From positions 1 to 64,000 of the forward strand of contig WHTU01000011.1 in NCBI GenBank assembly GCA_009377575.1: a stretch of DNA of 64,000 nucleotides. Direction: 5' to 3'. Below are positions 1 through 64,000 of this stretch, in pieces (the first letter of the stretch is position 1; every line of letters starts with the position of its first letter). The position numbers and the translations under genes were made by a program. This DNA is from Nitrososphaeraceae archaeon. Lineage in GTDB: Archaea > Thermoproteota > Nitrososphaeria > Nitrososphaerales > Nitrososphaeraceae. The notes beneath the pieces were generated by a model. It did no database searches. It saw only the letters and a program-made list of their open reading frames with translations, and was not told the DNA's origin.

Positions 1-797
1 TGTATAACATGTTTGCTACCATGATGTAGGGAGATATAGATAATGTACGAAGGGATAAAATGGTTTATGCAACAGAGCTTCCTCATCCATACATATTTTG
101 TTCCTTTGCAGTTAAGCACGAAACATAACGCTCAAGGTACTGAAGAATGTTTTATTTTTCAAATTTGCACTAGTGTGGATTCTATTGCATGTAAATTAAA
201 TTGCGCCCGATAACTTTTTGACTATTTTTGCAAAGACGATTTTTTTCTCACTACTTTGAACATTCTACATTAGTTAGAAGGCCTGACTTGTAAAAGTTAA
301 AAGGTGAAAAATTCTTACATGGTTCCATGAATACATTTGTAGTAATAACCCTGTTCACTACTATTTCTCATGATGCTAAGCATAAAGCAGTAAACCTACA
401 TTATCCTATAACATGAATCAAAAAGAAAGTGGCCCATCTTGTATTCATCTGGATAATGAAATTAAAAATGTCACTGCCAGAACACCAAATGGGTGTGAAG
501 AGTGCTTACAAACAGGGTCAACATGGGTACATCTACGTCTATGCTTAAAGCTGTGGCCATGTTGGATTCTGTGATCAATCTATTGATAAACACGGGACGC
601 AGCATTTCCGTTCAATTAGGCATCCAGTTATTCGATCATACGAACCTGGAGAGAACTGGATATGGTGTTTTGTAGACGAAATATTCAAGGAATAATAATC
701 CTTACGCTGATTGCTCTGTTGTAATCCTTGCATTGTGGTTTTAGTCGCAGGTAGTGCCAAAGATATAGTTATACAGGAGAAGCAGTGATACGGTAAT
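1..797. other. intergenic region, no gene supported
   Basis: AT-rich spacer upstream of the alpha/beta hydrolase gene. Short open frames are present, but none has a recognisable protein pattern, and I see no tRNA-like or repeat structure. Confidence 0.5.
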
Positions 798-1766
798 ATG
801 GGAACATATGATTACACGAGAGTAGAGCGGAATACTCGTGCATTCTTGGAGAGTTTGCAAAAGAGTTCTGGGCCGCCAATCTATAAATTATCACCGGAGC
901 AAGCACGCAATGTCCTTTCAAGCGTTCAGGCAGCTCCTATTGAAAAACTTGAAGCTGATATAGAGAACCGTAGTATTCCAGGTGGTCCCACGGGGGAAGT
1001 ATCCATCCAGATAGTTCGACCTCCAGGTACACGTAACACAAATCTACCCGCTGTAGTGTACTTACATGGTGGTGGATGGGTCCTTGGTGGATCTGATACT
1101 CACGACAGATTGGTAAGAGAACTCGCTAATGGCGCCCAGGTAGCTATTATATTCGTCAAATACACACTTTCTCCAGAAGCTAAATATCCTGTTTCTCTGG
1201 AACAGGCATACGCCGCCGCAAAATGGGTTGCTGAAAATGGCCAGACCATAAATGTAAATCCCACACAATTGGCTGTCGCAGGTGACAGTGTGGGTGGTAA
1301 CATGGCGACTGCTGTTACGTTACTCGCCAAGGAAAGAGGAGGACCGAGTATCAAGTTCCAATTGCTTTTCTATCCAGTTACCGATGCTAACTTTGACACA
1401 CCCTCTTACATAGCATATCAGGATGGCTATTTCCTTACTCGTGAAGGAATGAAATGGTTCTGGGACAATTATACAACAGACGGTACCAACCGAAAAGAGC
1501 CAACTGTCTCCCCGCTCCAGGCTTCAACTGAGCAGCTTAAGGGATTACCACCAACACTCATAATTAATGGGGAATTAGATGTATTACGCGATGAGGGTGA
1601 GGCATATGCACACAAACTGATGGAAGCTGGGGTTGTGGTTACTGCTGTTAGGTATCATGGTACTATACATGATTTCGTAATGTTAAATCCAATTACCAAA
1701 ACTCCAGCTGCAAGAGCAGCAGTTGAACAGGCTTCTCAAATGCTGAAGAAGGTTCTGCATGATTGA
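798..1766 (+). CDS. alpha/beta hydrolase, hormone-sensitive lipase/esterase family
   Basis: This is a cytoplasmic carboxylesterase-type hydrolase of 322 residues, the usual length for the bacterial and archaeal HSL (family IV) esterases. The oxyanion-hole motif HGGGW is at residues 90-94. The nucleophile elbow GDSVGG puts the catalytic Ser at 164. The acid is probably Asp261 in ELDVLRDEG and the base His291 in TIHDF, so the triad is complete. No signal peptide is visible. The physiological ester is unknown; these enzymes act on short acyl esters. It stands alone, with non-coding DNA on both sides. Family assignment is firm, substrate is not. Confidence 0.92.
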   Translation: MGTYDYTRVERNTRAFLESLQKSSGPPIYKLSPEQARNVLSSVQAAPIEKLEADIENRSIPGGPTGEVSIQIVRPPGTRNTNLPAVVYLHGGGWVLGGSDTHDRLVRELANGAQVAIIFVKYTLSPEAKYPVSLEQAYAAAKWVAENGQTINVNPTQLAVAGDSVGGNMATAVTLLAKERGGPSIKFQLLFYPVTDANFDTPSYIAYQDGYFLTREGMKWFWDNYTTDGTNRKEPTVSPLQASTEQLKGLPPTLIINGELDVLRDEGEAYAHKLMEAGVVVTAVRYHGTIHDFVMLNPITKTPAARAAVEQASQMLKKVLHD

Positions 1767-2753
1767 GATTGGGATAGTGTGATTGATTCAACAGATCAAC
1801 TAATTACAACAAATGAATAGTGTCTCTGGCTGGCAACAAGTAGATCGGCTCAAAATCATGAGGTACACACTTTCTTCTCCTTACCCCCAACGTAATTTAA
1901 TTTAAAAAATGAACTTGACGGAAAGGGCAAATTCTACCTGACTTTGGGTACTTATATTGGGGCAATTAACTCACTGAAGTCTTTCAGACGAATGTTTCAC
2001 ACATATTTTCATATGTGATCAGTTGTTCTAACGATTTAGTCAATCGCCCAGATCGTAACTGAAAATAGAACTATTTTGGTTCCAATACATATCATTCTTT
2101 GTCAAATCATTTCTTAATTGAATTATCAGATGGGCTTTGATATGTTAAGTCAGTTTGCATATTTCTAGCTATTACATTTGTTTATTTGTCAAGTACGAAG
2201 CAAATTCAAAATATATCTATACTCGTATCTTTTTGACAAATTATTAAGGACATTCTTAACAGCTGTTCTTTTTGTTTCATTAGCTCTTAATCTATTCACC
2301 ATAAGCTCCAGCTATTCTTTCCGATTGGTTTTTAGATCCACTTCTAATAGTTTTATAAACGATGGATAGCTATCATATGTATAAGTAATTATGTTTTACG
2401 TGTCTGAAAGTTAATACTACCTTCTACTATAACATTATTAGCAAGGACTTTTAAAGAATTGGGTGTCAAAGGTAGATCGGAAGCCCTTCTAAATATTGAA
2501 GGAGTATAGTTAATGTTTCTTCATTCCACAGCCTCGACCTGCTTCCTTGGAAGATGGTATCTGCAGCTGCGGTCTAATAGTTTTTCCATTACTACTGAAG
2601 CACCAGTACCGACTCCCCTTTTGATGGTAGCGAGGAGGCCACCTCCAATTAGCCGAATATTGCCAACATATTTTGTTCACAAATATGGTTTAATTCTAAG
2701 GTTATCATATAAATAATACATGCAAATACGTAACTTGTCTTTTTAATAATTAT
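1767..2753. other. spacer with possible gene remnants
   Basis: About 1 kb without a complete gene. On the minus strand, 2676 down to 2521 is an open stretch of about 50 codons with a protein-like, glycine-rich composition (IGGGLL, GVGTGASVV) but no good start codon and no family I recognise. It may be a remnant of a lost gene. It sits next to a decayed integrase, which supports mobile-element debris. Confidence 0.35.
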
Positions 2754-3138
2754 ATGAATATAGCAATTACATGCAATAATGAGATTGATTCGCTTTTTGA
2801 CCGAAAGATCGAGTTCGTTACTAGAGGCTTAAGACCTGATGCTAAGAGGCATCTTCGAAGTATATCAATAAGGAATGCCCTTATCATTATTGATTACATT
2901 ACTTCAATGTAATCGGAAACTAATCTTTCAGATAACTACAGAAGGGACCTCATCATACTTTTGTGCAGATTTTCTCATACCAATAATCACAAACCGTTTG
3001 AACAATAGTCAGACAAGATATTATAACCTTCTTAGAACCCTTAGAAAAGCTGAAGAAATTGACCATCTCCATAAATGGGTCGGAACAAACAACTTGTATA
3101 GAACACACCTTCTGCGCTTCTTTAAATGGCTTTTTTAG
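2754..3138 (+). pseudogene. decayed tyrosine recombinase (archaeal integrase) N-terminal part
   Basis: Starting at ATG 2754, the frame reads an alpha-helical N-terminal arm and then meets TAA at 2910 after 52 codons. The same frame continues with an integrase-like stretch (SDNYRRDLI, LCRFSHTNN, KPFEQ), and the pattern then moves to the frame ending at 3138 (KWVGTNNLYRTHLLRFFKWL). That last motif is the hallmark of the core-binding, SAM-like domain of archaeal XerA/SSV-type integrases. The catalytic C-terminal domain (R..HxxR..Y) is absent. The piece therefore has at least one nonsense codon, one frameshift and a 3' truncation. It marks an old integration event in this gene-poor region. Recognition is from memory of the family pattern. 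Confidence 0.7.
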
Positions 3139-3526
3139 GATGGTTGCTTATAGAAACTTATCGATATTCTCGGGGTTAATATTGACTAAATAGTACTTTT
3201 CGAAAATTGCCCTGTTTAAATGAGATATGTTATATCTTAAAAAGTAAGTGCTAAACGAAAAAGAAAATCGGTTTCACATTGTTTGTTGCGTCATTGTTAG
3301 TAGAAAGCATGTTTCAATCTTAATAAATAATCTTTATTCCTGTTAGCTGATTGTAAATATTTGGTTTGTTAGAATATTGACATTGTCACTAAGTCAAGAT
3401 ATAGAAATAAGCGATCAAGCTAGTGAGCATAAGTTTTGACTGTGTTTAGTAATAACTTTATCGTAGCTACCAATCATTGTGCTACGCTCATTTCGGCCTT
3501 GTTGTTAATTCCCGTTACTAATATTC
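3139..3526. other. intergenic region, no gene supported
   Basis: AT-rich stretch between the integrase remnant and the CBS-domain gene. The position where the integrase catalytic domain should lie holds no matching frame. Nothing else is recognised. Confidence 0.45.
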
Positions 3527-3970
3527 TTACTGATCATGATTCATGCCATCTGTTATTGACATAAGTGTTACCAAGCCTAATGTGACCGCCTTAGTATTTT
3601 CTCTCTTTATGACTAACAGTCTTCTAATTTTCTTATTTCTCATTAGTGACATTGCTTCATCTACAGAAGATCCTTTTTCAATAGTTACTACAGGAGAGCT
3701 CATCACCTCCTTCAATATGGTCTTGTACGGTCCTTTGTTACCACCAATGACTCTATACAAAATATCTCGTTCAGTTACAATCCCTGTTATGATCGGATCT
3801 CTCGCGGATGAAGATAGTGACCTAACCAGAATTGAAGAAATTCCACCATCCTTCATTACCTTTACTGCATCTGCTATGACTGTATCTTCGGGAAGAGCTA
3901 CTAGTTCATTTTCTATTAGATCCTCGACGCAATATCTTGATGAAGCCAAATATGTCAGAATATCCCTCAT
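3527..3970 (-). CDS. CBS-domain pair protein
   Basis: A stand-alone Bateman module of 147 residues with two CBS motifs, roughly residues 20-80 (VIADAVKVMKDGGISSILV, then ITGIVTERDIL) and 85-145 (MSSPVVTIEKGSSVDEAMSLM, then RRLLVI). Such proteins bind adenosine nucleotides or S-adenosyl ligands and modulate partner proteins; the ligand cannot be read from the sequence. No extra domain or membrane segment is present. The gene is monocistronic, with a gap of over 200 bp to the next gene on the same strand. Confidence 0.88.
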   Translation of the reverse strand: MRDILTYLASSRYCVEDLIENELVALPEDTVIADAVKVMKDGGISSILVRSLSSSARDPIITGIVTERDILYRVIGGNKGPYKTILKEVMSSPVVTIEKGSSVDEAMSLMRNKKIRRLLVIKRENTKAVTLGLVTLMSITDGMNHDQ

Positions 3971-4186
3971 TATGCTATATTTAGTAATCGATTCCTCAAC
4001 ATTATGGGGTTAACAATATCAATCGATAGACATGCTACGTGAACTCTAAGTCTACAATAACAAACTTAAGTGTGATATAATAACCCTCATTCTGCAGTAC
4101 GTAATTATCTCTTTATCTTGTTAATAAGATTGAATGGGATCAGTCAAACTTGTTTTCTGTCTTGATACATCTAAAACTATTCTGAA

Positions 4187-4759
4187 TTATTGCTCTGTTT
4201 GCCGCCAACTGAATACACTGGCCTCGTCAAGTTCACTGAGAAGGCTATCAAGGTCCCACGAGTCATCATAACGATCTCCATTAATAAAGAAAGTTGGCGT
4301 CTTTGTTACACCACTTTCCTCACCACTTTGTATGTCTTCATCCACATGCCTGCTATAAGTGCGATCACGGAATTCAAGATCGAACTTATTGACGTTTAAT
4401 CCAAGCTTGGCAGCAGATAGTTCCAAATTATCATCGGTAAGACTTTGTCCATGTTTGAATAAAAAGTCGTACATCTCCCAGAACTTCCCTTGAGCAGCGG
4501 CAGTTTCCACTGCCAATGCGGATTGATATGCATGCGGTCGAAGTCTGGTAAGTGGGAAGTTTCGGAATACGAAACGTACTTTGTTTCCTAAACGTTCTTG
4601 AACTTCCTTTACAATCAAATAGGCTTGGGCGCAATATGGACATTCATAATCGCCATATTCTACCAAAGTTACGGCAGCAGTTACAGGTCCTTGAATATGA
4701 TCCCGCGATTCGTTTACAGGAAAACTCAGTTGTGTGTTATTTTTATCTCTCTCACTCAT
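4187..4759 (-). CDS. DsbA/DSBA-like thioredoxin-fold oxidoreductase
   Basis: The 190-residue protein has a thioredoxin fold with helical insertion. The CPYC redox motif is at residues 40-43 after the beta strand VTLVEYGDYE. The cis-proline loop KTPTFFINGDRY lies near residue 155. This matches the DsbA/FrnE-like group (DSBA-like thioredoxin domain), common in multiple copies in Thaumarchaeota. No signal peptide or lipobox is seen, so it probably acts in the cytoplasm as a disulfide oxidoreductase or isomerase. The partner is unknown. The gene is transcribed alone. Confidence 0.9.
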   Translation of the reverse strand: MSERDKNNTQLSFPVNESRDHIQGPVTAAVTLVEYGDYECPYCAQAYLIVKEVQERLGNKVRFVFRNFPLTRLRPHAYQSALAVETAAAQGKFWEMYDFLFKHGQSLTDDNLELSAAKLGLNVNKFDLEFRDRTYSRHVDEDIQSGEESGVTKTPTFFINGDRYDDSWDLDSLLSELDEASVFSWRQTEQ

Positions 4760-5604
4760 GCTTTTCTCTCAGCATTATAAAGATTTAAACTCGTTGTTGC
4801 AATAAGACACAGGATTGATGGAGGTATTTTTCTTTCAATCTTATTTTTCCTGTATAATGATTGGAATGCGAACTGATGATGGGAGTACTTGTAAAGGTAA
4901 GGAATATTCCTCCGATACGAAATGAAAATCACTTCAGATCATATCGGATCATCCCATTACAGCAAGCAGGTTTGTAGCAATTCTCGTAAGCCCTGGAAAA
5001 GGTGGGAATCTCTGTAAGATAATGATCTGTGAGACATCTACTTGAGAAACCGTGGAATGAAGTTTGTCCAAATATGCCACTACATGAGAACTGTTGGATA
5101 AAGAATTTAGTGCTACGACGGATCATAAGTCATCATATCAGCAGATCTGAAGTATCCAAGAGGTACATATATTGAAGTTGTAGCATGTGAAGAAATTTTA
5201 GAATATACTAAGTATACGCAGGTAAATCGTTTTTATCGCACAATTATGACTGCTCGTAAAAGAGATAATTATTTCGGTTATTCGATTCATTGATGCAATT
5301 ATTATTCCTAATAACACAAGTCAAAGCCAGGGATTGACAGATGTAGCCTAATAGAGCCATAGCTGCATCGCGAATCTCGAAGATATCCAGTATTTTATTT
5401 TATTTTTATTTTTCTTCTTTCCCAGTATGGTTTTGTTCCTTCTAACATTAGCGAAAACAGGTGAACTTTCTAAAGGTCAACGACTATTCATCGAACAATC
5501 AAATACGTGATGAGTGCTTAAATCAGCTATAAAAAGAGAACAGTAAGAAGCCAGACCTATCAATATACAACATTAAGCCAAAAATTACCTTTGATTTTCT
5601 TGAA
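4760..5604. other. intergenic region, no gene supported
   Basis: About 845 bp with no convincing coding frame on either strand. A pyrimidine-rich stretch near 5390-5425 (TTTTATTTT-type runs) could act as a transcription stop for a transcript reading rightward. Nothing else is recognised. Confidence 0.45.
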
Positions 5605-6069
5605 TCAGTATTCCTTTTCTTCAAACTTTCTTATTATCGACTCTATTCTTCCCGCATATTTTTGCTTGTAACCAGATATACATCCAGTACAACAGAAGAA
5701 CCGTTCATAATTTGCAAACCTGAAAACATGAGGGTGACCTGCAATTGGACCTTTACAGTATTCACAATCTAACTTAATTTTCATCCCTTTCTTAATTCTA
5801 GATTTGGGATCTCCAAGTTGTTGGCGGTTGTATCGCTTCTTATTCCTGCTTTGATCTTCATTTTCAAAAATATTTTCTTCCACAACTCCAAAGTCAAAAA
5901 TGGGAGAGACAGATTTTATGAATCCAACATTAATCAGCCTCTCAAGCCTTGCTCTAACAGTTGGTGTTGTTATCCCAGTTTCCCGGGAGATTTCACGAAA
6001 TGACTTACGGCCATCCTTCATCAATGCTTTAAGTATAGCTACATCGTAGTCGTCTAATTGAAATGGCAT
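5605..6069 (-). CDS. Lrp/AsnC-type HTH regulator with C-terminal TRASH metal-binding domain
   Basis: The 154-residue protein joins two modules. Residues 1-60 form an AsnC/Lrp winged helix (DDYDVAILKALMKDGRKSFREISRETGI is its start). Residues about 98-145 form a TRASH-like zinc/copper knuckle with CxxC (CEYC) and a second cysteine cluster CCTGC. Archaeal TRASH regulators of this design control copper export by sensing Cu(I) through the knuckle. Here the gene is divergent from copA and a perfect palindrome lies between them, strongly suggesting it controls copA and itself. A basic linker (RNKKRYNRQQ) joins the domains. Confidence 0.9.
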   Translation of the reverse strand: MPFQLDDYDVAILKALMKDGRKSFREISRETGITTPTVRARLERLINVGFIKSVSPIFDFGVVEENIFENEDQSRNKKRYNRQQLGDPKSRIKKGMKIKLDCEYCKGPIAGHPHVFRFANYERFFCCTGCISGYKQKYAGRIESIIRKFEEKEY

Positions 6070-6112
6070 TTACAGATATGTGCATCTCTTTAACTATAGA
6101 GGCTATTATATT

Positions 6113-6126
6113 TTTACAATTGTAAA
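6113..6126. promoter_or_regulatory. perfect 14-bp palindrome, candidate operator of the copper module
   Basis: TTTACAATTGTAAA is its own reverse complement. It lies in the 106-bp divergent region, 43 bp from the regulator start and 49 bp from the copA start, where it would cover promoter elements. A partial half-site (ATTTACA) recurs at the regulator start near 6068. Lrp-family dimers bind palindromes, so the TRASH regulator is the likely ligand. Binding itself is inference. Confidence 0.6.
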
Positions 6127-6175
6127 GGTCCATACTTATACATCAGGTTTTCTATGTACAAGGTAGCAAGAGAGC

Positions 6176-8392
6176 ATGGCAAAAGATCCCGTATGCGGCA
6201 TGTTTGTTGAAGAGAAACCTAGCACGATACAGTATAGCAAGGATGGCAGGGTATACTATTTTTGCAGTACACAGTGTTTAAATGAGTTCACTCAGCCTGA
6301 GAAAGAACTCCGGAAGCTCAAGATATATGTTGCCATAAGTGTTGCACTCACAATACCTATCGTAATCTTAAGCTTACCTCACATGTTTCCTGCACAATTT
6401 GGTCATATATTTCCAATGGAGAATATGAATTATACTAATTACGTAATGCTAGCACTAGCTACTCCATTACAATTCTGGACAGGTTGGCGTTTCTATAGAG
6501 GACTATGGGATGGAATAAAGGCTAAAGCGTCTAATATGGATACGCTTATTGCAATAGGTACAACAGCTGCTTATCTGTATAGTGCAGTAGTCACAATTGT
6601 ACCTGGATACTTCCCATTTGAGTCCGTATACTTTGAAACTGCAGCAATTATTATCACTCTAATACTAATTGGAAGATTGCTTGAAACAAGAACAAAGGAG
6701 AAGGCCTCTAATGCTGTAAGGAAATTGTTAGATCTGCAACCAAAGATGGCCAAGGTCATAAGAAGAGAAGGGAATACAGAGGTAGAACTTGAGATACCGT
6801 TAGAACAAGTACAAGAAGGGGACATTATGATCATAAGACCTGGAGAGAGAATACCAACAGATGGGATTGTGGTAGATGGGTTATCATCTGTCGATGAATC
6901 TGCTGTAACAGGCGAAAGTATACCTGTTGATAAGAAAAAGAACGATCAAGTTATAGGAGCTACAATAAACAAGAGTGGTCTGCTAAGAGTGAAAGTTACT
7001 AAAGTAGGACAAGATACCGTGCTTTCTCAAATTATTACATTAGTAGAGGAGGCCAGAACAGGAAAGGCACAAATGCAAAGATTGGTAGATCAAGTAGCCA
7101 AATATTTCGTACCAGCAGTGCTAGCAGTTGCGATAGGAGTAGGCCTAGGATGGTACTTTATTGGCGACATAGGCATTACTTTTTCACTTTTAGCATTTGT
7201 ATCTGTGATAATCATTGCATGCCCATGTGCTCTTGGTATTGCAACACCCGCTGCGTTGATGATGGGTACAGGAAAGGGAGCTGAAAATGGCATCCTGTTC
7301 AAGGGAGGAGAATATCTGGAAATCGCAAATAAAGTACAGACAATAGTGTTTGACAAAACTGGGACATTGACAAAGGGTAAGCCATCTGTGACTGATATGA
7401 TTGAGCTGACTGATAGTATTAGCGAAACAGAACTACTCCGTCTTACCGCAATTGCAGAATCTGGTTCAGAGCATCCACTGGGTCAAGCAGTCGTTAATTA
7501 CGCAAGAGAAAAAGGTATCATGGTGGCAAATCCAGAATCATTTGAAGCGGTGTCTGGACATGGTCTTCAAGCAAGATACGCCGATCATACAATACTTATC
7601 GGAAACAGAAAGTTAATGGATGATAACAGCATTCATGTTACTGCAACTACAGACTCAAAGCTCAAAGATCTTGAAAATCAAGGAAAAACAGCGGTACTCG
7701 TGGCAATTGACAATAAACTTGCGGGAATTATTGGTATTGCAGATACTGTAAAAGAGAATGCTAAGGAAACAATTGATGCACTAAAATCAATGAGAATAGA
7801 AGTGGTAATGCTTACAGGAGATAATGAAAGAACTGCTAACGCTGTTGCATCTAAGCTTGGAATTGATAAAGTTATCGCGCAGGTATTACCACAAGAAAAA
7901 GAACAAGTAATCTCTAAGCTAAAAGGTGAAAAAAAAGCGGTAGCAATGGTTGGCGATGGAATTAATGATGCACCAGCACTAGCAAGAGCTGATTTGGGGA
8001 TTGCAATAGGTTCTGGAACGGATGTTGCTAAAGAGACTGGGGGTATTATCTTGATAAAAGATGGCATAATGGACGTAGTCATAGCACTTGATCTTGGGAA
8101 GAAGACCGTATCCAAGATAAAGCAGAATCTATTCTGGGCATTTGCGTACAACGCTGGATTAATTCCGATAGCTGGCGGTGTCTTGGTACCTTTTCTAGGT
8201 GTTGGGATATTTGGATGGTTACCCATGTTAGCTGGTGTAGCAATGGCTATGAGTTCTGTGACAGTGGTAGGAAACTCAATACTGCTTGGAAGATACAAAC
8301 CAAAGTTCGCAAAAAAGAAGTTAGTTAGAGAAAAAGAAATTGGTACCAAAGCCGATTTGGAAGAAGTTGATCCAATACGTCAAAAAATCTAG
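6176..8392 (+). CDS. copA: copper-translocating P1B-type ATPase with N-terminal YHS domain
   Basis: A 738-residue P-type ATPase. The N-terminus is a YHS/TRASH-like metal-binding domain (DPVCGM at 4-9, with Cys30 and Cys34) in place of the usual HMA domain. Next come membrane helices, the actuator TGES (245-248), the ion-transfer motif CPC (349-351), the phosphorylation motif DKTGT (Asp393), the HP motif in SEHPLG and the hinge GDGIND. The last helices carry MAMSSVTVVGNS, typical of Cu(I) exporters. It should expel Cu(I) from the cytoplasm. The soluble HMA protein encoded just downstream, convergently, may supply copper. Regulation is probably by the divergent TRASH protein. Confidence 0.95.
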   Translation: MAKDPVCGMFVEEKPSTIQYSKDGRVYYFCSTQCLNEFTQPEKELRKLKIYVAISVALTIPIVILSLPHMFPAQFGHIFPMENMNYTNYVMLALATPLQFWTGWRFYRGLWDGIKAKASNMDTLIAIGTTAAYLYSAVVTIVPGYFPFESVYFETAAIIITLILIGRLLETRTKEKASNAVRKLLDLQPKMAKVIRREGNTEVELEIPLEQVQEGDIMIIRPGERIPTDGIVVDGLSSVDESAVTGESIPVDKKKNDQVIGATINKSGLLRVKVTKVGQDTVLSQIITLVEEARTGKAQMQRLVDQVAKYFVPAVLAVAIGVGLGWYFIGDIGITFSLLAFVSVIIIACPCALGIATPAALMMGTGKGAENGILFKGGEYLEIANKVQTIVFDKTGTLTKGKPSVTDMIELTDSISETELLRLTAIAESGSEHPLGQAVVNYAREKGIMVANPESFEAVSGHGLQARYADHTILIGNRKLMDDNSIHVTATTDSKLKDLENQGKTAVLVAIDNKLAGIIGIADTVKENAKETIDALKSMRIEVVMLTGDNERTANAVASKLGIDKVIAQVLPQEKEQVISKLKGEKKAVAMVGDGINDAPALARADLGIAIGSGTDVAKETGGIILIKDGIMDVVIALDLGKKTVSKIKQNLFWAFAYNAGLIPIAGGVLVPFLGVGIFGWLPMLAGVAMAMSSVTVVGNSILLGRYKPKFAKKKLVREKEIGTKADLEEVDPIRQKI

Positions 8393-8444
8393 CCAATATT
8401 AGTAACAGAGAAAATTGAAAACGACAAGTGTTATTCACTACAGT

Positions 8445-8681
8445 TTAGGGTGCTGTCCTAACAAACTTGTAGCCAGACTTTTCTAACCTATTCTTTATCT
8501 CCTCTGTAGTGATTAGCGATGAATCAAATTCTACTATAACGCTATCTGTCATATAATCAATATCAATTCTCTTTACTGCTCTCTCATCTCTTAATTGCTT
8601 TTCTACAATAGGTTTACATGAAATACAATACATTCCTATGATCCTGAATAAGATTCTCTGCGTTTTCTCGCTCATGTTCAT
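8445..8681 (-). CDS. HMA-domain copper chaperone (CopZ-like)
   Basis: A single ferredoxin-like heavy-metal-associated domain of 78 residues. The metal site GMYCISC carries Cys19 and Cys22 in the CxxC arrangement of CopZ/Atx1 proteins. The rest follows the family pattern, including VEKQLRDERAVKRIDIDYMTDSVIVEFD and the final KSGYKF. It should carry Cu(I) in the cytoplasm and hand it to the neighbouring ATPase, which itself lacks an HMA domain. It is convergent with copA with 52 bp between the stops, so it has its own promoter. Confidence 0.9.
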   Translation of the reverse strand: MNMSEKTQRILFRIIGMYCISCKPIVEKQLRDERAVKRIDIDYMTDSVIVEFDSSLITTEEIKNRLEKSGYKFVRTAP

Positions 8682-8760
8682 GTATTTGTGCTTATTACTC
8701 AGTGTTATTGAAATGTAAATATACGTTCGTCTTGAAATGGGCTTGTATAATGATATATGT

Positions 8761-8790
8761 TAGTGTACGCTAGTATGCGCTAGTATATGT
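8761..8790. repeat. three 10-bp direct repeats upstream of the HMA gene
   Basis: TAGTGTACGC, TAGTATGCGC and TAGTATATGT follow each other with exact 10-bp phase, about one helical turn. They lie 80 bp upstream of the copper chaperone gene. A protein could bind all three on one DNA face, but no factor is identified. Confidence 0.45.
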
Positions 8791-8941
8791 AGCACACATG
8801 TTATTGGTGCGATAGTGTCCAAGAATGGCATATTACTCAGGAACAACCGAGACACTCTTTCAACGAAATACTGTAGATGTAGCAGCACTAGTCATTAATC
8901 AAGTTCTTACTCATTACAAGCAAAACATCTAATACTCTCAC

Positions 8942-9199
8942 TTACTTTCTTACTCCCTTTTTTCTCATCGCTAAATAGTCTTTAAATCTGCTAGGGCTAA
9001 AATTCTGGGGGTCGTATTTGTGATCAGCTATCCTCCCTTTTTTCATAGGTGTCCAATCTCCCTTAATTTTATTGAAGGATTGATCACTGTATTTAGTGTC
9101 CTTGGATAATTCATTTGTTAGCTTCCATCGGTAAATGAATTTGCCTGCTATTATAGTCCCAACGACAATTGCCCAAACCCACAATGGAGGACCTTCCAT
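8942..9199 (-). CDS. small membrane-anchored protein, function unknown
   Basis: An 85-residue protein with one N-terminal hydrophobic segment (WVWAIVVGTIIAGKFIY, about residues 6-23). A basic, hydrophilic tail follows, ending in RFKDYLAMRKKGVRK. I recognise no domain. The charge pattern suggests one helix with the basic tail on the cytoplasmic side. The antisense and out-of-frame stretches overlapping it look like shadows. Moderate confidence that it is a gene; function unassigned. Confidence 0.55.
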   Translation of the reverse strand: MEGPPLWVWAIVVGTIIAGKFIYRWKLTNELSKDTKYSDQSFNKIKGDWTPMKKGRIADHKYDPQNFSPSRFKDYLAMRKKGVRK

Positions 9200-9437
9200 T
9201 TCCGTTAATACTTATCCAATTTACTATATATGATGATCCAAAACCAATATTGTGCCATTTCACTGTCTCATCGAATCTGCATGCTAAACGAAGTTGGTTG
9301 ACAGAAATTTCGATTGGAAAATAGGTTGGGTATGGAGTTAAATTCTCAAACGATACTTGATGCATATTTTTGTCACAATCAAAAAAGATGTTGTGATCGC
9401 ATTGTACTAACACTTATTACCTACGAGGAGAAGTGAG

Positions 9438-9608
9438 CTACTTTAGCTTTTCTTTTTCTTTATAGGATAGTCGAACAACCTTGCCTTCTATGATAGGAGT
9501 ATTGTCTTCAAGCCATCCCACAACTGTACCGCACTCTATGCATCTTAACCATGTCATTCTACGACTCTTTTTTTCGTAGTCGAGTACGTGAGATCTGCAG
9601 TTTCCCAT
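9438..9608 (-). CDS. small CxxC zinc-finger-like protein, function unknown
   Basis: A 56-residue frame starting at ATG 9608 and ending with TAG at 9438. It contains Cys4, a basic segment (YEKKSRRMTWLRC) and a CIEC pair followed by GTVVGWLEDN, and it ends in a lysine-rich tail. The cysteine pair with basic residues suggests a small zinc-binding protein. Its stop is followed within 30 bp by other minus-strand coding, and its start lies 3 bp downstream of the stop of the next cysteine-rich gene, so the two are probably cotranscribed. Function unknown. Confidence 0.6.
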   Translation of the reverse strand: MGNCRSHVLDYEKKSRRMTWLRCIECGTVVGWLEDNTPIIEGKVVRLSYKEKEKLK

Positions 9609-9611
9609 CGT

Positions 9612-9971
9612 TTAGTAATTATTCACTCCCGTAGAATGCTTGTCTGATTTATCGAACAATATTGGAAGCGACTCGACTGCCTTGTCAGTTCCACAGGCAG
9701 GACAGCTTGCACATTGTGTAGCTATGATATCTTGTGACCTCAATACATTATCATAGTCATAATAGAAATCACAATATGAAGCGCACCAAAAGCATGATCC
9801 ACATATTAGAAAGAATTTCTGAATCTTCTTTTCTGTAACTTTGTGGACTTTGTTGTTGTTCTGCGCTAGATTAGCCGTCACTACTGTCATGTTGTAAGAT
9901 TTTTTTTGAGCTTCTTCTATGACTATGGACGACATCAATGTTATTATGTAGTCAGCAGAATATAACCGCAT
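9612..9971 (-). CDS. cysteine-rich zinc-ribbon-like protein, function unknown
   Basis: Up to 119 residues; the true start is probably an internal Met (SYNMTVV or ITLMSS), because the first 25 residues look poorly constrained. The core has CGSCFWCASYC and, 30 residues later, CASCPACG, giving several CxxC pairs able to hold one or two zinc ions. It ends in ESLPILFDKSDKH. This resembles short conserved proteins I associate with Thaumarchaeota, with no known role. It is followed immediately by the 56-residue CxxC protein, so the two probably form an operon. Confidence 0.65.
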   Translation of the reverse strand: MRLYSADYIITLMSSIVIEEAQKKSYNMTVVTANLAQNNNKVHKVTEKKIQKFFLICGSCFWCASYCDFYYDYDNVLRSQDIIATQCASCPACGTDKAVESLPILFDKSDKHSTGVNNY

Positions 9972-10062
9972 TCAAATATGTAATATTAGCCAAGAATATG
10001 TAATTTACACGGGTTATTATTAGACCTATAAGCGGTTCGACCAGTTATCTGATGGATATTTA

Positions 10063-10260
10063 ATGCACAAAGTGCGTGTTACCGAGTCAAGTTGTCCTAA
10101 TCATTGTGGTAAAACGACTGCTATTGTAATTTATGAGTTTAATAACCAGGCAGTCTTTGATAGAAACAAGTACTGCATTCTGAACTGTTACGGTCAGGGC
10201 AATGAATCATCTAAAATAAGGTGGCGATTATTGGATATTATCCTCGCATGGTACGCATAG
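10063..10260 (+). CDS. possible small cysteine-containing protein
   Basis: A 65-residue frame from ATG 10063, preceded by an AT-rich stretch (GATATTTA) that could serve as a TATA element. It has CPNHC and a later CILNC, a possible zinc site. It shows no known domain. It could be a non-coding frame; its composition is only weakly protein-like. Confidence 0.3.
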   Translation: MHKVRVTESSCPNHCGKTTAIVIYEFNNQAVFDRNKYCILNCYGQGNESSKIRWRLLDIILAWYA

Positions 10261-10270
10261 GATTACAAGT

Positions 10271-11566
10271 CTACTCTTTGTATCTTAGCAGTCTAAATGA
10301 TAAGACAAAAACTGCAAATATTACACCTGCACTAACTAGAAAAGTTATTCCCCCGAATATATTATACAATACCCCGCCCGTAGTCAACCCAATGATACTT
10401 GCCATCCCTGTTACACTACCTGCGACTCCCTGCACTGCCCCTTGATAGACAGGCCCTGCGCGCTTCGAGAGGATCGACATTATGGATGGCCACATAAGCC
10501 CGTTGCCAACTGCAAACAAAACAGCCGCCAAATAAATCAAGAAAATTTCTGATGATACAAACAAAATGAAATTCAAACCTAAAATCGCACTACCAATAAT
10601 AACCAATTTTTCCTCTGAGAATTTTTTTAATGCTTTTCGAAGTATCGGGCCTTGCACCAATATCATGATACCACTTAATACTGCATAAAATATTCCCATT
10701 TCTGTTACTGTCCATCCTAAACCTGATACTGCGTGAATTGGGAAAGCAGTGTAAAAGATGTTAAACCCAACAAAAACAAAGAAGTATAGGATAAGTAAGA
10801 ACGAAATGTATTTTAGCTTGAAGACATCCTGCAATTTCAGTCTCTTAGGATTAGCTGCCTTGTAACATTCCTTGCATTCAAATGCGAAAACCTTGCCAAC
10901 ATTATCTTTTTCGGGAATTTGCATTACGATCGAAGATTTGGATTCTTTTAATACAAAGATAATTACTACCAAGACCGCTAAAGAAAGAATCATGGCTACC
11001 AACACAGGCAGTATTTCCCCGTATACGGTTGCACTCAAGATCCCTGCGAGTGCAGGTCCGATAACAAAACCAAGATTAGAAGCCATTCCCATTTTCCCAA
11101 AGTTTCGGCTCCTGTTTTCATCCGATGATATATCTGCAACATATGCGTCAGCAACAGAAATATTTCCACCGGTAAGGCCATCAACTGCTCTGGCTAGGAA
11201 TAGAACAGCTAATGGAAGAGTTATAACAAAAGTTCCAATTATTGCAGAGTTAACTTTGAACAGATCACTCACTGGCAAAAATAAGGCAACAAAGAAAATT
11301 ATCCATCCAGCTAAAGTACCTAAATGACTTAGCAACAGAATTTTTCTTCTTCCATAAAGATCGGACCATCTTCCCAATAGTGGAGCCCCAATTAGTTGAA
11401 ATGCAGGATATGTCGCAGAAAGAATACCATAAATTAATGCGTTTCCACCGAAATCGGTCACCAAAAAAACCAGAAAAGGTAGAACTATGCTAAAACCAAG
11501 GGTTCCAACAAAATTAATCAACAATAACGGTAAAATCGAGATTCGTTCTTTTTGTACACTGGTCAC
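10271..11566 (-). CDS. MFS transporter, tetracycline/multidrug-efflux type
   Basis: A 431-residue major facilitator with about 12 membrane helices. Motif A of the first half is clear: APLLGRWSDLYGRRKILL (around 58-75). Family pattern continues with ARAVDGLTGGNISVADAYVADIS near residue 130, typical of TetA-like drug:H+ antiporters. The central cytoplasmic loop is unusual in carrying FECKECYKAAN (Cys pair), which might bind metal. It probably exports small hydrophobic compounds. It is single, with the divergent arginine decarboxylase gene about 175 bp away. The substrate is not deducible. Confidence 0.9.
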   Translation of the reverse strand: MTSVQKERISILPLLLINFVGTLGFSIVLPFLVFLVTDFGGNALIYGILSATYPAFQLIGAPLLGRWSDLYGRRKILLLSHLGTLAGWIIFFVALFLPVSDLFKVNSAIIGTFVITLPLAVLFLARAVDGLTGGNISVADAYVADISSDENRSRNFGKMGMASNLGFVIGPALAGILSATVYGEILPVLVAMILSLAVLVVIIFVLKESKSSIVMQIPEKDNVGKVFAFECKECYKAANPKRLKLQDVFKLKYISFLLILYFFVFVGFNIFYTAFPIHAVSGLGWTVTEMGIFYAVLSGIMILVQGPILRKALKKFSEEKLVIIGSAILGLNFILFVSSEIFLIYLAAVLFAVGNGLMWPSIMSILSKRAGPVYQGAVQGVAGSVTGMASIIGLTTGGVLYNIFGGITFLVSAGVIFAVFVLSFRLLRYKE

Positions 11567-11740
11567 TATTAGCCTGTAACCAAAGTATTAATTTAAGATT
11601 TTTTAGCAGCCTTAACTTGTTCATGTTACAGCCTTGAAGTTTCCTAACAATGCTCACCAAACTCCCCATAGGAACTCAGAAACAATCCCTGCAAATATGG
11701 CACGAAAACGAATTGCTTATATGTATTCTAATAAATTTGT

Positions 11741-12316
11741 ATGCGTATGCATATTACCTCAGATCCTGTTTCGTACTTACCTAAGGTCATGTTTTTCACC
11801 AAAGGTAAAGGGATTCACAAGGATTATCTCACAAGCTTTCAGTTAGCCTTAAATGATGCCCAGATATCTGATGTGAATCTCGTCTCTGTTTCCAGCATAA
11901 TGCCTTCACAATGCAGAATTGTTAGTGTGCAAGAAGGCAGAAGGCACATTATACCAGGCCAGATAGTATTTAGTGTCATGGCAAGATCTGCCACCAATGA
12001 ACCAAATAGACTGATTGCTGCATCTATTGGATTAGCTAGACCTTCAAACAATAACCATTATGGGTTTCTTTCCGAACATCATTCAACAGGAGAGACAGCT
12101 CAAAGAGCAGGTGACTATGCTGAAGATATGGCGATGGAGATGCTTGCTACTACCCTGGGTTTGGCAAGTGATCCTACACTATCTTGGGATGAAAGAAAGG
12201 AGGAATGGAAACTATCAGGCAAAATATACCGAACACAGAATCTTACACAGTCTGCCGAAGGTAATAAGGATGGTCTCTGGACTACTGTTGTGAGTGCGGC
12301 TGTCTTTATAATCTAG
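11741..12316 (+). CDS. pdaD: pyruvoyl-dependent arginine decarboxylase
   Basis: This enzyme converts arginine to agmatine, the first step of archaeal polyamine synthesis. The 191-residue proenzyme matches the PdaD family: KVMFFTKGKGIHKDYLTSF, then VSVSSIMP with self-cleavage expected between Ser51 and Ser52, so that Ser52 becomes the pyruvoyl group. The later stretch GFLSEHHSTGETAQRAGDYAEDMA is also typical and includes the glutamate used in catalysis. The start could be Met1 or Met3 (ATG 11747). It is monocistronic here, with no agmatinase or aminopropyltransferase nearby. Confidence 0.93.
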   Translation: MRMHITSDPVSYLPKVMFFTKGKGIHKDYLTSFQLALNDAQISDVNLVSVSSIMPSQCRIVSVQEGRRHIIPGQIVFSVMARSATNEPNRLIAASIGLARPSNNNHYGFLSEHHSTGETAQRAGDYAEDMAMEMLATTLGLASDPTLSWDERKEEWKLSGKIYRTQNLTQSAEGNKDGLWTTVVSAAVFII

Positions 12317-12433
12317 CTTATTCAAGTTTTCAATGTGAAATCACCTATAATCCTGAATTAACGATAAGGAATAGATTGAATTCGATGCAGAATTAATTAC
12401 TCTTGCATCTTAAACATTCCATTTTTATTTTAC

Positions 12434-13831
12434 TTAAATATCAGGCGCGATCCTATAAATAGATCCCTGGCTTTTGTGGAAGGTTAGTATGTACAAATAA
12501 CCATCAGGTCCAACTTCTAGATCGGTAACGCCAGCAAATCCTGTTGCAAATAGTGCCTCATTACTTTCCTCCGTTGTGTTTGCAATCTTATCAGAAAGCC
12601 GACCGTCGAGTAATAATGATTCCCTATTACCATCGGTTTTGTTATCGTCGTTGCTGTTGCTGTTGTTAAGCAAATCAAAATGATAGACGTTACCATTATT
12701 AATATCTGCTGCAAATAAATCGTATTGATAGCTTTCACCTAATTGTTGACTATCAAAAAATCTTATTGCTGTAACACCTACGGTTTGGTTCCATGTAAAT
12801 TCAGGGTGACTATATGTACTATTTTCTGAAAGATGTACAAGATCATTTTCAGGAACCGAATCGATTGGAATATACCTACCTCCAAAATATGAGTCTGCTC
12901 TCCAAAACCCTTGAAGTTTATTCCATCCGCTGTTAAAACCAGGCTCAACTAATTTAATCTCATCGCCAAATCCTGGTCCATTTTCACTATCCCATAGTTT
13001 CCCTGTCAACGGGTCAAAATCCATTCCGAAGCTATTCCGTAAGCCATATGCATAGACACCGCCTAGAATTTTAGAAGTGTTAATTGGGCCAGCTGCAACA
13101 GGATCGCCATCTTTGCTAAGTCTATATACGATACTTGAATTCTCGAATGCTACCCCTGTTTTAACATTCTGCGTGTAGGTCGAGTGCTCTTCCAAGTCGC
13201 CTATTGTAACATACAAATTATCATCGGGGCCGATCAGAACTACACCTCCATTATGATGGGTACCGGAACTGGGTGGAACGCTCAAAAGGAGCTCAGGATT
13301 CATCAACTTGGTGTTGCTTGCATTATCTACGGAGATTTCATACTTGTAAAGACGATTCCCAATTTCAACAGCTCCATCCTTCTCTACTTCTCCCTGAGCT
13401 TCTGTGTAGTAAACAAATGCATATGACTTGTTACTTCCATTATTATCTGTCGATACGTCAATTCCCAACAATCCACTTTCATCTTCCGTAGCAACAGTAA
13501 CATCTAAAACTGGATCCTGTTGAATGTTCCCATTATGGATTAGTCTTACCATTCCGTTATTCTTTTCAAGAACTAGAATATCTGTTGAATTCAAAAAGAC
13601 CAAATTAGAAGGATATTGTAGACCTTTATAGACGAGTTCAATTTTTAGATCTGAATTATTAGAAACAATAGTTGGAGTTTTCCCTTTTTGCGATGCCGGT
13701 GGCGGTGATTTAGTAGAAGGAGGCAATTGTTGAGCTGAAGCTTCTGTGAACATCGCTGGCATTGAAACCACTGTATGGATGCTAATTAGGGATAACAAAG
13801 TCACCAAAACCAACGATATTCTAAGGAACAA
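12434..13831 (-). CDS. secreted PQQ-type glucose/sorbosone dehydrogenase family protein
   Basis: A 465-residue beta-propeller protein with an N-terminal signal peptide (LRISLVLVTLLSLISIHTVV), then a low-complexity Ser/Pro linker. The core follows the soluble aldose sugar dehydrogenase (GSDH) pattern: YPSNLVFLNSTDILVLEKNNGMVRLI, SGTHHNGGVVLIGPDDNLYVTIGD, YAYGLRNSFGMDFDPLTGKLWDSENGPGFGDEI and, near the end, FAGVTDLEVGPDGYLYIL. The His-His-Asn region is the usual catalytic and cofactor area. It should oxidise sugars or alditols outside the cell, but whether this archaeon has PQQ is not shown. It is monocistronic. Confidence 0.88.
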   Translation of the reverse strand: MFLRISLVLVTLLSLISIHTVVSMPAMFTEASAQQLPPSTKSPPPASQKGKTPTIVSNNSDLKIELVYKGLQYPSNLVFLNSTDILVLEKNNGMVRLIHNGNIQQDPVLDVTVATEDESGLLGIDVSTDNNGSNKSYAFVYYTEAQGEVEKDGAVEIGNRLYKYEISVDNASNTKLMNPELLLSVPPSSGTHHNGGVVLIGPDDNLYVTIGDLEEHSTYTQNVKTGVAFENSSIVYRLSKDGDPVAAGPINTSKILGGVYAYGLRNSFGMDFDPLTGKLWDSENGPGFGDEIKLVEPGFNSGWNKLQGFWRADSYFGGRYIPIDSVPENDLVHLSENSTYSHPEFTWNQTVGVTAIRFFDSQQLGESYQYDLFAADINNGNVYHFDLLNNSNSNDDNKTDGNRESLLLDGRLSDKIANTTEESNEALFATGFAGVTDLEVGPDGYLYILTFHKSQGSIYRIAPDI

Positions 13832-14013
13832 TTGTTATACGTAGTCTACTTCTCTGCCTCATTTATATACCGTTATCCTATTTCATTAGTACAAGAACTA
13901 ACGATAGGCCTATTCACACGTTCTTTAGTTCTATTCACATGTTCTTCATGCCATGTGATAATTATCTAGACCCTAGTTACAATGATGTTTATGATATGTA
14001 ACAAAGGATTCTC

Positions 14014-14586
14014 CTATCTTTGAATAGTTGTCGAAGGTTGAGATTTGCCGAAGAAGGCCTTTACGTTTGGACGGTAGAGATAGTAGAGAATTACTCCATT
14101 AATAGCTATACCTACTATCTGAGCAATGATCCCAGTTACAAAACTATTCGTGTCATCGATAAAAGATGCATTAAACATACTTGCAGTTATACCAGAAACT
14201 ATTTGGACCGCGATTGCAATAATTGTTAATATAACAGTTATAATCCAAGCCCATCCCTTTCCTTTTAATAAGCCATAAGACACAACCAGATATCCAACCC
14301 CAACTGCAAGTACAATTGCTCCTATTGCTATCCCGACGCCGCCAAGGAATTGGGCCAGAGCCTGTAATTCTGCTGCACTCTGCAATTCTTGTTGGTCTTG
14401 TTGTTGTGGTTGTTGTTGTTGTTGTAGTTGCATTTGCTCTGCAATCAAAACATCAATAGGAACTGAAGTAAAGAACGTACCAAATGCTAGTAACGAAATC
14501 CCTCCAAAGGTCAGTATTATCCCGCCAATAATAGTCAGAATGGCAATTATCGTGACGCCGATCGGTCGTTTTATCTGTTCTGCCAA
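14014..14586 (-). CDS. four-helix membrane protein with polyglutamine loop
   Basis: A 190-residue protein with about four hydrophobic segments (residues 8-35, 80-105, 112-138 and 150-170). The first external loop holds a glutamine-rich run between MQLQQQQQ and DQQELQ, encoded by CAA/CAG repeats at about 14390-14435. The opening KRPIGVTIIAILTIIGGI is common in small archaeal membrane proteins of unknown role. The C-terminus is basic (KAFFGKSQ). No catalytic motif is seen. Length variation in the Q tract is possible. Confidence 0.7.
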   Translation of the reverse strand: MAEQIKRPIGVTIIAILTIIGGIILTFGGISLLAFGTFFTSVPIDVLIAEQMQLQQQQQPQQQDQQELQSAAELQALAQFLGGVGIAIGAIVLAVGVGYLVVSYGLLKGKGWAWIITVILTIIAIAVQIVSGITASMFNASFIDDTNSFVTGIIAQIVGIAINGVILYYLYRPNVKAFFGKSQPSTTIQR

Positions 14587-14851
14587 GTCGAATAATGATT
14601 TATTCGATAAGAACTTGAATAAAAAGAATTAAAATTTGGAACTATATTTATTGTTGATCTACGGTTATTAGGGCTATTAGTACTGACTAAATCCTACCTT
14701 ATTAGACCTTCTGCAAAAAGAATATTTCTTGTTATTTTAGTATTCTCATGTAACAGAAAAAAACTAGCTATCATTAAAGTTACTGCAATCAAAAAAGAAA
14801 GAAATGAGTTTGGACAGGTTCTGGCCTTAGTCACTTATGATCTCCTATTTA

Positions 14852-15964
14852 TCATCCTTGTGTTGAATTCGCTATGGGATTTCCATTGAAGGTAATTTGA
14901 CTAAGAGTGTCTTGAGTCTGTTGGACCACTAGCTCGGGTAGAGGCACGTAATCTAATTCAGGAGCAAATTGCTGTCCGTCAGTTATTGCCCAGTTGACAA
15001 AGTCTACGAGAGCATTAGCTTTAGCTTCTGTCATAGTTGGGTTGTCAGCCAATTCCTTGTATAATAGTAGGTATGAGAAGCTGGCAATTGGGTACGAATC
15101 AGCGCCTTGAGCATTTACCAATGTGACATTATTCCATGATGCATCTCCGGCTGGTAGATTCCCACCTGCTGCGGCTACAGCGGCCTCCGTTGATTCTATG
15201 GATGGTTCTATGAAATTGCCTTCTTGGTTCTGAATAAATGCATATGGCATTCCTGTCGTCATCGCATATGCAAGTTCTACATAACCAATAGAGTTCTCAC
15301 TCCCTCTGATTCCGTTGGAAACACCTTCGTTTCCTGGTGCACCTAAGCCAGTAGGCCATTCAACTGATTTCCCTTTACCCACTTGGTTACTCCATTCTGG
15401 ACTGACAGTAGATAGATAATCTGTCCACACGAAAGTTGTTCCTGAGCCGTCTGATCTATGTACTGTAATTATTTCTGCATCGGGTAGCGTTAATTCGGGA
15501 TTCAATTCAACAATCCGAGGATCATTCCAATTAGTAATATTTCCAAGAAAGATGTCTGCTAAAATAGGCCCTGTTAAGTTTAGGCCACTTTCTGGTACTC
15601 CTGGAAGATTATATGCAGCAACCACGGAGCCTATAGTTTCTGGGATATGCACTGCACCTGGTGCGTTCGTTACTTCTTCTGGAGTTAGCGGAGCGTCAGT
15701 TGCGCCGAAGTCAACTGTCTTTTCTGTGAACTGTTTGACCCCTCCTCCACTTCCAATTGATTGATAGTTGATATTCACTCCTGGATCAACTTCCTGGTAT
15801 TCAACTCTCCAAGTATCTATCAATGGGAAAGGGAATGTTGCACCTGCGCCATTGAGAGTTACCGGCCCTTGAGCAAATAGATTGCTAGAAAAACTTGCTG
15901 GTAATGCTGATACTACCACAAGTACTGCTGCAATCATTAGTTTAAAACTTATTTTGGTTTCCAT
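14852..15964 (-). CDS. pstS: phosphate ABC transporter substrate-binding protein
   Basis: A 370-residue secreted binding protein. A signal peptide (LMIAAVLVVVSALPASFSSNLFA) precedes the PstS signature LNGAGATFPFPLIDTW, which binds phosphate. Later motifs agree: YQSIGSGGGVKQF, VDFGATDAPLTPEEV, HRSDGSGTTFVWTDYLS and GVSNGIRGSENSIGYVELAYA. It should deliver phosphate to a PstCAB transporter, but no permease or ATPase gene is in this window. That suggests scattered pst genes or an extra copy. It is monocistronic. Confidence 0.95.
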   Translation of the reverse strand: METKISFKLMIAAVLVVVSALPASFSSNLFAQGPVTLNGAGATFPFPLIDTWRVEYQEVDPGVNINYQSIGSGGGVKQFTEKTVDFGATDAPLTPEEVTNAPGAVHIPETIGSVVAAYNLPGVPESGLNLTGPILADIFLGNITNWNDPRIVELNPELTLPDAEIITVHRSDGSGTTFVWTDYLSTVSPEWSNQVGKGKSVEWPTGLGAPGNEGVSNGIRGSENSIGYVELAYAMTTGMPYAFIQNQEGNFIEPSIESTEAAVAAAGGNLPAGDASWNNVTLVNAQGADSYPIASFSYLLLYKELADNPTMTEAKANALVDFVNWAITDGQQFAPELDYVPLPELVVQQTQDTLSQITFNGNPIANSTQG

Positions 15965-16515
15965 TTAATCTGAATCACTGATATTAAATATTAATCCATA
16001 TACCATATAATTATCGTAGTCTATAGGTTCCTATAATGATCATATAGAATATATGAATACCTTTTTTGGGACAATACCATAGATAAATTCTATATTCTTG
16101 ATAAGATTTCTATATTCCGTCTCTTTTCACAAATGTTCATTTGTGTCATTTGTCTATTGTGAACCTTGAATATAGGTTACTCATGATTACCCATTCAAGA
16201 CAAGGTCTCATAAAAGATATCGATAATAGTGGCCTCTAATATCAATATTATTGGATTATTCCATATCAAAGCTATTCATTTCATAAATGCATGTGGGCAA
16301 TCTAATGATATATCAGTAGCTTACCCTTAGACAACTCTTTTTTTTAGTATCAAAATATTTCTTTTAGGCTTGGAGTCATGCAGTTAGAGTATACCGGCTC
16401 AAGCTAAGTGGAATGCTAAACATCTAAAAAATGAAAGGATGTCATCCTTCGATTTGTTGGAAGGCTTAATTTGCCAACGAGATGGACTCAGATCACAGAT
16501 AGGTTGACGTGAATA
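15965..16515. other. intergenic region upstream of pstS, no gene supported
   Basis: About 550 bp, very AT-rich. The part nearest pstS (15965-16080) repeatedly shows TATA-like motifs (TTAATCCATATACCATATAA, ATATAGAATATATG) and presumably holds the pstS promoter. No coding frame is convincing. Confidence 0.45.
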
Positions 16516-16812
16516 CTATTGATACGCAACGGGATTATTCGTCACAACTACTTTGTCATTTTGAATTATGACTGTGACTCCCGCTGGAGGAAACTCGTTA
16601 ATATCCATATCGGTTGCTCCTTCCGTACTAACGCTCACAGTTCCATTAGCAGGGAGTGCTTCGTTTGGGCTTATTGAGATGTCCACATCCTCTGTTAGAT
16701 TTCCAGTGGGTGTCTCCTTATCTAGTTGGGCAGAAATGTCGATCGAGCTGACTAAAAGAAATCCTAGTCCAAAACCTAAGACCAATACCATACATAATCC
16801 TAGCATACGCAA
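16516..16812 (-). CDS. small secreted or anchored protein, function unknown
   Basis: A 98-residue protein with a clear N-terminal hydrophobic signal or anchor (MLGLCMVLVLGFGLGFLLVSSI) and an acidic exported part of about 70 residues containing GTVSVSTEGATD and a VIIQNDKVVV strand pattern. No cysteines lie in the mature part and no domain is recognised. It looks like a small beta-rich surface protein. Confidence 0.6.
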   Translation of the reverse strand: MRMLGLCMVLVLGFGLGFLLVSSIDISAQLDKETPTGNLTEDVDISISPNEALPANGTVSVSTEGATDMDINEFPPAGVTVIIQNDKVVVTNNPVAYQ

Positions 16813-17247
16813 TTATAGTGTCGGGGATTGATTAAACCTTTCCCTAATCATTTATTGACTCGATTTATTCTCTCATAAATGTATTATCCAAATAGTCAAA
16901 CTAAGCTATAAGCAATAATTCTCGTTAGTTTATTCTCTTGTGGCATACAAATATTTCTAGAGAAGTAGAATAAATATAAAGGGATTATGATAGATTTGTG
17001 GACCATTCTAGAAATAATGGTCAGATTCTGATAACAATATAAAATTATAATGGGGGTTAATTACTCGAGTTGAATACTCGAGATGTTACCTGATTTAGGA
17101 TATATCGAAACATTTCTTAAAAAATATTGAATAAAGCAATACTGTCTTCGTGTCATTCACGGCCCTTTTTAGCCTTTTCTGAAAATGTTCAGCGAAAGAC
17201 ATGCCTCTGCCAATTTGATTATCATTATATATGCTTATGCCAATTAG
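16813..17247. other. intergenic region upstream of the histidine kinase
   Basis: About 435 bp with no supported gene. It contains a pair of TACTCGAG octamers and ends at the TAG (17245) that bounds the open frame of the histidine kinase. Confidence 0.45.
17063..17083. promoter_or_regulatory. paired TACTCGAG octamers, candidate operator
   Basis: TACTCGAG appears twice, separated by five bases (TTGAA); each copy contains the self-complementary CTCGAG, so the pair is also an inverted repeat. It is roughly 185 bp upstream of the kinase open frame. No binding factor is known. Confidence 0.4.
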
Positions 17248-17349
17248 AGATCTATCGAACTGACAATTCAGGCATACCCCCCAGTCAAAGACAAGAAATC
17301 AGAAGTACTGTACGGTGTTGAAAAAGCCGTCGGAAGGGGAATCTATTTC

Positions 17350-19110
17350 ATGAATAATGTGAAAGATAGGATGGATATCTTTTTCGATAAGGAGGCACCA
17401 TCGATAGTCATAGATGTTAAGGAGTATAGAACTGGTTACAATAACATTCGAAAAAGGGGAGGAAGGATACGGGCATTCACTGAGATAACGAGAGAGAATC
17501 TCCAACACTGCAAAGAGCTAATAAAGCTCGTTGATGAACTGAGACATCTAGATGGGGTGAGAGGAGGACTTGCGATAAGTGAGACAGAATATATGGCTAC
17601 CACAGTCTTGCAGGAGAGCGCTCCCCTCACTGAGGTGATTTATAGCAACGTAAGGGAAGTCGTTGAACAGGGGCAGTACATATTTGATACACTTTGGAGT
17701 ACGGCTACTCCTGCCGAACAAAAGATAAAAGAACTGGAAGAGGGAGTTGAGCGCCAGGTAATACAAGTCATAACGGACACTCATACTTCGATATCACGTG
17801 CTTTTGATCTTATAAGCTCAGCCAGAAACGAAATCCTGGTAATGTTCGCATCTGCAAAGACATTTCTTTTAGCTGCAGACGCATATACATTGAATCATTA
17901 CCAAAAGGCGTTGCAGAGGGGGATTAATCTAACTATCCTGGTTCCCGTGTACGAGGATTCAAAAAAAGATACCAATTTGGCGAGTAATGAGGGTTATGTC
18001 CATGATGATGATGATGATGATCCTGATGACAAACACAACAACAATAGATCTGTAAATGTGAATGAACAGGTGAATAAGATCAGAAAAAAGATTCAAAACG
18101 CCAACTTAATTGTAACTGATAAATCAAGCAATACGAAAATTACAATAATGGTAATAGATAATTCAAAATCTATGATATGGGAACTCAAGGATGATACTCT
18201 AAAGGATCCGTACCAAGCAGGAGGAATTGCGACCTATTCGAACATTCCTTCTGTAGCCTCCTCTTATGCATCCATAATTCAAATTATTCGTAAACAAACA
18301 GGTTTGTATGAACAACTAAAGGATTCTAAGGAGAGATTAGAAATGCTTAACAAACAATTGGAATCCCACAATATAATTCAGCAAGAATTCATCAATATAG
18401 CTGCACATGAACTAAGAACACCTATTCAACCAATATTGGGACTATCTGAAATTGCATTGGCTAGAAATGAAAAAATGCTTGATAGAGATGACCCTCAGTT
18501 GAAAGAAACCCTAGAAGTAATTAGTAGGAATGCAAAAAGACTTCATAGGTTAACAGACGATATCCTAGATGTAACAAGAATTGATAGCAAGATACTAAAG
18601 TTGAACAAGGAATCTGTTGTTATTGATGAGGTTATTGATAATGTCATCGATGATTTTAGAAACAAGATAGATCATACTAGCGAGAATCAAGTTAGACTTG
18701 TGAAAATGATCAAAAGTCACTCAAATAAACCGAAACATGATACCGGATCCTCTAGCGTAACTAAATTGATTTGTGATAAAAATAGGACAATACAAATAAT
18801 ATCCAATCTTATTAGTAATGCGATTAAATTCTCATCCAATAATGGAATCATTACCATATCGAAGGAGGTAAATGTTGATAATAGATCCATCGTAATAAGT
18901 GTAATTGACAGAGGAAGTGGGATAGATCCTGATATATTTCCGAGATTATTTTCAAAATTTTCTACAAGATCAAATCACGGCACCGGCCTTGGTCTATATA
19001 TTTGTAAGAACCTTGTCGAAGCACAGGGTGGCAGAATTTGGGCTCAGGATAACAAAAATGGTCCCGGAGCAACATTCTCTTTTAGTCTGCCCATAGCCAT
19101 TCCCAATTAG
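17350..19110 (+). CDS. cytoplasmic sensor histidine kinase with PLD-like sensory domain
   Basis: A 586-residue kinase from ATG 17350 without membrane segments. Residues 1-240 resemble the phospholipase D-like sensory region of many Nitrososphaera kinases (ELRHLDGVRGGLAISETEYMA; FDLISSARNEILVMFASAKTF). An aspartate-rich run near 217-225 follows, then a coiled coil, HisKA with phospho-acceptor His353 (AAHELRTPIQPILG), and HATPase_c with N box NLISNAIKFSS, G1 DRGSGI and G2 GTGLGLYICKNL. The homologous reading continues upstream of this ATG to the TAG at 17245 (EVLYGVEKAVGRGIYF) with no ATG, GTG or TTG, so the true start is unusual or the 5' end is damaged. No response regulator is adjacent. Confidence 0.88.
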   Translation: MNNVKDRMDIFFDKEAPSIVIDVKEYRTGYNNIRKRGGRIRAFTEITRENLQHCKELIKLVDELRHLDGVRGGLAISETEYMATTVLQESAPLTEVIYSNVREVVEQGQYIFDTLWSTATPAEQKIKELEEGVERQVIQVITDTHTSISRAFDLISSARNEILVMFASAKTFLLAADAYTLNHYQKALQRGINLTILVPVYEDSKKDTNLASNEGYVHDDDDDDPDDKHNNNRSVNVNEQVNKIRKKIQNANLIVTDKSSNTKITIMVIDNSKSMIWELKDDTLKDPYQAGGIATYSNIPSVASSYASIIQIIRKQTGLYEQLKDSKERLEMLNKQLESHNIIQQEFINIAAHELRTPIQPILGLSEIALARNEKMLDRDDPQLKETLEVISRNAKRLHRLTDDILDVTRIDSKILKLNKESVVIDEVIDNVIDDFRNKIDHTSENQVRLVKMIKSHSNKPKHDTGSSSVTKLICDKNRTIQIISNLISNAIKFSSNNGIITISKEVNVDNRSIVISVIDRGSGIDPDIFPRLFSKFSTRSNHGTGLGLYICKNLVEAQGGRIWAQDNKNGPGATFSFSLPIAIPN

Positions 19111-19223
19111 ACCTCTAGAAAGAGAACTCATTAATTTGCTAACTAATGAAAGGTAGTAACGCAAAAGAAAAATGAATAATATGCCACACATTTCTCATCT
19201 CAAATTTGCCAAAGAGCACGTGT

Positions 19224-19246
19224 ATGGATGGATGGATGGATGGATG
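19224..19246 (+). repeat. ATGG tetranucleotide microsatellite before the permease gene
   Basis: Five copies of ATGG plus ATG run from 19224 to 19246, ending 18 bp before the permease start. The repeat itself can be read as a seven-codon upstream frame ending at TGA 19245-19247. Copy-number change would alter leader spacing and upstream frame length. Confidence 0.6.
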
Positions 19247-19264
19247 AGATAGGCAGGTGTTCCA

Positions 19265-20062
19265 ATGGAATTAACACACAGAGGATTTAGTGTCGTAATC
19301 CTAGTCCTTTCGGCAATAACCCTAGTCTATATCATATTTCCCCTTTCTACGATCCTGACCTTTCTGGATCCGTTAAGTATTATCGAATCTTTGACACGAC
19401 CGCAGGTCTGGAACGCTTTCATCCTAAGCCTATTTACTGCAACTCTCTCCACATCAATTCTATGTGTATTTGGGATACCATTTGCCTATTTCTTAGCAAG
19501 ATATTCTAATTTTCGGGGGAAATTCATTATCAGAGTTATTGTCATTATCCCACTAGTCCTTCCCCCTCTGGCAAGTGGAGCTCTTTTATTAGGAATGTTT
19601 GGTCCAACATCGATAGTGGTGCAAGCCTTTCCAGGGGTTGAATTTACTCAATCCGTGTTTGGAATTATAATAGCTCAAACTTATGTTGCCTCTCCATTTA
19701 TGATTCTTGCAAGCCAAGCAGCATTTGAATCAGTTGATAGATCATATGAGAATATTGCAAGAGTACTAGGTAAGAACAATTTACAGACCTTCTTCAAAGT
19801 TTCACTCCCACTAGCTAAGACTGGAATAATTATAGGCATAATCATGTCGTGGGTCAGGGCGGTCGGAGAGCTCGGGGCGACCATGATGATGACGTACAAT
19901 CCTCACACTATATCAATTCAAATTTTTGAAGATAATGCTATTGGTGGTCTAACTCAGGCTGTTCCAGGTATTCTCTTAGTAGTAACATTGCCCATATTAG
20001 TAATAGTTGTATTTTACATTTCAAGGAAGAATAAGGGTCAGGGACTACTGAGGCTGGGATAG
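19265..20062 (+). CDS. ABC transporter permease, molybdate/tungstate/sulfate type
   Basis: A 265-residue inner-membrane permease with six hydrophobic segments. The EAA-like cytoplasmic loop is SYENIARVLGKNNLQTFFKVSLPLA (about 160-185). It is followed by SWVRAVGELGATMMMTYNPHTISIQIFED, the region typical of ModB, WtpB and CysT. The middle strip PLVLPPLASGALLLGMFG is also characteristic. It should form the channel of an oxyanion importer. No binding protein or ATPase gene is adjacent: the next gene on the strand is a DNA repair gene after 156 bp of non-coding DNA. It is therefore an orphan, or its partners are elsewhere. Specificity among molybdate, tungstate and sulfate is unresolved. Confidence 0.85.
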   Translation: MELTHRGFSVVILVLSAITLVYIIFPLSTILTFLDPLSIIESLTRPQVWNAFILSLFTATLSTSILCVFGIPFAYFLARYSNFRGKFIIRVIVIIPLVLPPLASGALLLGMFGPTSIVVQAFPGVEFTQSVFGIIIAQTYVASPFMILASQAAFESVDRSYENIARVLGKNNLQTFFKVSLPLAKTGIIIGIIMSWVRAVGELGATMMMTYNPHTISIQIFEDNAIGGLTQAVPGILLVVTLPILVIVVFYISRKNKGQGLLRLG

Positions 20063-20218
20063 GGAATTTTCAAATCCACTGGGCATACTTATGGTTGAAC
20101 TCCTACTTTGTACTGAACTTGAAATCTCTAAACATGGCACGATATCTTGTGACAAATTTGACTCGAGTAAGCAATACGATTCATGCAATAGTGGAGTCTA
20201 AAATAATAGAGCATTGTT

Positions 20219-21111
20219 ATGAAAATCGGATATCCCTGCATAAATAATAGTATCCTTCGGACCTGCCCATCTACTTTTAGATTGGCATCCTATTCTGAAA
20301 ATATGTTAATTCAAACCGTTAGAGGCAACATGATTCAGCTAAGTCAGATCCTAGATTACAATGTCAGCCATGGTTTACTATTTTTTAGAATTAGTTCAGA
20401 TCTCATTCCCTTTGCATCTCATCCGATATGTAAATTGAATTGGTTTGAGCTTTTCCAGTCAGAATTTGAGCAAATTGGCATTCTTATTAGAAAGTACAAT
20501 ATTCGTGTTTCCATGCACCCTGACCAATTTGTGATCCTTAACTCGCCAAACAAGATGATAATAAAAAACAGTATTAGTGAATTAGAATATCATTGCAAAG
20601 TTTTGGATGCGATGCGTCTTGATGGAGCCGCCAAAGTACAGATTCATGTTGGGGGAGTTTATGGAAATAAAATTGAAGCATTGACTAGGTTTGTTAGAAC
20701 TTACGATGAACTTGACAATGTAATTAGGCGAAGACTTGTTATAGAGAATGATGACCATCTTTATCATCTGAAGGATTGCATTGAGTTAAGTCGACGAATA
20801 AACATCCCGATCGTCTTTGATAGTTTTCACCATAAGTTGTTATCTAATGATGAGTCACTTAGGTTCGCACTTAGACATGGGATAAGAATAGGGATGGGTT
20901 GCCGATTGTTGATTATAGTAGTCCGCACATAGGAAATAATGAAAAAAACATCAAGGGAAGAAAGGGCAAACATGCTGAAAGCATTGATGGGACTACATTT
21001 AAGAAATTCTTGAAGGAAACAGAAGGTTTAGATTTTGATGTCATGCTCGAGATAAAAGATAAGGAAAAGAGCGCTCTGGAAGCTCTCAAGATTTTAAATT
21101 CCAAATTCTAA
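20219..21111 (+). pseudogene. uvsE: UV damage endonuclease UvsE/UVDE, interrupted by one frameshift
   Basis: UvsE nicks DNA 5' of UV photoproducts. The first frame (ATG 20219) gives the family start MKIGYPCIN, then RISSDLIPFASHP, SMHPDQFVILNSP, QIHVGGVYG, RLVIENDD and PIVFDSFHH. At about 20870-20876 the homologous reading moves one base, since TWDKNRDGLPIVDYSSPHIG and the tail GRKGKHAESID are in the next frame, which ends at 21111. One missing base near CTTAGACATGG explains it. As written, the first frame stops at 20932 and lacks conserved C-terminal metal-site residues. It could be a recent inactivation or a base-calling error; all other motifs are intact. Confidence 0.85.
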
Positions 21112-21292
21112 TTATTCAATTGCATTAAGGGAATATATGCGAGTGATATGCAAGATAGGCCAAGAAAAATTTCTGTGTGGTTAATTGGACCATCAAAGAG
21201 GAGATTAGGTGTGAAAGAGCAGTTGTAAAAGATGAAGAGCCTTCCAATTTGTATGAGAGAAGGCAGGTCGGGTATGAGCTATTGGGTTATAA

Positions 21293-21532
21293 CTAAAGCT
21301 TTTGTACAGAATTTGCTATTAGCTTCCTTTTTGCCAGCAACTGTTTGTGCCTGAATTTTATATTTCTTGGATTCGATCTTAATTTATGGCTACAACAGGG
21401 ACACCAAATACCCCCACCCCATTTTATGAATATCTGGCAAACCTGGCATCTCTTCTGTCCACTTTCATACCTTCCTAACTTGAATTTGGCCCTTCCAGCT
21501 TTGTGTCTAACACATATTCCTTTGCAGTACAT
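21293..21532 (-). CDS. conserved thaumarchaeal zinc-ribbon protein
   Basis: A 79-residue basic protein of a type I recognise as widespread and multicopy in Thaumarchaeota. The pattern is CKGIC with RHKA, then GQKRCQVCQIFIKW, a glycine-rich turn and WCPCC, giving CxxxC, CxxC and CxxC groups that probably bind zinc. The tail is lysine/arginine rich, compatible with nucleic-acid binding. Function is unknown. It is monocistronic. Confidence 0.8.
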   Translation of the reverse strand: MYCKGICVRHKAGRAKFKLGRYESGQKRCQVCQIFIKWGGGIWCPCCSHKLRSNPRNIKFRHKQLLAKRKLIANSVQKL

Positions 21533-21671
21533 CTAATACGAGTGTCGATACGATATGGTGTCAACCCTTATTATAGTAGGTACCTAGTGAATGATAAAAT
21601 CATAAGGTATGATTATTTTAACATGCATTGTTTATAGAATGCACATAAAATTATGAATTGTTCAGGCATTT

Positions 21672-22334
21672 TCATAGACGTGTTATGGATTTATGATTTG
21701 TTAGCACAATGAATAGGGCCTTTGGTAGCGGATCCAAAGTGCCTTGGTACACTGTCTCTTTTATTCGCTCAATTTTAAACTCTTCATTTTCGAAAATTTT
21801 ACTTACTTGCTTCTTAGAAAATCTATATGGACCTTCATCTCTCTTCTCTTCGGTACTAAAGCATTTCAGAAATAGCATCCCATCCTTTTTAAGGATTCTT
21901 TTAATCTCCCTGACGTATCTTGGTCTGTCTCCAGGCTGGAAAACATGGAAGCATCCGCGGTCAAAGATATAGTCATATTCATCATCCTTGATCCTGGAAT
22001 CTAGTATGTTATCAACAATGAAGATGATATTTGGTTCATTTGCATAAACTTTCATCGCCCGATAGATAGCAGATTTAGAAATATCAGAACCCGTTACTGT
22101 GAACCCTCTTTTAGCCACTTGCACTGCTTGAGTTGCAGGCCCTGTACCAAGGTCAAGAAACCTTCCTTTAACTGAGAGCTTTCCGTTGGATATCTCTTCA
22201 TCTAAATCTGGGTCGAGTTTCTCACTATACCAAGGCATAGATTCAACCTGCTGTTTGTTATACAGACTCTCCCAATCTGGAAAACCTCCAGAATCATTAT
22301 TGGTCAAAATACTACGAGTAAAAGTTTGTTCCAA
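21672..22334 (-). CDS. SAM-dependent methyltransferase, class I
   Basis: A 220-residue Rossmann-fold methyltransferase. Motif I is GRFLDLGTGPATQAVQVAKRG (about 58-78), followed by VTGSDISKSAI, and the acidic motif region YDYIFDRGCFHVF. The Asp-Arg-Gly-Cys-Phe-His sequence resembles TehB/thiopurine methyltransferase-like enzymes. An N-terminal SLYNKQQVESMPWYSEKLD helix is typical of that group. It may methylate a small thiol, metalloid or oxyanion; the arsenic gene cluster lies 1.5 kb away, but no operon link is visible. Substrate not assigned. Confidence 0.87.
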   Translation of the reverse strand: MEQTFTRSILTNNDSGGFPDWESLYNKQQVESMPWYSEKLDPDLDEEISNGKLSVKGRFLDLGTGPATQAVQVAKRGFTVTGSDISKSAIYRAMKVYANEPNIIFIVDNILDSRIKDDEYDYIFDRGCFHVFQPGDRPRYVREIKRILKKDGMLFLKCFSTEEKRDEGPYRFSKKQVSKIFENEEFKIERIKETVYQGTLDPLPKALFIVLTNHKSITRL

Positions 22335-22483
22335 GTTGTATATGTATTATGCTGTAGTGGCTTTGGCAGCGGTACATCTAGATTCTAAACTGTGTTTTGT
22401 CGTGGCAGGGCTACATTGGGTCGAAATCCATTGGTAACAGAATTTCTTTAATATGTATAGATGCGCTAATTTCCCAGGATATC

Positions 22484-22565
22484 TAGTAGAATAATTATCA
22501 GATTAAAGAGAGGGTCTGAATTTGCTTAACGTAGATAAACAAAATGCCCGCTCCATTTATCAGAA
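22484..22565 (+). promoter_or_regulatory. leader copy 1 of a duplicated upstream element
   Basis: Sequence directly before the 79-residue secreted protein matches the region before its paralog at 23100-23183, starting with TAGTAGAAT and TTATCAGATTAAAGAGAG, then GAATTTGCTTAA and TATCAGAAATGAAC at the start codon. Conservation over about 80 bp of non-coding DNA suggests a shared promoter plus 5' untranslated element. An overlapping ATG at 22544 is in another frame. Confidence 0.7.
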
Positions 22566-22805
22566 ATGAACATCAAATATGTAGCAATAGTAGCAGTTAT
22601 AGCAGCAACATTAGTAGCAACAACGGCAATAACCGCCGATAGTGCTTTCGCAACCAAATACAAGAGTAAGAACCAAGCGTTATCACAAGTAAATGACTGT
22701 GGCAACGGATTCTTGCCAGAGAATGTCGGATGCCAGAACAGTGCATCGCAAGTCCAAGGCGACGAGAACATCGTAGACTTAGCTACTGCACAAACATTCC
22801 CATGA
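22566..22805 (+). CDS. tiny secreted protein, paralog 1 of a twin pair
   Basis: A 79-residue precursor. Residues 1-30 are a signal peptide (NIKYVAIVAVIAATLVATTA, AFA cleavage site). The mature part of about 49 residues holds the motif shared with the gene 380 bp downstream: KNQALSQ, then a C-G-N-G unit, LPENVGCQNSASQVQGDEN. The two cysteines could form a disulfide. No known domain. It is probably a small surface or released peptide. Start chosen at ATG 22566 because alignment with paralog 2 begins there (MNxKY). Confidence 0.75.
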   Translation: MNIKYVAIVAVIAATLVATTAITADSAFATKYKSKNQALSQVNDCGNGFLPENVGCQNSASQVQGDENIVDLATAQTFP

Positions 22806-22870
22806 AGTAGTCACGAAGAACCATAATCCAGTTTATTCGATTCTTTACTTTTTTTATCGTCATTGTCGGA
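22806..22870 (+). terminator. T-rich stretch after secreted paralog 1
   Basis: The region just after the stop contains TTTACTTTTTTTATCG near 22843-22858. Archaeal intrinsic termination uses such T runs, so this is a likely stop for the peptide transcript. Confidence 0.45.
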
Positions 22871-23099
22871 GCAGTAGTGATAGTTCTTAATCTATTCTTA
22901 TACTCATCCAAACAAGTTGATATAACTCAATAACACAGTAGTAAAATATGACAAAATGAAGTTCTGGCACTAGGTCGGATCGTACTTCCTCCTCCAATAT
23001 CCACTCCTTTCATTCGTAATATCTCATTTGCGATCATTCTTTTGTAGTAGAAATGCAGTTAAGTTATGTAACATGTTATATATATCCCCTAACTATTTT

Positions 23100-23183
23100 T
23101 AATAGAATATTTATCAGATTAAAGAGAGCGCACGAATTTGCTTAATGTAAATAACCAAGATGATCGTCATAGGTATCAGAAAT
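23100..23183 (+). promoter_or_regulatory. leader copy 2 of a duplicated upstream element
   Basis: Second copy of the element at 22484-22565. It keeps TTATCAGATTAAAGAGAG and GAATTTGCTTAA, with substitutions concentrated in short blocks between them, as expected for functional sites under selection. Confidence 0.7.
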
Positions 23184-23429
23184 ATGAACACCAAGTATCT
23201 TGTAGTTGTAGCAGCAATGGCAGTAATGCTCATTGGAGCAACAGCTTTTGCAACAGACAGTGCTTTTGCTGAAGGAAAAAAGAAATATGAGAAAAATCAG
23301 GCACTTTCACAAGCAAACGCTTGTGGAAATGGAAAATTGCCGTTGAATGTGTTATGCTCAAATAGTGCATCTCAAATTCAAGGCGATGAAAACGCAGTCA
23401 GTACTGCATCATTCCAACAAGGCGGCTAA
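23184..23429 (+). CDS. tiny secreted protein, paralog 2 of a twin pair
   Basis: An 81-residue precursor from ATG 23184; an in-frame ATG at 23160 would add eight residues that lie in the conserved leader, so the later start is preferred. Signal peptide NTKYLVVVAAMAVMLIGATA with AFA site, then mature EGKKKYEKNQALSQANACGNG, LPLNVLCSNSASQIQGDEN and a Gln/Gly end. It keeps the two cysteines, the NQALSQ box and the SASQ-QGDEN box of paralog 1 while the rest diverges. Function unknown. Confidence 0.75.
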   Translation: MNTKYLVVVAAMAVMLIGATAFATDSAFAEGKKKYEKNQALSQANACGNGKLPLNVLCSNSASQIQGDENAVSTASFQQGG

Positions 23430-23791
23430 CAAATAAAATAGTATGTAGGTCCTCTTTTTTTATTTTTTTTCTCAGCTAGTTTAGAGTTTTCAGTACGCTC
23501 TTTGATATCAACAGCAAAGAATGCATTCATATTGTTCTCGTTCAATAAAATTGTTCTACTTTATAAGATCTAGTGCATAGATCATTTCTATGTGGCCTTC
23601 ACTGACACGAATTTATATCCCTTCAGCAAAAACGGGGCGGAGGGACAGCTTCACTACAGACAGAAAATTCATGATAATTGCTACTGCCTTGCAGATGGAA
23701 TTATAGACATGGTTCTACTCTCGACGCCGTGTCTCATATTCTTTGAATGAGCTGGTGACGAGTCATGCAACAAAGTATCAATTTTCTACTT
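23430..23791. other. intergenic region with T-rich terminator
   Basis: A strong T run (TTTTTTTATTTTTTTT, 23454-23470) follows paralog 2 and is a probable terminator. The remaining 320 bp show no coding frame. Confidence 0.5.
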
Positions 23792-24253
23792 TCATAGCCC
23801 TACTTTTTTAGAGTTAGATCGAGACCATTTACGCATCCATTGCAAAAGATCAACAACTGATTCAACGAGCTCCTGTCCTTTGTTGGTAAGACGGTACTCT
23901 ACTCTAGGGGGTATCTCTTTATAGGCTCTCCTCTCAAGGATTTCATTCATTTCAAGTTGTTTTAGTCTTATGGCTAATGTCTTACTGCTGAATCCTTTCA
24001 GTGAATTTCTGAACTTTATGTAGCGTACAGGGTTTGTAGTACAGCAAAGAGGGATAAGAATTTCAAGTGTTCCTCTTTTTGTAATTAATTCCCTTAGTTT
24101 CTTGGTTTCATTCATAAGTAGTTCAGCATCGTACCCATCAAATCCACATGAATCTTGCTTCATGTTCTTTCCCTGTCTCTGCAGCTGATTCTGAATAACC
24201 GGTAATTCTCTTCTGTTAGCTACCGATTTTGCAGCGTTTGCTTTAGTTTCCAT
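23792..24253 (-). CDS. HxlR-family winged-helix regulator
   Basis: A 153-residue protein whose C-terminal two thirds form an HxlR/MarR-like winged helix: KRGTLEILIPLCC, IKFRNSLKGFSSKTLAIRLKQLEMNEILERRAY, PPRVEYRLTNKGQELVE. The N-terminal extension is basic and contains one Cys (DSCGFDGYD), and LCCTTNP gives two adjacent cysteines close to the DNA-binding helices. The gene is divergent from arsM with 65 bp between starts, so a role as arsenic-responsive repressor is a reasonable inference; cysteines could coordinate As(III). HxlR proteins more often sense electrophiles. Confidence 0.85.
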   Translation of the reverse strand: METKANAAKSVANRRELPVIQNQLQRQGKNMKQDSCGFDGYDAELLMNETKKLRELITKRGTLEILIPLCCTTNPVRYIKFRNSLKGFSSKTLAIRLKQLEMNEILERRAYKEIPPRVEYRLTNKGQELVESVVDLLQWMRKWSRSNSKKVGL

Positions 24254-24318
24254 TTTTACACTTACTTTACCTAGCTTCTCTTGATAACTTAAATAGTTTC
24301 TCTAGTAAACATATTAGT

Positions 24319-25146
24319 ATGACTGAATCGCTAAAAATAAAGGAAAAGGTAAAGGAAAGATATGGAAAAGTAGCTCTGTCAGGAGACTCATGTTGTGGTC
24401 CTTCGGTTAGTATTGAAAGTGGAGGAGGAGGATGTTGCTCAGGAAATAATAATGCAGTTCCACATTCTTCACAATCAGCTGCACAAGTCGCTGAATTAGT
24501 AGGATATGACTTGAATGACCTTAATTCGATACCAGCGGCGTCAATGCTTGGAGCAGGATGTGGAACTCCTACAAAGTTTGCTTTTATTAAGGAAGGCGAT
24601 ACGGTCGTTGATCTAGGTTCGGGTGCAGGTATTGATGTATTTCTGGCAGCTAACATAGCCAAAGGCTCGGGTAGAGTGATAGGTATAGATATGACGGATG
24701 AAATGTTGGAAAAAGCGAGAAAGAATGCAACCGATAATTATGGTTACACAAATGTTGAATTCAGAAAAGGGGATATAGAAGAAAGAATCCCTGTTGAAGA
24801 AAACAGTGTAGATGTTGTAATAAGCAACTGTGTAATCAATCTAACAACAGATAAGGGAAAGACATTTAGAGAAATATACAGAATTCTCAAGCCTAATGGA
24901 ATTGGCCGAATGGTTATCTCAGATCTTGTTACGGATAAGCAAATAGCAGAAGACGCATCATTGATAGATCCAGATAAGTGGTGCAGTTGCATTGATGGTG
25001 CGTTGACTAAGGAAAATTACATTGCTAGTATCAAAAATGGCGGATTTGATAATGTAGAGGTACTAGATGAAAAGCTCTATACGGAAGGAGATCAGGTTGA
25101 TAACAGAAAGATTACCAGTCTGGTTATCAAGGCCGTAAAACAATGA
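24319..25146 (+). CDS. arsM: arsenite S-adenosylmethionine methyltransferase
   Basis: A 275-residue methyltransferase that converts As(III) to methylated forms. The N-terminal SCCGPS and GGGGCCSGN clusters precede the SAM motif VVDLGSGAGIDVFLAA (about 95-110). Family cysteines are present in GAGCGTPT, SNCVINLT and KWCSCIDGAL, the three positions needed to bind As(III). MLEKARKNA and EFRKGDIE complete the fold. The next gene, arsC, starts 40 bp downstream, so an operon is likely. It is divergent from the HxlR regulator. Confidence 0.95.
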   Translation: MTESLKIKEKVKERYGKVALSGDSCCGPSVSIESGGGGCCSGNNNAVPHSSQSAAQVAELVGYDLNDLNSIPAASMLGAGCGTPTKFAFIKEGDTVVDLGSGAGIDVFLAANIAKGSGRVIGIDMTDEMLEKARKNATDNYGYTNVEFRKGDIEERIPVEENSVDVVISNCVINLTTDKGKTFREIYRILKPNGIGRMVISDLVTDKQIAEDASLIDPDKWCSCIDGALTKENYIASIKNGGFDNVEVLDEKLYTEGDQVDNRKITSLVIKAVKQ

Positions 25147-25186
25147 TGATGAAGGAACCGTCGGAAATCATAGGCTGTGAACAAGA

Positions 25187-25645
25187 ATGAAACTTTCATT
25201 TGGTAGCAAATCAAAAGTCAGGACAAAGAAAACTATACTCTTCGTCTGCGTGGAGAACGCTGGCAGAAGTCAAATGGCAGAAGGATTCTTTTGGAAATAT
25301 GCTCCTGAGGGGTATGGACCATTAAGTGCGGGGACTAAACCGACATCACAGATTAACCCCCTTGCAATACAGGTAATGAATGAGATTGGAATAGACATCT
25401 ACAAGCAAAGGTCTAAAGACCTCACGGAAGATATGATGAGAAATTCAGACAAGATCATCAATATGGGATGTATGGACAAGAATTTCTGTCCTACATTGTT
25501 TATCCCTAAGGTAATTGACTGGGGGATCGAAGACCCTAAAGACAAGCCAATCGAAAAAGTCAGAGAAATTAGAGATGAGATAGAGAGGAGAATCAAGGAA
25601 CTTGCAACAGACGTTTCTGTCGCTGAAGAAGATAATAGCAGATAA
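25187..25645 (+). CDS. arsC: arsenate reductase, low-molecular-weight phosphatase type
   Basis: A 152-residue protein reducing As(V) to As(III). The P-loop CX5R starts at Cys21 (CVENAGRS) after the strand KTILFV, and the general-acid Asp-Pro is in WGIEDPKD. Additional cysteines near MGCMDKNFC are in the position used by thioredoxin-coupled ArsC for the disulfide cascade. It lies 40 bp after arsM, and its end overlaps the aquaporin gene by 44 bp if the TTG start is right. The product As(III) would feed both ArsM and the channel. Confidence 0.92.
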   Translation: MKLSFGSKSKVRTKKTILFVCVENAGRSQMAEGFFWKYAPEGYGPLSAGTKPTSQINPLAIQVMNEIGIDIYKQRSKDLTEDMMRNSDKIINMGCMDKNFCPTLFIPKVIDWGIEDPKDKPIEKVREIRDEIERRIKELATDVSVAEEDNSR

Positions 25646-26306
25646 ACTTACGTTAACTCAAAAACAGTTCATTGCAGAAGTAATAGGTACGTTCATTGTA
25701 GTCGTTTTGGCTACAGGAGCGGTGGTAATAGATGCTAAATTCGGTGGAATATTGGGTATCCCATTTATCGCATTTCTTCCATTTGTGGGTGTAACAGTAT
25801 CGGTATACTTATTTGCTAAAATATCAATGGCCCACTTCAACCCTGCTGTGACGCTAGGGTTTTTGATTACTAAACATATCAGAGAGCTACAACTATTGTA
25901 TTATTTTTCAGCAGAAATACTGGGTGCATTGCTTGGAAGCTTATTTGTGATGTATATAATTGGAAGTGAGGCCGACCTAGGTGCAAACTCACCTAACTAT
26001 GCATTTCCATTGCCTGTAATATTTGGGATTGAGATACTGGCGTCTGCATTATTGATGGCTGTGATAGTAGTGGTTGTCTATATGAAAGGACTAAGGGGAT
26101 ATGGTGGGCTTGTCATTGGTGGAATAGTTGGACTTGACATATTCTTTCTTGCGTTTATATCTGGAGCTTCTATGAACCCTGCTCGTTCATTTGCTCCTGC
26201 TTTTGTTTCTGGAGTATTGACAAATCTGTGGTTGTACTGGACTGCCACATTTGTAGGGACGTCAGTTGTTGCCTTACTTGTAAGAAAGAAGTTTACGCGT
26301 AGCTAG
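25602..26306 (+). CDS. aquaporin/aquaglyceroporin (MIP), probable arsenite channel
   Basis: A 234-residue channel with six membrane helices and two NPA boxes, NPAV in HFNPAVTLGF and NPAR in SMNPARSFAPA. The listed start is TTG at 25602, inside arsC; no ATG is found before the first helix (LTLTQKQFIAEVIGTFIVVV), so overlap and translational coupling are likely. Downstream of arsM and arsC it probably lets As(OH)3 leave the cell by diffusion, as proposed for aquaporin-containing ars operons elsewhere. No ArsB or Acr3 pump is in the window. Confidence 0.9.
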   Translation: MQQTFLSLKKIIADKLTLTQKQFIAEVIGTFIVVVLATGAVVIDAKFGGILGIPFIAFLPFVGVTVSVYLFAKISMAHFNPAVTLGFLITKHIRELQLLYYFSAEILGALLGSLFVMYIIGSEADLGANSPNYAFPLPVIFGIEILASALLMAVIVVVVYMKGLRGYGGLVIGGIVGLDIFFLAFISGASMNPARSFAPAFVSGVLTNLWLYWTATFVGTSVVALLVRKKFTRS

Positions 26307-26828
26307 TTGGCAATGATCTGAAACAAGAAAGTCGAGGATAGAATTTGACGACAACAGTTGGCTATTCAAGAAAGTAATTAGTAGTACTCCAACGTGCATG
26401 ACCCTCCAGCCATTCCTGTACGACTGCCGATCTGGAAGATTCAGGTAACTTTCTTGGCATAGTAAATCCTATACTTTGAGATTTGTTTTTTAAGTCTTAA
26501 GTCAAATGTGTCAAATAGGTGGTCAAATAGGTGGTCAAATAGGTCAGATGTAAATCTCATCTCAACTAAGCATCAAAAGGAGTTAGTCGGGACACCGATA
26601 AAAATTGATGTTTAATATGATCATTAATATCAATGAGCGAAGATACATTTTCTAGAACTAACAGGATAATTGCTTACTGAATTGGAGGCATTTTCTAGTA
26701 CCTGCGAGTGGCCAATCCACACACCTAGTCTTGATTTCAATTGTGGATAGTTCTTGCCAGAATCTATCAGTTGATATCTAAAGGAGCTTAACCTTAAAAT
26801 AGACGTTTTATTGAAAAATTGTAAAAAG
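26307..26828. other. intergenic region, holds a 12-bp tandem repeat
   Basis: No supported coding frame. It carries the GTCAAATAGGTG tandem at 26501-26544 and T-rich stretches near 26485 that could end the aquaporin transcript. Confidence 0.5.
26501..26544. repeat. 12-bp tandem repeat GTCAAATAGGTG
   Basis: A partial unit GTCAAATGT is followed by two full units and an eleven-base third unit, with exact 12-bp phasing from 26510. The repeat is short and local. It may be an array of binding sites or a slippage product. Confidence 0.6.
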
Positions 26829-27542
26829 TTAGTTATAATATTCCCGATAATGAGAAGCGTAGCTATCTGATACTTCTTTGTTCATGACATCCTGCAAAAA
26901 TTGCCTTCTAATTAGAGTTCCATATGTGACCAAGTCATGTGCAAGCATCTTTATTCTATTAGCTAGTATAGAATTAATTGGATTTCCTGCGGAATTAAAG
27001 TCATTTGCCCCATTAATTGATATATTATAGGGCATGCTCCACCCATAACATTGACGAACTGATGTACGCATTTGATCTGCAACGGTTAATCCTTTTTCAT
27101 GAGATGCTATAATATATCCATAGGTTTTCCCCGCAAATTCTTCCCAGAAATAATCGAGAAAGTTTTTCATTGCGCCAGACATAGACCCATGATAATCCGG
27201 AGAAGCCAAGACAAAAGCATCAGCCCACTTGATGGCCTTTGTAACTGTATCTAGAACATTTTCATGATTACCATTAACATCTTGATACAATTCTTCTGGC
27301 ACAGATCTACTCGGATCGTATATGGGCAACCTTACTTCGCGTAATTCGAGCAATTGGGAGCCAGCTCCATATTTTTTTGCTCCCTCTAGCACCAATTTTA
27401 GAGCATGTGTACTGAAAGATCCTTTTCGCATACTGCCAGCAACACCTAGAACATTTACTGGAGCACCTTGCTGCATTTTAGAAGAATTGTCACTTTGCCC
27501 GAGTTTTAAAGTTTGAATTTTAGGTTTAGTTATACTAATCAT
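26829..27542 (-). CDS. NADPH-dependent FMN reductase family protein
   Basis: A 237-residue flavodoxin-fold enzyme. The phosphate-binding loop is GVAGSMRKGSFSTHAL (about 34-49), with LRLPIYD-like RLPIYDPSRSVPEEL next, and the flavin contact SPDYHGSMSGAMKNFLDYF near residue 115. ArsH belongs to the same superfamily, and proximity to the arsenic genes makes a redox role there possible, but the gene is convergent to them with a 500-bp gap and ArsH-specific features are not obvious. The first 30 residues are a poorly conserved extension. Confidence 0.85.
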   Translation of the reverse strand: MISITKPKIQTLKLGQSDNSSKMQQGAPVNVLGVAGSMRKGSFSTHALKLVLEGAKKYGAGSQLLELREVRLPIYDPSRSVPEELYQDVNGNHENVLDTVTKAIKWADAFVLASPDYHGSMSGAMKNFLDYFWEEFAGKTYGYIIASHEKGLTVADQMRTSVRQCYGWSMPYNISINGANDFNSAGNPINSILANRIKMLAHDLVTYGTLIRRQFLQDVMNKEVSDSYASHYREYYN

Positions 27543-27667
27543 AGCATATATAATTAGAATTGCCCATTTATAAATAACTAGGTTTACAAATTATACAGAA
27601 CACAATAGGATAATGGGTTCTCATCTATTCAAGATATATCAATTTAGTTGGTTCCAGTGGAGCACTT

Positions 27668-28369
27668 CTACAGATAACCGTCTTTCCTTTCTTTTATTAG
27701 AAATTTACATACGGCATCGCCCTTGGCGGCTCTATGGGTTGTCTCGATTTCTGCATTAAGAAGCTTTTCAAATAATTCAGTTTCGATTGAGCATGCCTCC
27801 CAATGCTTTTCAGCGATGTGTATAATCGGACAATTATATTCTAACAAGATACGCTTTTCGCCACCCTTTGACTCCTTCTTTGTCTCAGCCATATATCCTT
27901 CCTCGTCTCGAATTCTAGCTAATTCCTTAACTTGTCTGTCAAAATCCATATCCTTAAGGCGCTTATAGTATAGATCGAAGAGTTCATTCTGACGCTCTCG
28001 TAGAACCTTTTCAACGCCTTCCTTGCCCATATTTCTTTCGATGAAATCGAGCGCTTGTGTTGCGATTGCGCTATAAGATTTTGGAAAAACCGTTTTACTT
28101 TGACTTGTCAGCTGGTATATCATTTTTGGTCTACCCACACGTCCTCTATTTTCGACCGCTTCTACCAAACCCCTTTGTTGTAATGATGAAAGATGCTTGT
28201 GGACTGCCATCCTTGAAATCTTCATTATTTTAGCCAGATCTTCAAGCCCTGCCTGGTGCATGACTTTAAGATAGTACAACAGCTTTTTCTTTGGCGCGCT
28301 AAATCCATCTGCAAAACTTTCTAAATTACGTGACATCGGCATCGTATTTACATGATTAGTAACACCCAT
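27668..28369 (-). CDS. SufR-like iron-sulfur-type winged-helix regulator
   Basis: A 233-residue regulator. An ArsR-like winged helix fills residues 25-90 (DLAKIMKISRMAVHKHLSSLQQRGLVEA, then GRVGRPKMIYQLT). The C-terminal half matches SufR/DeoR-like proteins, with cysteines in YNCPIIHI, EACSIETELF and GDAVCKFLI spaced like the three Cys that hold a [4Fe-4S] cluster. SufR represses Fe-S biogenesis genes; none are adjacent, so the targets are unknown. A perfect palindrome right before the start suggests self-regulation. Confidence 0.85.
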   Translation of the reverse strand: MGVTNHVNTMPMSRNLESFADGFSAPKKKLLYYLKVMHQAGLEDLAKIMKISRMAVHKHLSSLQQRGLVEAVENRGRVGRPKMIYQLTSQSKTVFPKSYSAIATQALDFIERNMGKEGVEKVLRERQNELFDLYYKRLKDMDFDRQVKELARIRDEEGYMAETKKESKGGEKRILLEYNCPIIHIAEKHWEACSIETELFEKLLNAEIETTHRAAKGDAVCKFLIKERKDGYL

Positions 28370-28371
28370 TC

Positions 28372-28389
28372 ATAAACCATTTGGTTTAT
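28372..28389. promoter_or_regulatory. inverted repeat upstream of the SufR-like gene
   Basis: ATAAACCA, two bases, TGGTTTAT: a perfect 8-bp inverted repeat starting 3 bp upstream of the regulator start codon and overlapping the region where a TATA box and initiation site would lie. Probable operator for the SufR-like dimer. Confidence 0.6.
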
Positions 28390-28501
28390 AAATACGTGTG
28401 ATGGAGGAAAATTCAACTGAGGATAATTCGTCTTTTCCATAAAGCCCTCATAAGGTAATACGGATAATCCTTATCTAGTGCTTAATTGATCAGCGATTTT
28501 A

Positions 28502-29393
28502 TTAGAACATATTCTGAACGTCGATAAAATATGGAGTTCCCTGAAGGTACATTACCTCTCCTGAGTCATATACAATATATAGATAAATAAAATAAAATGA
28601 AATTGAAGAACTAGCTATATGGAAGTCTTGCGATATTTCTGTTAGCTGTGAAATTGCATTGCCCACATCCGAATTTGATGTCCCCCAAAGAACGAGTGTT
28701 TGTTCATCGCCAGTTCCTTCTTGTCCTCCTCTAAGATCTTTGAAATTATGTGTTCCCAATATCGAGAATCCTCTGCTCTCGAGATCTGTGATCTGAGTTG
28801 CAAGATCCATTGTGGGGATCATTAGTATTCCAACTGTATCGTACGGTTCAGAAGTAAGAGGAGATGATACTTGATCTTCCACAATAATATTTCCTCGCAT
28901 TATATAACCTTGATCATACTCGACTGTATCTTCGTAGTTGAATTCGCCTACTTCGTTAAATGTCTGATTTCTTGCTTCAAATTCTGTAAACTCTCCCGTC
29001 TGGAAAAGATTCTGGCCAGTTATATTGTCTTTTACTACGATATCGTGTTCATGTCCTGCATCACCATTGAACCAAAATACATTGGTTCCTGGACTTACAA
29101 CCGCAATTTAAGGAACAAATGACTGATCTATGAATCTAGGCTCGTTATCCTCTCCAGGACCATGATGTCCTTCATTGGGTATTAGAATTACCAGATTCTT
29201 TACATTTTCTCCAATTTGCAATATGTGATTTTCATATATGGATTGAACCTAGCCGCTTTTAGTTGGCTGGGTTATCATGGTCGGTGCAGGAGATGTTGCG
29301 GTCGTTGCAGAAGCAAGTTTTGACGCCGTAGCGGTAACAATTCCGGCTAACCCAATCAAAAGTATTGTTATCACCACGTAATTTTTTATTCAT
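28502..29393 (-). pseudogene. cupredoxin-like secreted protein, inactivated paralog
   Basis: Reading from ATG 29393, one base too many in an A6 run (29381-29387 region) puts the start out of frame with the signal peptide (VVITILLIGLAGIVTATA). The body frame then meets TAG just before SIYENH and TAA exactly where the intact paralog at 61959-62774 has a Glu (FVP then stop, then AVVSPGTNVFWFNGDAGHEHD). The rest, including NEVGEFNYEDTVEYDQGYIMRGN and the C-terminal GDEQTLVLW domain, aligns well, and the C-terminus reads on about 40 residues further. With three lesions it is a pseudogene rather than a single sequencing slip. Confidence 0.85.
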
Positions 29394-30157
29394 ACTTCAT
29401 GTATATATTCATAATTGGAAAAAGGTGCAAGACATAATAACGTTGATGTCAATGATTTTTTGAATGTTTCATAACAGACAAACAATTAAAGACAAATTAA
29501 AAACTATAGTACAAACAATTTATTAATGTTCAATTGTTGTCAAGAAGTCTTGACTTTTTCGTAAGTGATCGCTATATGTGTCGGTATGAACCTCAATCTT
29601 CTATATAGATATCAAGAACAGTATCATCGTATTAAAGTCGTGGTGGTTGACCTTTAGTTTAGATTTAGATTTAGATTTATTTTAACCCACAAGGAAGTAT
29701 ATTCTTCAGTTCCAGATGAATGGGCGAATCTGCTAGACATAAGACAGCAACTAGCAAATAATTGATGTTAGATCTATGAATAAAAAATATTAATAATCTT
29801 GTTTTATGATGGTATGGTGTTGATATTAAAAATATTTCATATTAGCTAAACCTATTTACACTTTTCCATCAGTTTAGAAATCCCTTGAAATGGTGACAAT
29901 ATTATTGTTATTCCTTAAGATTGAAAACTAAAGCTACATTTATTAGATACTTCTGATCACATTTAGATTTATTTGAATTTAGTACTAAGGAGAATATTGA
30001 AGTTCTAAGCATGTAATTTTGTTTCTGAGAGTTTCTGATCATATTATCTAATTATTTTACATGTACAATGGCAGTAGTATCTTAAAATTTGAATTGAGAA
30101 TAATAGGGCTAGCTCTTATATAAGACAAGTTATAAATGTACAATGAAATTTTAAGAA
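29394..30157. other. intergenic region, no gene supported
   Basis: 764 bp of strongly AT-rich DNA. A short TTTAGA repeat (four to five units) occupies about 29653-29679. No protein-like frame. The end of the region presumably contains the promoter of the LpxD-like gene (TCTTATATAAGACAAG near 30113-30128). Confidence 0.45.
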
Positions 30158-31291
30158 ATGCCATCTCGTCACTCCAAACGTACCCATTCGAGTAGTATTA
30201 GTGACAATAAAGGCAGACTTCCTTCATCATTTGATATTGTGTCTATTCTTTCAAATCTAGGGATTAAATACTCTATTTATAACTCAAAGGAAGATTTTGA
30301 TTCAACGAGCATTTATGGCGTAAAGGATTTAAAAAGTGCCTCAAGTGAAGATTTATCATTTTGTTCGTTCGATGATGCAGAAAAGGCCATAATGGGTATA
30401 TCAAAATCAAATGCCAGGGTCATAATTTGCCACCAATCGCTAGAGGGCTTAGTATACCCCAGATCGGGAAAGCAACAATGTTTGATATTCGTAAAAAATC
30501 CTAGAATGGTTGTGATGAAAATCATAAATGAAATCTATTATTCTCCTTCTGTAAATAAAAAGAAGAGAAATCGTCAGAATGAGGAAATTCTGATAGTTTC
30601 TCCAACTGCAACTCTATCTAAATCAGCAAGAATAGGAAAGAATTGCACAATCGGTAACTTTACCAAGATAGGAGATAAGTGTATAATAGGAGATAATACA
30701 GTTGTTGGTGATCGTGTAATAATAGAGCAGAATACAAGGATTGGTAAGAATTGTATTATACAACCTGGAACAGTTATCGGAGCTGATGGTTTTGCATATG
30801 AGAGACTGGAGGATACTCTTGAGCTGCAAAGATTTCCACATATTGGAGGAGTAGTTATAAGCAATAATGTAGAGATCTGTTCTAACTGTTCTATAGCAAG
30901 GGGTTCACTTTCTGATACAATAATTGGAGAGGGAACCAAGATTGATGCTCTAGTGCACATAGCTCATAATGTAGAAATAGGAAGACATTGTGCTTTGACA
31001 GCAGGAACTATTATAGGAGGGAGTACTAGAATTGGTGATATGTGCTGGACTGGTTTGAATTCAACTATAAAACATAAAGTTAAGATTGGAAATAAAGTAA
31101 TTATTGGTAGTGGTGCATCTGTAATTAATAATATTGATGATGAAGATATAGTTGCAGGAGTTCCTGCAAAATCAATAAAGCATAAAGTGAGATCTAATCA
31201 GCTATTTCTTATGGCAGGACATCGAAGTCATACAAGTAACGGTCTGAAAAGAGATACTGACAATAACAATACCATAAGTATAGAAAAGTAG
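30158..31291 (+). CDS. LpxD-like hexapeptide-repeat acyltransferase
   Basis: A 377-residue protein resembling UDP-3-O-acylglucosamine N-acyltransferase. The N-terminal domain (about 25-130) has the LpxD-type nucleotide-binding pattern (KDLKSASSEDLSFCSFDDA). From about 150 to 345 isoleucine-rich hexapeptides form a left-handed beta helix. The segment HIAHNVEIGRHCALTAGT contains the His equivalent to the LpxD catalytic base. It ends in VAGVPAKSIKHKV, usual for these enzymes. Archaea make no lipid A, so it probably N-acylates a nucleotide sugar for glycans or another surface polymer. No sugar genes are adjacent. Very low GC codon use. Confidence 0.82.
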   Translation: MPSRHSKRTHSSSISDNKGRLPSSFDIVSILSNLGIKYSIYNSKEDFDSTSIYGVKDLKSASSEDLSFCSFDDAEKAIMGISKSNARVIICHQSLEGLVYPRSGKQQCLIFVKNPRMVVMKIINEIYYSPSVNKKKRNRQNEEILIVSPTATLSKSARIGKNCTIGNFTKIGDKCIIGDNTVVGDRVIIEQNTRIGKNCIIQPGTVIGADGFAYERLEDTLELQRFPHIGGVVISNNVEICSNCSIARGSLSDTIIGEGTKIDALVHIAHNVEIGRHCALTAGTIIGGSTRIGDMCWTGLNSTIKHKVKIGNKVIIGSGASVINNIDDEDIVAGVPAKSIKHKVRSNQLFLMAGHRSHTSNGLKRDTDNNNTISIEK

Positions 31292-31515
31292 AAACAGACT
31301 ATTTGGCCTTCCTAGCTAGTCACCAGTATTATCTTCGGCGTCATTGATGCCTATTATACACACCCTTTCTATAACCAAAGAAGAAAGACAGACTTGACAA
31401 AGCTCATATACATATACATTCAAAACATTATAAAAAATGTTGCCTTGGAAAGCGTACGTATTCAAAAGGCACCAGTGATAGTATTAATCTGTCCAAGGCG
31501 AACACTAATTGTATG

Positions 31516-33417
31516 TCAATTCTTATCACTATATCTATGATTTATCCATAGATCAGTAAACTGAAATTTATCAACGTCTACTAATCCTTTATCCGTTAGC
31601 TTCAAAGAAGGGATAACAGGAAGTGCTAGAAAAGAAAGTAACATGAATGGAACTTTTATCACATTACTGCCAAGCTTTAGGCACGCTCCATTAAGCGCTT
31701 CAAGACTCAAAATTACCGATTCTATTGGCATATCTGAGATAAGTCCTGCGATGGGAAGTGGCAGGCTCGTTATAACCTCTCTATCAAGCGCTACTGATAA
31801 GCCTCCACCTATTGATGAAACATGTCTTGCAGCTGTCAACATATCCATATCGTTCATGCCAGCAACTATCAGGTTATGGGAGTCGTGTGCCACACTGCTT
31901 GCTATAGCCCCTTTTTGTATACCTAACCCTTGAACAAAACCAAGTCCCACATTTCCTGTTCTATGATGGCGTTCAATTACTGCGAGCTTTGCCAAGTCTC
32001 TATTAGGATCTGCGATCGCTTCATATTCTCCACCAATTTTCGCCTGAAGAGCTCTTTTTTGGGTAATGATTTGTCCTGGAACGACACCAATTACTTGTAA
32101 CAACGAAGATGAAGTTGAAGATGAGCTAGTATCCGAACCTGCGTAAATTGCAAACATTTTTGGATCTTCGAGATTTTTAATGTGCATTGAATTTTCTTGA
32201 AGAACAGATGAAACAGAAATTGAATTCTTATCGATTGAACGATTATTGACTTTTCTTATTGCATTAATGCTTCCTATTTCTGTTCCATCAAGAAAGACTT
32301 GAGAAATGGTAAACGATTCCAAGTCATCTAATAATATAAAATCTGCCTTAAATCCTGGTGCTATTGCACCCACATGATTTAATCCAAAGTACCTAGCCGT
32401 ATTAATAGACGCCATCTGAATTGCTCTTATTGGTGCTAGCCCTAACATAATACACATACGAACCAAGTAATCCATGTGTCCATTCTCCTTCAAATCTATC
32501 GGATCACGATCGTCTGAAACAAGGCTGAAATGAGCGCTGTTGAATTTGTTAACTAGAGGAAGGAGGTCTTTAAGATTCTTTTCATGAGCTCCCTGTCTCA
32601 CCATAATATGCATCCCTTTGCGCAACTTTTCCCTTGCTTCTTTTATTGTTGTGCATTCATGATCACTTCCCAATCCAGCTATAATATAGGCACTAAGCAA
32701 TTTCCCAGAAAGGAGTGGTGCGTGTCCATCCTTAGGCCTTGAACCTGCAGTAATTAGCTTAGCTAGGACCTCTGCATCCTCAATAATGACCCCTGGATAA
32801 TTCATCATTTCTGCCAATCCAATGACTCGATTCGGATAACGCTGTAAGTAATCTTGCATATCTGTTGGAAGAATCGTGGCCCCAGATCTTTCCATGCTTG
32901 TTGCTGGGACACAGGAGGGCATCATAAGATAAACCTTGACAAGTAAGTTCATACTTGAACTCAGAAAATAATCCAATCCTGCGAGGCCAAATACATTTGC
33001 TATTTCATGGGGATCACATATTACCGATGAGGTTCCATGTAATGCTACTGCATTACAAAATTCGATAGGAGATAGAAAAGTGGACTCTATATGTATATGG
33101 CCATCAATAAGCCCCGGACACATATATCTTCCATTAGCATCATATGACCGTCTGGCATTGTCATACCCTTCTCCAATTCCTACGAATATTCCGTCTGCGA
33201 TGGCGAGATCAGTTTGATAGACATCTCCAGAAAATACGTTTACTATTCTAGCATTTTTTATAACCAAGTCGACCTTCGTTTTGCCTTTAGCTAGAGTAAT
33301 CTTTCTTTTTAGGTCTACAATCTCATCGGTTCCATTGCCGTAACGATCTTTATTGTTGGCTTCGATTATTCCACACAATCTTGAATTTTCGTCCTTCTTA
33401 GAATTGGAGTATCGCAT
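31516..33417 (-). CDS. ade: adenine deaminase
   Basis: A 633-residue amidohydrolase that converts adenine to hypoxanthine and ammonia. It contains the metal-binding LIDGHIHIESTFLSP, DPHEIANVFG, GLAEMMNYPGVI, GKLLSAYIIAGLGSDHE and SLVSDDRDP motifs of the ade family. The C-terminal domain has HDSHNLIVAGMNDMDM. Length fits the family (about 570-600) with a 30-residue N-terminal extension, so the start may be an internal Met. It is preceded on the same strand by a phosphoribosyltransferase gene 89 bp upstream, consistent with purine salvage and with release of ammonia. Confidence 0.93.
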   Translation of the reverse strand: MRYSNSKKDENSRLCGIIEANNKDRYGNGTDEIVDLKRKITLAKGKTKVDLVIKNARIVNVFSGDVYQTDLAIADGIFVGIGEGYDNARRSYDANGRYMCPGLIDGHIHIESTFLSPIEFCNAVALHGTSSVICDPHEIANVFGLAGLDYFLSSSMNLLVKVYLMMPSCVPATSMERSGATILPTDMQDYLQRYPNRVIGLAEMMNYPGVIIEDAEVLAKLITAGSRPKDGHAPLLSGKLLSAYIIAGLGSDHECTTIKEAREKLRKGMHIMVRQGAHEKNLKDLLPLVNKFNSAHFSLVSDDRDPIDLKENGHMDYLVRMCIMLGLAPIRAIQMASINTARYFGLNHVGAIAPGFKADFILLDDLESFTISQVFLDGTEIGSINAIRKVNNRSIDKNSISVSSVLQENSMHIKNLEDPKMFAIYAGSDTSSSSTSSSLLQVIGVVPGQIITQKRALQAKIGGEYEAIADPNRDLAKLAVIERHHRTGNVGLGFVQGLGIQKGAIASSVAHDSHNLIVAGMNDMDMLTAARHVSSIGGGLSVALDREVITSLPLPIAGLISDMPIESVILSLEALNGACLKLGSNVIKVPFMLLSFLALPVIPSLKLTDKGLVDVDKFQFTDLWINHRYSDKN

Positions 33418-33506
33418 ATGAAGACAGTGATAAATTTAATCCACATATTATAAACATTCCAAAAAAATTAAAAGATGCTGCTATGGTAGTACGTTATCCG
33501 TTTTTT

Positions 33507-33977
33507 TCATTCCCATGGGAATACAATCCACTTCTTATGGTTCAATATCTCTCCGACATATGCCTCCCCACAGCAACCACCACCACCACCATCATTATCT
33601 GCGAATCTTCTTATGAGGAATGCAAAATCACAATTAAATTTTCCCACTTCATTAGAGACAACAGAAAATATATTTCCCGTATCATATATATCGTCAATTA
33701 CGAGATATTTTTTGCTTTCGAACAATGAAGGCATCTCCTCTTTATGTAGTTTTTTACTTCTAATTGGTATAAATGAAATATAATTAATATCAAGTTCACG
33801 TGCTATTAATCTAGCTGGAATGATTCCTCCATTTGTGATTCCCAGAATAGCATCGTACCTTTTATTTGACCTCAGTATCATATCTGCGACTGTTTTTATC
33901 AATAATTCTATTTGTTTCCAACTATAGTACTCTTTTGGGGAACTATATTCGTTCACTTCTTCTGATGTGGACTCCAA
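33507..33977 (-). CDS. purine-type phosphoribosyltransferase
   Basis: A 156-residue type I phosphoribosyltransferase. The PRPP-binding loop is YLVIDDIYDTGN (about 92-103), and the pyrophosphate loop is ILGITNGGIIPARLIAREL (about 44-62). This resembles archaeal hypoxanthine/xanthine-guanine enzymes (Gpt/Hpt-like). A DNDGGGGGCCGEAYVGE insertion near the C-terminus is unusual. It is followed by adenine deaminase, so the pair would turn adenine into hypoxanthine and then a nucleotide. The base preference is inferred from that context. Confidence 0.85.
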   Translation of the reverse strand: MESTSEEVNEYSSPKEYYSWKQIELLIKTVADMILRSNKRYDAILGITNGGIIPARLIARELDINYISFIPIRSKKLHKEEMPSLFESKKYLVIDDIYDTGNIFSVVSNEVGKFNCDFAFLIRRFADNDGGGGGCCGEAYVGEILNHKKWIVFPWE

Positions 33978-34367
33978 TTACTTCTCAACCTCCAAGAAAA
34001 ATAATAATGACATTGGTGATGCCGAAGATAATGATGATGATGATGATAATACTAATAGCAATAGGAATAGCGAGAACCGCAACAACCAGGCTATCCTGTC
34101 TATTTACTTATTATAAATCATACGTAATGTACTTAAATTTTGGCGATTATTGGACTAAATTATTGCTATAGGTTGATAATATACTATGAATTGATGCATC
34201 AAGTCTTGTCTTTAATCGGAATATGAGTAGGAGGGCTTGGGGTGAGAAAGCCCGGTTAGTAAGGCGCATTTCAATAGTAGATGCTGCTCTAGTTGTGGGG
34301 ATTTAGGATGGTCTATATTTACGTATAACATCTTCAGAATATATATAATATATTAGGATAACACGAT
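33978..34367. other. intergenic region between divergent genes
   Basis: No gene supported. Nearest the phosphoribosyltransferase lies a simple ATGATG-rich tract (about 34027-34050), out of any good frame. The isochorismatase promoter should lie near 34335-34360, where ATATATAATATATT is seen. Confidence 0.45.
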
Positions 34368-35018
34368 ATGCGCGACTTCATCTCCCCTGATAATAAGCAT
34401 TCAGCTTTGATAATTGTAGACGTCCAGCGTGATTTTGCGTTGTCTGGTTCCAGTGCTGAAATTCCTGGGACAATGCAAGCTTTACCCTATATCCAAATTC
34501 TCGCAGAAGGTTACAGAAATCTTGGCTATCCAATAATTCATGTAGTAAGGATATATAATCAGGACGGATCGGACGTTGATCTATGCCGAAGGGAGGCTGT
34601 CATAAGTGGGAAGCAAATGGTAATAGCCGGCAGTGTTGGCGCCGAAATTGTGGACGAACTTAAACCTTCAACTAGTACAAGATTAGATCCAACTCTTTTG
34701 TTGTCAGGCCGCCTGCAACAGATTAGTCCAGTGGAGTGGATCATGTACAAACCAAGATGGGGAGCATTTTACAGAACTCCTTTGGAGGAACATCTACGCA
34801 GCTTAGGTGTTAATACGGTGACGATATCTGGATGCAATTATCCTAACTGTCCTAGGACAACGATATACGAAGCAAGCGAACGAGACTTCCGGATTGTTTT
34901 CGCACAGGATGCTACTTCACAAACATATGAAAAGGCTTTAGAAGAGCTGAATAGCATCGGAGTATCGATAATGGATACAAACAAATGCATAAACTGGTTA
35001 GGATCACAAAGTTGCTAA
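34368..35018 (+). CDS. isochorismatase-family cysteine hydrolase
   Basis: A 216-residue alpha/beta hydrolase of the cysteine hydrolase superfamily. The triad can be placed: Asp in IIVDVQRDF (about residue 19), Lys in MYKPRWGAF, and Cys in GCNYPNCPRTTIYEASER. The cis-peptide and substrate loop region shows a GCNYPNCP form rather than the common GxxTNxCV. Family members hydrolyse isochorismate, nicotinamide, ureidoacrylate or similar amides; this one cannot be assigned a substrate. It is alone, with a TATA-rich leader. Confidence 0.9.
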   Translation: MRDFISPDNKHSALIIVDVQRDFALSGSSAEIPGTMQALPYIQILAEGYRNLGYPIIHVVRIYNQDGSDVDLCRREAVISGKQMVIAGSVGAEIVDELKPSTSTRLDPTLLLSGRLQQISPVEWIMYKPRWGAFYRTPLEEHLRSLGVNTVTISGCNYPNCPRTTIYEASERDFRIVFAQDATSQTYEKALEELNSIGVSIMDTNKCINWLGSQSC

Positions 35019-35425
35019 TGAATAAACGGAACGTCCAATTCCAGCATACTAGAGTTGTCGGCGATAAATTTTATTGCTTAAAGTGGTATTACCATAAGAC
35101 ACCCCTTTGAGTTTTTTTAATGGAAAAAGGAAGCTCATCTAGTTTGCGATTCTCAGTATTCTGTAATTGGAATATAATAGAGTCATGCACTCATTACCTT
35201 ACGTTAATCATGATTTAATTATGTCATTAGAGTTATTCTAACATCATGACTTTGTTATTCTAAAACAAACAAGGGCAAGATAACCATGAATAGAACGACG
35301 CGATTTAGCCATCCTGCCCTTGCTTTTTTTGGAACGTCGACAGCAATAGTGGGTAGTTAATGTAGTTATTAGAAGAAATAATAATAGATGGATATAATTT
35401 CCTCTTTTTCGGTTGTACTGAGGAA
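35019..35425. other. intergenic region between convergent genes
   Basis: Nothing coding is seen. Short T runs (GTTTTTTT near 35110; CTTTTTTT near 35322) could terminate transcripts from either side. Confidence 0.45.
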
Positions 35426-36451
35426 CTAGGGAACACTCATACCTGTTTCTAGCATGCCTTTCTCCATCTGTCTTTCTCTTTGTTCTACAAGTTTGTCCGA
35501 GTTCAGTTGCTTATTATATCCTTCCGCAAGTTGTTCATTTACATCAAGCACAGCTGTGTTCGTGTTTTCGTACGGGCTACCAATTCTAAGAGGTAATGCA
35601 TCTGCTTCTTCCTGGTCCAGGATTACACTACCTGGTGGAACAAATTTGTTATTAGGAATTGAAACTCCATTTGAGATTGTGCTTGAAATACCTATCGCAA
35701 TATTGTTGCCAACTTTTGCATCAAAGATTATACTCTTCATACCAACAAAAGTATTGTTTCCCACCCAAGCAGGTCCATGAACCATTGAATCATGTGCTAA
35801 GCTTGTATTTGTTCCAACAAATATTGAATAACCCTCTGAAAACTGAGAGCTATTTGCCATTAGTCTGTCACCAGCTTCAGAATATCTTCTTCCGTCAATA
35901 TTCTTGCCTTTTTCGGTAGTTTCAAGTCCATGCAATATTACACCGTCCTGCATATTGGAATAATCACTGACATGAATAGGAGTCCCCTCATCTCCTCTAC
36001 ATACTGCTGTAGGAGCAACCATTACTAATTTACCTAAATAACAGTTGCCAATGACTACTGCAAAGGGATGAATGAAAGCTGTTTCTTGAATTTCTGGAAA
36101 TGAAATGTTTGTATTAAAATCTGTTTTGATATTTGAATGGATATTGGGCCATTCTTTGCTGTATGAAGAATGATTATCGGATTCATTTGTCATGATAATT
36201 AGAGAACTGTTTCCTCCTCTTGAAGAGATCAGTTCTTCACCGTTTATTGCAATGGCAGGTGTTACTGGTTGCAAAGGCATTACGCCTATTCCAATAGCTG
36301 CAGACATAATCATTGTTGCTACTAATGCAATTAATCTTCCATTATGCTTGGCCATAATCATTGCGATCTGTCTCGCAGTATTTTTTCTTCTAGTCATTCT
36401 AGAGATGAAAGCAGTTCCTGATATATTTCTATTATGTACAAGCCGACGCAT
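35426..36451 (-). CDS. secreted gamma-class carbonic anhydrase
   Basis: A 341-residue precursor. A basic N-terminus is followed by a signal anchor (GRLIALVATMIMSAAIGIGV), so the enzyme is exported. The mature part is a left-handed beta helix (FAVVIGNCYLGKLVMVAPTAVCRGDEG, VGNNTFVGMKSIIFDAKVGNN). The Cam-type zinc ligands fit in GVILHGLE and SLAHDSMVHGPAWVG. An acidic loop (ETTEKGKN to RLMANSSQ) corresponds to the proton-shuttle loop of Methanosarcina Cam. Extracellular carbonic anhydrase would help convert bicarbonate to CO2 near the cell surface, useful for an autotroph. Monocistronic. Confidence 0.9.
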   Translation of the reverse strand: MRRLVHNRNISGTAFISRMTRRKNTARQIAMIMAKHNGRLIALVATMIMSAAIGIGVMPLQPVTPAIAINGEELISSRGGNSSLIIMTNESDNHSSYSKEWPNIHSNIKTDFNTNISFPEIQETAFIHPFAVVIGNCYLGKLVMVAPTAVCRGDEGTPIHVSDYSNMQDGVILHGLETTEKGKNIDGRRYSEAGDRLMANSSQFSEGYSIFVGTNTSLAHDSMVHGPAWVGNNTFVGMKSIIFDAKVGNNIAIGISSTISNGVSIPNNKFVPPGSVILDQEEADALPLRIGSPYENTNTAVLDVNEQLAEGYNKQLNSDKLVEQRERQMEKGMLETGMSVP

Positions 36452-36931
36452 CAGGAAGGACTAAAGATGTATTGGGACAGGTTCGAATATCCGAAAAGCG
36501 TAGTATCATTGCTTAAGAAACCAAATTTTTGGATTATCATTCTAATTTCTTTTCTGTATTTTAGGCGCTGTGTAGAAATCATCACAACAGTGACAAGATT
36601 TGTTAGGGTATGCATATTATAGGCAATGCATATGAAGTATAGTCCTCCGTTCTCTGTTTTTACTAGCCTTAAAGTAACATATTCTCCAAATACCCCTCTT
36701 TATGATAGACATTATGTGGGCTATAGTACTCACTGAATGGATAGACATCCAGATTCAGATTGTATAAGTAGAAGAGTTTGAAAGACTCGACTTTAACCAA
36801 ATGGTGAACCATAATCTCAGGAGCACTTCTATATCTGCGAATTTATGCTCTAACCATACTGCATCCATCTGTTCTTTTGCTGCCTGAGCAAGCAATCATT
36901 ATTCAATACGAGATGGCTAGTATACTTTTGT
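36452..36931. other. intergenic region, no gene supported
   Basis: 480 bp between the carbonic anhydrase start and a doubtful small gene. A GGTTCGAATA stretch near 36480 recalls a tRNA T-loop, but no cloverleaf can be drawn around it. Confidence 0.4.
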
Positions 36932-37248
36932 TTATTTCACAATGGAGCTACTTCCTGTCAGTTTTTGATCTAATGTACAGGTCTTTTGATTCATATGTTG
37001 ATCCAGATTTGATAATATTTGTTTCTTTAGTTGAATCTGCATATCATACGAATCTTGTAACTTTTTGAGTTGCGATATACGTGAGCTCAGAATTGCTATT
37101 TCATCTCCGAATTGCTTCTTCCTCCATTCCATATCAATTGCATTACTAGCCAATCTTTGAATCCTGTTTTTAAGGATGGTGGATCAAAAGCGGCGAATCT
37201 TAACATAGACTGAATATCTTTTTGGTTAATCAATGTGTTTTTCTTCAT
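36932..37248 (-). pseudogene. small coiled-coil protein, probably frameshifted
   Basis: From ATG 37248 the frame reads MKKNTLINQKDIQSMLRFAA; at an A5 run near 37170 the next frame takes over smoothly (KNRIQRLASNAIDMEWRKKQFGDEIA), continuing as a heptad-like coiled coil (ISQLKKLQDSYDMQIQLKKQI). One extra A would join both into a protein of about 105 residues. No family recognised. Either a recently broken gene or a base-calling error; it might also be chance. Confidence 0.35.
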
Positions 37249-38080
37249 TGTATGAAATAGCCTGAGAAAATAGAGTAAGATGATTCCTGATCTCATAATA
37301 TATTAATGGTAATACATCAAGCTCTTTCCCAATCTTCTTGCTGTAATTCTTCTACTTCCGTAAATGGGATGTCTAATTCGATAGCTAGCTTTAGTAGTTA
37401 TTGAATATATCATTCACATAAAATATCATATTTGTTACCACATAACAGACATTCTGTTAGAACATCAGATCCTGCCATGTTGGTATACTAGGTGACATTG
37501 AAAACGAGTCGCTCTAGTAGCCAAGTAGCCAAGTATATGATGCTAAACATAAAACAAACATGTGATTACAATTGACGTTGTAAGATATGATTTTCCTGTG
37601 CTTGCTAATACTAAAAAAATTACATAACTCATTGCTCTACGAAGAATCCAGTCTTAATGAAAAACAAGGAGAGTTCCCCCCTAATAAGTTATAGACTGCT
37701 ACTCCTAAACGATGTATCAGTAAATGTAAGAGCAAGGAATGCAAATAATATTTATGTTTAATGCATTTCCAATAAGACTATTGATGACCAAGTTTGCATC
37801 TATTTTGGTGAGACAAAGAATACCGATGCAAGACGAAGATGTAAATGGTCCACATACTCATCTCCTTCCTCACATCATCCGAAACGACATCAATTTTCCA
37901 AAACCAATAAAAAAAATCTTCGTTCAATAATTCAATTAGATCCATTTAGTTCAATTATTGATGGTGATGGCAGGTATCATGATTGGGCAGGTTTTTACTT
38001 TTGATCGAGACAGAAAGTAGCCTAATCATATAATCCTGCCCGGATGCAATAGCTGATGAGTGTATAGTTTTGGTAACTTC
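37249..38080. other. intergenic region with one possible gene fragment
   Basis: 832 bp with no complete gene. A plus-strand stretch at about 37832-37929 encodes DVNGPHTHLLPHII, a motif that looks like part of a real protein, but it lacks a plausible N-terminus. The rest is AT-rich and empty. Confidence 0.4.
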
Positions 38081-39814
38081 CTATTCCTGGAGTACCTTAT
38101 GAACAAATGAGATCGCAATTGATCCTTCGCCCACCGCCGATGCAACCCGCTTGATGCTGCCGCCTCGCACGTCGCCCACTGCGAAGACCCCAGGTAAACT
38201 GGCTTCAAGCAAGTACGGCGGACGGACAAGGGGCCAGCGTGCAGCGCTCAGGTTCTCGGGCGATATATCGGGCCCTGTCTTAATGAATCCTTTAGGGTCG
38301 AGCGCGACACAGCCATCGAGCCAACGGGTATTAGGATCGGCACCGGTCATGAGGAAAACATGTCTGATTTTATGTTCCTTCGTCATTCCTGTTTGACTAT
38401 TTCGCCATCTAACTGCTTCCAAGTGATCGCTCCCTTGGAGCGCTATGATCTCCGTGTAGGGTCGGAATACTATCTTAGGAGCCTCTTCGATCCGGCGAAT
38501 CAGATACCGTGACATGTTCTTTACCAAATTAGCAGACCTGACGAGCATGTGCACGCACTTTGCTGTCTCCGCCAGAAACACTGCAGCCTGACCGGCTGCG
38601 TTTCCTCCACCAACTACAATTACCTCTTCTCTACCACACAATTGTGCTTCCATGAAGGTCGCACTGTAATAGAGACCCGCACCTTCAAACTGTGATAAGT
38701 TCTTCAACTCTGGCCTTCGATATGCCGCTCCGGTTGCAATCGCAATAGTGCGTGCCGAAATTCTAGCCCCGTTCTCGACTTCGACGATGTATGGTTTATG
38801 ATCGCAGACGAGTCGTGTCACCTTGGTGATGAGAATCTCAGCGCCGAACTTTTGTGCCTGAAGGTACGCCCGACCTGCAAGCTCCTGGCCTGAGATACCT
38901 GTAGGAAATCCCAAGTAATTTTCGATTCGTGAGCTCGAGCCGGCCTGGCCACCAGGCGAGCTTGTTTCCAGCACAAGAACATCAAGCCCTTCTGAAGCGC
39001 CATACACTGCCGCAGCCAGCCCCGAGGGACCGGCGCCGATGATGACTAGATCGCGCACGTGGATCTGGTCAATAGCTTCGTTGAAACCGAGGCAGTCTGT
39101 GATTTGCTGGTTACTGGGATTTCGAAGTACAATCTTTCCTCGGCAGATGACCACGGGTACGTCGCTGGCAGCGATACGGAAACTATCCAATAAGTTCTGT
39201 ACGTCAGGATCGCGTTCGAGGTCTATGAATGCGTAGGGGTGCCCGTTACGCATCAGGAACTCTTTGATCCGGAGCGTACCGGCCGAATTCGTTGACCCGA
39301 TGAGCACAACATCTCCCACGCCAGCCGCAACCAACTCAACCCTGCGGAGGATGAAAGCCCGCATGAGGATTTGGCCAAGCTCAGCATCGCTCTGCACCAA
39401 GGCGAGCACATGCTGCCGATCCAGTTCGATCATCTTACCCGGTTTAGAAACACGCAGGCGAAAGAAAGTCCTTCGGCCCGAGAGAGTGCCCACTTCACCA
39501 GTAAACTGACCAGATTCTAATACCGCGACAAGGGTCTCTACGGCGGCCGTGCCCAAAGGGCGCACAATCTCGAGCTCACCTGAGAGAATCACAAAGAACG
39601 GTACTCTAATGTCCCCTTGCTCGTATAAAATTTCGCCACGTCGCATGGAACGCATTTGCCCGCGAGCCCTAATGCGACGCAATTGTGTTGGCGTTAATTT
39701 GGGAAATATCTGCTCAAGATGAGATCTAGTCAACGGAAGTCCCCTGGGAATATTGTTTATAGAGGTCGTGATACTGGTATATGACATTCTTGGATATAAG
39801 ATATCGAAGGCCAA
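38081..39814 (-). CDS. cyclic-nucleotide-binding / glutaredoxin-like / thioredoxin-reductase-like fusion
   Basis: A 577-residue three-part protein. Residues about 40-150 form a cyclic-nucleotide-binding domain (RRGEILYEQGDIRVPFFVILSGELEIV, GEVGTLSGRRTFFRL). Residues about 165-245 look like a thioredoxin-fold domain (VVLIGSTNSAGTLRIKEFLMRNG, DVPVVICRG) whose usual CxxC reads STNS. From about 250 a pyridine nucleotide-disulfide oxidoreductase follows: FAD loop VIIGAGPSGLAAAV, NADPH loop VIVVGGGNAAGQAAVFLA and GVFAVGDVRGG. The reductase CxxC is replaced by YYSATFMEAQ. GC is clearly higher than its neighbours, suggesting transfer from a bacterium. It may be an NADPH-dependent flavin oxidoreductase with a sensory domain. 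Confidence 0.9.
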   Translation of the reverse strand: MAFDILYPRMSYTSITTSINNIPRGLPLTRSHLEQIFPKLTPTQLRRIRARGQMRSMRRGEILYEQGDIRVPFFVILSGELEIVRPLGTAAVETLVAVLESGQFTGEVGTLSGRRTFFRLRVSKPGKMIELDRQHVLALVQSDAELGQILMRAFILRRVELVAAGVGDVVLIGSTNSAGTLRIKEFLMRNGHPYAFIDLERDPDVQNLLDSFRIAASDVPVVICRGKIVLRNPSNQQITDCLGFNEAIDQIHVRDLVIIGAGPSGLAAAVYGASEGLDVLVLETSSPGGQAGSSSRIENYLGFPTGISGQELAGRAYLQAQKFGAEILITKVTRLVCDHKPYIVEVENGARISARTIAIATGAAYRRPELKNLSQFEGAGLYYSATFMEAQLCGREEVIVVGGGNAAGQAAVFLAETAKCVHMLVRSANLVKNMSRYLIRRIEEAPKIVFRPYTEIIALQGSDHLEAVRWRNSQTGMTKEHKIRHVFLMTGADPNTRWLDGCVALDPKGFIKTGPDISPENLSAARWPLVRPPYLLEASLPGVFAVGDVRGGSIKRVASAVGEGSIAISFVHKVLQE

Positions 39815-40384
39815 ATCTAATTCGGGAGTATAATGACTCCGGTAAAAAGAAAATACCCTTCGATTTAGAAAAGATCAGAAAGCTAGTAATTACAAGTTGC
39901 ATTTCAGCTTTTAGGTGAGGGCGTAGATGAAGGAGAGTCTTCAGAGTTTATTTTCAATTCAGGCCCGCCCGGGACGCTCTCATATTTCTGTGAATATCAT
40001 CCTACATCAATGATAGGGGCTATTAGTACAGCCGAATAATCGAATCGTCGTGCAATACACGTATGTAAACCGCTTTAGCCCGAATAATATAAATTTGTAC
40101 TACATAGATGTATCCTGTTACCACTATTTTCTTACTCAAAGATTGAAAAAACAGTAATAAATATAAACTACTTATGTATATATGTACTACTAGGAGACAG
40201 CATCTTCCAGGAGAATCATAATATTACCTTGTTCACTAAAGGTGCTTCTTTGGTCTTCATCTGCAACTGTGTGTGGATCCCTGGCACACACATCTCTTAT
40301 AATATTCGACCAGGCTAGGGTAATCGTAGGTCGCAGGTTCTCTTTTTCACCCAATCAAGATCTTATTTTATGTTGACAAGACTT
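39815..40384. other. intergenic region, no gene supported
   Basis: 570 bp between two minus-strand genes. GC falls back to the local AT-rich level immediately upstream of the fusion gene. No coding frame, repeat or RNA gene is recognised. Confidence 0.45.
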
Positions 40385-40906
40385 TCATATTTTCTCTGCC
40401 AACTTATGGCTGTTTACAAATTCTTCGAGTTTCTTCAATGTCTCAGGATGTAGGTGGTGCTCTATTCCCTCAGCGTCTTCATTAGCGATATCATTTTGAA
40501 CGCCAATCATTCTAAAAAAGTCTGAGAGGATTCCATGTTTCTTGTGCATGGCTTTGGCCACTTCTATTCCCTCCTCAGTAAGGCTCATCCCTCTGTATTT
40601 TTCGTATTTGAGGAACCCTTTCTCATCAAGCTTCTTCATCATACTCGTGACACTAGGTGAGGAAACATTGAGATATTCAGAGATATCAACGGTTGTCGCA
40701 TACCCCTTCTGACGGACAAGTTCGTATACTACCTCGAGGTAGTCTTCCATTCTGTCAGTGCGACTCCCTCTTACTATTCTATTAGCATCACGAATGGATG
40801 TAAGCCTCGTCCTCGATGCTTGAGTTCCCTGGGATAACCGACTTTCACGATATTCACTTGATTCAGTCTTTGACATGGTTCCATTACCGTTTTGATCATT
40901 GTTCAT
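40385..40906 (-). CDS. DtxR/MntR-family metal-dependent repressor
   Basis: A 173-residue regulator with an unusual 45-residue hydrophilic N-terminus. The winged helix starts at RMEDYLEVVYELV, which supplies the Asp and Glu metal ligands, and includes YLNVSSPSVTSMMKKLDEKGFLKYEKYRGMSLTEEG. The dimerisation part KHGILSDFFRMIG and NEDAEGIEHHLHPE provides the remaining Glu and His ligands in the MntR-like ExxEH arrangement. It should sense Mn(II) or Fe(II). It is the last gene of an operon after the multicopper oxidase and the ZIP transporter (24-bp gap), so it probably controls this operon. Confidence 0.9.
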   Translation of the reverse strand: MNNDQNGNGTMSKTESSEYRESRLSQGTQASRTRLTSIRDANRIVRGSRTDRMEDYLEVVYELVRQKGYATTVDISEYLNVSSPSVTSMMKKLDEKGFLKYEKYRGMSLTEEGIEVAKAMHKKHGILSDFFRMIGVQNDIANEDAEGIEHHLHPETLKKLEEFVNSHKLAEKI

Positions 40907-40930
40907 CAGAATATTGCCTCCCCATTTCCA

Positions 40931-42319
40931 TTATACAAGTAGGCCAGTAAGATACATTATCAAAAGGCCTGTAATAAATCCAGCTATAACGTGTCCTGAT
41001 AAGGAAGAAGATGGTCCAGATTTTTGGTGATGGGAAATCCAGGAAATTAAAGAATATACTACCTGGAAGATTGCGCCGGCTCCCACTGACAAAAATATAA
41101 CTGCTGCCATTGGAGAATAAAGAAAACCACCTATCCAGGTTCCCGCTATTGTGGGTACTCCTGCAATCAATCCCATAGTAACTAATCTCCTAATCATCAT
41201 GCGCCTACTTCTTTCTGATTTTGCAATGGGGGCAACAATAGCCAATCCTTCAGTTGTGTTGTGCAACGTAAAACCAACTATAAGAAACGTACTTAGCGCG
41301 ACTTCGCCAAGAAGCATGGCAGCACCTATTGCCAACCCTTCACCAAAATTGTGCAGGCCTATTCCAATTGCTATCATCATCGAGATAGTTAATGGTTTCA
41401 ATAGTTGCTGATACCTCTGCAATTGTATCTGTACTTCTTGAGTTGAAGAAGATACTTTAGCAGATTTATTGTAAATTTCGCCCTCCTGTCTTTCTGTAGA
41501 AGACTTCTCCGACTTACCTAATTCTTCGATGGAGGAAGTTGAAGCCAAAGAATGATTCTTATTCAATACAGCCTTTTCTATAGCTCTTTGGGTCAATCGT
41601 TCAGAAGTATAAAGTAAGACAATAAATGAGGAAATGGTTACCACTACACTTAACGCCTGACCATTGAATACCGCGGCCAAATTCTGATTGACAATTTCAT
41701 TGACTTCTAGCAGAGCATCGATACCTAGAAAAACAAGTAGTCCTGCAGTAAGACTGAGGAAAAAGCTGTACTTACCAATACTTATTCTACGGATATACGG
41801 GTACCACATAAGGCCTATCATTACAGGAATCACTCCAACATATACGCCCAAAGATGTGAAGAGTAGTGCCTGATTTGCATCTGGACTAGGTGCCAGAGCA
41901 GCGGCCTCTACACTTTTGCTAAACCTCGTTCCATCAGAGGTGGTTATGCCAATCTCATATGGTGTACCCGGGATCCAAGGAAACGGAATCATCACTTTGG
42001 CGTCACCTAACCTTGGGATCGTACTATCTGGTTCTATTGCAGCAGACTGGATTCGGTCATTGACGTCTGCCTGAGATACAACTATTTCCAAAGGACCGGT
42101 GTTGCGTATAAATGCCAATATCTGATTCTCATGAAATTCGACCTTTTCAATAGTAACCTGAGGTAATGGGATTCCTGTATTTATGAGGGATTGCCCGTAC
42201 GGACTAAGCAAGAATATAATCATCCCTGCTAGTACTACAATCGGGACGAATGCAAGAATCAGAGGTGTCTTTTTCGTAGGATGATTTCCACCCATAGTAT
42301 TTTTGTTTCCACTTAACAA
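40931..42319 (-). CDS. ZIP-family metal transporter
   Basis: A 462-residue membrane protein. One N-terminal helix precedes an exported beta-rich domain of about 110 residues (PLPQVTIEKVEFHENQILAFIRNTG). ZIP-type helices start near 155, with a hydrophilic loop around 255-300. The ZIP transport signatures HNFGEGLAIGAA and HNTTEGLAIVAP are in the last third and provide the binuclear metal site. It should import Zn(II), Mn(II) or Fe(II). The extra extracytoplasmic domain could receive metal from the multicopper oxidase encoded 44 bp upstream. The repressor gene follows. Confidence 0.9.
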   Translation of the reverse strand: MLSGNKNTMGGNHPTKKTPLILAFVPIVVLAGMIIFLLSPYGQSLINTGIPLPQVTIEKVEFHENQILAFIRNTGPLEIVVSQADVNDRIQSAAIEPDSTIPRLGDAKVMIPFPWIPGTPYEIGITTSDGTRFSKSVEAAALAPSPDANQALLFTSLGVYVGVIPVMIGLMWYPYIRRISIGKYSFFLSLTAGLLVFLGIDALLEVNEIVNQNLAAVFNGQALSVVVTISSFIVLLYTSERLTQRAIEKAVLNKNHSLASTSSIEELGKSEKSSTERQEGEIYNKSAKVSSSTQEVQIQLQRYQQLLKPLTISMMIAIGIGLHNFGEGLAIGAAMLLGEVALSTFLIVGFTLHNTTEGLAIVAPIAKSERSRRMMIRRLVTMGLIAGVPTIAGTWIGGFLYSPMAAVIFLSVGAGAIFQVVYSLISWISHHQKSGPSSSLSGHVIAGFITGLLIMYLTGLLV

Positions 42320-42363
42320 TCTTGGAAACCCCTCCCAGTAATTCTATTCATGTAACTTAACAT

Positions 42364-43539
42364 TTACATTCTGGCTCCGCTAGTTTCTGGCGTATTAGTA
42401 TCAAAAGAGTTATTGAGGGTGTCATAAAAAGAACTATTGTCTGCCTGAATTGAGTTCCGAGTTGTGTTCTTGTCATTTACAAAAAATGTACCCATCCATC
42501 CCTTCTCTGCAAACTCTGTTTTATGTGCATGAAACATATATTTTCCTGGATATTTATATTTAAACTCCATTATCCCTCTTTCAGCCTGATTCAAACTAAC
42601 TATATCGGTTAATTCGTCAGGTTGTAGGCTTGTTCCACTTGGATAGTAATTAAACATGTTTGCGTGTAGATGAAAATTGTTGAGCGGGTCAAATTCCAGC
42701 ATGTTTACTAAATATATTCTTACGGGCTTATCCTTTTCAATCTGTATTGGATGGTGCATGTAATAATATGGTATTCCATTCACAGTGTAGAAATTATTCT
42801 CAGTATCAAAATCAGTATCGTATCCATTCATGACCATGACCATCTCGTCTGCGGGAGAACGAGGAGTTTTGGGATCAACTATATAAACCCCATAAAGACC
42901 ATGAGCAAGATGTTCTTCTAATGGTGTCATATGACAATGATACGGAAAAACACCAAACGGTTCTGCAACAAATTCATATGTGAACCTCCCCCCTGGCGAG
43001 ATCATTTCGAAAACTCCATCCATTTCAGCAGGATGAATACCATGGGTATGAAGAGAGTGTGGCATTGATCCGTTATTAACGAAGTTTATTCTCACAACAT
43101 CTCCTTCAGTAGCCCTAATTGTGGGACCCGGAACTGTCCCATTAAATGTCCATACGTTGTAGGATACGCCAGGAGAAACTTCTTTGACTAATTGGTCTGA
43201 TGCTACTAATGTGAATTCTCTCAACGTTGAACCGTTAGGAAGCATTGATACTCTTCCATAGTTGAACTCGCGGAGGTATTTTTCTGGGTCAACGACCGAA
43301 TCCTTATCTATCACTTGATCAATTGGATCTATAATAGTCCCCGAAGTCTCCCCGATAGGATAGCCAGGTACATGGCCACCGATTGTGGAATCTGAACTAT
43401 TTGCTCTGCTGATAGCCCTATTATTATCACTCGAACTATTCAGTGTAAAATTTTTATACACGCCTGAAACCACGCCTACGACTATTATGGAAGAACCAAT
43501 AAGGATCAATAGGCCAATTAGAATGATATGCCTGGACAC
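42364..43539 (-). CDS. two-domain multicopper oxidase
   Basis: A 391-residue exported oxidase with an N-terminal anchor (IILIGLLILIGSSIIVVGVVSG). Two cupredoxin domains are visible. The first has SLHTHGIHPAEMDG and FPYHCHMTPLEEHLAHGLYG; the second has NNFHLHANMFNYY and KYMFHAHKTEFAEKGWMG. The HxH, HCH and HAH sets provide type 2 and type 3 copper ligands, as in two-domain laccases and related nitrite-reductase-like enzymes. It heads an operon with a ZIP importer and an MntR-like repressor, so oxidation of Mn(II) or Fe(II), or copper handling, is likely. Active-site details for nitrite reduction cannot be judged. Confidence 0.9.
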   Translation of the reverse strand: MSRHIILIGLLILIGSSIIVVGVVSGVYKNFTLNSSSDNNRAISRANSSDSTIGGHVPGYPIGETSGTIIDPIDQVIDKDSVVDPEKYLREFNYGRVSMLPNGSTLREFTLVASDQLVKEVSPGVSYNVWTFNGTVPGPTIRATEGDVVRINFVNNGSMPHSLHTHGIHPAEMDGVFEMISPGGRFTYEFVAEPFGVFPYHCHMTPLEEHLAHGLYGVYIVDPKTPRSPADEMVMVMNGYDTDFDTENNFYTVNGIPYYYMHHPIQIEKDKPVRIYLVNMLEFDPLNNFHLHANMFNYYPSGTSLQPDELTDIVSLNQAERGIMEFKYKYPGKYMFHAHKTEFAEKGWMGTFFVNDKNTTRNSIQADNSSFYDTLNNSFDTNTPETSGARM

Positions 43540-43855
43540 AAATCTTATTTATTAGGTTCCTTAATAAATGTTAGCAGTCTCTAACTCAGATAATTATGGG
43601 CATAATTGTTGTACTAAGTCATAAAAGATAGAGTTCTAAAGGAATTTCGCGCTAAGATGTAAGATAGAGAAAATAAATCTGATGTTCTGCACTATTTGGC
43701 TACGAGCACAACTATAAATTTCTGCTTATAGAAAAACTGGTCTCAAGAAATTAATATATGCTACTACAGCATTTCCTCTCTTTGGTATCTAATTATTTAT
43801 TATTATAGTTGTTAGAAGAAACCTTTGATTTTGCGATACGAGTTTCGCCTTGCAT
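43540..43855. other. spacer between TFB and multicopper oxidase genes
   Basis: No gene is seen. It holds the candidate metal-repressor site next to the oxidase gene; the remainder is AT-rich. Confidence 0.45.
43547..43569. promoter_or_regulatory. inverted repeat upstream of the oxidase-ZIP-repressor operon
   Basis: ATTTATTA, GGTTCCT, TAATAAAT: a perfect 8-bp inverted repeat starting 8 bp upstream of the oxidase start. The inner TTAGG...CCTTAA resembles DtxR-family operators (TTAGG arms). Probable binding site for the repressor encoded at the end of the operon. Confidence 0.55.
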
Positions 43856-44818
43856 CTAAGTCAATAAACCTGGTATCTTGTTTCTTAGCTCTTGGCGTCT
43901 ATTCCTTACTGTGACATCTGATATTCCAGCTGTATCAGCAAAGTATTTCTGACTTTTGTCTACGTTCCCAAAGTTTTGACACGAAATATAGAGAACGGTT
44001 GCGGCAAGACCCATTGGATCTCTTCCAGCTGAGATATTGCTATCTATTACTTGTTTCATATAGTTAATGCCATATCTTTTAACTTTTTCACTGACACCCA
44101 TTTTGTTCGCAAGCTTGACCAAACACCTTACAGGATCTATCAATGGTACCTTTAGATCAAGTTTTGACACTATTGCTCTATATGCTTTCCACATCTCCTT
44201 ACGTCTAATATTACTGACTTCTGCAACCTCGTCAAATGCTCTTGGTATTATTGCTTCTCTACATGCTATGTAAACACATGCTGCCATTGCACCGGTTCTT
44301 GTTCTACCTCTAATTATATCATTTTGCTGAGCTTTTCTGTAGATATAAGCTGCCTTCTCTAATACAGGAGAAGGTAAAGCTAATTTTTCTTTTAAACTAT
44401 TGAGTTGGCGAAATGCGTATTTGCGGCTCTGGCCTTTTGAGGATCTGGTTTGCGTACGATAGTCCCAGGTCCTTATTCTCTCAATTACCACCTGCATTGA
44501 TGCATCAACAATTGTCTTGCCAGAAAAATCTTTGTTACTTTTCCCAATCACTGTAGAAAGTCCTAGATCATGTATGGCAAGAGATATCGGCATTCCTACC
44601 CTACTTCTTGAATTAAGTTCATTGGTACCATAAACACTCCATTCGGGGAGAGTTTCTGCTATCTTGTCAGAAATGACTGCTTCACAACTGATACAGATAA
44701 CCTCTCCAGTTATTGGATCAGTCAAAGTATGGATATGGGAATGCTTCCTTTTACCGATATCGCTTATGTCACAACTCTTAAGCACAAATCGAATACACCT
44801 AATTATATGTAAATACAC
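43856..44818 (-). CDS. tfb: transcription initiation factor TFB (TFIIB-like), atypical zinc ribbon
   Basis: A 320-residue TFB. Two cyclin-like repeats are clear: first about 115-205 (LNSLKEKLALPSPVLEKAAYIYRKAQ, GRTRTGAMAACVYIACREA), second about 215-310 (LVKLANKMGVSEKVKRYGINYM, GRDPMGLAATVLYISCQN, SDVTVRNRRQEL). The N-terminal ribbon keeps only the second knuckle (GEVICISCEAVI); the first CxxC is missing, with a lone Cys and two His (HSHIH) instead. The B-finger region (IAETLPEWSVYG) is recognisable. Multiple TFBs are common in Thaumarchaeota, so this may be a specialised factor. Confidence 0.92.
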   Translation of the reverse strand: MYLHIIRCIRFVLKSCDISDIGKRKHSHIHTLTDPITGEVICISCEAVISDKIAETLPEWSVYGTNELNSRSRVGMPISLAIHDLGLSTVIGKSNKDFSGKTIVDASMQVVIERIRTWDYRTQTRSSKGQSRKYAFRQLNSLKEKLALPSPVLEKAAYIYRKAQQNDIIRGRTRTGAMAACVYIACREAIIPRAFDEVAEVSNIRRKEMWKAYRAIVSKLDLKVPLIDPVRCLVKLANKMGVSEKVKRYGINYMKQVIDSNISAGRDPMGLAATVLYISCQNFGNVDKSQKYFADTAGISDVTVRNRRQELRNKIPGLLT

Positions 44819-45406
44819 ATCACTGAGATTTAAATCTCTTTGAATTGATAAAACGAACTATAGATGCAGTGTCGAAAACAGATCTATCCTAGAAAGGTTG
44901 AAGAGAACAGAAATCTCCCTTCACCTGCTTCTTGATATTATACTGACCAAATCCTAGCCGAGCAGGACTAGGCATTTTTGGTGGCAATAGATAACAATCT
45001 AAGATATTTGATAGCTTATCTCATCTCATCGGAATCCCCTAATTAAGAATATATCAAATGTGGTCCATGCTTTGGCAGTTCTGGCTTTAGTCTTCTGCCG
45101 GCAACAGACGCCAAGCGTGGTACTCTACTCTCGCTTCCTGGTTGCTGTTTTTGTCGTTGTCGCTTTGCATTATGAACTTTGTAAAATTAGTACAATCCAT
45201 TATGCTGTTACAGTAAATGCAAATCCATCTCATAGAGGTAATGACCATTAACTAACTATTACGCAGACATTGTTTATAAACAATATTCTATAGTTCTGAA
45301 ACAATGACGAAAAAGTCGGTGGTGGAAGATTGTTCTGAAACGCTGAATTCTAAGAACAAGATTTAAAGTTTGAATGCCTCACAGGCCAATAATAAGATAA
45401 TACAAG
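44819..45406. other. spacer between divergent TFB and winged-helix genes
   Basis: 588 bp with no convincing gene. A plus-strand frame in the middle has no protein-like pattern. TATA-like AATTAAGAATATAT occurs near 45040. Confidence 0.45.
44825..44838. promoter_or_regulatory. perfect 14-bp palindrome at the TFB start
   Basis: GAGATTTAAATCTC is its own reverse complement and lies 6 bp upstream of the TFB start codon, overlapping the likely initiation region. It could be an operator for autoregulation. Confidence 0.5.
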
Positions 45407-45682
45407 ATGCCTCAGCGTGACAGACATGACATCATTAAAGATATCCTCGAGATAGTATTTGATGCCAAGCCTCTTCATCGCAATCAGATGAATCAAACAA
45501 GAGTAGGTTATGAGGCAAACTTAACCCATCCTCAAACCGTCAGATATCTTCGACTGCTGGTTGACCTTCAACTGTTGATTTTGACGGACTTCAAACCCTT
45601 CGCATATTACGAAATCACCAGGAAAGGGCGACGATGCCTGCAGTTATTCGGCGAACTAGAGGACGATTTGAGGCCTTCCTAA
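45407..45682 (+). CDS. small winged-helix regulator (HTH_45 type)
   Basis: A 91-residue single-domain protein: helices RDRHDIIKDILEIVF and KPLHRNQMNQTRVGYEANLTHPQTVRYLRLLVDLQLLI, then the wing YYEITRKGRRCLQLFGELED. This is the archaeal winged-helix form abundant in Thaumarchaeota, most of unknown target. No sensor domain is present. It is alone on its strand and convergent with the secreted protein gene at 45739. Confidence 0.85.
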   Translation: MPQRDRHDIIKDILEIVFDAKPLHRNQMNQTRVGYEANLTHPQTVRYLRLLVDLQLLILTDFKPFAYYEITRKGRRCLQLFGELEDDLRPS

Positions 45683-45738
45683 GCCTTACAAACATGTTCA
45701 ATTTTTTATGCGGCAGTGTTTTCTACAGATAAAAAGGA

Positions 45739-46329
45739 TTATGGGACAGTCGCGGTTTCGTTTCCGTGTCCTCCACTTTCCTCACCATGTTCAGGATTCA
45801 GCGAAATGCTATTTACTCCTATCACTATACTGCTTCCAGGAAGTAATTCTACGTCTTCTGAACCGGAATTTTGTAGTGCTATATCAGTGATAGTTTGGTT
45901 AGCCGTAGATTCGAGGTCAACATGGTATAGACACAATTGCCCAGGATTCGAAAGCTCACTTATATATTCAAGGTCCGCGCCAGTAAGGTTGGGTGCTTGG
46001 CCAATTAACACATTCAATTCGGGTGCTGAATCTTCTCCGCAAGGAATGTTTGCCGCTACGTGCCCATTATTAATAACATATGGAGTCGTGTCGTAAAAAT
46101 GTATGAAGCCGTTTGCTGGAACCGTTAAATCTTGAAGTGGTACTGCGACTGAGTCTCGGACGATCGTACCTAGTGAAGATTCAGTGACATTACCGTGCAT
46201 AGATTCGCCTGTAGATTGTGCAAACACTAGGTGTCTGTCGCTATTGATTATTGAATTAGCACCCGATGCTACAAAAGTAGTTGCCAATATTGCTGCAACA
46301 AAAGATGCAGTAAGTTTAGTTCTGTTCAT
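45739..46329 (-). CDS. secreted protein, paralog of 47111-47707, function unknown
   Basis: A 196-residue precursor with a signal peptide (LTASFVAAILATTFVASGANS). The mature part shares with the protein at 47111-47707 a core of FIHFYDTTPYVINNGHVAANIPC, LNVLIGQAPNL, a CLYHVDLE strand and a TDIALQNSGSE end followed by a beta strand. Two conserved Cys (in NIPC and CLYH) probably pair. It ends in His-rich EHGEESGGHGNE, which could bind metal. The fold looks like an extracellular beta sandwich; no known family. Confidence 0.75.
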   Translation of the reverse strand: MNRTKLTASFVAAILATTFVASGANSIINSDRHLVFAQSTGESMHGNVTESSLGTIVRDSVAVPLQDLTVPANGFIHFYDTTPYVINNGHVAANIPCGEDSAPELNVLIGQAPNLTGADLEYISELSNPGQLCLYHVDLESTANQTITDIALQNSGSEDVELLPGSSIVIGVNSISLNPEHGEESGGHGNETATVP

Positions 46330-46566
46330 TGTTCCTTATCATTACATCTCCTTATTAAGTCTTGTAGTACAATAGTAGAACAGAATATAGCGGAGTGAGG
46401 GGTGACTTGGTAGGATATTGATGTCCTCTTTCTATCGTTTTCTTCTACGATAAGATTGTCCATTTTAAAAGGCGAAAGAGTTGCAAATGAGATTGATGAG
46501 TTGAGAAACTAGTCTTTATATTATTCGTTTTGTTACGTATTCACTTTGTATTTGATGGATTCGATG

Positions 46567-46872
46567 CCTAATATAACCTTCTTGTGTTAAGAATACCAGA
46601 TGCGAACAGAATTAAGGCTGCAAAGAGAATAACATGAGAGAGCTCTATATCCACTCCAGGAACCATAATGCCTTGTGCCCCATCGTAGAATAAGAAAGAC
46701 TTGTCATAAACAACAAGCGCGTTCCTCCGTTTCTGAAGTATGCAAACATGGAAACAGTGCTAAGAAAAACAGCGATTGTCAATCCCACAGTATGAACAAG
46801 GATGTGAGATGTTAAGATACGACACCGCCTACTAATGCTCGAGCGATAACGTACTTTGTATCTTCCTTTCAT
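46567..46872 (-). pseudogene. small two-helix membrane protein, apparently frameshifted
   Basis: From ATG 46872 a basic start (MKGRYKVRYRSSISRRC) leads into one membrane helix (LVHTVGLTIAVFLSTVSMFAYF). Near 46712-46718 (GGAGGAACG) the pattern changes frame to NALVVYDKSFLFYDGAQGIMVPGVDIELSHVILFAALILFASGILN, a second helix, ending at TAG 46567. Together they would make a protein of about 100 residues. No family recognised. It lies between the two paralogous secreted protein genes on the same strand. Confidence 0.45.
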
Positions 46873-47110
46873 GATATCAAGATATATTATAGATAATTTC
46901 GCTTGCACCACAAGAACTGATTGAAGCGAAGGACTGTTAGCAAGCACCTATCTTTTTTCCTATTCTATTCAATTAATTAGATGAAATAATATTATGAATA
47001 TGCAGAGGTGAATCACAATCGGTATATTGGTGAACTTTTTCGCCGTACTATTCCAAAGATTGCAGTCCTCAGCTTTGCATAAATACTCTAGAAAATTATG
47101 AAATTGAGTT

Positions 47111-47707
47111 TTATGGTGACTCTATTTGGTTCGACCCTATGTGTTGGATAGCTGTTCCATGTGCTGATACTGTTACAGAGAATCCGCCTTCATTGAAGTT
47201 TAATGTTTCATTTGATGTATTTATTAATGCTATATCAGTTATTCCAATAGGTAATTCTGCGTGGTACAGACATGATCTTCCTTCAGCAGACAAGTCTAGG
47301 TCCTTCCCATCAAGTGTACCGTTATTAATTGGGTCTCCAATATTCAAAGTATTTAGCTTTGGAGCAACTCCTGTTACTATGTTTATTTTTGGTCTTCCGT
47401 CTACATTACATAGTACTTTCATGGCAATATGACTATGACCTTCCACGCTTGTAGCAAATGGAGTGAAATCCATCAAAAGTATATAATCTCCTTCAGGCAG
47501 TTGTCCATTAAGAGGAATATGTTCTGAAATGATGAGATTATCAAAAGTATGTTCTGTATGTTGCTGAGTAGCAGTATTATTCACTATTGGTACCGTTTGA
47601 GCGAATAGATCAATTTTGCCCAAATAGCCTGGGTATACTGTTGCTGCTACTGTCATGATTGCTAACCCAAAGCATAGCTTATTATTCTCGAATATGCCAC
47701 ATTTCAT
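47111..47707 (-). CDS. secreted protein, paralog of 45739-46329, function unknown
   Basis: A 198-residue precursor with signal peptide (GLAIMTVAATVYPGYLGKIDLFA). The matched core reads EGDYILLMDFTPFATSVEGHSHIAMKVLC, INIVTGVAPKLNTLN, GRSCLYHAELPIGITDIALINTSNE. Identity to the paralog is low but the order of strands and both Cys are kept, suggesting an old duplication. There is no His-rich tail here. Probably a surface beta-sandwich protein; role unknown. Confidence 0.75.
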   Translation of the reverse strand: MKCGIFENNKLCFGLAIMTVAATVYPGYLGKIDLFAQTVPIVNNTATQQHTEHTFDNLIISEHIPLNGQLPEGDYILLMDFTPFATSVEGHSHIAMKVLCNVDGRPKINIVTGVAPKLNTLNIGDPINNGTLDGKDLDLSAEGRSCLYHAELPIGITDIALINTSNETLNFNEGGFSVTVSAHGTAIQHIGSNQIESP

Positions 47708-48049
47708 TGAGGGAGATTAAGAAATATGATATTTAAGGTTATTTTGATAGAGATCTAATTATGTTGGTTTTTGAAGGATTTATAGCGATAGTGATGAATG
47801 TTATTAGGTACTGTGAATCCCTTCGGTTGGATGTCATAAGTGATCGATTTCATAGACTTTGCTCGTGAAAAGTCATTAGGGTATATGTACTCCTGTGCTA
47901 TTATCATTACTTTATCGCTTGGAATCGAATCTTCTAAGAAGAAGAGAATTGCCAAATACAGCTGTATCACTTATGACCCATCCTAAAGCCGCTAACGCCG
48001 GTGTAAGTATAAGAGAGTTTGTGAAACTATAAAACAAACCAGCAGCTAT

Positions 48050-48415
48050 TCATATTGTTATAACATTATATGTAAACGATATTCCTAAATTCTGTTTAAT
48101 TTTTCTAAAAGAATACGCTCCCAGCTTCAGTGCTCGTTGATAAGTAGCATCACAATTTTCTACATACAAATGGATCCCAGCTATTGTAGATTTGTAATCT
48201 TCACCCATTGCCTTGGATAACATGATTACAGAATCGCCAAGTCTAAGTTCAGCATTGCCTACACTACCATCAGGCATAGAGTAGCGTTCAGTTTCATTCG
48301 CATCAAACGCCTTTTTGACAAAGTCGATTAGTTTGTCTGCACCTTGAACTAGCAAATATGGTGTAACCGTATGATAACCATCAGGAATCGGGTCATTGCG
48401 TCTTGTTTCTGATCG
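48050..48415 (-). pseudogene. VOC/PhnB-like glyoxalase-fold protein, truncated at both ends
   Basis: The open frame begins right after TAG (48416-48418) and reads SETRRNDPIPDGYHTVTPYLLVQGADKLIDFVKKAFDA without any start codon except an internal TTG. DGYHTVTPYL is the hallmark start of PhnB-type VOC proteins. MPDGSVGNAELRLGDSVIMLS and GIHLYVENCDATYQRALKLGA follow. After that the typical end (GDR...DPFGN..WIATH) is missing, replaced by unrelated residues. The gene has lost both its start and its C-terminus. Confidence 0.75.
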
Positions 48416-48684
48416 CTAATGTCCAATAAGACGAGACTCTCCGATAATCATTGACAGTAGACTCGCTGTACTGATTACTAATGAGCGTGATTATGAAAAT
48501 GCCTTATATCTCTCGAACGGGATTATGAATAGTTTGTCTTCGTATCTGAATACCCTAGAGTGGCAAACTTAGGTCTACAGGCGACTACTATCAAGTTGGA
48601 TTTACTCATAAAAAATAGTATACCATATATAGTTAACAAGTCTGCAAGGGATCAGAATTATAGTTGTCACAAGAGGAATCAATA

Positions 48685-49159
48685 TTAATGGGAGTAACGT
48701 ACTGCTCGACAGTACTTTGTCAATTCATTCAAGAAATGAGACCAACCTTCATCATGCTTTTTAGCAATTTCGCCTGCTTTAAATCCTGTGTGTGACAACT
48801 TGAGTCTAGTTTTATCATTCTCGATCTTCTCCAGTTCCCAGGTTACAACTGTATTCGGAAAGTTTGCGATATTCGGTTCACGGTAAGTATAAGAGATTCT
48901 TTTATTTGGCATGAATTCAACTACAGTTCCTTCAGGAAAATAGTCCATCTTTCGATATTCGGAATCTGTTTTATTGAAACTGAACTTCACTTTTCCTCCG
49001 ACTTTGGGTTCTAAAATCGCCTGATCTGGAAAACCAATTTGTAAACTCGTTTGGATCAATAATAGCTCTAAAAACAACTTCTGGAGAAGCATCAATTAAT
49101 ATAGTTTTTTTTATTTCCGTTGTTTCTCCTTCTTGCTCTCCTGCTGCATCGGTTTTCAT
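48685..49159 (-). pseudogene. SRPBCC/AHSA1-family protein with one frameshift
   Basis: ATG 49159 opens an AHSA1-type sequence (EIKKTILIDASPEVVFRAIIDPNEFTNWF). At the four-T run on the coding strand (49030-49033) the frame slips; without one T it continues as PDQAILEPKVGGKVKFSF, EGTVVEFMPNKRISYTYREP, NTVVTWELEKIENDKTRLKLSHTGF to the stop at 48685, giving a normal length of about 157 residues. Such proteins are usually paired with an ArsR regulator, and one is divergent here. A single homopolymer slip makes a sequencing error quite possible. Confidence 0.85.
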
Positions 49160-49183
49160 TAGATGTTCTTATATTGTAACATA

Positions 49184-49207
49184 TTTAAACGTTTAAACAT
49201 TTAAATA
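49184..49207. promoter_or_regulatory. three phased 8-bp repeats, candidate ArsR operator
   Basis: TTTAAACG, TTTAAACA, TTTAAATA follow with exact 8-bp phase, and the first 14 bp (TTTAAACGTTTAAA) are a perfect palindrome. They lie in the 72-bp divergent region between the AHSA1-like gene and the ArsR gene. A similar triple occurs at 49671-49694. Confidence 0.65.
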
Positions 49208-49231
49208 TCGTCTTAACTGTTATCTAATTTA

Positions 49232-49555
49232 ATGGGTTCACCTTGGAAAGCGTTATCAGATGATAACAGAAGAGAAATTCTTCTCCTACTTAGGAAGAAA
49301 GATATGACACCCACTGAGGTAGTTGAACACTTTAATTTTACATTACCTGCGGTCTCAGCCCATCTTCGCGTATTGAAAGAAGCAGATCTAGTTACAGAAA
49401 AAAAACGGGGGAAAAATAGGTTTTATTCATTGAATGATAGCAAGTCCTTAGAAGTAGTTAAATTCCTTGAAGAAGTGTACGACTATAACTTGAATTCGCT
49501 CAAAGAATATGTAGAAAATAAGGAGAAGAAGAGGAAAAAGAAAAGTAGTTACTGA
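49232..49555 (+). CDS. ArsR-family winged-helix regulator
   Basis: A 107-residue one-domain ArsR protein: WKALSDDNRREILLLLRKKDMTPTEVVEHFNFTLPAVSAHLRVLKEADLVTEKKRGKNRFYSLN, then a long C-terminal helix and a lysine-rich tail. It has no cysteines for metal binding, as in the subgroup divergent from AHSA1-like genes. Targets are probably the divergent AHSA1 gene and the downstream monooxygenase gene, both preceded by the same repeat pattern. Confidence 0.9.
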   Translation: MGSPWKALSDDNRREILLLLRKKDMTPTEVVEHFNFTLPAVSAHLRVLKEADLVTEKKRGKNRFYSLNDSKSLEVVKFLEEVYDYNLNSLKEYVENKEKKRKKKSSY

Positions 49556-49670
49556 CATTGGTAATCACAAATGGCAGATGACGTAGATATATAGTAACAA
49601 TGATAAAAAGAGGATCCCTTCGCCCTAGAATTCCTAATAATTACTAATTTTTATTGTTAATATCATATCG

Positions 49671-49694
49671 CTTAAATACTTAAACACTTAAATA
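49671..49694. promoter_or_regulatory. three phased 8-bp repeats upstream of the ABM gene
   Basis: CTTAAATA, CTTAAACA, CTTAAATA with exact 8-bp phase, ending 11 bp before the monooxygenase start. It matches the triple at 49184-49207 in length, phase and core (TTAAAYA). Probably a second site for the same ArsR protein. Confidence 0.6.
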
Positions 49695-49705
49695 CTCGTT
49701 TATCC

Positions 49706-50086
49706 ATGATGATATGTATGGTAAAATTTGGTGAAATTGACAAATATGTAACGTTCAAGAGGCACTTGGAAGAAGACATAGGTCCATTCGTTCTCATCAA
49801 TTCGTACAGCGTTGACCCTAAGGAAGTCGATGAATTTCTAAAGGCATTTGCCGCCGTATCAGATGCTTTTAAGCACCAGCCTGGTTATATTTCAGTGCAA
49901 TTACATAGAGGTATTGCGGGTAGTGGAACTTTTGTTAACTACTCAGTTTTGGAGTCCATGGCAGAATACAGAAAGATGTTTACTAATGATGAAGTTAAGG
50001 CCAGTTTAACTAAGTTTCCCCTTAGTACAGTCGCATATCCACACCTCTTCACGAAGGTCGCAGTCCCAGGAATCTGTGTGGGGTAG
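49706..50086 (+). CDS. antibiotic biosynthesis monooxygenase (ABM)-like protein
   Basis: A 126-residue protein with a dimeric ferredoxin-like ABM domain. Residues about 28-110 contain VLINSYSVDPKEVDEFLKAFAAVSDAFKHQPGYISVQLHRG and the strand TFVNYSVLESMAEYRKMF. Such proteins are small oxygenases or heme-degrading-type folds; the substrate is unknown. A Rieske-like pseudogene starts 9 bp after its stop, so the two may once have formed a redox operon. The start may be internal (Met3 or Met5). Confidence 0.8.
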   Translation: MMICMVKFGEIDKYVTFKRHLEEDIGPFVLINSYSVDPKEVDEFLKAFAAVSDAFKHQPGYISVQLHRGIAGSGTFVNYSVLESMAEYRKMFTNDEVKASLTKFPLSTVAYPHLFTKVAVPGICVG

Positions 50087-50094
50087 GTTGGCAA

Positions 50095-50342
50095 ATGGCC
50101 GTGACTGAGTTTTTAGAGGTTGCAAAATAGATGAGAACTTCTGGAAGAACGAAACATATCGAATATTACGGACTGATTGCAAACCTAGGTAGCAAGGTTT
50201 ATGCGTTGAATAATAGATGTAATCATCGAATGGTCCACTTTCAATGGGACACATTCAAGGTAACATCGTAACTTGTCCAATGCATGGAGCTAGATTTGAT
50301 CTTATATCGGGAAAGAAGATATTAGATCCAAAAATACCATGA
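50095..50342 (+). pseudogene. Rieske [2Fe-2S] ferredoxin, broken by a stop and a frameshift
   Basis: ATG 50095 reads MAVTEFLEVAK and meets TAG (50128-50130). The same frame continues GRTKHIEYYGLIANLGSKVYALNNRCNHRM, which includes the first cluster motif CNH. Near 50238-50243 the pattern moves by one base and continues SMGHIQGNIVTCPMHGARFDLISGKKILDPKIP to TGA 50342, with the second motif CPMHG. Both ligand pairs (Cys-His, Cys-His) and the family length of about 80 residues are therefore present, but in two frames with an in-frame stop. Two lesions make real inactivation likely. Confidence 0.85.
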
Positions 50343-50750
50343 TTTAAAACAAATTCATTATCAGTAACCGTATGGTGCATACATATTTACATATCTCGAC
50401 TGAACAGTATGAGAAGTTCTCCAGAATGGCCAGCTTACTGTCCTGATTCTGACCCAATCGCCATTTCAAGAGACCTTTCTGTCATGGACAGTGCAGAGGA
50501 CAGCAGATCTAAAAAAAATAGAGATAGTTATACCTTCTGATTGCAATCACCACCATCTCCACAGGATCTGGCTTCCACGTTTTATCTTTACACTGACCAG
50601 ATGAGTTTATCAATATTTTGAGTAATATACAAAAGAGCATTTTCATATCTAATAGTTAGAATGAGCATGAAATTCCGGTATTGCAACGTACACATTTGGT
50701 TTAATAGTATTTGTTGTGTATTATATTAAGTAATAAAAGGTGCATTGTAG
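50343..50750. other. intergenic region, no gene supported
   Basis: About 400 bp after the broken Rieske gene. A 43-codon frame from ATG 50410 (MRSSPEWPAY) is too weak to call. Nothing else seen. Confidence 0.4.
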
Positions 50751-51095
50751 ATGAGTAAAATTTTCGGTAATAACAGGCATTTCCTGTTGTATACTCTAAA
50801 GTGGATGAGCATATACATAGCTATAGGATTCATTGCGGCCTTATTATTGCCATTCCCTGCATCTCTGATCGGAGCAATCGGAGGATTTATGCTAGTTAAC
50901 TTCTTAAGGACACGCTTAATGTTGAAAAAGATGGGGATTAGTATGAGAGGATTATTTAGTTCGCGGCGGTCGTCAGACGTGAGCCCTTCCATGTATGGAT
51001 ATGATCCGATAAAATACTACTGTATGAGTTGTGGTAATGAGCACAAAGAAATCGCATGCCCTAAATGTGGTTCAAAAATGAAGAGAGTGGGATAA
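50751..51095 (+). CDS. small membrane protein with C-terminal zinc ribbon
   Basis: A 114-residue protein. Two close hydrophobic segments (IYIAIGFIAALLLPFPASLIGAIGGFMLVNFL, about 20-52) form a hairpin. A basic stretch follows, and the C-terminus is a zinc ribbon, YYCMSCGNEHKEIACPKCGSKMKRVG, with two CxxC pairs. The ribbon should face the cytoplasm. I recall related proteins in Thaumarchaeota, but the function is unknown. Monocistronic. Confidence 0.8.
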   Translation: MSKIFGNNRHFLLYTLKWMSIYIAIGFIAALLLPFPASLIGAIGGFMLVNFLRTRLMLKKMGISMRGLFSSRRSSDVSPSMYGYDPIKYYCMSCGNEHKEIACPKCGSKMKRVG

Positions 51096-51688
51096 AGTAA
51101 CACAATACCAATGATGGGATGGCCGGAAGAAGTCGATTGTTGGGAACCTTAAATAGTATTCGTCCATGCTGTTGTCTTTGTAATTGTTTACTTCTTTTAT
51201 GTGATTTGAAAGTCGAAAGATAATCCGAGATATCCTAATCATTTGTTACTAGCGATCGTTGTCTAATAATGTCATTTGATAATAGGGGGATTACAAAGAA
51301 GAAGAGTCAGATGCGATTCCTGTAATACGCCTGTATCAATGATGGTGGGTGTCAAGGTAGTGGATGAGTTGGGCGGTAATCTTGTCTAAAACTGGTGTAA
51401 GAAGTGATTCTTAGATAAAGGAGAAACCGCACAGAGACAGTAAGAACAAGTCCTAGTTTACTAACTGACTAATGCTGGAAGTACAAGACATCCTGAAGCC
51501 AGTAGCGGAATCAAGAAAATCCTTAGGTATCCATTCATTCACACATCTGTACCCCCCTTTGAGACCAACCAGTCCGTGTATAAACAAGGTAAAGGTTCAG
51601 CCCAATTCCCATTGGACAAACCGATTCCATACAGGTTGGTCAACAAGATTGTTATTTTCAGAGTTAGAGATCTTGTCTTGAGTTATAC
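51096..51688. other. intergenic region, no gene supported
   Basis: 593 bp between convergent genes. A plus-strand frame at 51472-51681 has no protein-like pattern. No repeat or RNA structure recognised. Confidence 0.45.
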
Positions 51689-52564
51689 CTAGCCCTCTCG
51701 AACCTTTTCCAACTTCCTAATTTCGTCCCGGATTAGGGAGTGTCTGAGGTCTGAAGAGACCAGCACTTCCCGATTCAAGGATATTGTGACATACTTGATT
51801 CCCTGAACATTCTCTAGCGCGCGAGTCTTAGTTATCACTTCAGCCAATGAGCTTGCTCTGCAAAGCACATGTTTCATCGGCGGTTTGAGAGTGTGGTGTG
51901 TTTGGACCGACTCGCCCATTATTCTTCGTACCTCATCCATGCTGACTCTTCCTGCAACTACCAGTGGATATATCAGCGCGCCCGAATCTATCAGTGCGCC
52001 GAGAAGAGGATCAATAGATATCGTTTTCCTCTCCAAGAGCAGATTAAGATGCTTGCGTAGAGTCTTTGGGCTTAGCCCGGTAGATTTTAAAAGTTCTCCA
52101 AATGGAACTTTGGGTTCATCTACAAGAGCATCCATTATTAACAGATCCGTATTGGACAGTGGCGCTCGCCTCTTCTTGCGCGGTATGAAAGCTCGCATTG
52201 ACGGTCTAACACCCAATATCTTGGTGAGATTATCTGTGGCCTCACACTCACTTTTAGTCCATAGGCGCAAGGTAATTCGCCCATCAACTTTCCAAGCTAC
52301 CCAAGATATTTCTGGCGCTGCGAACGCCGCTAGTACAGACTTGCGCGAAAAGTTGCCATGAAAGAATAACATGAGATCATCGCGGTCAAATACGCTCGAA
52401 TCTATCACTAACATGAATCCTTGAATGATGCCCTTGCTCCTTAACCGGCTCAGCCGGTCCCTAACCGCAGGAGCTGAGAGCGAAACTCGCTCGCCTAGAG
52501 ATTGGTAGCTCTGACGTGCATTCCTATATAGTCCCACAAGCAGCTGAAAGTCCTTCGAGTCCAT
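51689..52564 (-). CDS. Lrp/AsnC-like regulator with two winged-helix domains
   Basis: A 291-residue regulator. The N-terminal AsnC-type HTH is KDFQLLVGLYRNARQSYQSLGERVSLSAPAVRDRLSRLRSKGIIQGFMLV. A ligand-binding-like alpha/beta segment follows, and a second winged helix lies around 145-190 (NTDLLIMDALVDEPKVPFGELLKSTGLSPKTLRKHLNLLLER). Tandem HTH regulators of this style are frequent in Thaumarchaeota. GC is above the local level. It is divergent from the NTF2-like gene with 92 bp between starts and may regulate it. Confidence 0.85.
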   Translation of the reverse strand: MDSKDFQLLVGLYRNARQSYQSLGERVSLSAPAVRDRLSRLRSKGIIQGFMLVIDSSVFDRDDLMLFFHGNFSRKSVLAAFAAPEISWVAWKVDGRITLRLWTKSECEATDNLTKILGVRPSMRAFIPRKKRRAPLSNTDLLIMDALVDEPKVPFGELLKSTGLSPKTLRKHLNLLLERKTISIDPLLGALIDSGALIYPLVVAGRVSMDEVRRIMGESVQTHHTLKPPMKHVLCRASSLAEVITKTRALENVQGIKYVTISLNREVLVSSDLRHSLIRDEIRKLEKVREG

Positions 52565-52656
52565 TACTTAGTTTGAGACCAGCTTGAATATAAAATTCCC
52601 TAAATCGAAAGCTGGACCTAACGAGATCTTAAATCCAGTGCTACCGAAGGAATGCT

Positions 52657-53037
52657 ATGCAAAAAAATGAATCTGCAAAAAGTGCGAAGGAAATTGTGAT
52701 GGGGTTCATAGAGGCTTTGGAGCGAAAAGACTTCAAAGCTGTTAGAAGCTACATAAGCGATAACATATCGGTCCTGGCGCCTGGGCCTGTTGAACTAACA
52801 ACTTTCAACCAATCTGAGCCATTCACGACCTATCTGGAACACGCGAACCTACCCAGATTAGAGATCAAGAAGGAGTTCGCGGATAGCAACGATGTCTGCC
52901 TTCTATACGAAATGAATTATCGCGAGCCGCCTGTGACAACCTTTGTATGTGGATGGTTTCACGTGAATGATGATGGGAAAATAAGTTCATTAAGGTTCGT
53001 TCTAGATCCAAGAACTTTGTTCCAGCCGAAAAAATAG
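52657..53037 (+). CDS. NTF2/SnoaL-like protein
   Basis: A 126-residue cone-shaped fold: SAKEIVMGFIEALERKDFKAVRSYISDNISVLAPG at the start is the standard SnoaL-like helix and strand, and GWFHVNDDGKISSLRFVLDPRTLF is the terminal strand pair. The cavity could bind a small hydrophobic ligand or have weak enzyme activity; nothing specific is visible. The divergent Lrp-like gene is its likely regulator. Confidence 0.85.
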   Translation: MQKNESAKSAKEIVMGFIEALERKDFKAVRSYISDNISVLAPGPVELTTFNQSEPFTTYLEHANLPRLEIKKEFADSNDVCLLYEMNYREPPVTTFVCGWFHVNDDGKISSLRFVLDPRTLFQPKK

Positions 53038-53223
53038 ATAGAGACATGAAAAACATAGATGATCATTCTTGATTCACTGTAGATGGATTGAGGCATTGCA
53101 GCAAATACGTTTCATTACGAAGAATTCTTTTAATGAGCTAGTTATTACATCAGATGGAGAAATCTATCTTCATAACTTTAACCCACATCGAGGGCATCGG
53201 GGTTTGGACTAGCCCAATTTGAT

Positions 53224-53258
53224 CTTAAGAGTAAATTTTTCTTAAGAGTAAGTTTTTT
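53224..53258. repeat. 17-bp tandem duplication downstream of cbtA
   Basis: CTTAAGAGTAAATTTTT is followed directly by CTTAAGAGTAAGTTTTT. The T-rich ends lie 8-40 bp beyond the cbtA stop on the opposite strand, where they read as A runs, so a terminator role for cbtA is doubtful; each unit also contains CTTAAG. Confidence 0.5.
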
Positions 53259-53265
53259 GCATTCA

Positions 53266-54003
53266 TTATATTGTGCTGAGCTTGGTTTCTCTAGTTTCAT
53301 GGGGTTTAACTATGTCCCAGAACGAACCTAAGAGAATACCCAAGATCCCCCAAAATATGCCCATTGTTATTGTAGATACAATTCTGAAATTCATTAGCAA
53401 ATTAGATGATATTGTGATCTCATCGGGATTTGCAGGTAATACTACAAAGGCCAAGGCAATGATCACAGCATAAACTGTTGGTACAATGATCTTCATTGAC
53501 TCTCTGCGCGTTTGACCTAAACTTCTATAAAGTATTGCAACACCCAAAGCAGTAAATCCAGAAATGACCAGCATGCCGATATACAAACTTTCTCTGTATT
53601 CGATAGTCTCAGGGTCTCCAACAGCCGGAGGATTTGCAGGATACTTTAATGCAGGAATCAAGAATATTACGAAAAACATAATGCCAGCGAGGATTAGTCC
53701 CTTCTTCTTGTTGTTGGATCCTGGAAGAGAATCCCTAGAGTAAATATAGACTATTCCAAATAAGGCAGATATGGAGGTACCCAAAATTGTTCCCGCAACA
53801 ATCTCCCCACCTTTCTGCCATAAGCGATACTGTACAAGCTCGTCAACATCTACAGACTCACCAGATGCTACAGTATTTTGTACTTCAATCGCAACGGCCT
53901 GATCTATATATGGTTCAACCAGTATCTGATTTATTAAACCAAGTATTGTTCCCGCGATGGCTCCAGAAACAAGTGTTATTAAAATAAAAGCAACGGTTTT
54001 CAT
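53266..54003 (-). CDS. cbtA: CbtA-family cobalt transporter subunit
   Basis: A 245-residue membrane protein with about six helices. It starts VAFILITLVSGAIAGTILGLINQILVEPYID, typical for CbtA, and has ALKYPANPPAVGDPETIEYRESLY, the conserved loop of the family. The neighbouring upstream gene encodes the CbtB partner, 34 bp away on the same strand. Together they are predicted cobalt importers, needed for cobalamin. In many bacteria the pair is B12-riboswitch controlled; I see no such riboswitch here. Confidence 0.88.
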   Translation of the reverse strand: MKTVAFILITLVSGAIAGTILGLINQILVEPYIDQAVAIEVQNTVASGESVDVDELVQYRLWQKGGEIVAGTILGTSISALFGIVYIYSRDSLPGSNNKKKGLILAGIMFFVIFLIPALKYPANPPAVGDPETIEYRESLYIGMLVISGFTALGVAILYRSLGQTRRESMKIIVPTVYAVIIALAFVVLPANPDEITISSNLLMNFRIVSTITMGIFWGILGILLGSFWDIVKPHETRETKLSTI

Positions 54004-54037
54004 TTCTCATCATTCTTGACGTAAATACAGAGACAGC

Positions 54038-54256
54038 TTAATGGCAAGGAAAGCCAGCGGCGTGTCTCAAATCATGGTAGAATTCATGCATCCATAAGTC
54101 ATCAAATGCCTTTTGTCCTTCTACCAGACTAAATAACTGTCCCTGATCATATCCTACAATAAACATGCCAAACAATAATATAGCTAATAATATGCCTACT
54201 GCAATTTTTGGTAAACCAGATGATTCCTTTACGATCTGTGTGTTAACGGTAGACAT
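54038..54256 (-). CDS. cbtB: CbtB-family cobalt transporter subunit
   Basis: A 72-residue protein with a single membrane helix (IAVGILLAILLFGMFIVGYDQGQ) and the conserved C-terminal metal motif HEFYHDLRHAAGFPCH, rich in His and with one Cys. This combination is diagnostic of CbtB. It is the first gene of a two-gene operon with cbtA. The His cluster presumably captures Co(II) outside the membrane. Confidence 0.92.
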   Translation of the reverse strand: MSTVNTQIVKESSGLPKIAVGILLAILLFGMFIVGYDQGQLFSLVEGQKAFDDLWMHEFYHDLRHAAGFPCH

Positions 54257-54680
54257 TTAATTTAGATACTAGACAGTGATCTCGTATATAAACTCTTGGC
54301 CAGTTCATCCAACACCTTCCTTTCTTACGCCTATTTTACTACAACGTAAATCTATCAGCGGCTTGTATCGGATAAACTGTCCCATTGTTTGAATGGCATC
54401 GGCAAAGGCCTTATAATTACAAAGTTTAATGACAATGACAGTTGAAACTGATGACAGCAAATAGCATAATATTCTTCGATCTTGCAGGATGTCTAGCATC
54501 ACGTATAAATTTTGTCAAGATGTATGATAATTCAAACACACTAATTCAAGAAACACTCTAAGTATGAATCAGTATTTTTCAAAGTAAGGTAGGGGAATTT
54601 GCTTGTTACTAAAAGCAAGACAATCAATCTCTAACAAACAGATTTTTTATTTTTCGACGATGGGCTAATTTATAGACCTA
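54257..54680. other. intergenic region, no gene supported
   Basis: 424 bp upstream of cbtB. The part near 54262-54295 would hold the cbtB promoter. No coding frame convinces, and no cobalamin riboswitch-like box is recognised. Confidence 0.45.
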
Positions 54681-55001
54681 CTAAGCAAAGAAATAGATTA
54701 CTAATAGATCCTGACTGCCTACAATAAATCTATGATGGGCATATGCAGGAACAAAGATGAAATCAGCACTCTTAACTGGTTTTAGCTTCCCCTCTATTTC
54801 TATAGATCCATTGCCTTCAACTACAAAATAGACCTCATCCACCGAATGTGGAAGTTGAGTATCTGTCTCTCCCTTTCTAAGTCTAAGGATTCCCAGATCA
54901 ACCCCCTTGTTGTTAAAGACATTCAAGAAATAACTACTAGTACCATTCAAGTCAGCAATTACTTTATCAAGACTGATAAAATTATCTTCTTCCTCTTCCA
55001 A
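54681..55001 (-). CDS. cupin-domain protein
   Basis: A 106-residue single cupin. The pattern LGILRLRKGETDTQLPHSVDEVYFVVEGNGSIEIEG is the first cupin motif, with the metal-site His and Glu, and FVPAYAHHRF is the second. No ATG is available at the 5' end; the frame starts at TTG 55001 after TGA, and the first residues (EEEEDNF) are acidic. Function may be a small dioxygenase, isomerase or sensor. Monocistronic. Confidence 0.8.
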   Translation of the reverse strand: MEEEEDNFISLDKVIADLNGTSSYFLNVFNNKGVDLGILRLRKGETDTQLPHSVDEVYFVVEGNGSIEIEGKLKPVKSADFIFVPAYAHHRFIVGSQDLLVIYFFA

Positions 55002-55147
55002 TGATTCTATTACTCACTTTGCGAGCACCCTCGAATATATTTCTATATGATTTGGATCACTTGCAAAATGCGATTGCATTGATAACACGCTGCACACACA
55101 ATAAATTCATATAAGTACTAATTCATAATACATCATATCCAACAGAG

Positions 55148-55792
55148 ATGCATATGTACGTAAAAGTTCTACAAGAAACTTCAGGCAGATATGCTCCAAG
55201 CAGAATTCTTTCCTTTGACATTGCACATGTATTCAAAACATTTCAGCTCATAGAGAGTAAAGGCCATATAAGTAGGGATTTGCTATGTCAAGAACTTAAT
55301 CTTGGCGAAGGATCGATTAAGACACTAATCAAGCACTTGAAGATGCAAGACCTAATAGAGACTAGTAGAATAGGAACAAAAATGTCAGGTAAGGGGAATA
55401 GAATTTTTTCGCACATTTTATCATCTGTTCCAAGAGAATGCGTTCTTCCTAAATGTTCTGTTGCTTTAGGTAAGTATAACTATGCAGTTTTATTGAAACA
55501 AATTAGCTTTGCGGTCAAGTCTGGAATAGAACAAAGAGATGCAGCAATCAAAATGGGTGCTATAGGTGCTACCACACTATTCTATACCAATGAAAAATTC
55601 ATTATACCAGGAACCAAGTATGATACACTAAAGAGAGAACCTCATATTGGACAATTATTGGTCCACAAGTTAAAGCCAGAATATATGGATGTTGTAATAA
55701 TCGGAAGTGATGACACTGACAAGAGGGTTGCCGAGCTTGCCGCAAAGAATGCGGCGTTATTGACTGTTGTGAGTCATGATAAACATATTTAG
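55148..55792 (+). CDS. DUF4443 winged-helix regulator
   Basis: A 214-residue protein. The N-terminal winged helix is DIAHVFKTFQLIESKGHISRDLLCQELNLGEGSIKTLIKHLKMQDLIETSRIGTKMSGKG. The C-terminal domain (CSVALGKYNYAVLLKQISFAVKSGIEQRDAAIKMGAIGATTLFY, then EPHIGQLLVHKLKPEYMDVVIIGSDD) matches what I know as DUF4443, an archaeal ligand-binding-like domain with unknown effector. The ending AELAAKNAALLTVV resembles small-molecule regulatory domains. Divergent from the cupin gene. Confidence 0.85.
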   Translation: MHMYVKVLQETSGRYAPSRILSFDIAHVFKTFQLIESKGHISRDLLCQELNLGEGSIKTLIKHLKMQDLIETSRIGTKMSGKGNRIFSHILSSVPRECVLPKCSVALGKYNYAVLLKQISFAVKSGIEQRDAAIKMGAIGATTLFYTNEKFIIPGTKYDTLKREPHIGQLLVHKLKPEYMDVVIIGSDDTDKRVAELAAKNAALLTVVSHDKHI

Positions 55793-56426
55793 ATCTTTAT
55801 TACTTTAGCTTGCATTTGCTTACTTCTATATACTACATATTACCGAATGTGTTGAATAAACCACCCAACGGTTTATACCCCGGGGTTAGAATTTCTATTT
55901 TTTCATTCGTATGGGATCTCATCGAATCCTCTTATACCACTTCGCAAATAGTCTATGTATTCGCCATCGAATTTGTTCTAATATTCCCTCGGACGGCTAG
56001 TTCGTCTTTACTCTTGAAATGAAATGGATACAGATGAGCCAGAAAAAAGAGGCGACAAGTAAGAGCTATTTTCATATACGAAAATCAACTATTTAAAAGT
56101 CAAATCATTGAAAAAGTAGAAAAAGAACAAAATAACATGATACGAGCTGATGATAGAAGATATGTTTTTGATTCCTATGAATGTTTGAATATATTTAGAA
56201 AGCTTAAGAGTGTGTATGGTAATAGCAACAGAACTCTTTTTTCATTCTTTTATTGTAACTAAAATCGAAAAGCAAAAGTCATTAAATCAATATTGAGTTG
56301 ATTATGCCAAATCCCAATTCTCAAAATTAAATTAAAAATGTATGATGTTCTTATTGGAACATCACATCTTAGTTGTGATGATTAAGTTTTTGTTTACAAT
56401 CATCATAGTATCCTGTGTATCTATTA
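55793..56426. other. intergenic region with a weak fragment
   Basis: 634 bp without a supported gene. A plus-strand frame from about 56037 to 56261 encodes a protein-like stretch (FIYENQLFKSQIIEKVE, then DRRYVFDSYECLNIFRKLKS), which starts just after a stop and has only a late ATG at 56138. It might be a gene remnant. Confidence 0.4.
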
Positions 56427-56999
56427 CTACCTTTCCCCAACGCCACCGCCATACTGTGAATATTCCCCGCTACCGTGACCAGATTTCATCATTCCTTCAT
56501 TTCCCATCATCATCATTCCTTCCCCACCTGCACCGCTGCTATGCATCATTTGCTGCATTTTCATCCATTCCTTATGAGATACCTCATCTGATGCTAATAC
56601 TTGTCCGTTCCCAGGATCTACTATAACCTTATAGAATTCCATTTCTGGTGTACTTAGGAGAATCGTATATGCCAAGTATCCGCCATGATCACCGCCGAAG
56701 GCTGCCAATGCAAATGAATTATTACCTACCGACTGCTCTGCAGTAGTTATTGCTTGGGTGAGTGTTGTATTAACTTTAGAACCAATTGCTTCAAAAATAG
56801 TTTGCTCTAGATTAATCGTTCCATTGATCTTACCCATCTTCTGTTGGTGACCAGAGGTCATATTTCCATAGTCACCATACTCGCCCATCATTGACTTCTG
56901 TGCATTAACCACTTGCTCAGTTGCAAAAGTTGTTAAACCAGTTAGGGCTAACAAAGCAGCCGTAACTATCCCGGTCGTAGCCCAAATCTTTGCTTCCAT
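56427..56999 (-). CDS. secreted PepSY-like protein with Met/Gly-rich tail
   Basis: A 190-residue precursor with a signal peptide (IWATTGIVTAALLALTGLTTFA). The core TINLEQTIFEAIGSKVNTTLTQAITTAEQSVG and LAYTILLSTPEMEFYKVIVDPGNGQVLASDEV follows the PepSY pattern (alpha helix then YxVxVD...G.V). The C-terminal 45 residues are rich in Met, Gly and His (MKMQQMMHSSG, MMMMGNEGMMKSGHGSGEY), a composition known from extracellular copper-binding proteins. Copper binding is an inference. Monocistronic. Confidence 0.78.
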   Translation of the reverse strand: MEAKIWATTGIVTAALLALTGLTTFATEQVVNAQKSMMGEYGDYGNMTSGHQQKMGKINGTINLEQTIFEAIGSKVNTTLTQAITTAEQSVGNNSFALAAFGGDHGGYLAYTILLSTPEMEFYKVIVDPGNGQVLASDEVSHKEWMKMQQMMHSSGAGGEGMMMMGNEGMMKSGHGSGEYSQYGGGVGER

Positions 57000-57387
57000 T
57001 TCGGGTACATAAGGTCATTTATTCTATTTATCTATTTTACAATTTGCAACAGATTTTCTTTCAGATTAAAAGTGGATTTATGTTATCTATATAGATGCTC
57101 TTTAACGAAGTGTTTTCTTTGGCACATCTGATGACAATATTCTATAGGCTGCTAATTATATTGAAGACTAGCAAATCATCAATTCGAGTCGACCGAAATA
57201 GCTATTCTTAACTAAAGTCTAGAGGTCAAGTTATAACGACCATCTCGGCATACCATCACTATCAAAAGAATATGAATCATATCTGTCGGGGTTCAAACGC
57301 ATTACACTTAATGCCAACATTGTCTAAACCACCAAGTTGGAAGATACTAATATGTTATATAGCTGTTCTTTTGTTACTATATGAGAG
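57000..57387. other. intergenic region between divergent secreted protein genes
   Basis: No gene supported. GGGGTTCAAACGC near 57288 recalls a tRNA T-arm but no acceptor stem or anticodon arm can be built. Promoters of both flanking genes must lie here. Confidence 0.45.
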
Positions 57388-58200
57388 ATGAAGAATACCA
57401 GTAATAATGAGCGGAGCTATTCTTTCGTCACAGTTAATATTTTTATGATAATGGCAATGTTAATAATATCGGTGCCAGTTGGCTACTTGTACACCATAGC
57501 ATTCACATATCCAATCCAAGCACAGGTTCAACTAGAACAACAGCAACAATCATCCTCATCTCCAACTTCATCATCACAACAACAAGAGGGACAAAGAGCA
57601 TCCACTCCCTCCTCACCCTCCTCAACCTCATCATCTTCAGGGAGGGTGATGGAATTTGGTACTGACTCAGAGAGTGATGATGTGGACACATTACCTGCTT
57701 CTACTTTGTCACCATTGCAAGATGATAGTGGTCGTGACAATAATACTTCTCAAGAAAATCTCATCACTGGATCCTTTGGAGGTGACCGTATCTCTGGTAC
57801 CGATGGGAACGATATAATTATTGGCCTTTTAGGTACCGATACTATAAATGGCGAAGGAGGAAATGACAAAATCCAAGGAAACGAAGACTCTGACAAATTA
57901 TATGGCGATGCAGGAAATGATCTACTCCAAGGAGGAATTGGAAGTGATCAGATCTTCGGCAGAACAGACAATGATGTAATAGTAGGAGGACTTGACGATG
58001 ATTATTTGGTTGGCAATGAGGGTAATGATAAACTGTATGGTAGCGAGGGAGACGATATTCTAATTGGGAGTGCTGGGGCAGATTACTTTGATTGTGGTGA
58101 TGGAACAGATGTGGTAACAGACTTCAATGTATCAGAAAATGACGATAACGCAGGAGATTGTGAAGAAATCATAGGTACTGAAACAATCGTATCTGGTTAA
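57388..58200 (+). CDS. secreted RTX-type calcium-binding repeat protein
   Basis: A 270-residue protein. The signal or anchor is IFMIMAMLIISVPVGYLYTIAF (about 17-38). A long Ser/Gln/Pro linker follows (about 45-90). From about 128 to 245 the protein is built of nonapeptide RTX repeats of GGxGxDxI type (GTDGNDIIIGLLG, GEGGNDKIQGNE, GDAGNDLLQGG, GSEGDDILIGS). These form a calcium beta roll. There is no catalytic domain, so it is likely a surface or matrix protein. RTX proteins in archaea are less common than in bacteria, and transfer is possible. Confidence 0.9.
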   Translation: MKNTSNNERSYSFVTVNIFMIMAMLIISVPVGYLYTIAFTYPIQAQVQLEQQQQSSSSPTSSSQQQEGQRASTPSSPSSTSSSSGRVMEFGTDSESDDVDTLPASTLSPLQDDSGRDNNTSQENLITGSFGGDRISGTDGNDIIIGLLGTDTINGEGGNDKIQGNEDSDKLYGDAGNDLLQGGIGSDQIFGRTDNDVIVGGLDDDYLVGNEGNDKLYGSEGDDILIGSAGADYFDCGDGTDVVTDFNVSENDDNAGDCEEIIGTETIVSG

Positions 58201-58662
58201 AATCGACAATCTAGAAGCGTTCACTTCTATCCCTAAAGTGACTGATGCTCTAGATGTCCTTTGTTTCCTCTCATTTCACGTGAACACACTTTCGTTTCCA
58301 TGTATACTTATGAACTTATCCAATGTTATAGTCTGGATCAAGATTCTTGAATTCAAATAGAAGATGGTGTTTTGGATGATGTGTCATGCTCAAAGACACA
58401 GAGTCGGCGACATAGGTATAACATATAAACAGCTTGGGAATTGAGGGGAGATTCTGTTTTCCACCCGAATGGTCGAAATCTAATATAGTATGTCAAAAAG
58501 TTGATCATATTTAGAGCAAGAGGAAAAAATATATCTATCAAAAAGTTTTGTGATCACCTTATATCAATACCTTGACCACGATAAGATATTGCTTACGCCT
58601 TGGAATTGCTTCAATAAATGCAAGGATTATGTATTTATCTATCTGCTTAGGTATGGTTTCTT
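58201..58662. other. intergenic region, no gene supported
   Basis: 462 bp. No credible coding frame or repeat is seen. The promoter of the glutaredoxin-like gene should be near 58625-58650 (TTATGTATTTATC). Confidence 0.45.
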
Positions 58663-58929
58663 GTGTCCAAAAGGAAACCAGTTTTATTTATAGATGAGTC
58701 TGACGATTCTTCGAAAGCACTTGAACTCTTGAAAATATCAGGAATTGAATATGTAGAATACGATATCAAGAAATTCGAGGATAGCTGTTGTGGTGAACTT
58801 TCCACAACCACAGCTCCTTCGCTTTTTGCAATTGAGGGAACGTTTAAAGGCCTTGAGAAAATCAATGAATATATCTCAACTAGAGGCAATACCATTTCTG
58901 ATCGTGAATCTGAGAGCGCCTATTGGTAA
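58663..58929 (+). CDS. glutaredoxin-like small protein
   Basis: An 88-residue protein with a GTG start. The order strand-helix-strand (KPVLFIDESDDSSKALELLKISGIEYVEYDI), then a TTTAPSLFAIEGTFKGLEKINEYI segment with the cis-proline and glycine turn, fits a glutaredoxin/thioredoxin fold. The usual CxxC position after the first strand reads DESDDSS, so it lacks redox cysteines there; a CC pair occurs instead at residues 43-44 (EDSCCGEL). A redox role is uncertain; it could be a binding-only variant. Confidence 0.65.
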   Translation: MSKRKPVLFIDESDDSSKALELLKISGIEYVEYDIKKFEDSCCGELSTTTAPSLFAIEGTFKGLEKINEYISTRGNTISDRESESAYW

Positions 58930-59319
58930 GTGTTGAATGTGAGATATGCATGTAGGGTTACTGTATTAGAGATTAATCTTGTACAGAAATAATTCAAAAG
59001 AGAATTAAATAATCAGTATCTGTCTTGAGAAACAAGATGTTTCTCGTAAAAAGAAGTGGCCAATGCACTAGATCAACAAGCCAACCTCGATTTTCGGTCT
59101 TCTCTTTGATTGAAACCTCTAATCCGTATTTCAACACGCTATGTATTGCTACATTGGTCATGGTAATTATAAACTTGTGATCTCATGCCTCAAGTTATCT
59201 AATGTTTTGCAGTCCTCCTTTTACCATCAATATAAAAAAACGTGGCAAATAACTAATAACTAATAATCAATATTCCATAGAATAAGAATTAACAAAAAAG
59301 TATGAATTACTTGGTCATT
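58930..59319. other. intergenic region, no gene supported
   Basis: 390 bp between convergent genes with nothing recognised beyond AT-rich runs that could end transcription (ATATAAAAAAACG near 59230). Confidence 0.45.
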
Positions 59320-59793
59320 TTACATTTTACTATAATCCCAAGTTGAGTAATATTTTGGGCTAATCTCCAAGACAACTGATTGACCTTTCTTTATTGCATC
59401 CATAAGTGCTTGGGAGATAGGATTTTCTAGACTTCCTAAATATCTCAAATGTATCTTTTCCGCAACTGGAACGTTAAAGTCTATATCTTCATAAATCTTC
59501 ACAGTTCCCTTTCCTCGTACACCTTTGTATGGAGGGTTTTGATCATCGATGCAAAAATAAACCATATCGTTCCTTTTGAGATTGTTTGTTTTCTTCGATT
59601 GTTTTCCTGTTTCAACGTATATCTTGTCCTTTGAGGAATCGTAATAGTACCAAGCGGGATGAATGTTTGCATGGCCATTCTCATCTACTGTCCCAAGATG
59701 CACATTCAAAATCTTAGAATTTAAGAAATCCTTAGTTTCTTGCTCGCTCAGGGGGGCGCCAAATCCTGGGCTGGCATTTAAAATCTTTGACAT
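59320..59793 (-). CDS. pyridoxamine 5'-phosphate oxidase-like flavin split-barrel protein
   Basis: A 157-residue split barrel: LSEQETKDFLNSKILNVHLGTVDENGHANIHPAWYYYDSSKDKIYVETGKQSKKTNNLKRNDMVYFCIDD and KGVRGKGTVKIYED. This follows the PNPOx-like/F420-binding group. HPAWYYYD and SKKTNNLKRN hold the usual cofactor phosphate contacts. Whether it uses FMN or F420 cannot be decided; Thaumarchaeota make F420. It ends in a typical WDYSKM helix. Monocistronic. Confidence 0.87.
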   Translation of the reverse strand: MSKILNASPGFGAPLSEQETKDFLNSKILNVHLGTVDENGHANIHPAWYYYDSSKDKIYVETGKQSKKTNNLKRNDMVYFCIDDQNPPYKGVRGKGTVKIYEDIDFNVPVAEKIHLRYLGSLENPISQALMDAIKKGQSVVLEISPKYYSTWDYSKM

Positions 59794-60700
59794 AGAGATT
59801 ATGATATATTTGCGTATTTAAACTGTTTCGAATCAGATTGAATTTCTATGTCAGTCTAATGTTTCTTTCCAATAGTAAGTTTTCATTTAAATACGAGATA
59901 TTTTACTAAGCTTAGAAAAACCATTTGTTAATTTCATTAATTATCCAAACTTTGTTATACGTTACATATGATTTGAGTAAGTACGCATGAATCATGCATC
60001 GGTTCCCTCAAATGGCAGATCCTCGAATATTGCTTTATTCAATCTGGGCTAAATTTGGATGTGAATTGGAAAAAAGTATAATAGATCTGAAAATGGATCT
60101 TTATATGTGCATATCATACTATTAATGAACAAGAGATGGAATAATAATTGGTAGTACAATATTGAAGTAAGAATAAGGACTACTTACTTGAATATCACTA
60201 ATGATATTTTAACCCCTTCACAAGGAAGACGTTGTTCCTCTCTAACTAGAACAAACAAACAAAAGGCAGGTCTACCAGGAATGGCCAGGCGAAACCTATC
60301 CTCGATGAACCCTTTACGGGAGACGGTGGTTAGATTCCGCAGTACTATGTACACGACAAATTATAAAAAAGGTTAGATAGGACGACCAGGATTGGATTGG
60401 AGATAAGAAAATGGCCGCCCAACCTACCCCTATGCTTGAAGTATCACTTAATTATATTCAAACTATTAAAGAGTTTCAGAAAAGGTAGGACGATCAAGAA
60501 TGTCAGACGCATTGATCGCCTACCCCATAGCGCATTGATTGAACAGTGAGGTTCATGATGAGTGACTTATGTCCCCCACTGCCATTGCTTGTATAACAGA
60601 TTATAAAACGGTTAGAAAATAAAAGTAAAGGAAGAGTTACTGGGTTATTTATCTGTGAAACTGCTCAAGTTTTTAGGAGCCTGTCTTATGGTATAACCTA
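59794..60700. other. intergenic region, no gene supported
   Basis: About 900 bp. A plus-strand frame at 60188-60376 is basic and Ser/Arg-rich, but I see no conserved pattern and would not call it. No tRNA, repeat or mobile-element remnant is recognised. Confidence 0.45.
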
Positions 60701-60952
60701 TTGCCTTGTGAGAATCCTAGCCATAAGGAACACATAACAAATTTTGTAAAGAAATACCCTACTACAAAAGGAAACGTGCCAAAGACACTCATACTAGTAG
60801 ATTCCAAGGATTGGGCTATTTCATTAGAAGACCTTAAAGCGAATACAACGGAATGCTGTCAGGTCTGTTGTATAAGTGAAGACATAATTCGAGCTAGTAG
60901 TCGGAAGAATGAACCCAATAGACCATGTTCATGTCAACGTGATACAAAATAG
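60701..60952 (+). CDS. possible small cysteine-rich protein
   Basis: An 83-residue frame with TTG start. It has CENPSHKEHITNFVKKYP at its beginning, KTLILVDSKDWAISLEDLK in the middle, and cysteine groups ECCQVCC and CSCQRD that could hold zinc. No family is recognised and there is no ATG. The middle part is protein-like, which is the main support. Confidence 0.35.
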   Translation: MPCENPSHKEHITNFVKKYPTTKGNVPKTLILVDSKDWAISLEDLKANTTECCQVCCISEDIIRASSRKNEPNRPCSCQRDTK

Positions 60953-61045
60953 TGGAGAAGGGGCTTTGTTACTCTGACTAGCAACAAAAGACAAAAGAAT
61001 TAAATTCCCAGAAAAACCTATATATATTCATTTAGTACCGAGAAC

Positions 61046-61321
61046 ATGACTTTATTAACTCCATCTGAACTTAATATGTACAGACGTAAGTTTTTATGTG
61101 CACTCTATAAGTTAGCAAAAGGACTTATGGATAAACCAGTAGATGCTGATAAGGTATTCAAGGAGATGGATATTGGCTCTTTCATTGGTGCTGAACAAGA
61201 AGCCACAGACAACCTAGTTGAAAATGCAATACTAAATGAATATGTTAAACGAGAGAACGGACGTGAAATAATGTTAACTACAGACGGAGTTGAGTGGTGC
61301 ATGAGGGAATGTAATTTATGA
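61046..61321 (+). CDS. small winged-helix-like protein, function unknown
   Basis: A 91-residue protein. The helix LNMYRRKFLCALYKLAKG is followed by a pattern fitting a winged helix: ADKVFKEMDIGSFIGAEQEATDNLVENAILNEYVKRENGREIMLTTDGVEWC, where the last part resembles the usual wing and closing helix. A TATA-like TATATATATTCATT lies at about 61018-61033. It is followed by the next gene after 32 bp, so the two are probably cotranscribed. Function unknown; DNA binding is an inference. Confidence 0.65.
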   Translation: MTLLTPSELNMYRRKFLCALYKLAKGLMDKPVDADKVFKEMDIGSFIGAEQEATDNLVENAILNEYVKRENGREIMLTTDGVEWCMRECNL

Positions 61322-61353
61322 GTAAAAGAACGGCCAGAAAAGTCTAACTAAAA

Positions 61354-61821
61354 ATGCATACGCTTTCACGCAGACTTTATGGCCACGATAAAGAAAGACA
61401 ATTCTTTGACCAAATAGTAATGAATTATTATTTTCTTTTTACATTTAACGTATTCGAACACGCGATACGATTGATATGTGCGAAGTATAATAATAGACTG
61501 TTCCAAGAGCAGGAAAAGAGTTTTAATGGTTCGTGTAAAGGAATAACAAAAGATTTAGGCCTAAAGAAGGGGGATAAGTTTATCGATCTCATAATATACC
61601 TTCGTAACGCTTTTCATAACAATGGTCTGTTTGTTCCTGGAGGAAGTTTGAAAGATACTGAAATTAGATGGAATAAGACAATCTATTATTTCATTAAAAA
61701 TCGGCCCGTAAAAGAGTCAAAGGGTGAATATGGTTATTCATTTGTTCCGATTTGCCATGAAATTATGACCTTTTTCAATGAAATAATGAGTTCGGTTCCT
61801 GTTCAAAAATTTAGTTATTAA
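61354..61821 (+). CDS. helical protein with HEPN-like RNxFH motif
   Basis: A 155-residue protein with mostly helical content. FDQIVMNYYFLFTFNVFEHAIRLICAKYNNRLF forms a long first hairpin; then DKFIDLIIYLRNAFHNNGLFVPGG gives an R-N-A-F-H motif, close to the HEPN Rx4-6H RNase signature though one to two residues shorter than the usual spacing. It ends in a helix pair near EIMTFFNEIMS. HEPN proteins are common in toxin-antitoxin and defence systems, often paired with a small partner, and the preceding winged-helix-like gene could be that partner. Family assignment is inference. Confidence 0.6.
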   Translation: MHTLSRRLYGHDKERQFFDQIVMNYYFLFTFNVFEHAIRLICAKYNNRLFQEQEKSFNGSCKGITKDLGLKKGDKFIDLIIYLRNAFHNNGLFVPGGSLKDTEIRWNKTIYYFIKNRPVKESKGEYGYSFVPICHEIMTFFNEIMSSVPVQKFSY

Positions 61822-61958
61822 GTTGATCCTACCGAACCCGTCAGATAAGCCAATGTACATTTTAGCTTGATTTCAACGTGGGTTCTAGTAAATACTTTAC
61901 AGGAATGAACGCTAAGAAGTAATCTTCTGTGAAGGCAGAGGCTACTTCTGGCCCTCTA

Positions 61959-62774
61959 TCAACTATAAGGAAATTGTTGTGACACTTCTGCTAAGTCTGC
62001 TATTATTGTAGATGCGTCACTGTTTTCTGGTGCTTCCCATACAACTAATGTTTGTTCGTCTCCTTCTCTAAGGTCAGGGAAATTGTGAGTACTATCAATC
62101 ACAAATCCTCTACCTTGTAGATCTTGTGTATGTTGAGCAAGGTCCTCTGTAGGGACCATCAGAAGGCCGATCGTCGGAGGATTGCTTCCAGTTGTCCCTT
62201 GTTGAGATGAAGGATCGTCATCGGTTACACTAATATTTCCTCTCATTATGAATCCATTTTCATACTCTACAGTATCTGCATAACTAAAGTCACCTATTTC
62301 ATTAAAGGTATAATTCCTTGCATCAAATTCAGAAAACTCACCTGTTTGATAGAGAGGATTAGAACTACCTCCGCCGCCAGAGATGGCTAAATTATGCTCG
62401 TGTCCTACATCGCCATTAAACCAAACGACATTAGTCCCAGGGCTTATCGTGACACTCTCAGGTACAAATGGTTGATTTAGATATCTGGCTTCATCTTCTT
62501 CTCCTGGGCCATGGTGTCCTTCATTTGGTATCAGAATAAATAAATTCTGTGCACCATCTCCCACATTGAATTCATGGGTATCATAAATACTCGTTGCAAT
62601 GCCTGACGTACTGTTGTTAACTAAGGGTTGCTGTAGTGGTTGTTCAGTAACAGAGTTATCTTCATCATCTGATACTGACCCAAACACATTCTGGTCATGC
62701 AATCCAAAGGGATTAAAATATACCATTACGAGCAACAGCCCTAGGACTGAAATAAGAAAAGATTTATTATCCAT
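61959..62774 (-). CDS. secreted cupredoxin-like protein, intact paralog
   Basis: A 271-residue precursor with signal peptide (ISVLGLLLVMVYFNPFGL). The core resembles a blue-copper fold: FILIPNEGHHGPGEEDEARYLNQPFVPESVTISPGTNVVWFNGDVGHEHNLAIS and NEIGDFSYADTVEYENGFIMRGNISV. His in GHEH and elsewhere could be ligands, but the usual C-terminal Cys-His-Met set is not seen, so copper binding is uncertain. A C-terminal domain (PPTIGLLMVPTEDLAQHTQDLQGRGFVIDSTHNF, GDEQTLVVWEAPEN) is shared with the broken copy at 28502-29393. Confidence 0.85.
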   Translation of the reverse strand: MDNKSFLISVLGLLLVMVYFNPFGLHDQNVFGSVSDDEDNSVTEQPLQQPLVNNSTSGIATSIYDTHEFNVGDGAQNLFILIPNEGHHGPGEEDEARYLNQPFVPESVTISPGTNVVWFNGDVGHEHNLAISGGGGSSNPLYQTGEFSEFDARNYTFNEIGDFSYADTVEYENGFIMRGNISVTDDDPSSQQGTTGSNPPTIGLLMVPTEDLAQHTQDLQGRGFVIDSTHNFPDLREGDEQTLVVWEAPENSDASTIIADLAEVSQQFPYS

Positions 62775-63059
62775 ACTTCTGGCACAGTATGATACAGTAT
62801 AAATAGATTGGGTCTGCTATGTAACACTTTGCAATTCTAACATTGCACACGTAGACAGGCTTTGGCGCGGCATCCTTAACTCATTTAATGTGGGGATAAT
62901 AACAAGAGCACTCCACCCTTAGATGAATAATCCTGCTCACTTGGAAGGGCGTTCTTCCGACTTCTTGGAGATGGTCTACCATCCGTTTCTATCGCAGCCA
63001 CTAGTATAGGTAATACATTTTCCTAACAGTGATACTAAGGCGGGTGCTTGCAAGATAAA

Positions 63060-63416
63060 TTATAAAAGAGATCTAAGAGAACTTCTTTTTTTGTATACTT
63101 GGATACTTTTTTTGACGATCTCTATGTATCTATCGATTGCACACTCTATTTCCTTCTCCCAGAAACGAATTACAGTATAGCCTTTTGACTTTAAGTAATT
63201 ATTATGGATTCTATCCTGTATCCATACGTCTTTAGCAGTCACAGTTTTCCATTCTTTTTTTGAGGTCTTGAATTTAAAAAATAGAAGATCGGTCGGTTCG
63301 TAGATTCTAGGATCAGGATGCCATACCCCGTCATCCACAAACAACGCTATGTTTCCTTCTGGAAGATAGAAATCCATTATACCCATACCATATCTGCGTT
63401 GGACTTGTAAACCTGC
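63060..63416 (-). CDS. Vsr-like (PD-(D/E)XK) endonuclease, N-terminally short
   Basis: The family-like reading begins after TGA 63417-63419 (AGLQVQRRYGMGIMDFYLPEGNIALFVDDGVWHPDPR); the first ATG is 63395 or 63386. VDDGVWHPD parallels the FVDGCFWHGC motif of very-short-patch repair endonucleases, IMDFYLP supplies the earlier catalytic Asp, and IQDRIHNNYLKSKGYTVIRFWEKEIE matches the Vsr ending (RD...L...GW.V.R.WE.E). Length is about 108-119 against about 140 for Vsr, so the N-terminus is missing or replaced. It could be a standalone nuclease of DUF559 type or a decayed gene. No methylase gene is adjacent. Confidence 0.65.
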   Translation of the reverse strand, partial: AGLQVQRRYGMGIMDFYLPEGNIALFVDDGVWHPDPRIYEPTDLLFFKFKTSKKEWKTVTAKDVWIQDRIHNNYLKSKGYTVIRFWEKEIECAIDRYIEIVKKSIQVYKKRSSLRSLL

Positions 63417-63544
63417 TCAGTGTTTTGAATAATAATATGGGAAAAAAATGGTCGAATAAGTACCACATGATCATGTTCTGTCTCTCAATCTGCTGTGGAA
63501 ATAGTTGTTGAAACCAAGATATGGTGGGGAAAAACTCAATGCAT

Positions 63545-63853
63545 CTACAAAAGAGTAATTCTAAACAATACCAATAATCCCCCCAGTTCTGCGACATGTA
63601 TGGCCAAAAAATACGGGATCAATGTGGGAGCATAAAGCGGCTCCATCATAAAATAGCCAAAAACAGCAATTACATTGTGTAACATCAACAGACTAACAAA
63701 AAGCATTAGGCCAATAGTAAATTTAGCCTTACTACTCTTGTAGACTTTTGCATACAGTACAAGTAGTGCTATTAGGACTGCAATATTTGCTGAAGCTACA
63801 ATCGCATTAGCACTGATCAGAGGATCCAACCTAACAGCACCAAAATATAGCAA
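63545..63853 (-). CDS. small three-helix membrane protein, function unknown
   Basis: A 102-residue protein with three hydrophobic segments (about 14-35, 45-66 and 72-95): AIVASANIAVLIALLVLYAKVY, FTIGLMLFVSLLMLHNVIAVFGYF and LIPYFLAIHVAELGGLLVLFRITLL. Two His (LLHN-like, AIHV) lie within helices and might bind heme or metal. I recall short proteins of this kind in Thaumarchaeota, without known function. Its promoter would lie in the window's last 150 bp. Confidence 0.75.
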   Translation of the reverse strand: MLYFGAVRLDPLISANAIVASANIAVLIALLVLYAKVYKSSKAKFTIGLMLFVSLLMLHNVIAVFGYFMMEPLYAPTLIPYFLAIHVAELGGLLVLFRITLL

Positions 63854-64000
63854 TTCTCTTATTTACTTTTGTCCATATTTGTTCCAGATCTAAGAAAATT
63901 ATTAATGGATAAGATGGTTGATAGATATACTCATTTTATACTCTTTTTTGTTTGGGATGCTATTTGATCAAAAGCAGTGATATTTGATTCAAGATAGTCA

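Follow-up and report, generated by a model that had tools for sequence, protein, structure and literature searches.

A multicopy family of secreted N/Q-rich two-cysteine peptides with a conserved, putative core-promoter leader in Nitrososphaeraceae

Two small genes on the forward strand, separated by 378 bp, form a pair in the window, by which we mean the whole stretch of 64,000 nucleotides analysed (Table 1). The encoded proteins are 59% identical and have in common the motifs NQALSQ, CGNG-LP-NV-C and SASQ-QGDEN and exactly two cysteines each; in gene 2, a possible upstream in-frame ATG at 23160 would lengthen the product to 89 aa. The leaders that precede the genes are 81% identical over 64 nt, and the next best ungapped match to leader 1 in the window reaches only 53%. 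An earlier note on this DNA had described two similar small genes with similar leaders, and these values bear it out; its word "twins" understates a family that has dozens of members. The pair was also found at orthologous places in TH5895 (L122) and in G002/plot3_rep3_bin15 (L109, L124). Since both genes and both leaders lie there at the same place as in the window, the pair is old. Adjoining the pair, at 23792-26306, genes resembling those for an HxlR-type regulator, an arsenite methyltransferase, an ArsC-type phosphatase and an aquaporin were recognised by eye.

Table 1. Features of the paired locus (window positions) and loci of the comparison family in the sister genus
Feature	Position or loci	Strand	Basis
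Probable decayed relic of a zinc-ribbon-like gene	22375..22469	+	By eye: end ATG CGC TAA, clearer relic in ortholog L109; low confidence
Conserved leader 1 (putative promoter block)	22481..22544	+	77.7 bits against the family leader profile; 59/64 identical to L109 ortholog
Candidate TATA/BRE core of leader 1 (CAGATTAAAG)	22499..22508	+	Predicted with the tRNA-promoter profile
Box 2 of leader 1 (TTTGCTTAACGTAGATAA), predicted transcription-start region	22521..22538	+	Conserved across copies; start predicted via TATA spacing
Gene 1	22566..22805	+	Signal peptide and N/Q-rich two-Cys domain, 79 aa
Conserved leader 2 (putative promoter block)	23097..23160	+	70.1 bits; 60/64 identical to L109 and L123 orthologs
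Candidate TATA/BRE core of leader 2 (CAGATTAAAG)	23115..23124	+	Predicted with the tRNA-promoter profile
Box 2 of leader 2 (TTTGCTTAATGTAAATAA), predicted transcription-start region	23137..23154	+	Conserved across copies; start predicted
Gene 2	23184..23429	+	Signal peptide and N/Q-rich two-Cys domain, 81 aa
g2 A5 family loci	L101, L102, L103, L113, L114, L252-L263		Genomes G005, G016, G023, G028, G033, G061 and others

The proteins of the family follow one layout, in which a signal peptide, of Sec type by inspection, is followed by a short, mostly basic linker, an N/Q/G/S/A-rich domain of ~40 residues and a short variable tail; neither a lipobox nor a C-terminal membrane segment was seen. The domain has the consensus KxYxKSQAxSQANxCGNGxLPxNVxCQNxxSQIQGDxNAV.....Q, with Q10, C18, G19, C29, G38 and N41 (numbered on the mature gene-2 domain) invariant in 47 members and exactly two cysteines in 30/30 aligned members. 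N and Q together make up 24% of the residues, the mean GRAVY is -0.62 (range -1.04 to -0.13), and the linker, its ends cut by a simple rule, carries a mean charge of about +2. Across 73 copies, identity in the core was 0.79 at codon positions 1 and 2 versus 0.46 at position 3; the peptide core is under purifying selection. The domain also occurs in longer secreted proteins, where its partners are a BNR/propeller-like part (594 aa; Pfam hits weak, below the cut-off), collagen repeats (E 1.9e-17) or an Ig-like part that comes before it (weak hits). This recurrence, together with the signal peptide, supports the earlier view of a released or surface peptide family as far as secretion is concerned. 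We found no relative in Pfam (scanned with the window proteins and the 47 members), in NCBIfam or, by profile search, in PDB, and AlphaFold2 gave a pLDDT of 52, no secondary structure and no confident fold, which may reflect the shallow alignment as much as disorder. Because no fold was obtained, the structure backs no mechanism.

With a profile of 30 members, we found 46 matches to the secreted domain in the window's genome. Four congeneric genomes had 31, 19, 44 and 22 matches and a second genus gave 17 and 6; the rest of the family and order yielded only 0-4 weak matches. Some matches are broken or are fragments with stops, and the figure of 46 therefore counts matches, not intact genes. 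At the DNA level, searching this genome in full (3.89 Mb in 380 contigs) gave 33 matches, the window pair included, and a protein search of the same genome with a single query gave 47. In a scan of named genomes, the matches came only from Nitrososphaerales/Nitrososphaeraceae MAGs, mostly TH5895, TH5896, TH526 and plot3_rep3_bin15, and among 398 genomes sampled evenly across the phylum the domain profile matched the window's genome only. The TH genomes come from a study on gene duplication in Nitrososphaerales (PMC7603488). Several copies stand in tandem groups together with a YWFP subtype (C199, C266, C330 and others). A literature search did not find a description of this peptide family. The secreted N/Q-rich two-cysteine family is undescribed, lineage-restricted and multicopy. 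In an archaeal genome of 3.9 Mb, 46 matches are a considerable share for a single such family, and this one is limited to one or two genera of abundant soil nitrifiers.

About 70 copies from several species are preceded by the leader, a gapless block of 64 nt, and the window's genome holds about 26 clear copies of it. Mostly 18-24 nt separate this block from the first in-frame ATG. A leader profile built from 20 copies of the window's genome scored 45-95 bits before most canonical copies in five species, still scored above zero, though lower, in divergent copies and in those of the second genus (L097/L166, L168, L174), and fell below -9 bits at unrelated window positions. After de-duplication the scan comprised 68 distinct leaders, and the statistics were computed on 73 distinct leader-plus-core combinations. 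One group, the MKSY subtype (L044, L047, L151, L155), has a mature domain very close to that of gene 2 but a different leader, common to its own members. Homologs without this leader, which the earlier note had named as a point against its reading, do therefore exist, and the leader would be the family's usual promoter, not an obligatory one. Leaders without an intact family peptide were observed at L235 (C349), L236 (C29) and L240 (C288), one of them before an Asp-rich ORF and the others before decayed sequence.

We compared the conservation of the leaders with that of their surroundings between the window and the L109 ortholog. The two leaders were identical at 119/128 positions (93%), versus 119/162 third codon positions (73%), 309/408 positions of the intergenic and 3' flanking sequence (76%) and 34/44 positions in the rest of the 5' UTR (Fisher P = 1.2e-5 against third positions, 7e-6 against flanks and 0.009 against the remaining UTR, these values being approximate because the sites of a locus have a common history). 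In 153 paralog pairs from the window's genome, mean identity of the leader was 0.756, compared with 0.512 for third positions and 0.289 for the 64 nt immediately before it, with the leader exceeding third positions in 95% of the pairs, and across the 73 copies the leader averaged 0.655 versus 0.459 at third positions; since many copies are orthologs or close duplicates and hence non-independent, these pairwise means are descriptive and the tests rest on the one ortholog comparison. The leader is under selection, in orthologs and in paralogs. That the leaders are alike merely because the copies are recent or were homogenised by recombination is extremely improbable. Duplication clearly spread the copies, often with upstream DNA in tow, and leader and coding similarity correlate (rho 0.46-0.56); however, leader identity stands far above that of both neighbours, with upstream DNA at chance and third positions near saturation, conversion tracts would need to end at the leader block, and the same contrast recurs at orthologous loci. 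Recent duplication as the cause was rejected on the evidence of the orthologs and the upstream contrast, and drift, on which the earlier note had allowed that its case might founder, is excluded by both sets of comparisons.

As a guide to core-promoter elements, a 14-nt TATA-like profile was learned from 32 tRNA upstream regions of the window's genome. Averaged over 20 leaders, its two best positions lay in the 5' half, 35 and 22 nt before the TTTG anchor; the scores are modest (3.3 and 2.8 bits) and the two registers compete. Words of the 5' half such as AGATTTAAG were also found before tRNA genes. Box 2 as the TATA element is less likely, with 0.4 bits versus 3.3 bits for the 5' half under the same profile. 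If the spacing is that of the tRNA promoters, transcription would start in box 2, or more broadly in the 3' half of the leader, leaving a UTR of roughly 35 nt. At L242 (G000:C322:12629), the 5' half alone lies 20-odd nt before the ATG of a 148-aa M23-peptidase-like ORF, an apparent case of promoter capture; such a detached 5' half is expected if that half is the core promoter. Like an archaeal core promoter (BRE/TATA plus start region), the leader has a fixed spacing and a candidate TATA-like block in its 5' half, and its words are in the same family as this genome's tRNA promoters (AAGATTTAAGTAAG), whereas it differs from a generic archaeal promoter in the far greater extent of its conservation, over 64 nt, and in being shared by one gene family.

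The earlier note had combined a shared promoter with a 5' RNA element. We consider it very unlikely that the leader acts as RNA, whether as a thermosensor, a riboswitch or a translational control element. It does sit just before the start codon, and the inverted repeat of box 2 (ATTTGC-TTAAT-GCAAAT) shows one pair changed on both sides, but this repeat could equally be a DNA operator. RNAalifold returned zero consensus pairs from a 21-row alignment, single-sequence fold energies were no better than those of shuffles (z +0.59 and +0.81), two hand-drawn helices did not rise above controls in pair counts or covariation, Rfam had no family near its gathering threshold, and conservation falls in the remaining UTR. 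An upstream ORF within the leader was also rejected, as some copies lack the box 2 ATG (window copy 1 reads AACG) and the spacing to the start codon does not change in steps of three. Sequence comparison gives good support to reading the leader as a core promoter that acts at the DNA level rather than as an RNA element. The earlier interpretation thus keeps its secreted family and its shared promoter, the latter backed by conservation beyond drift and by the best TATA-like matches lying inside the leader, whereas its 5' RNA element is not supported. Promoters are little studied in this archaeal group, and a conserved one offers a ready co-regulation test and a handle for transcription-start mapping.

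Upstream of 22 of the 68 leaders, tblastn detected a small zinc-ribbon-like gene, or what is left of one, at a similar distance, and the copies of this gene range from intact to stop-riddled. Its product has about 65 aa with the pattern CxC...ELRCxxCxG..WW...EECxAMR (for example at L053, L052, L076, L078, L131 and L127). The protein had no Pfam match above the cut-off, and its AlphaFold2 model (pLDDT 69.5) found no significant PDB match. The possible relic before leader 1 (Table 1) is not among the 22 detected by tblastn. Evidently, copying carried the zinc-ribbon-like gene along, and it decays at many copies where leader and peptide persist. This gene bears on the idea that the peptides are secreted antimicrobials or signals whose many copies form a repertoire, since a small intracellular protein encoded just upstream is imaginable as an immunity or control partner, and the peptides are small, secreted, cysteine-containing and multicopy with variable tails. 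We nevertheless judge this idea quite unlikely, given that the zinc-ribbon-like gene is missing or decayed at most copies, that the mature core is highly conserved rather than diversified, that the domain is reused in long structural-looking proteins, and that we noticed no genes for export or processing next to the pair in the window.

Taken jointly, we read the family, with about an even chance of being right, as lineage-specific, co-expressed small extracellular N/Q-rich two-cysteine modules that mostly share one core promoter and are probably subunits of a cell coat or matrix. Each copy would be its own transcription unit; in most of them, a BRE/TATA-like block (TATCAGATTTA) and a start-region block (TTTGCTTAATGCAGATAAAC) lie a constant distance apart. 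As most copies have kept the same putative core promoter, dozens of unlinked copies could be activated at the same time, and the result would be a high dosage and a mixture of isoforms; this co-expression is suggested by the shared leader. Outside the cell, a probable disulfide between the two cysteines would close CGNGxLPxNVxC into a loop flanked by N/Q-rich arms, and the modules would probably assemble into, or bind, the extracellular matrix or the coat of the cell. We propose such a role, or one in attachment, mainly because the domain is reused modularly in longer secreted proteins, and the argument draws on this modularity and on conservation. If the family forms a coat or matrix, it bears on attachment, aggregation and soil tolerance of these archaea.

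The arrangement of the longer proteins could also be read in another way, with the domain serving as a tag for sorting or attachment by which larger cargo is docked to the S-layer or to polysaccharide, the small copies being free docking units. In most long proteins the domain comes right after the signal peptide, ahead of the cargo (L181, L073, L182, L184), whereas in L067/L183/L169 it follows an Ig-like domain and a linker, and the basic linkers could bind acidic polymers. However, no partner was identified and the majority of copies are without cargo; we regard a docking tag as unlikely.

Among known systems, the chaplins of Streptomyces (ChpA-H) are likewise a small multigene family with a signal peptide and a single ~40-residue domain, and with longer variants. 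The chaplin domain has about 40 residues with two conserved cysteines in most members, and short chaplins are reported to have GRAVY values of +0.16 to +0.60 (PMC3079736). Two conserved cysteines in a short secreted protein were found here as well (30/30 aligned members). In contrast, chaplins are hydrophobic and the window family is hydrophilic, and chaplins number 8 copies as against about 46 matches in the archaeal family. The chaplin model in Pfam matched neither the window proteins nor the 47 members. Given the differences in model match and hydrophobicity, the family would at most work like chaplins and is not to be counted among them. A likeness to curlin (CsgA/CsgB), which we take to lie in the N/Q/S/G-rich secreted sequence and the Q-x-Q-G-x-x-N rhythm, is an unscored resemblance; the curlin repeat model in Pfam matched none of the same proteins, and the window family differs in having one unit per protein and two cysteines.

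Another multicopy family, made up of secreted proteins with Q/N-rich repeats, occurs in the sister genus g2 (the A5 family; Table 1), with at least 57 matches in one genome, lying inside proteins of up to 679 aa and having its own conserved leader (AATTCTAAAActGCtAGAATATTAGAGTATTGCACCTAGTTAGCAA) before the ATG. It resembles the window family in being secreted and multicopy, in its Q..N.C..G....C.N..Q.Q rhythm and in possessing a conserved leader, but differs in the leader sequence and in its tandem repeats; homology between the two families was not established (hhalign probability 2%). A broader and more speculative picture, which we hold to be possible but on balance rather doubtful, is that soil ammonia-oxidising archaea are coated by a self-assembling, possibly amyloid-like layer of dozens of N/Q-rich two-cysteine isoforms, all governed by one dedicated promoter type, and that a parallel system, with a different peptide and a different promoter, has evolved in g2. 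As a separate observation, short secreted proteins at L047 (C322) and L074 (C166) combine a related signal peptide with a silk-like Ala/Gly/Ser tail (GGSAAAAAAASGGS).
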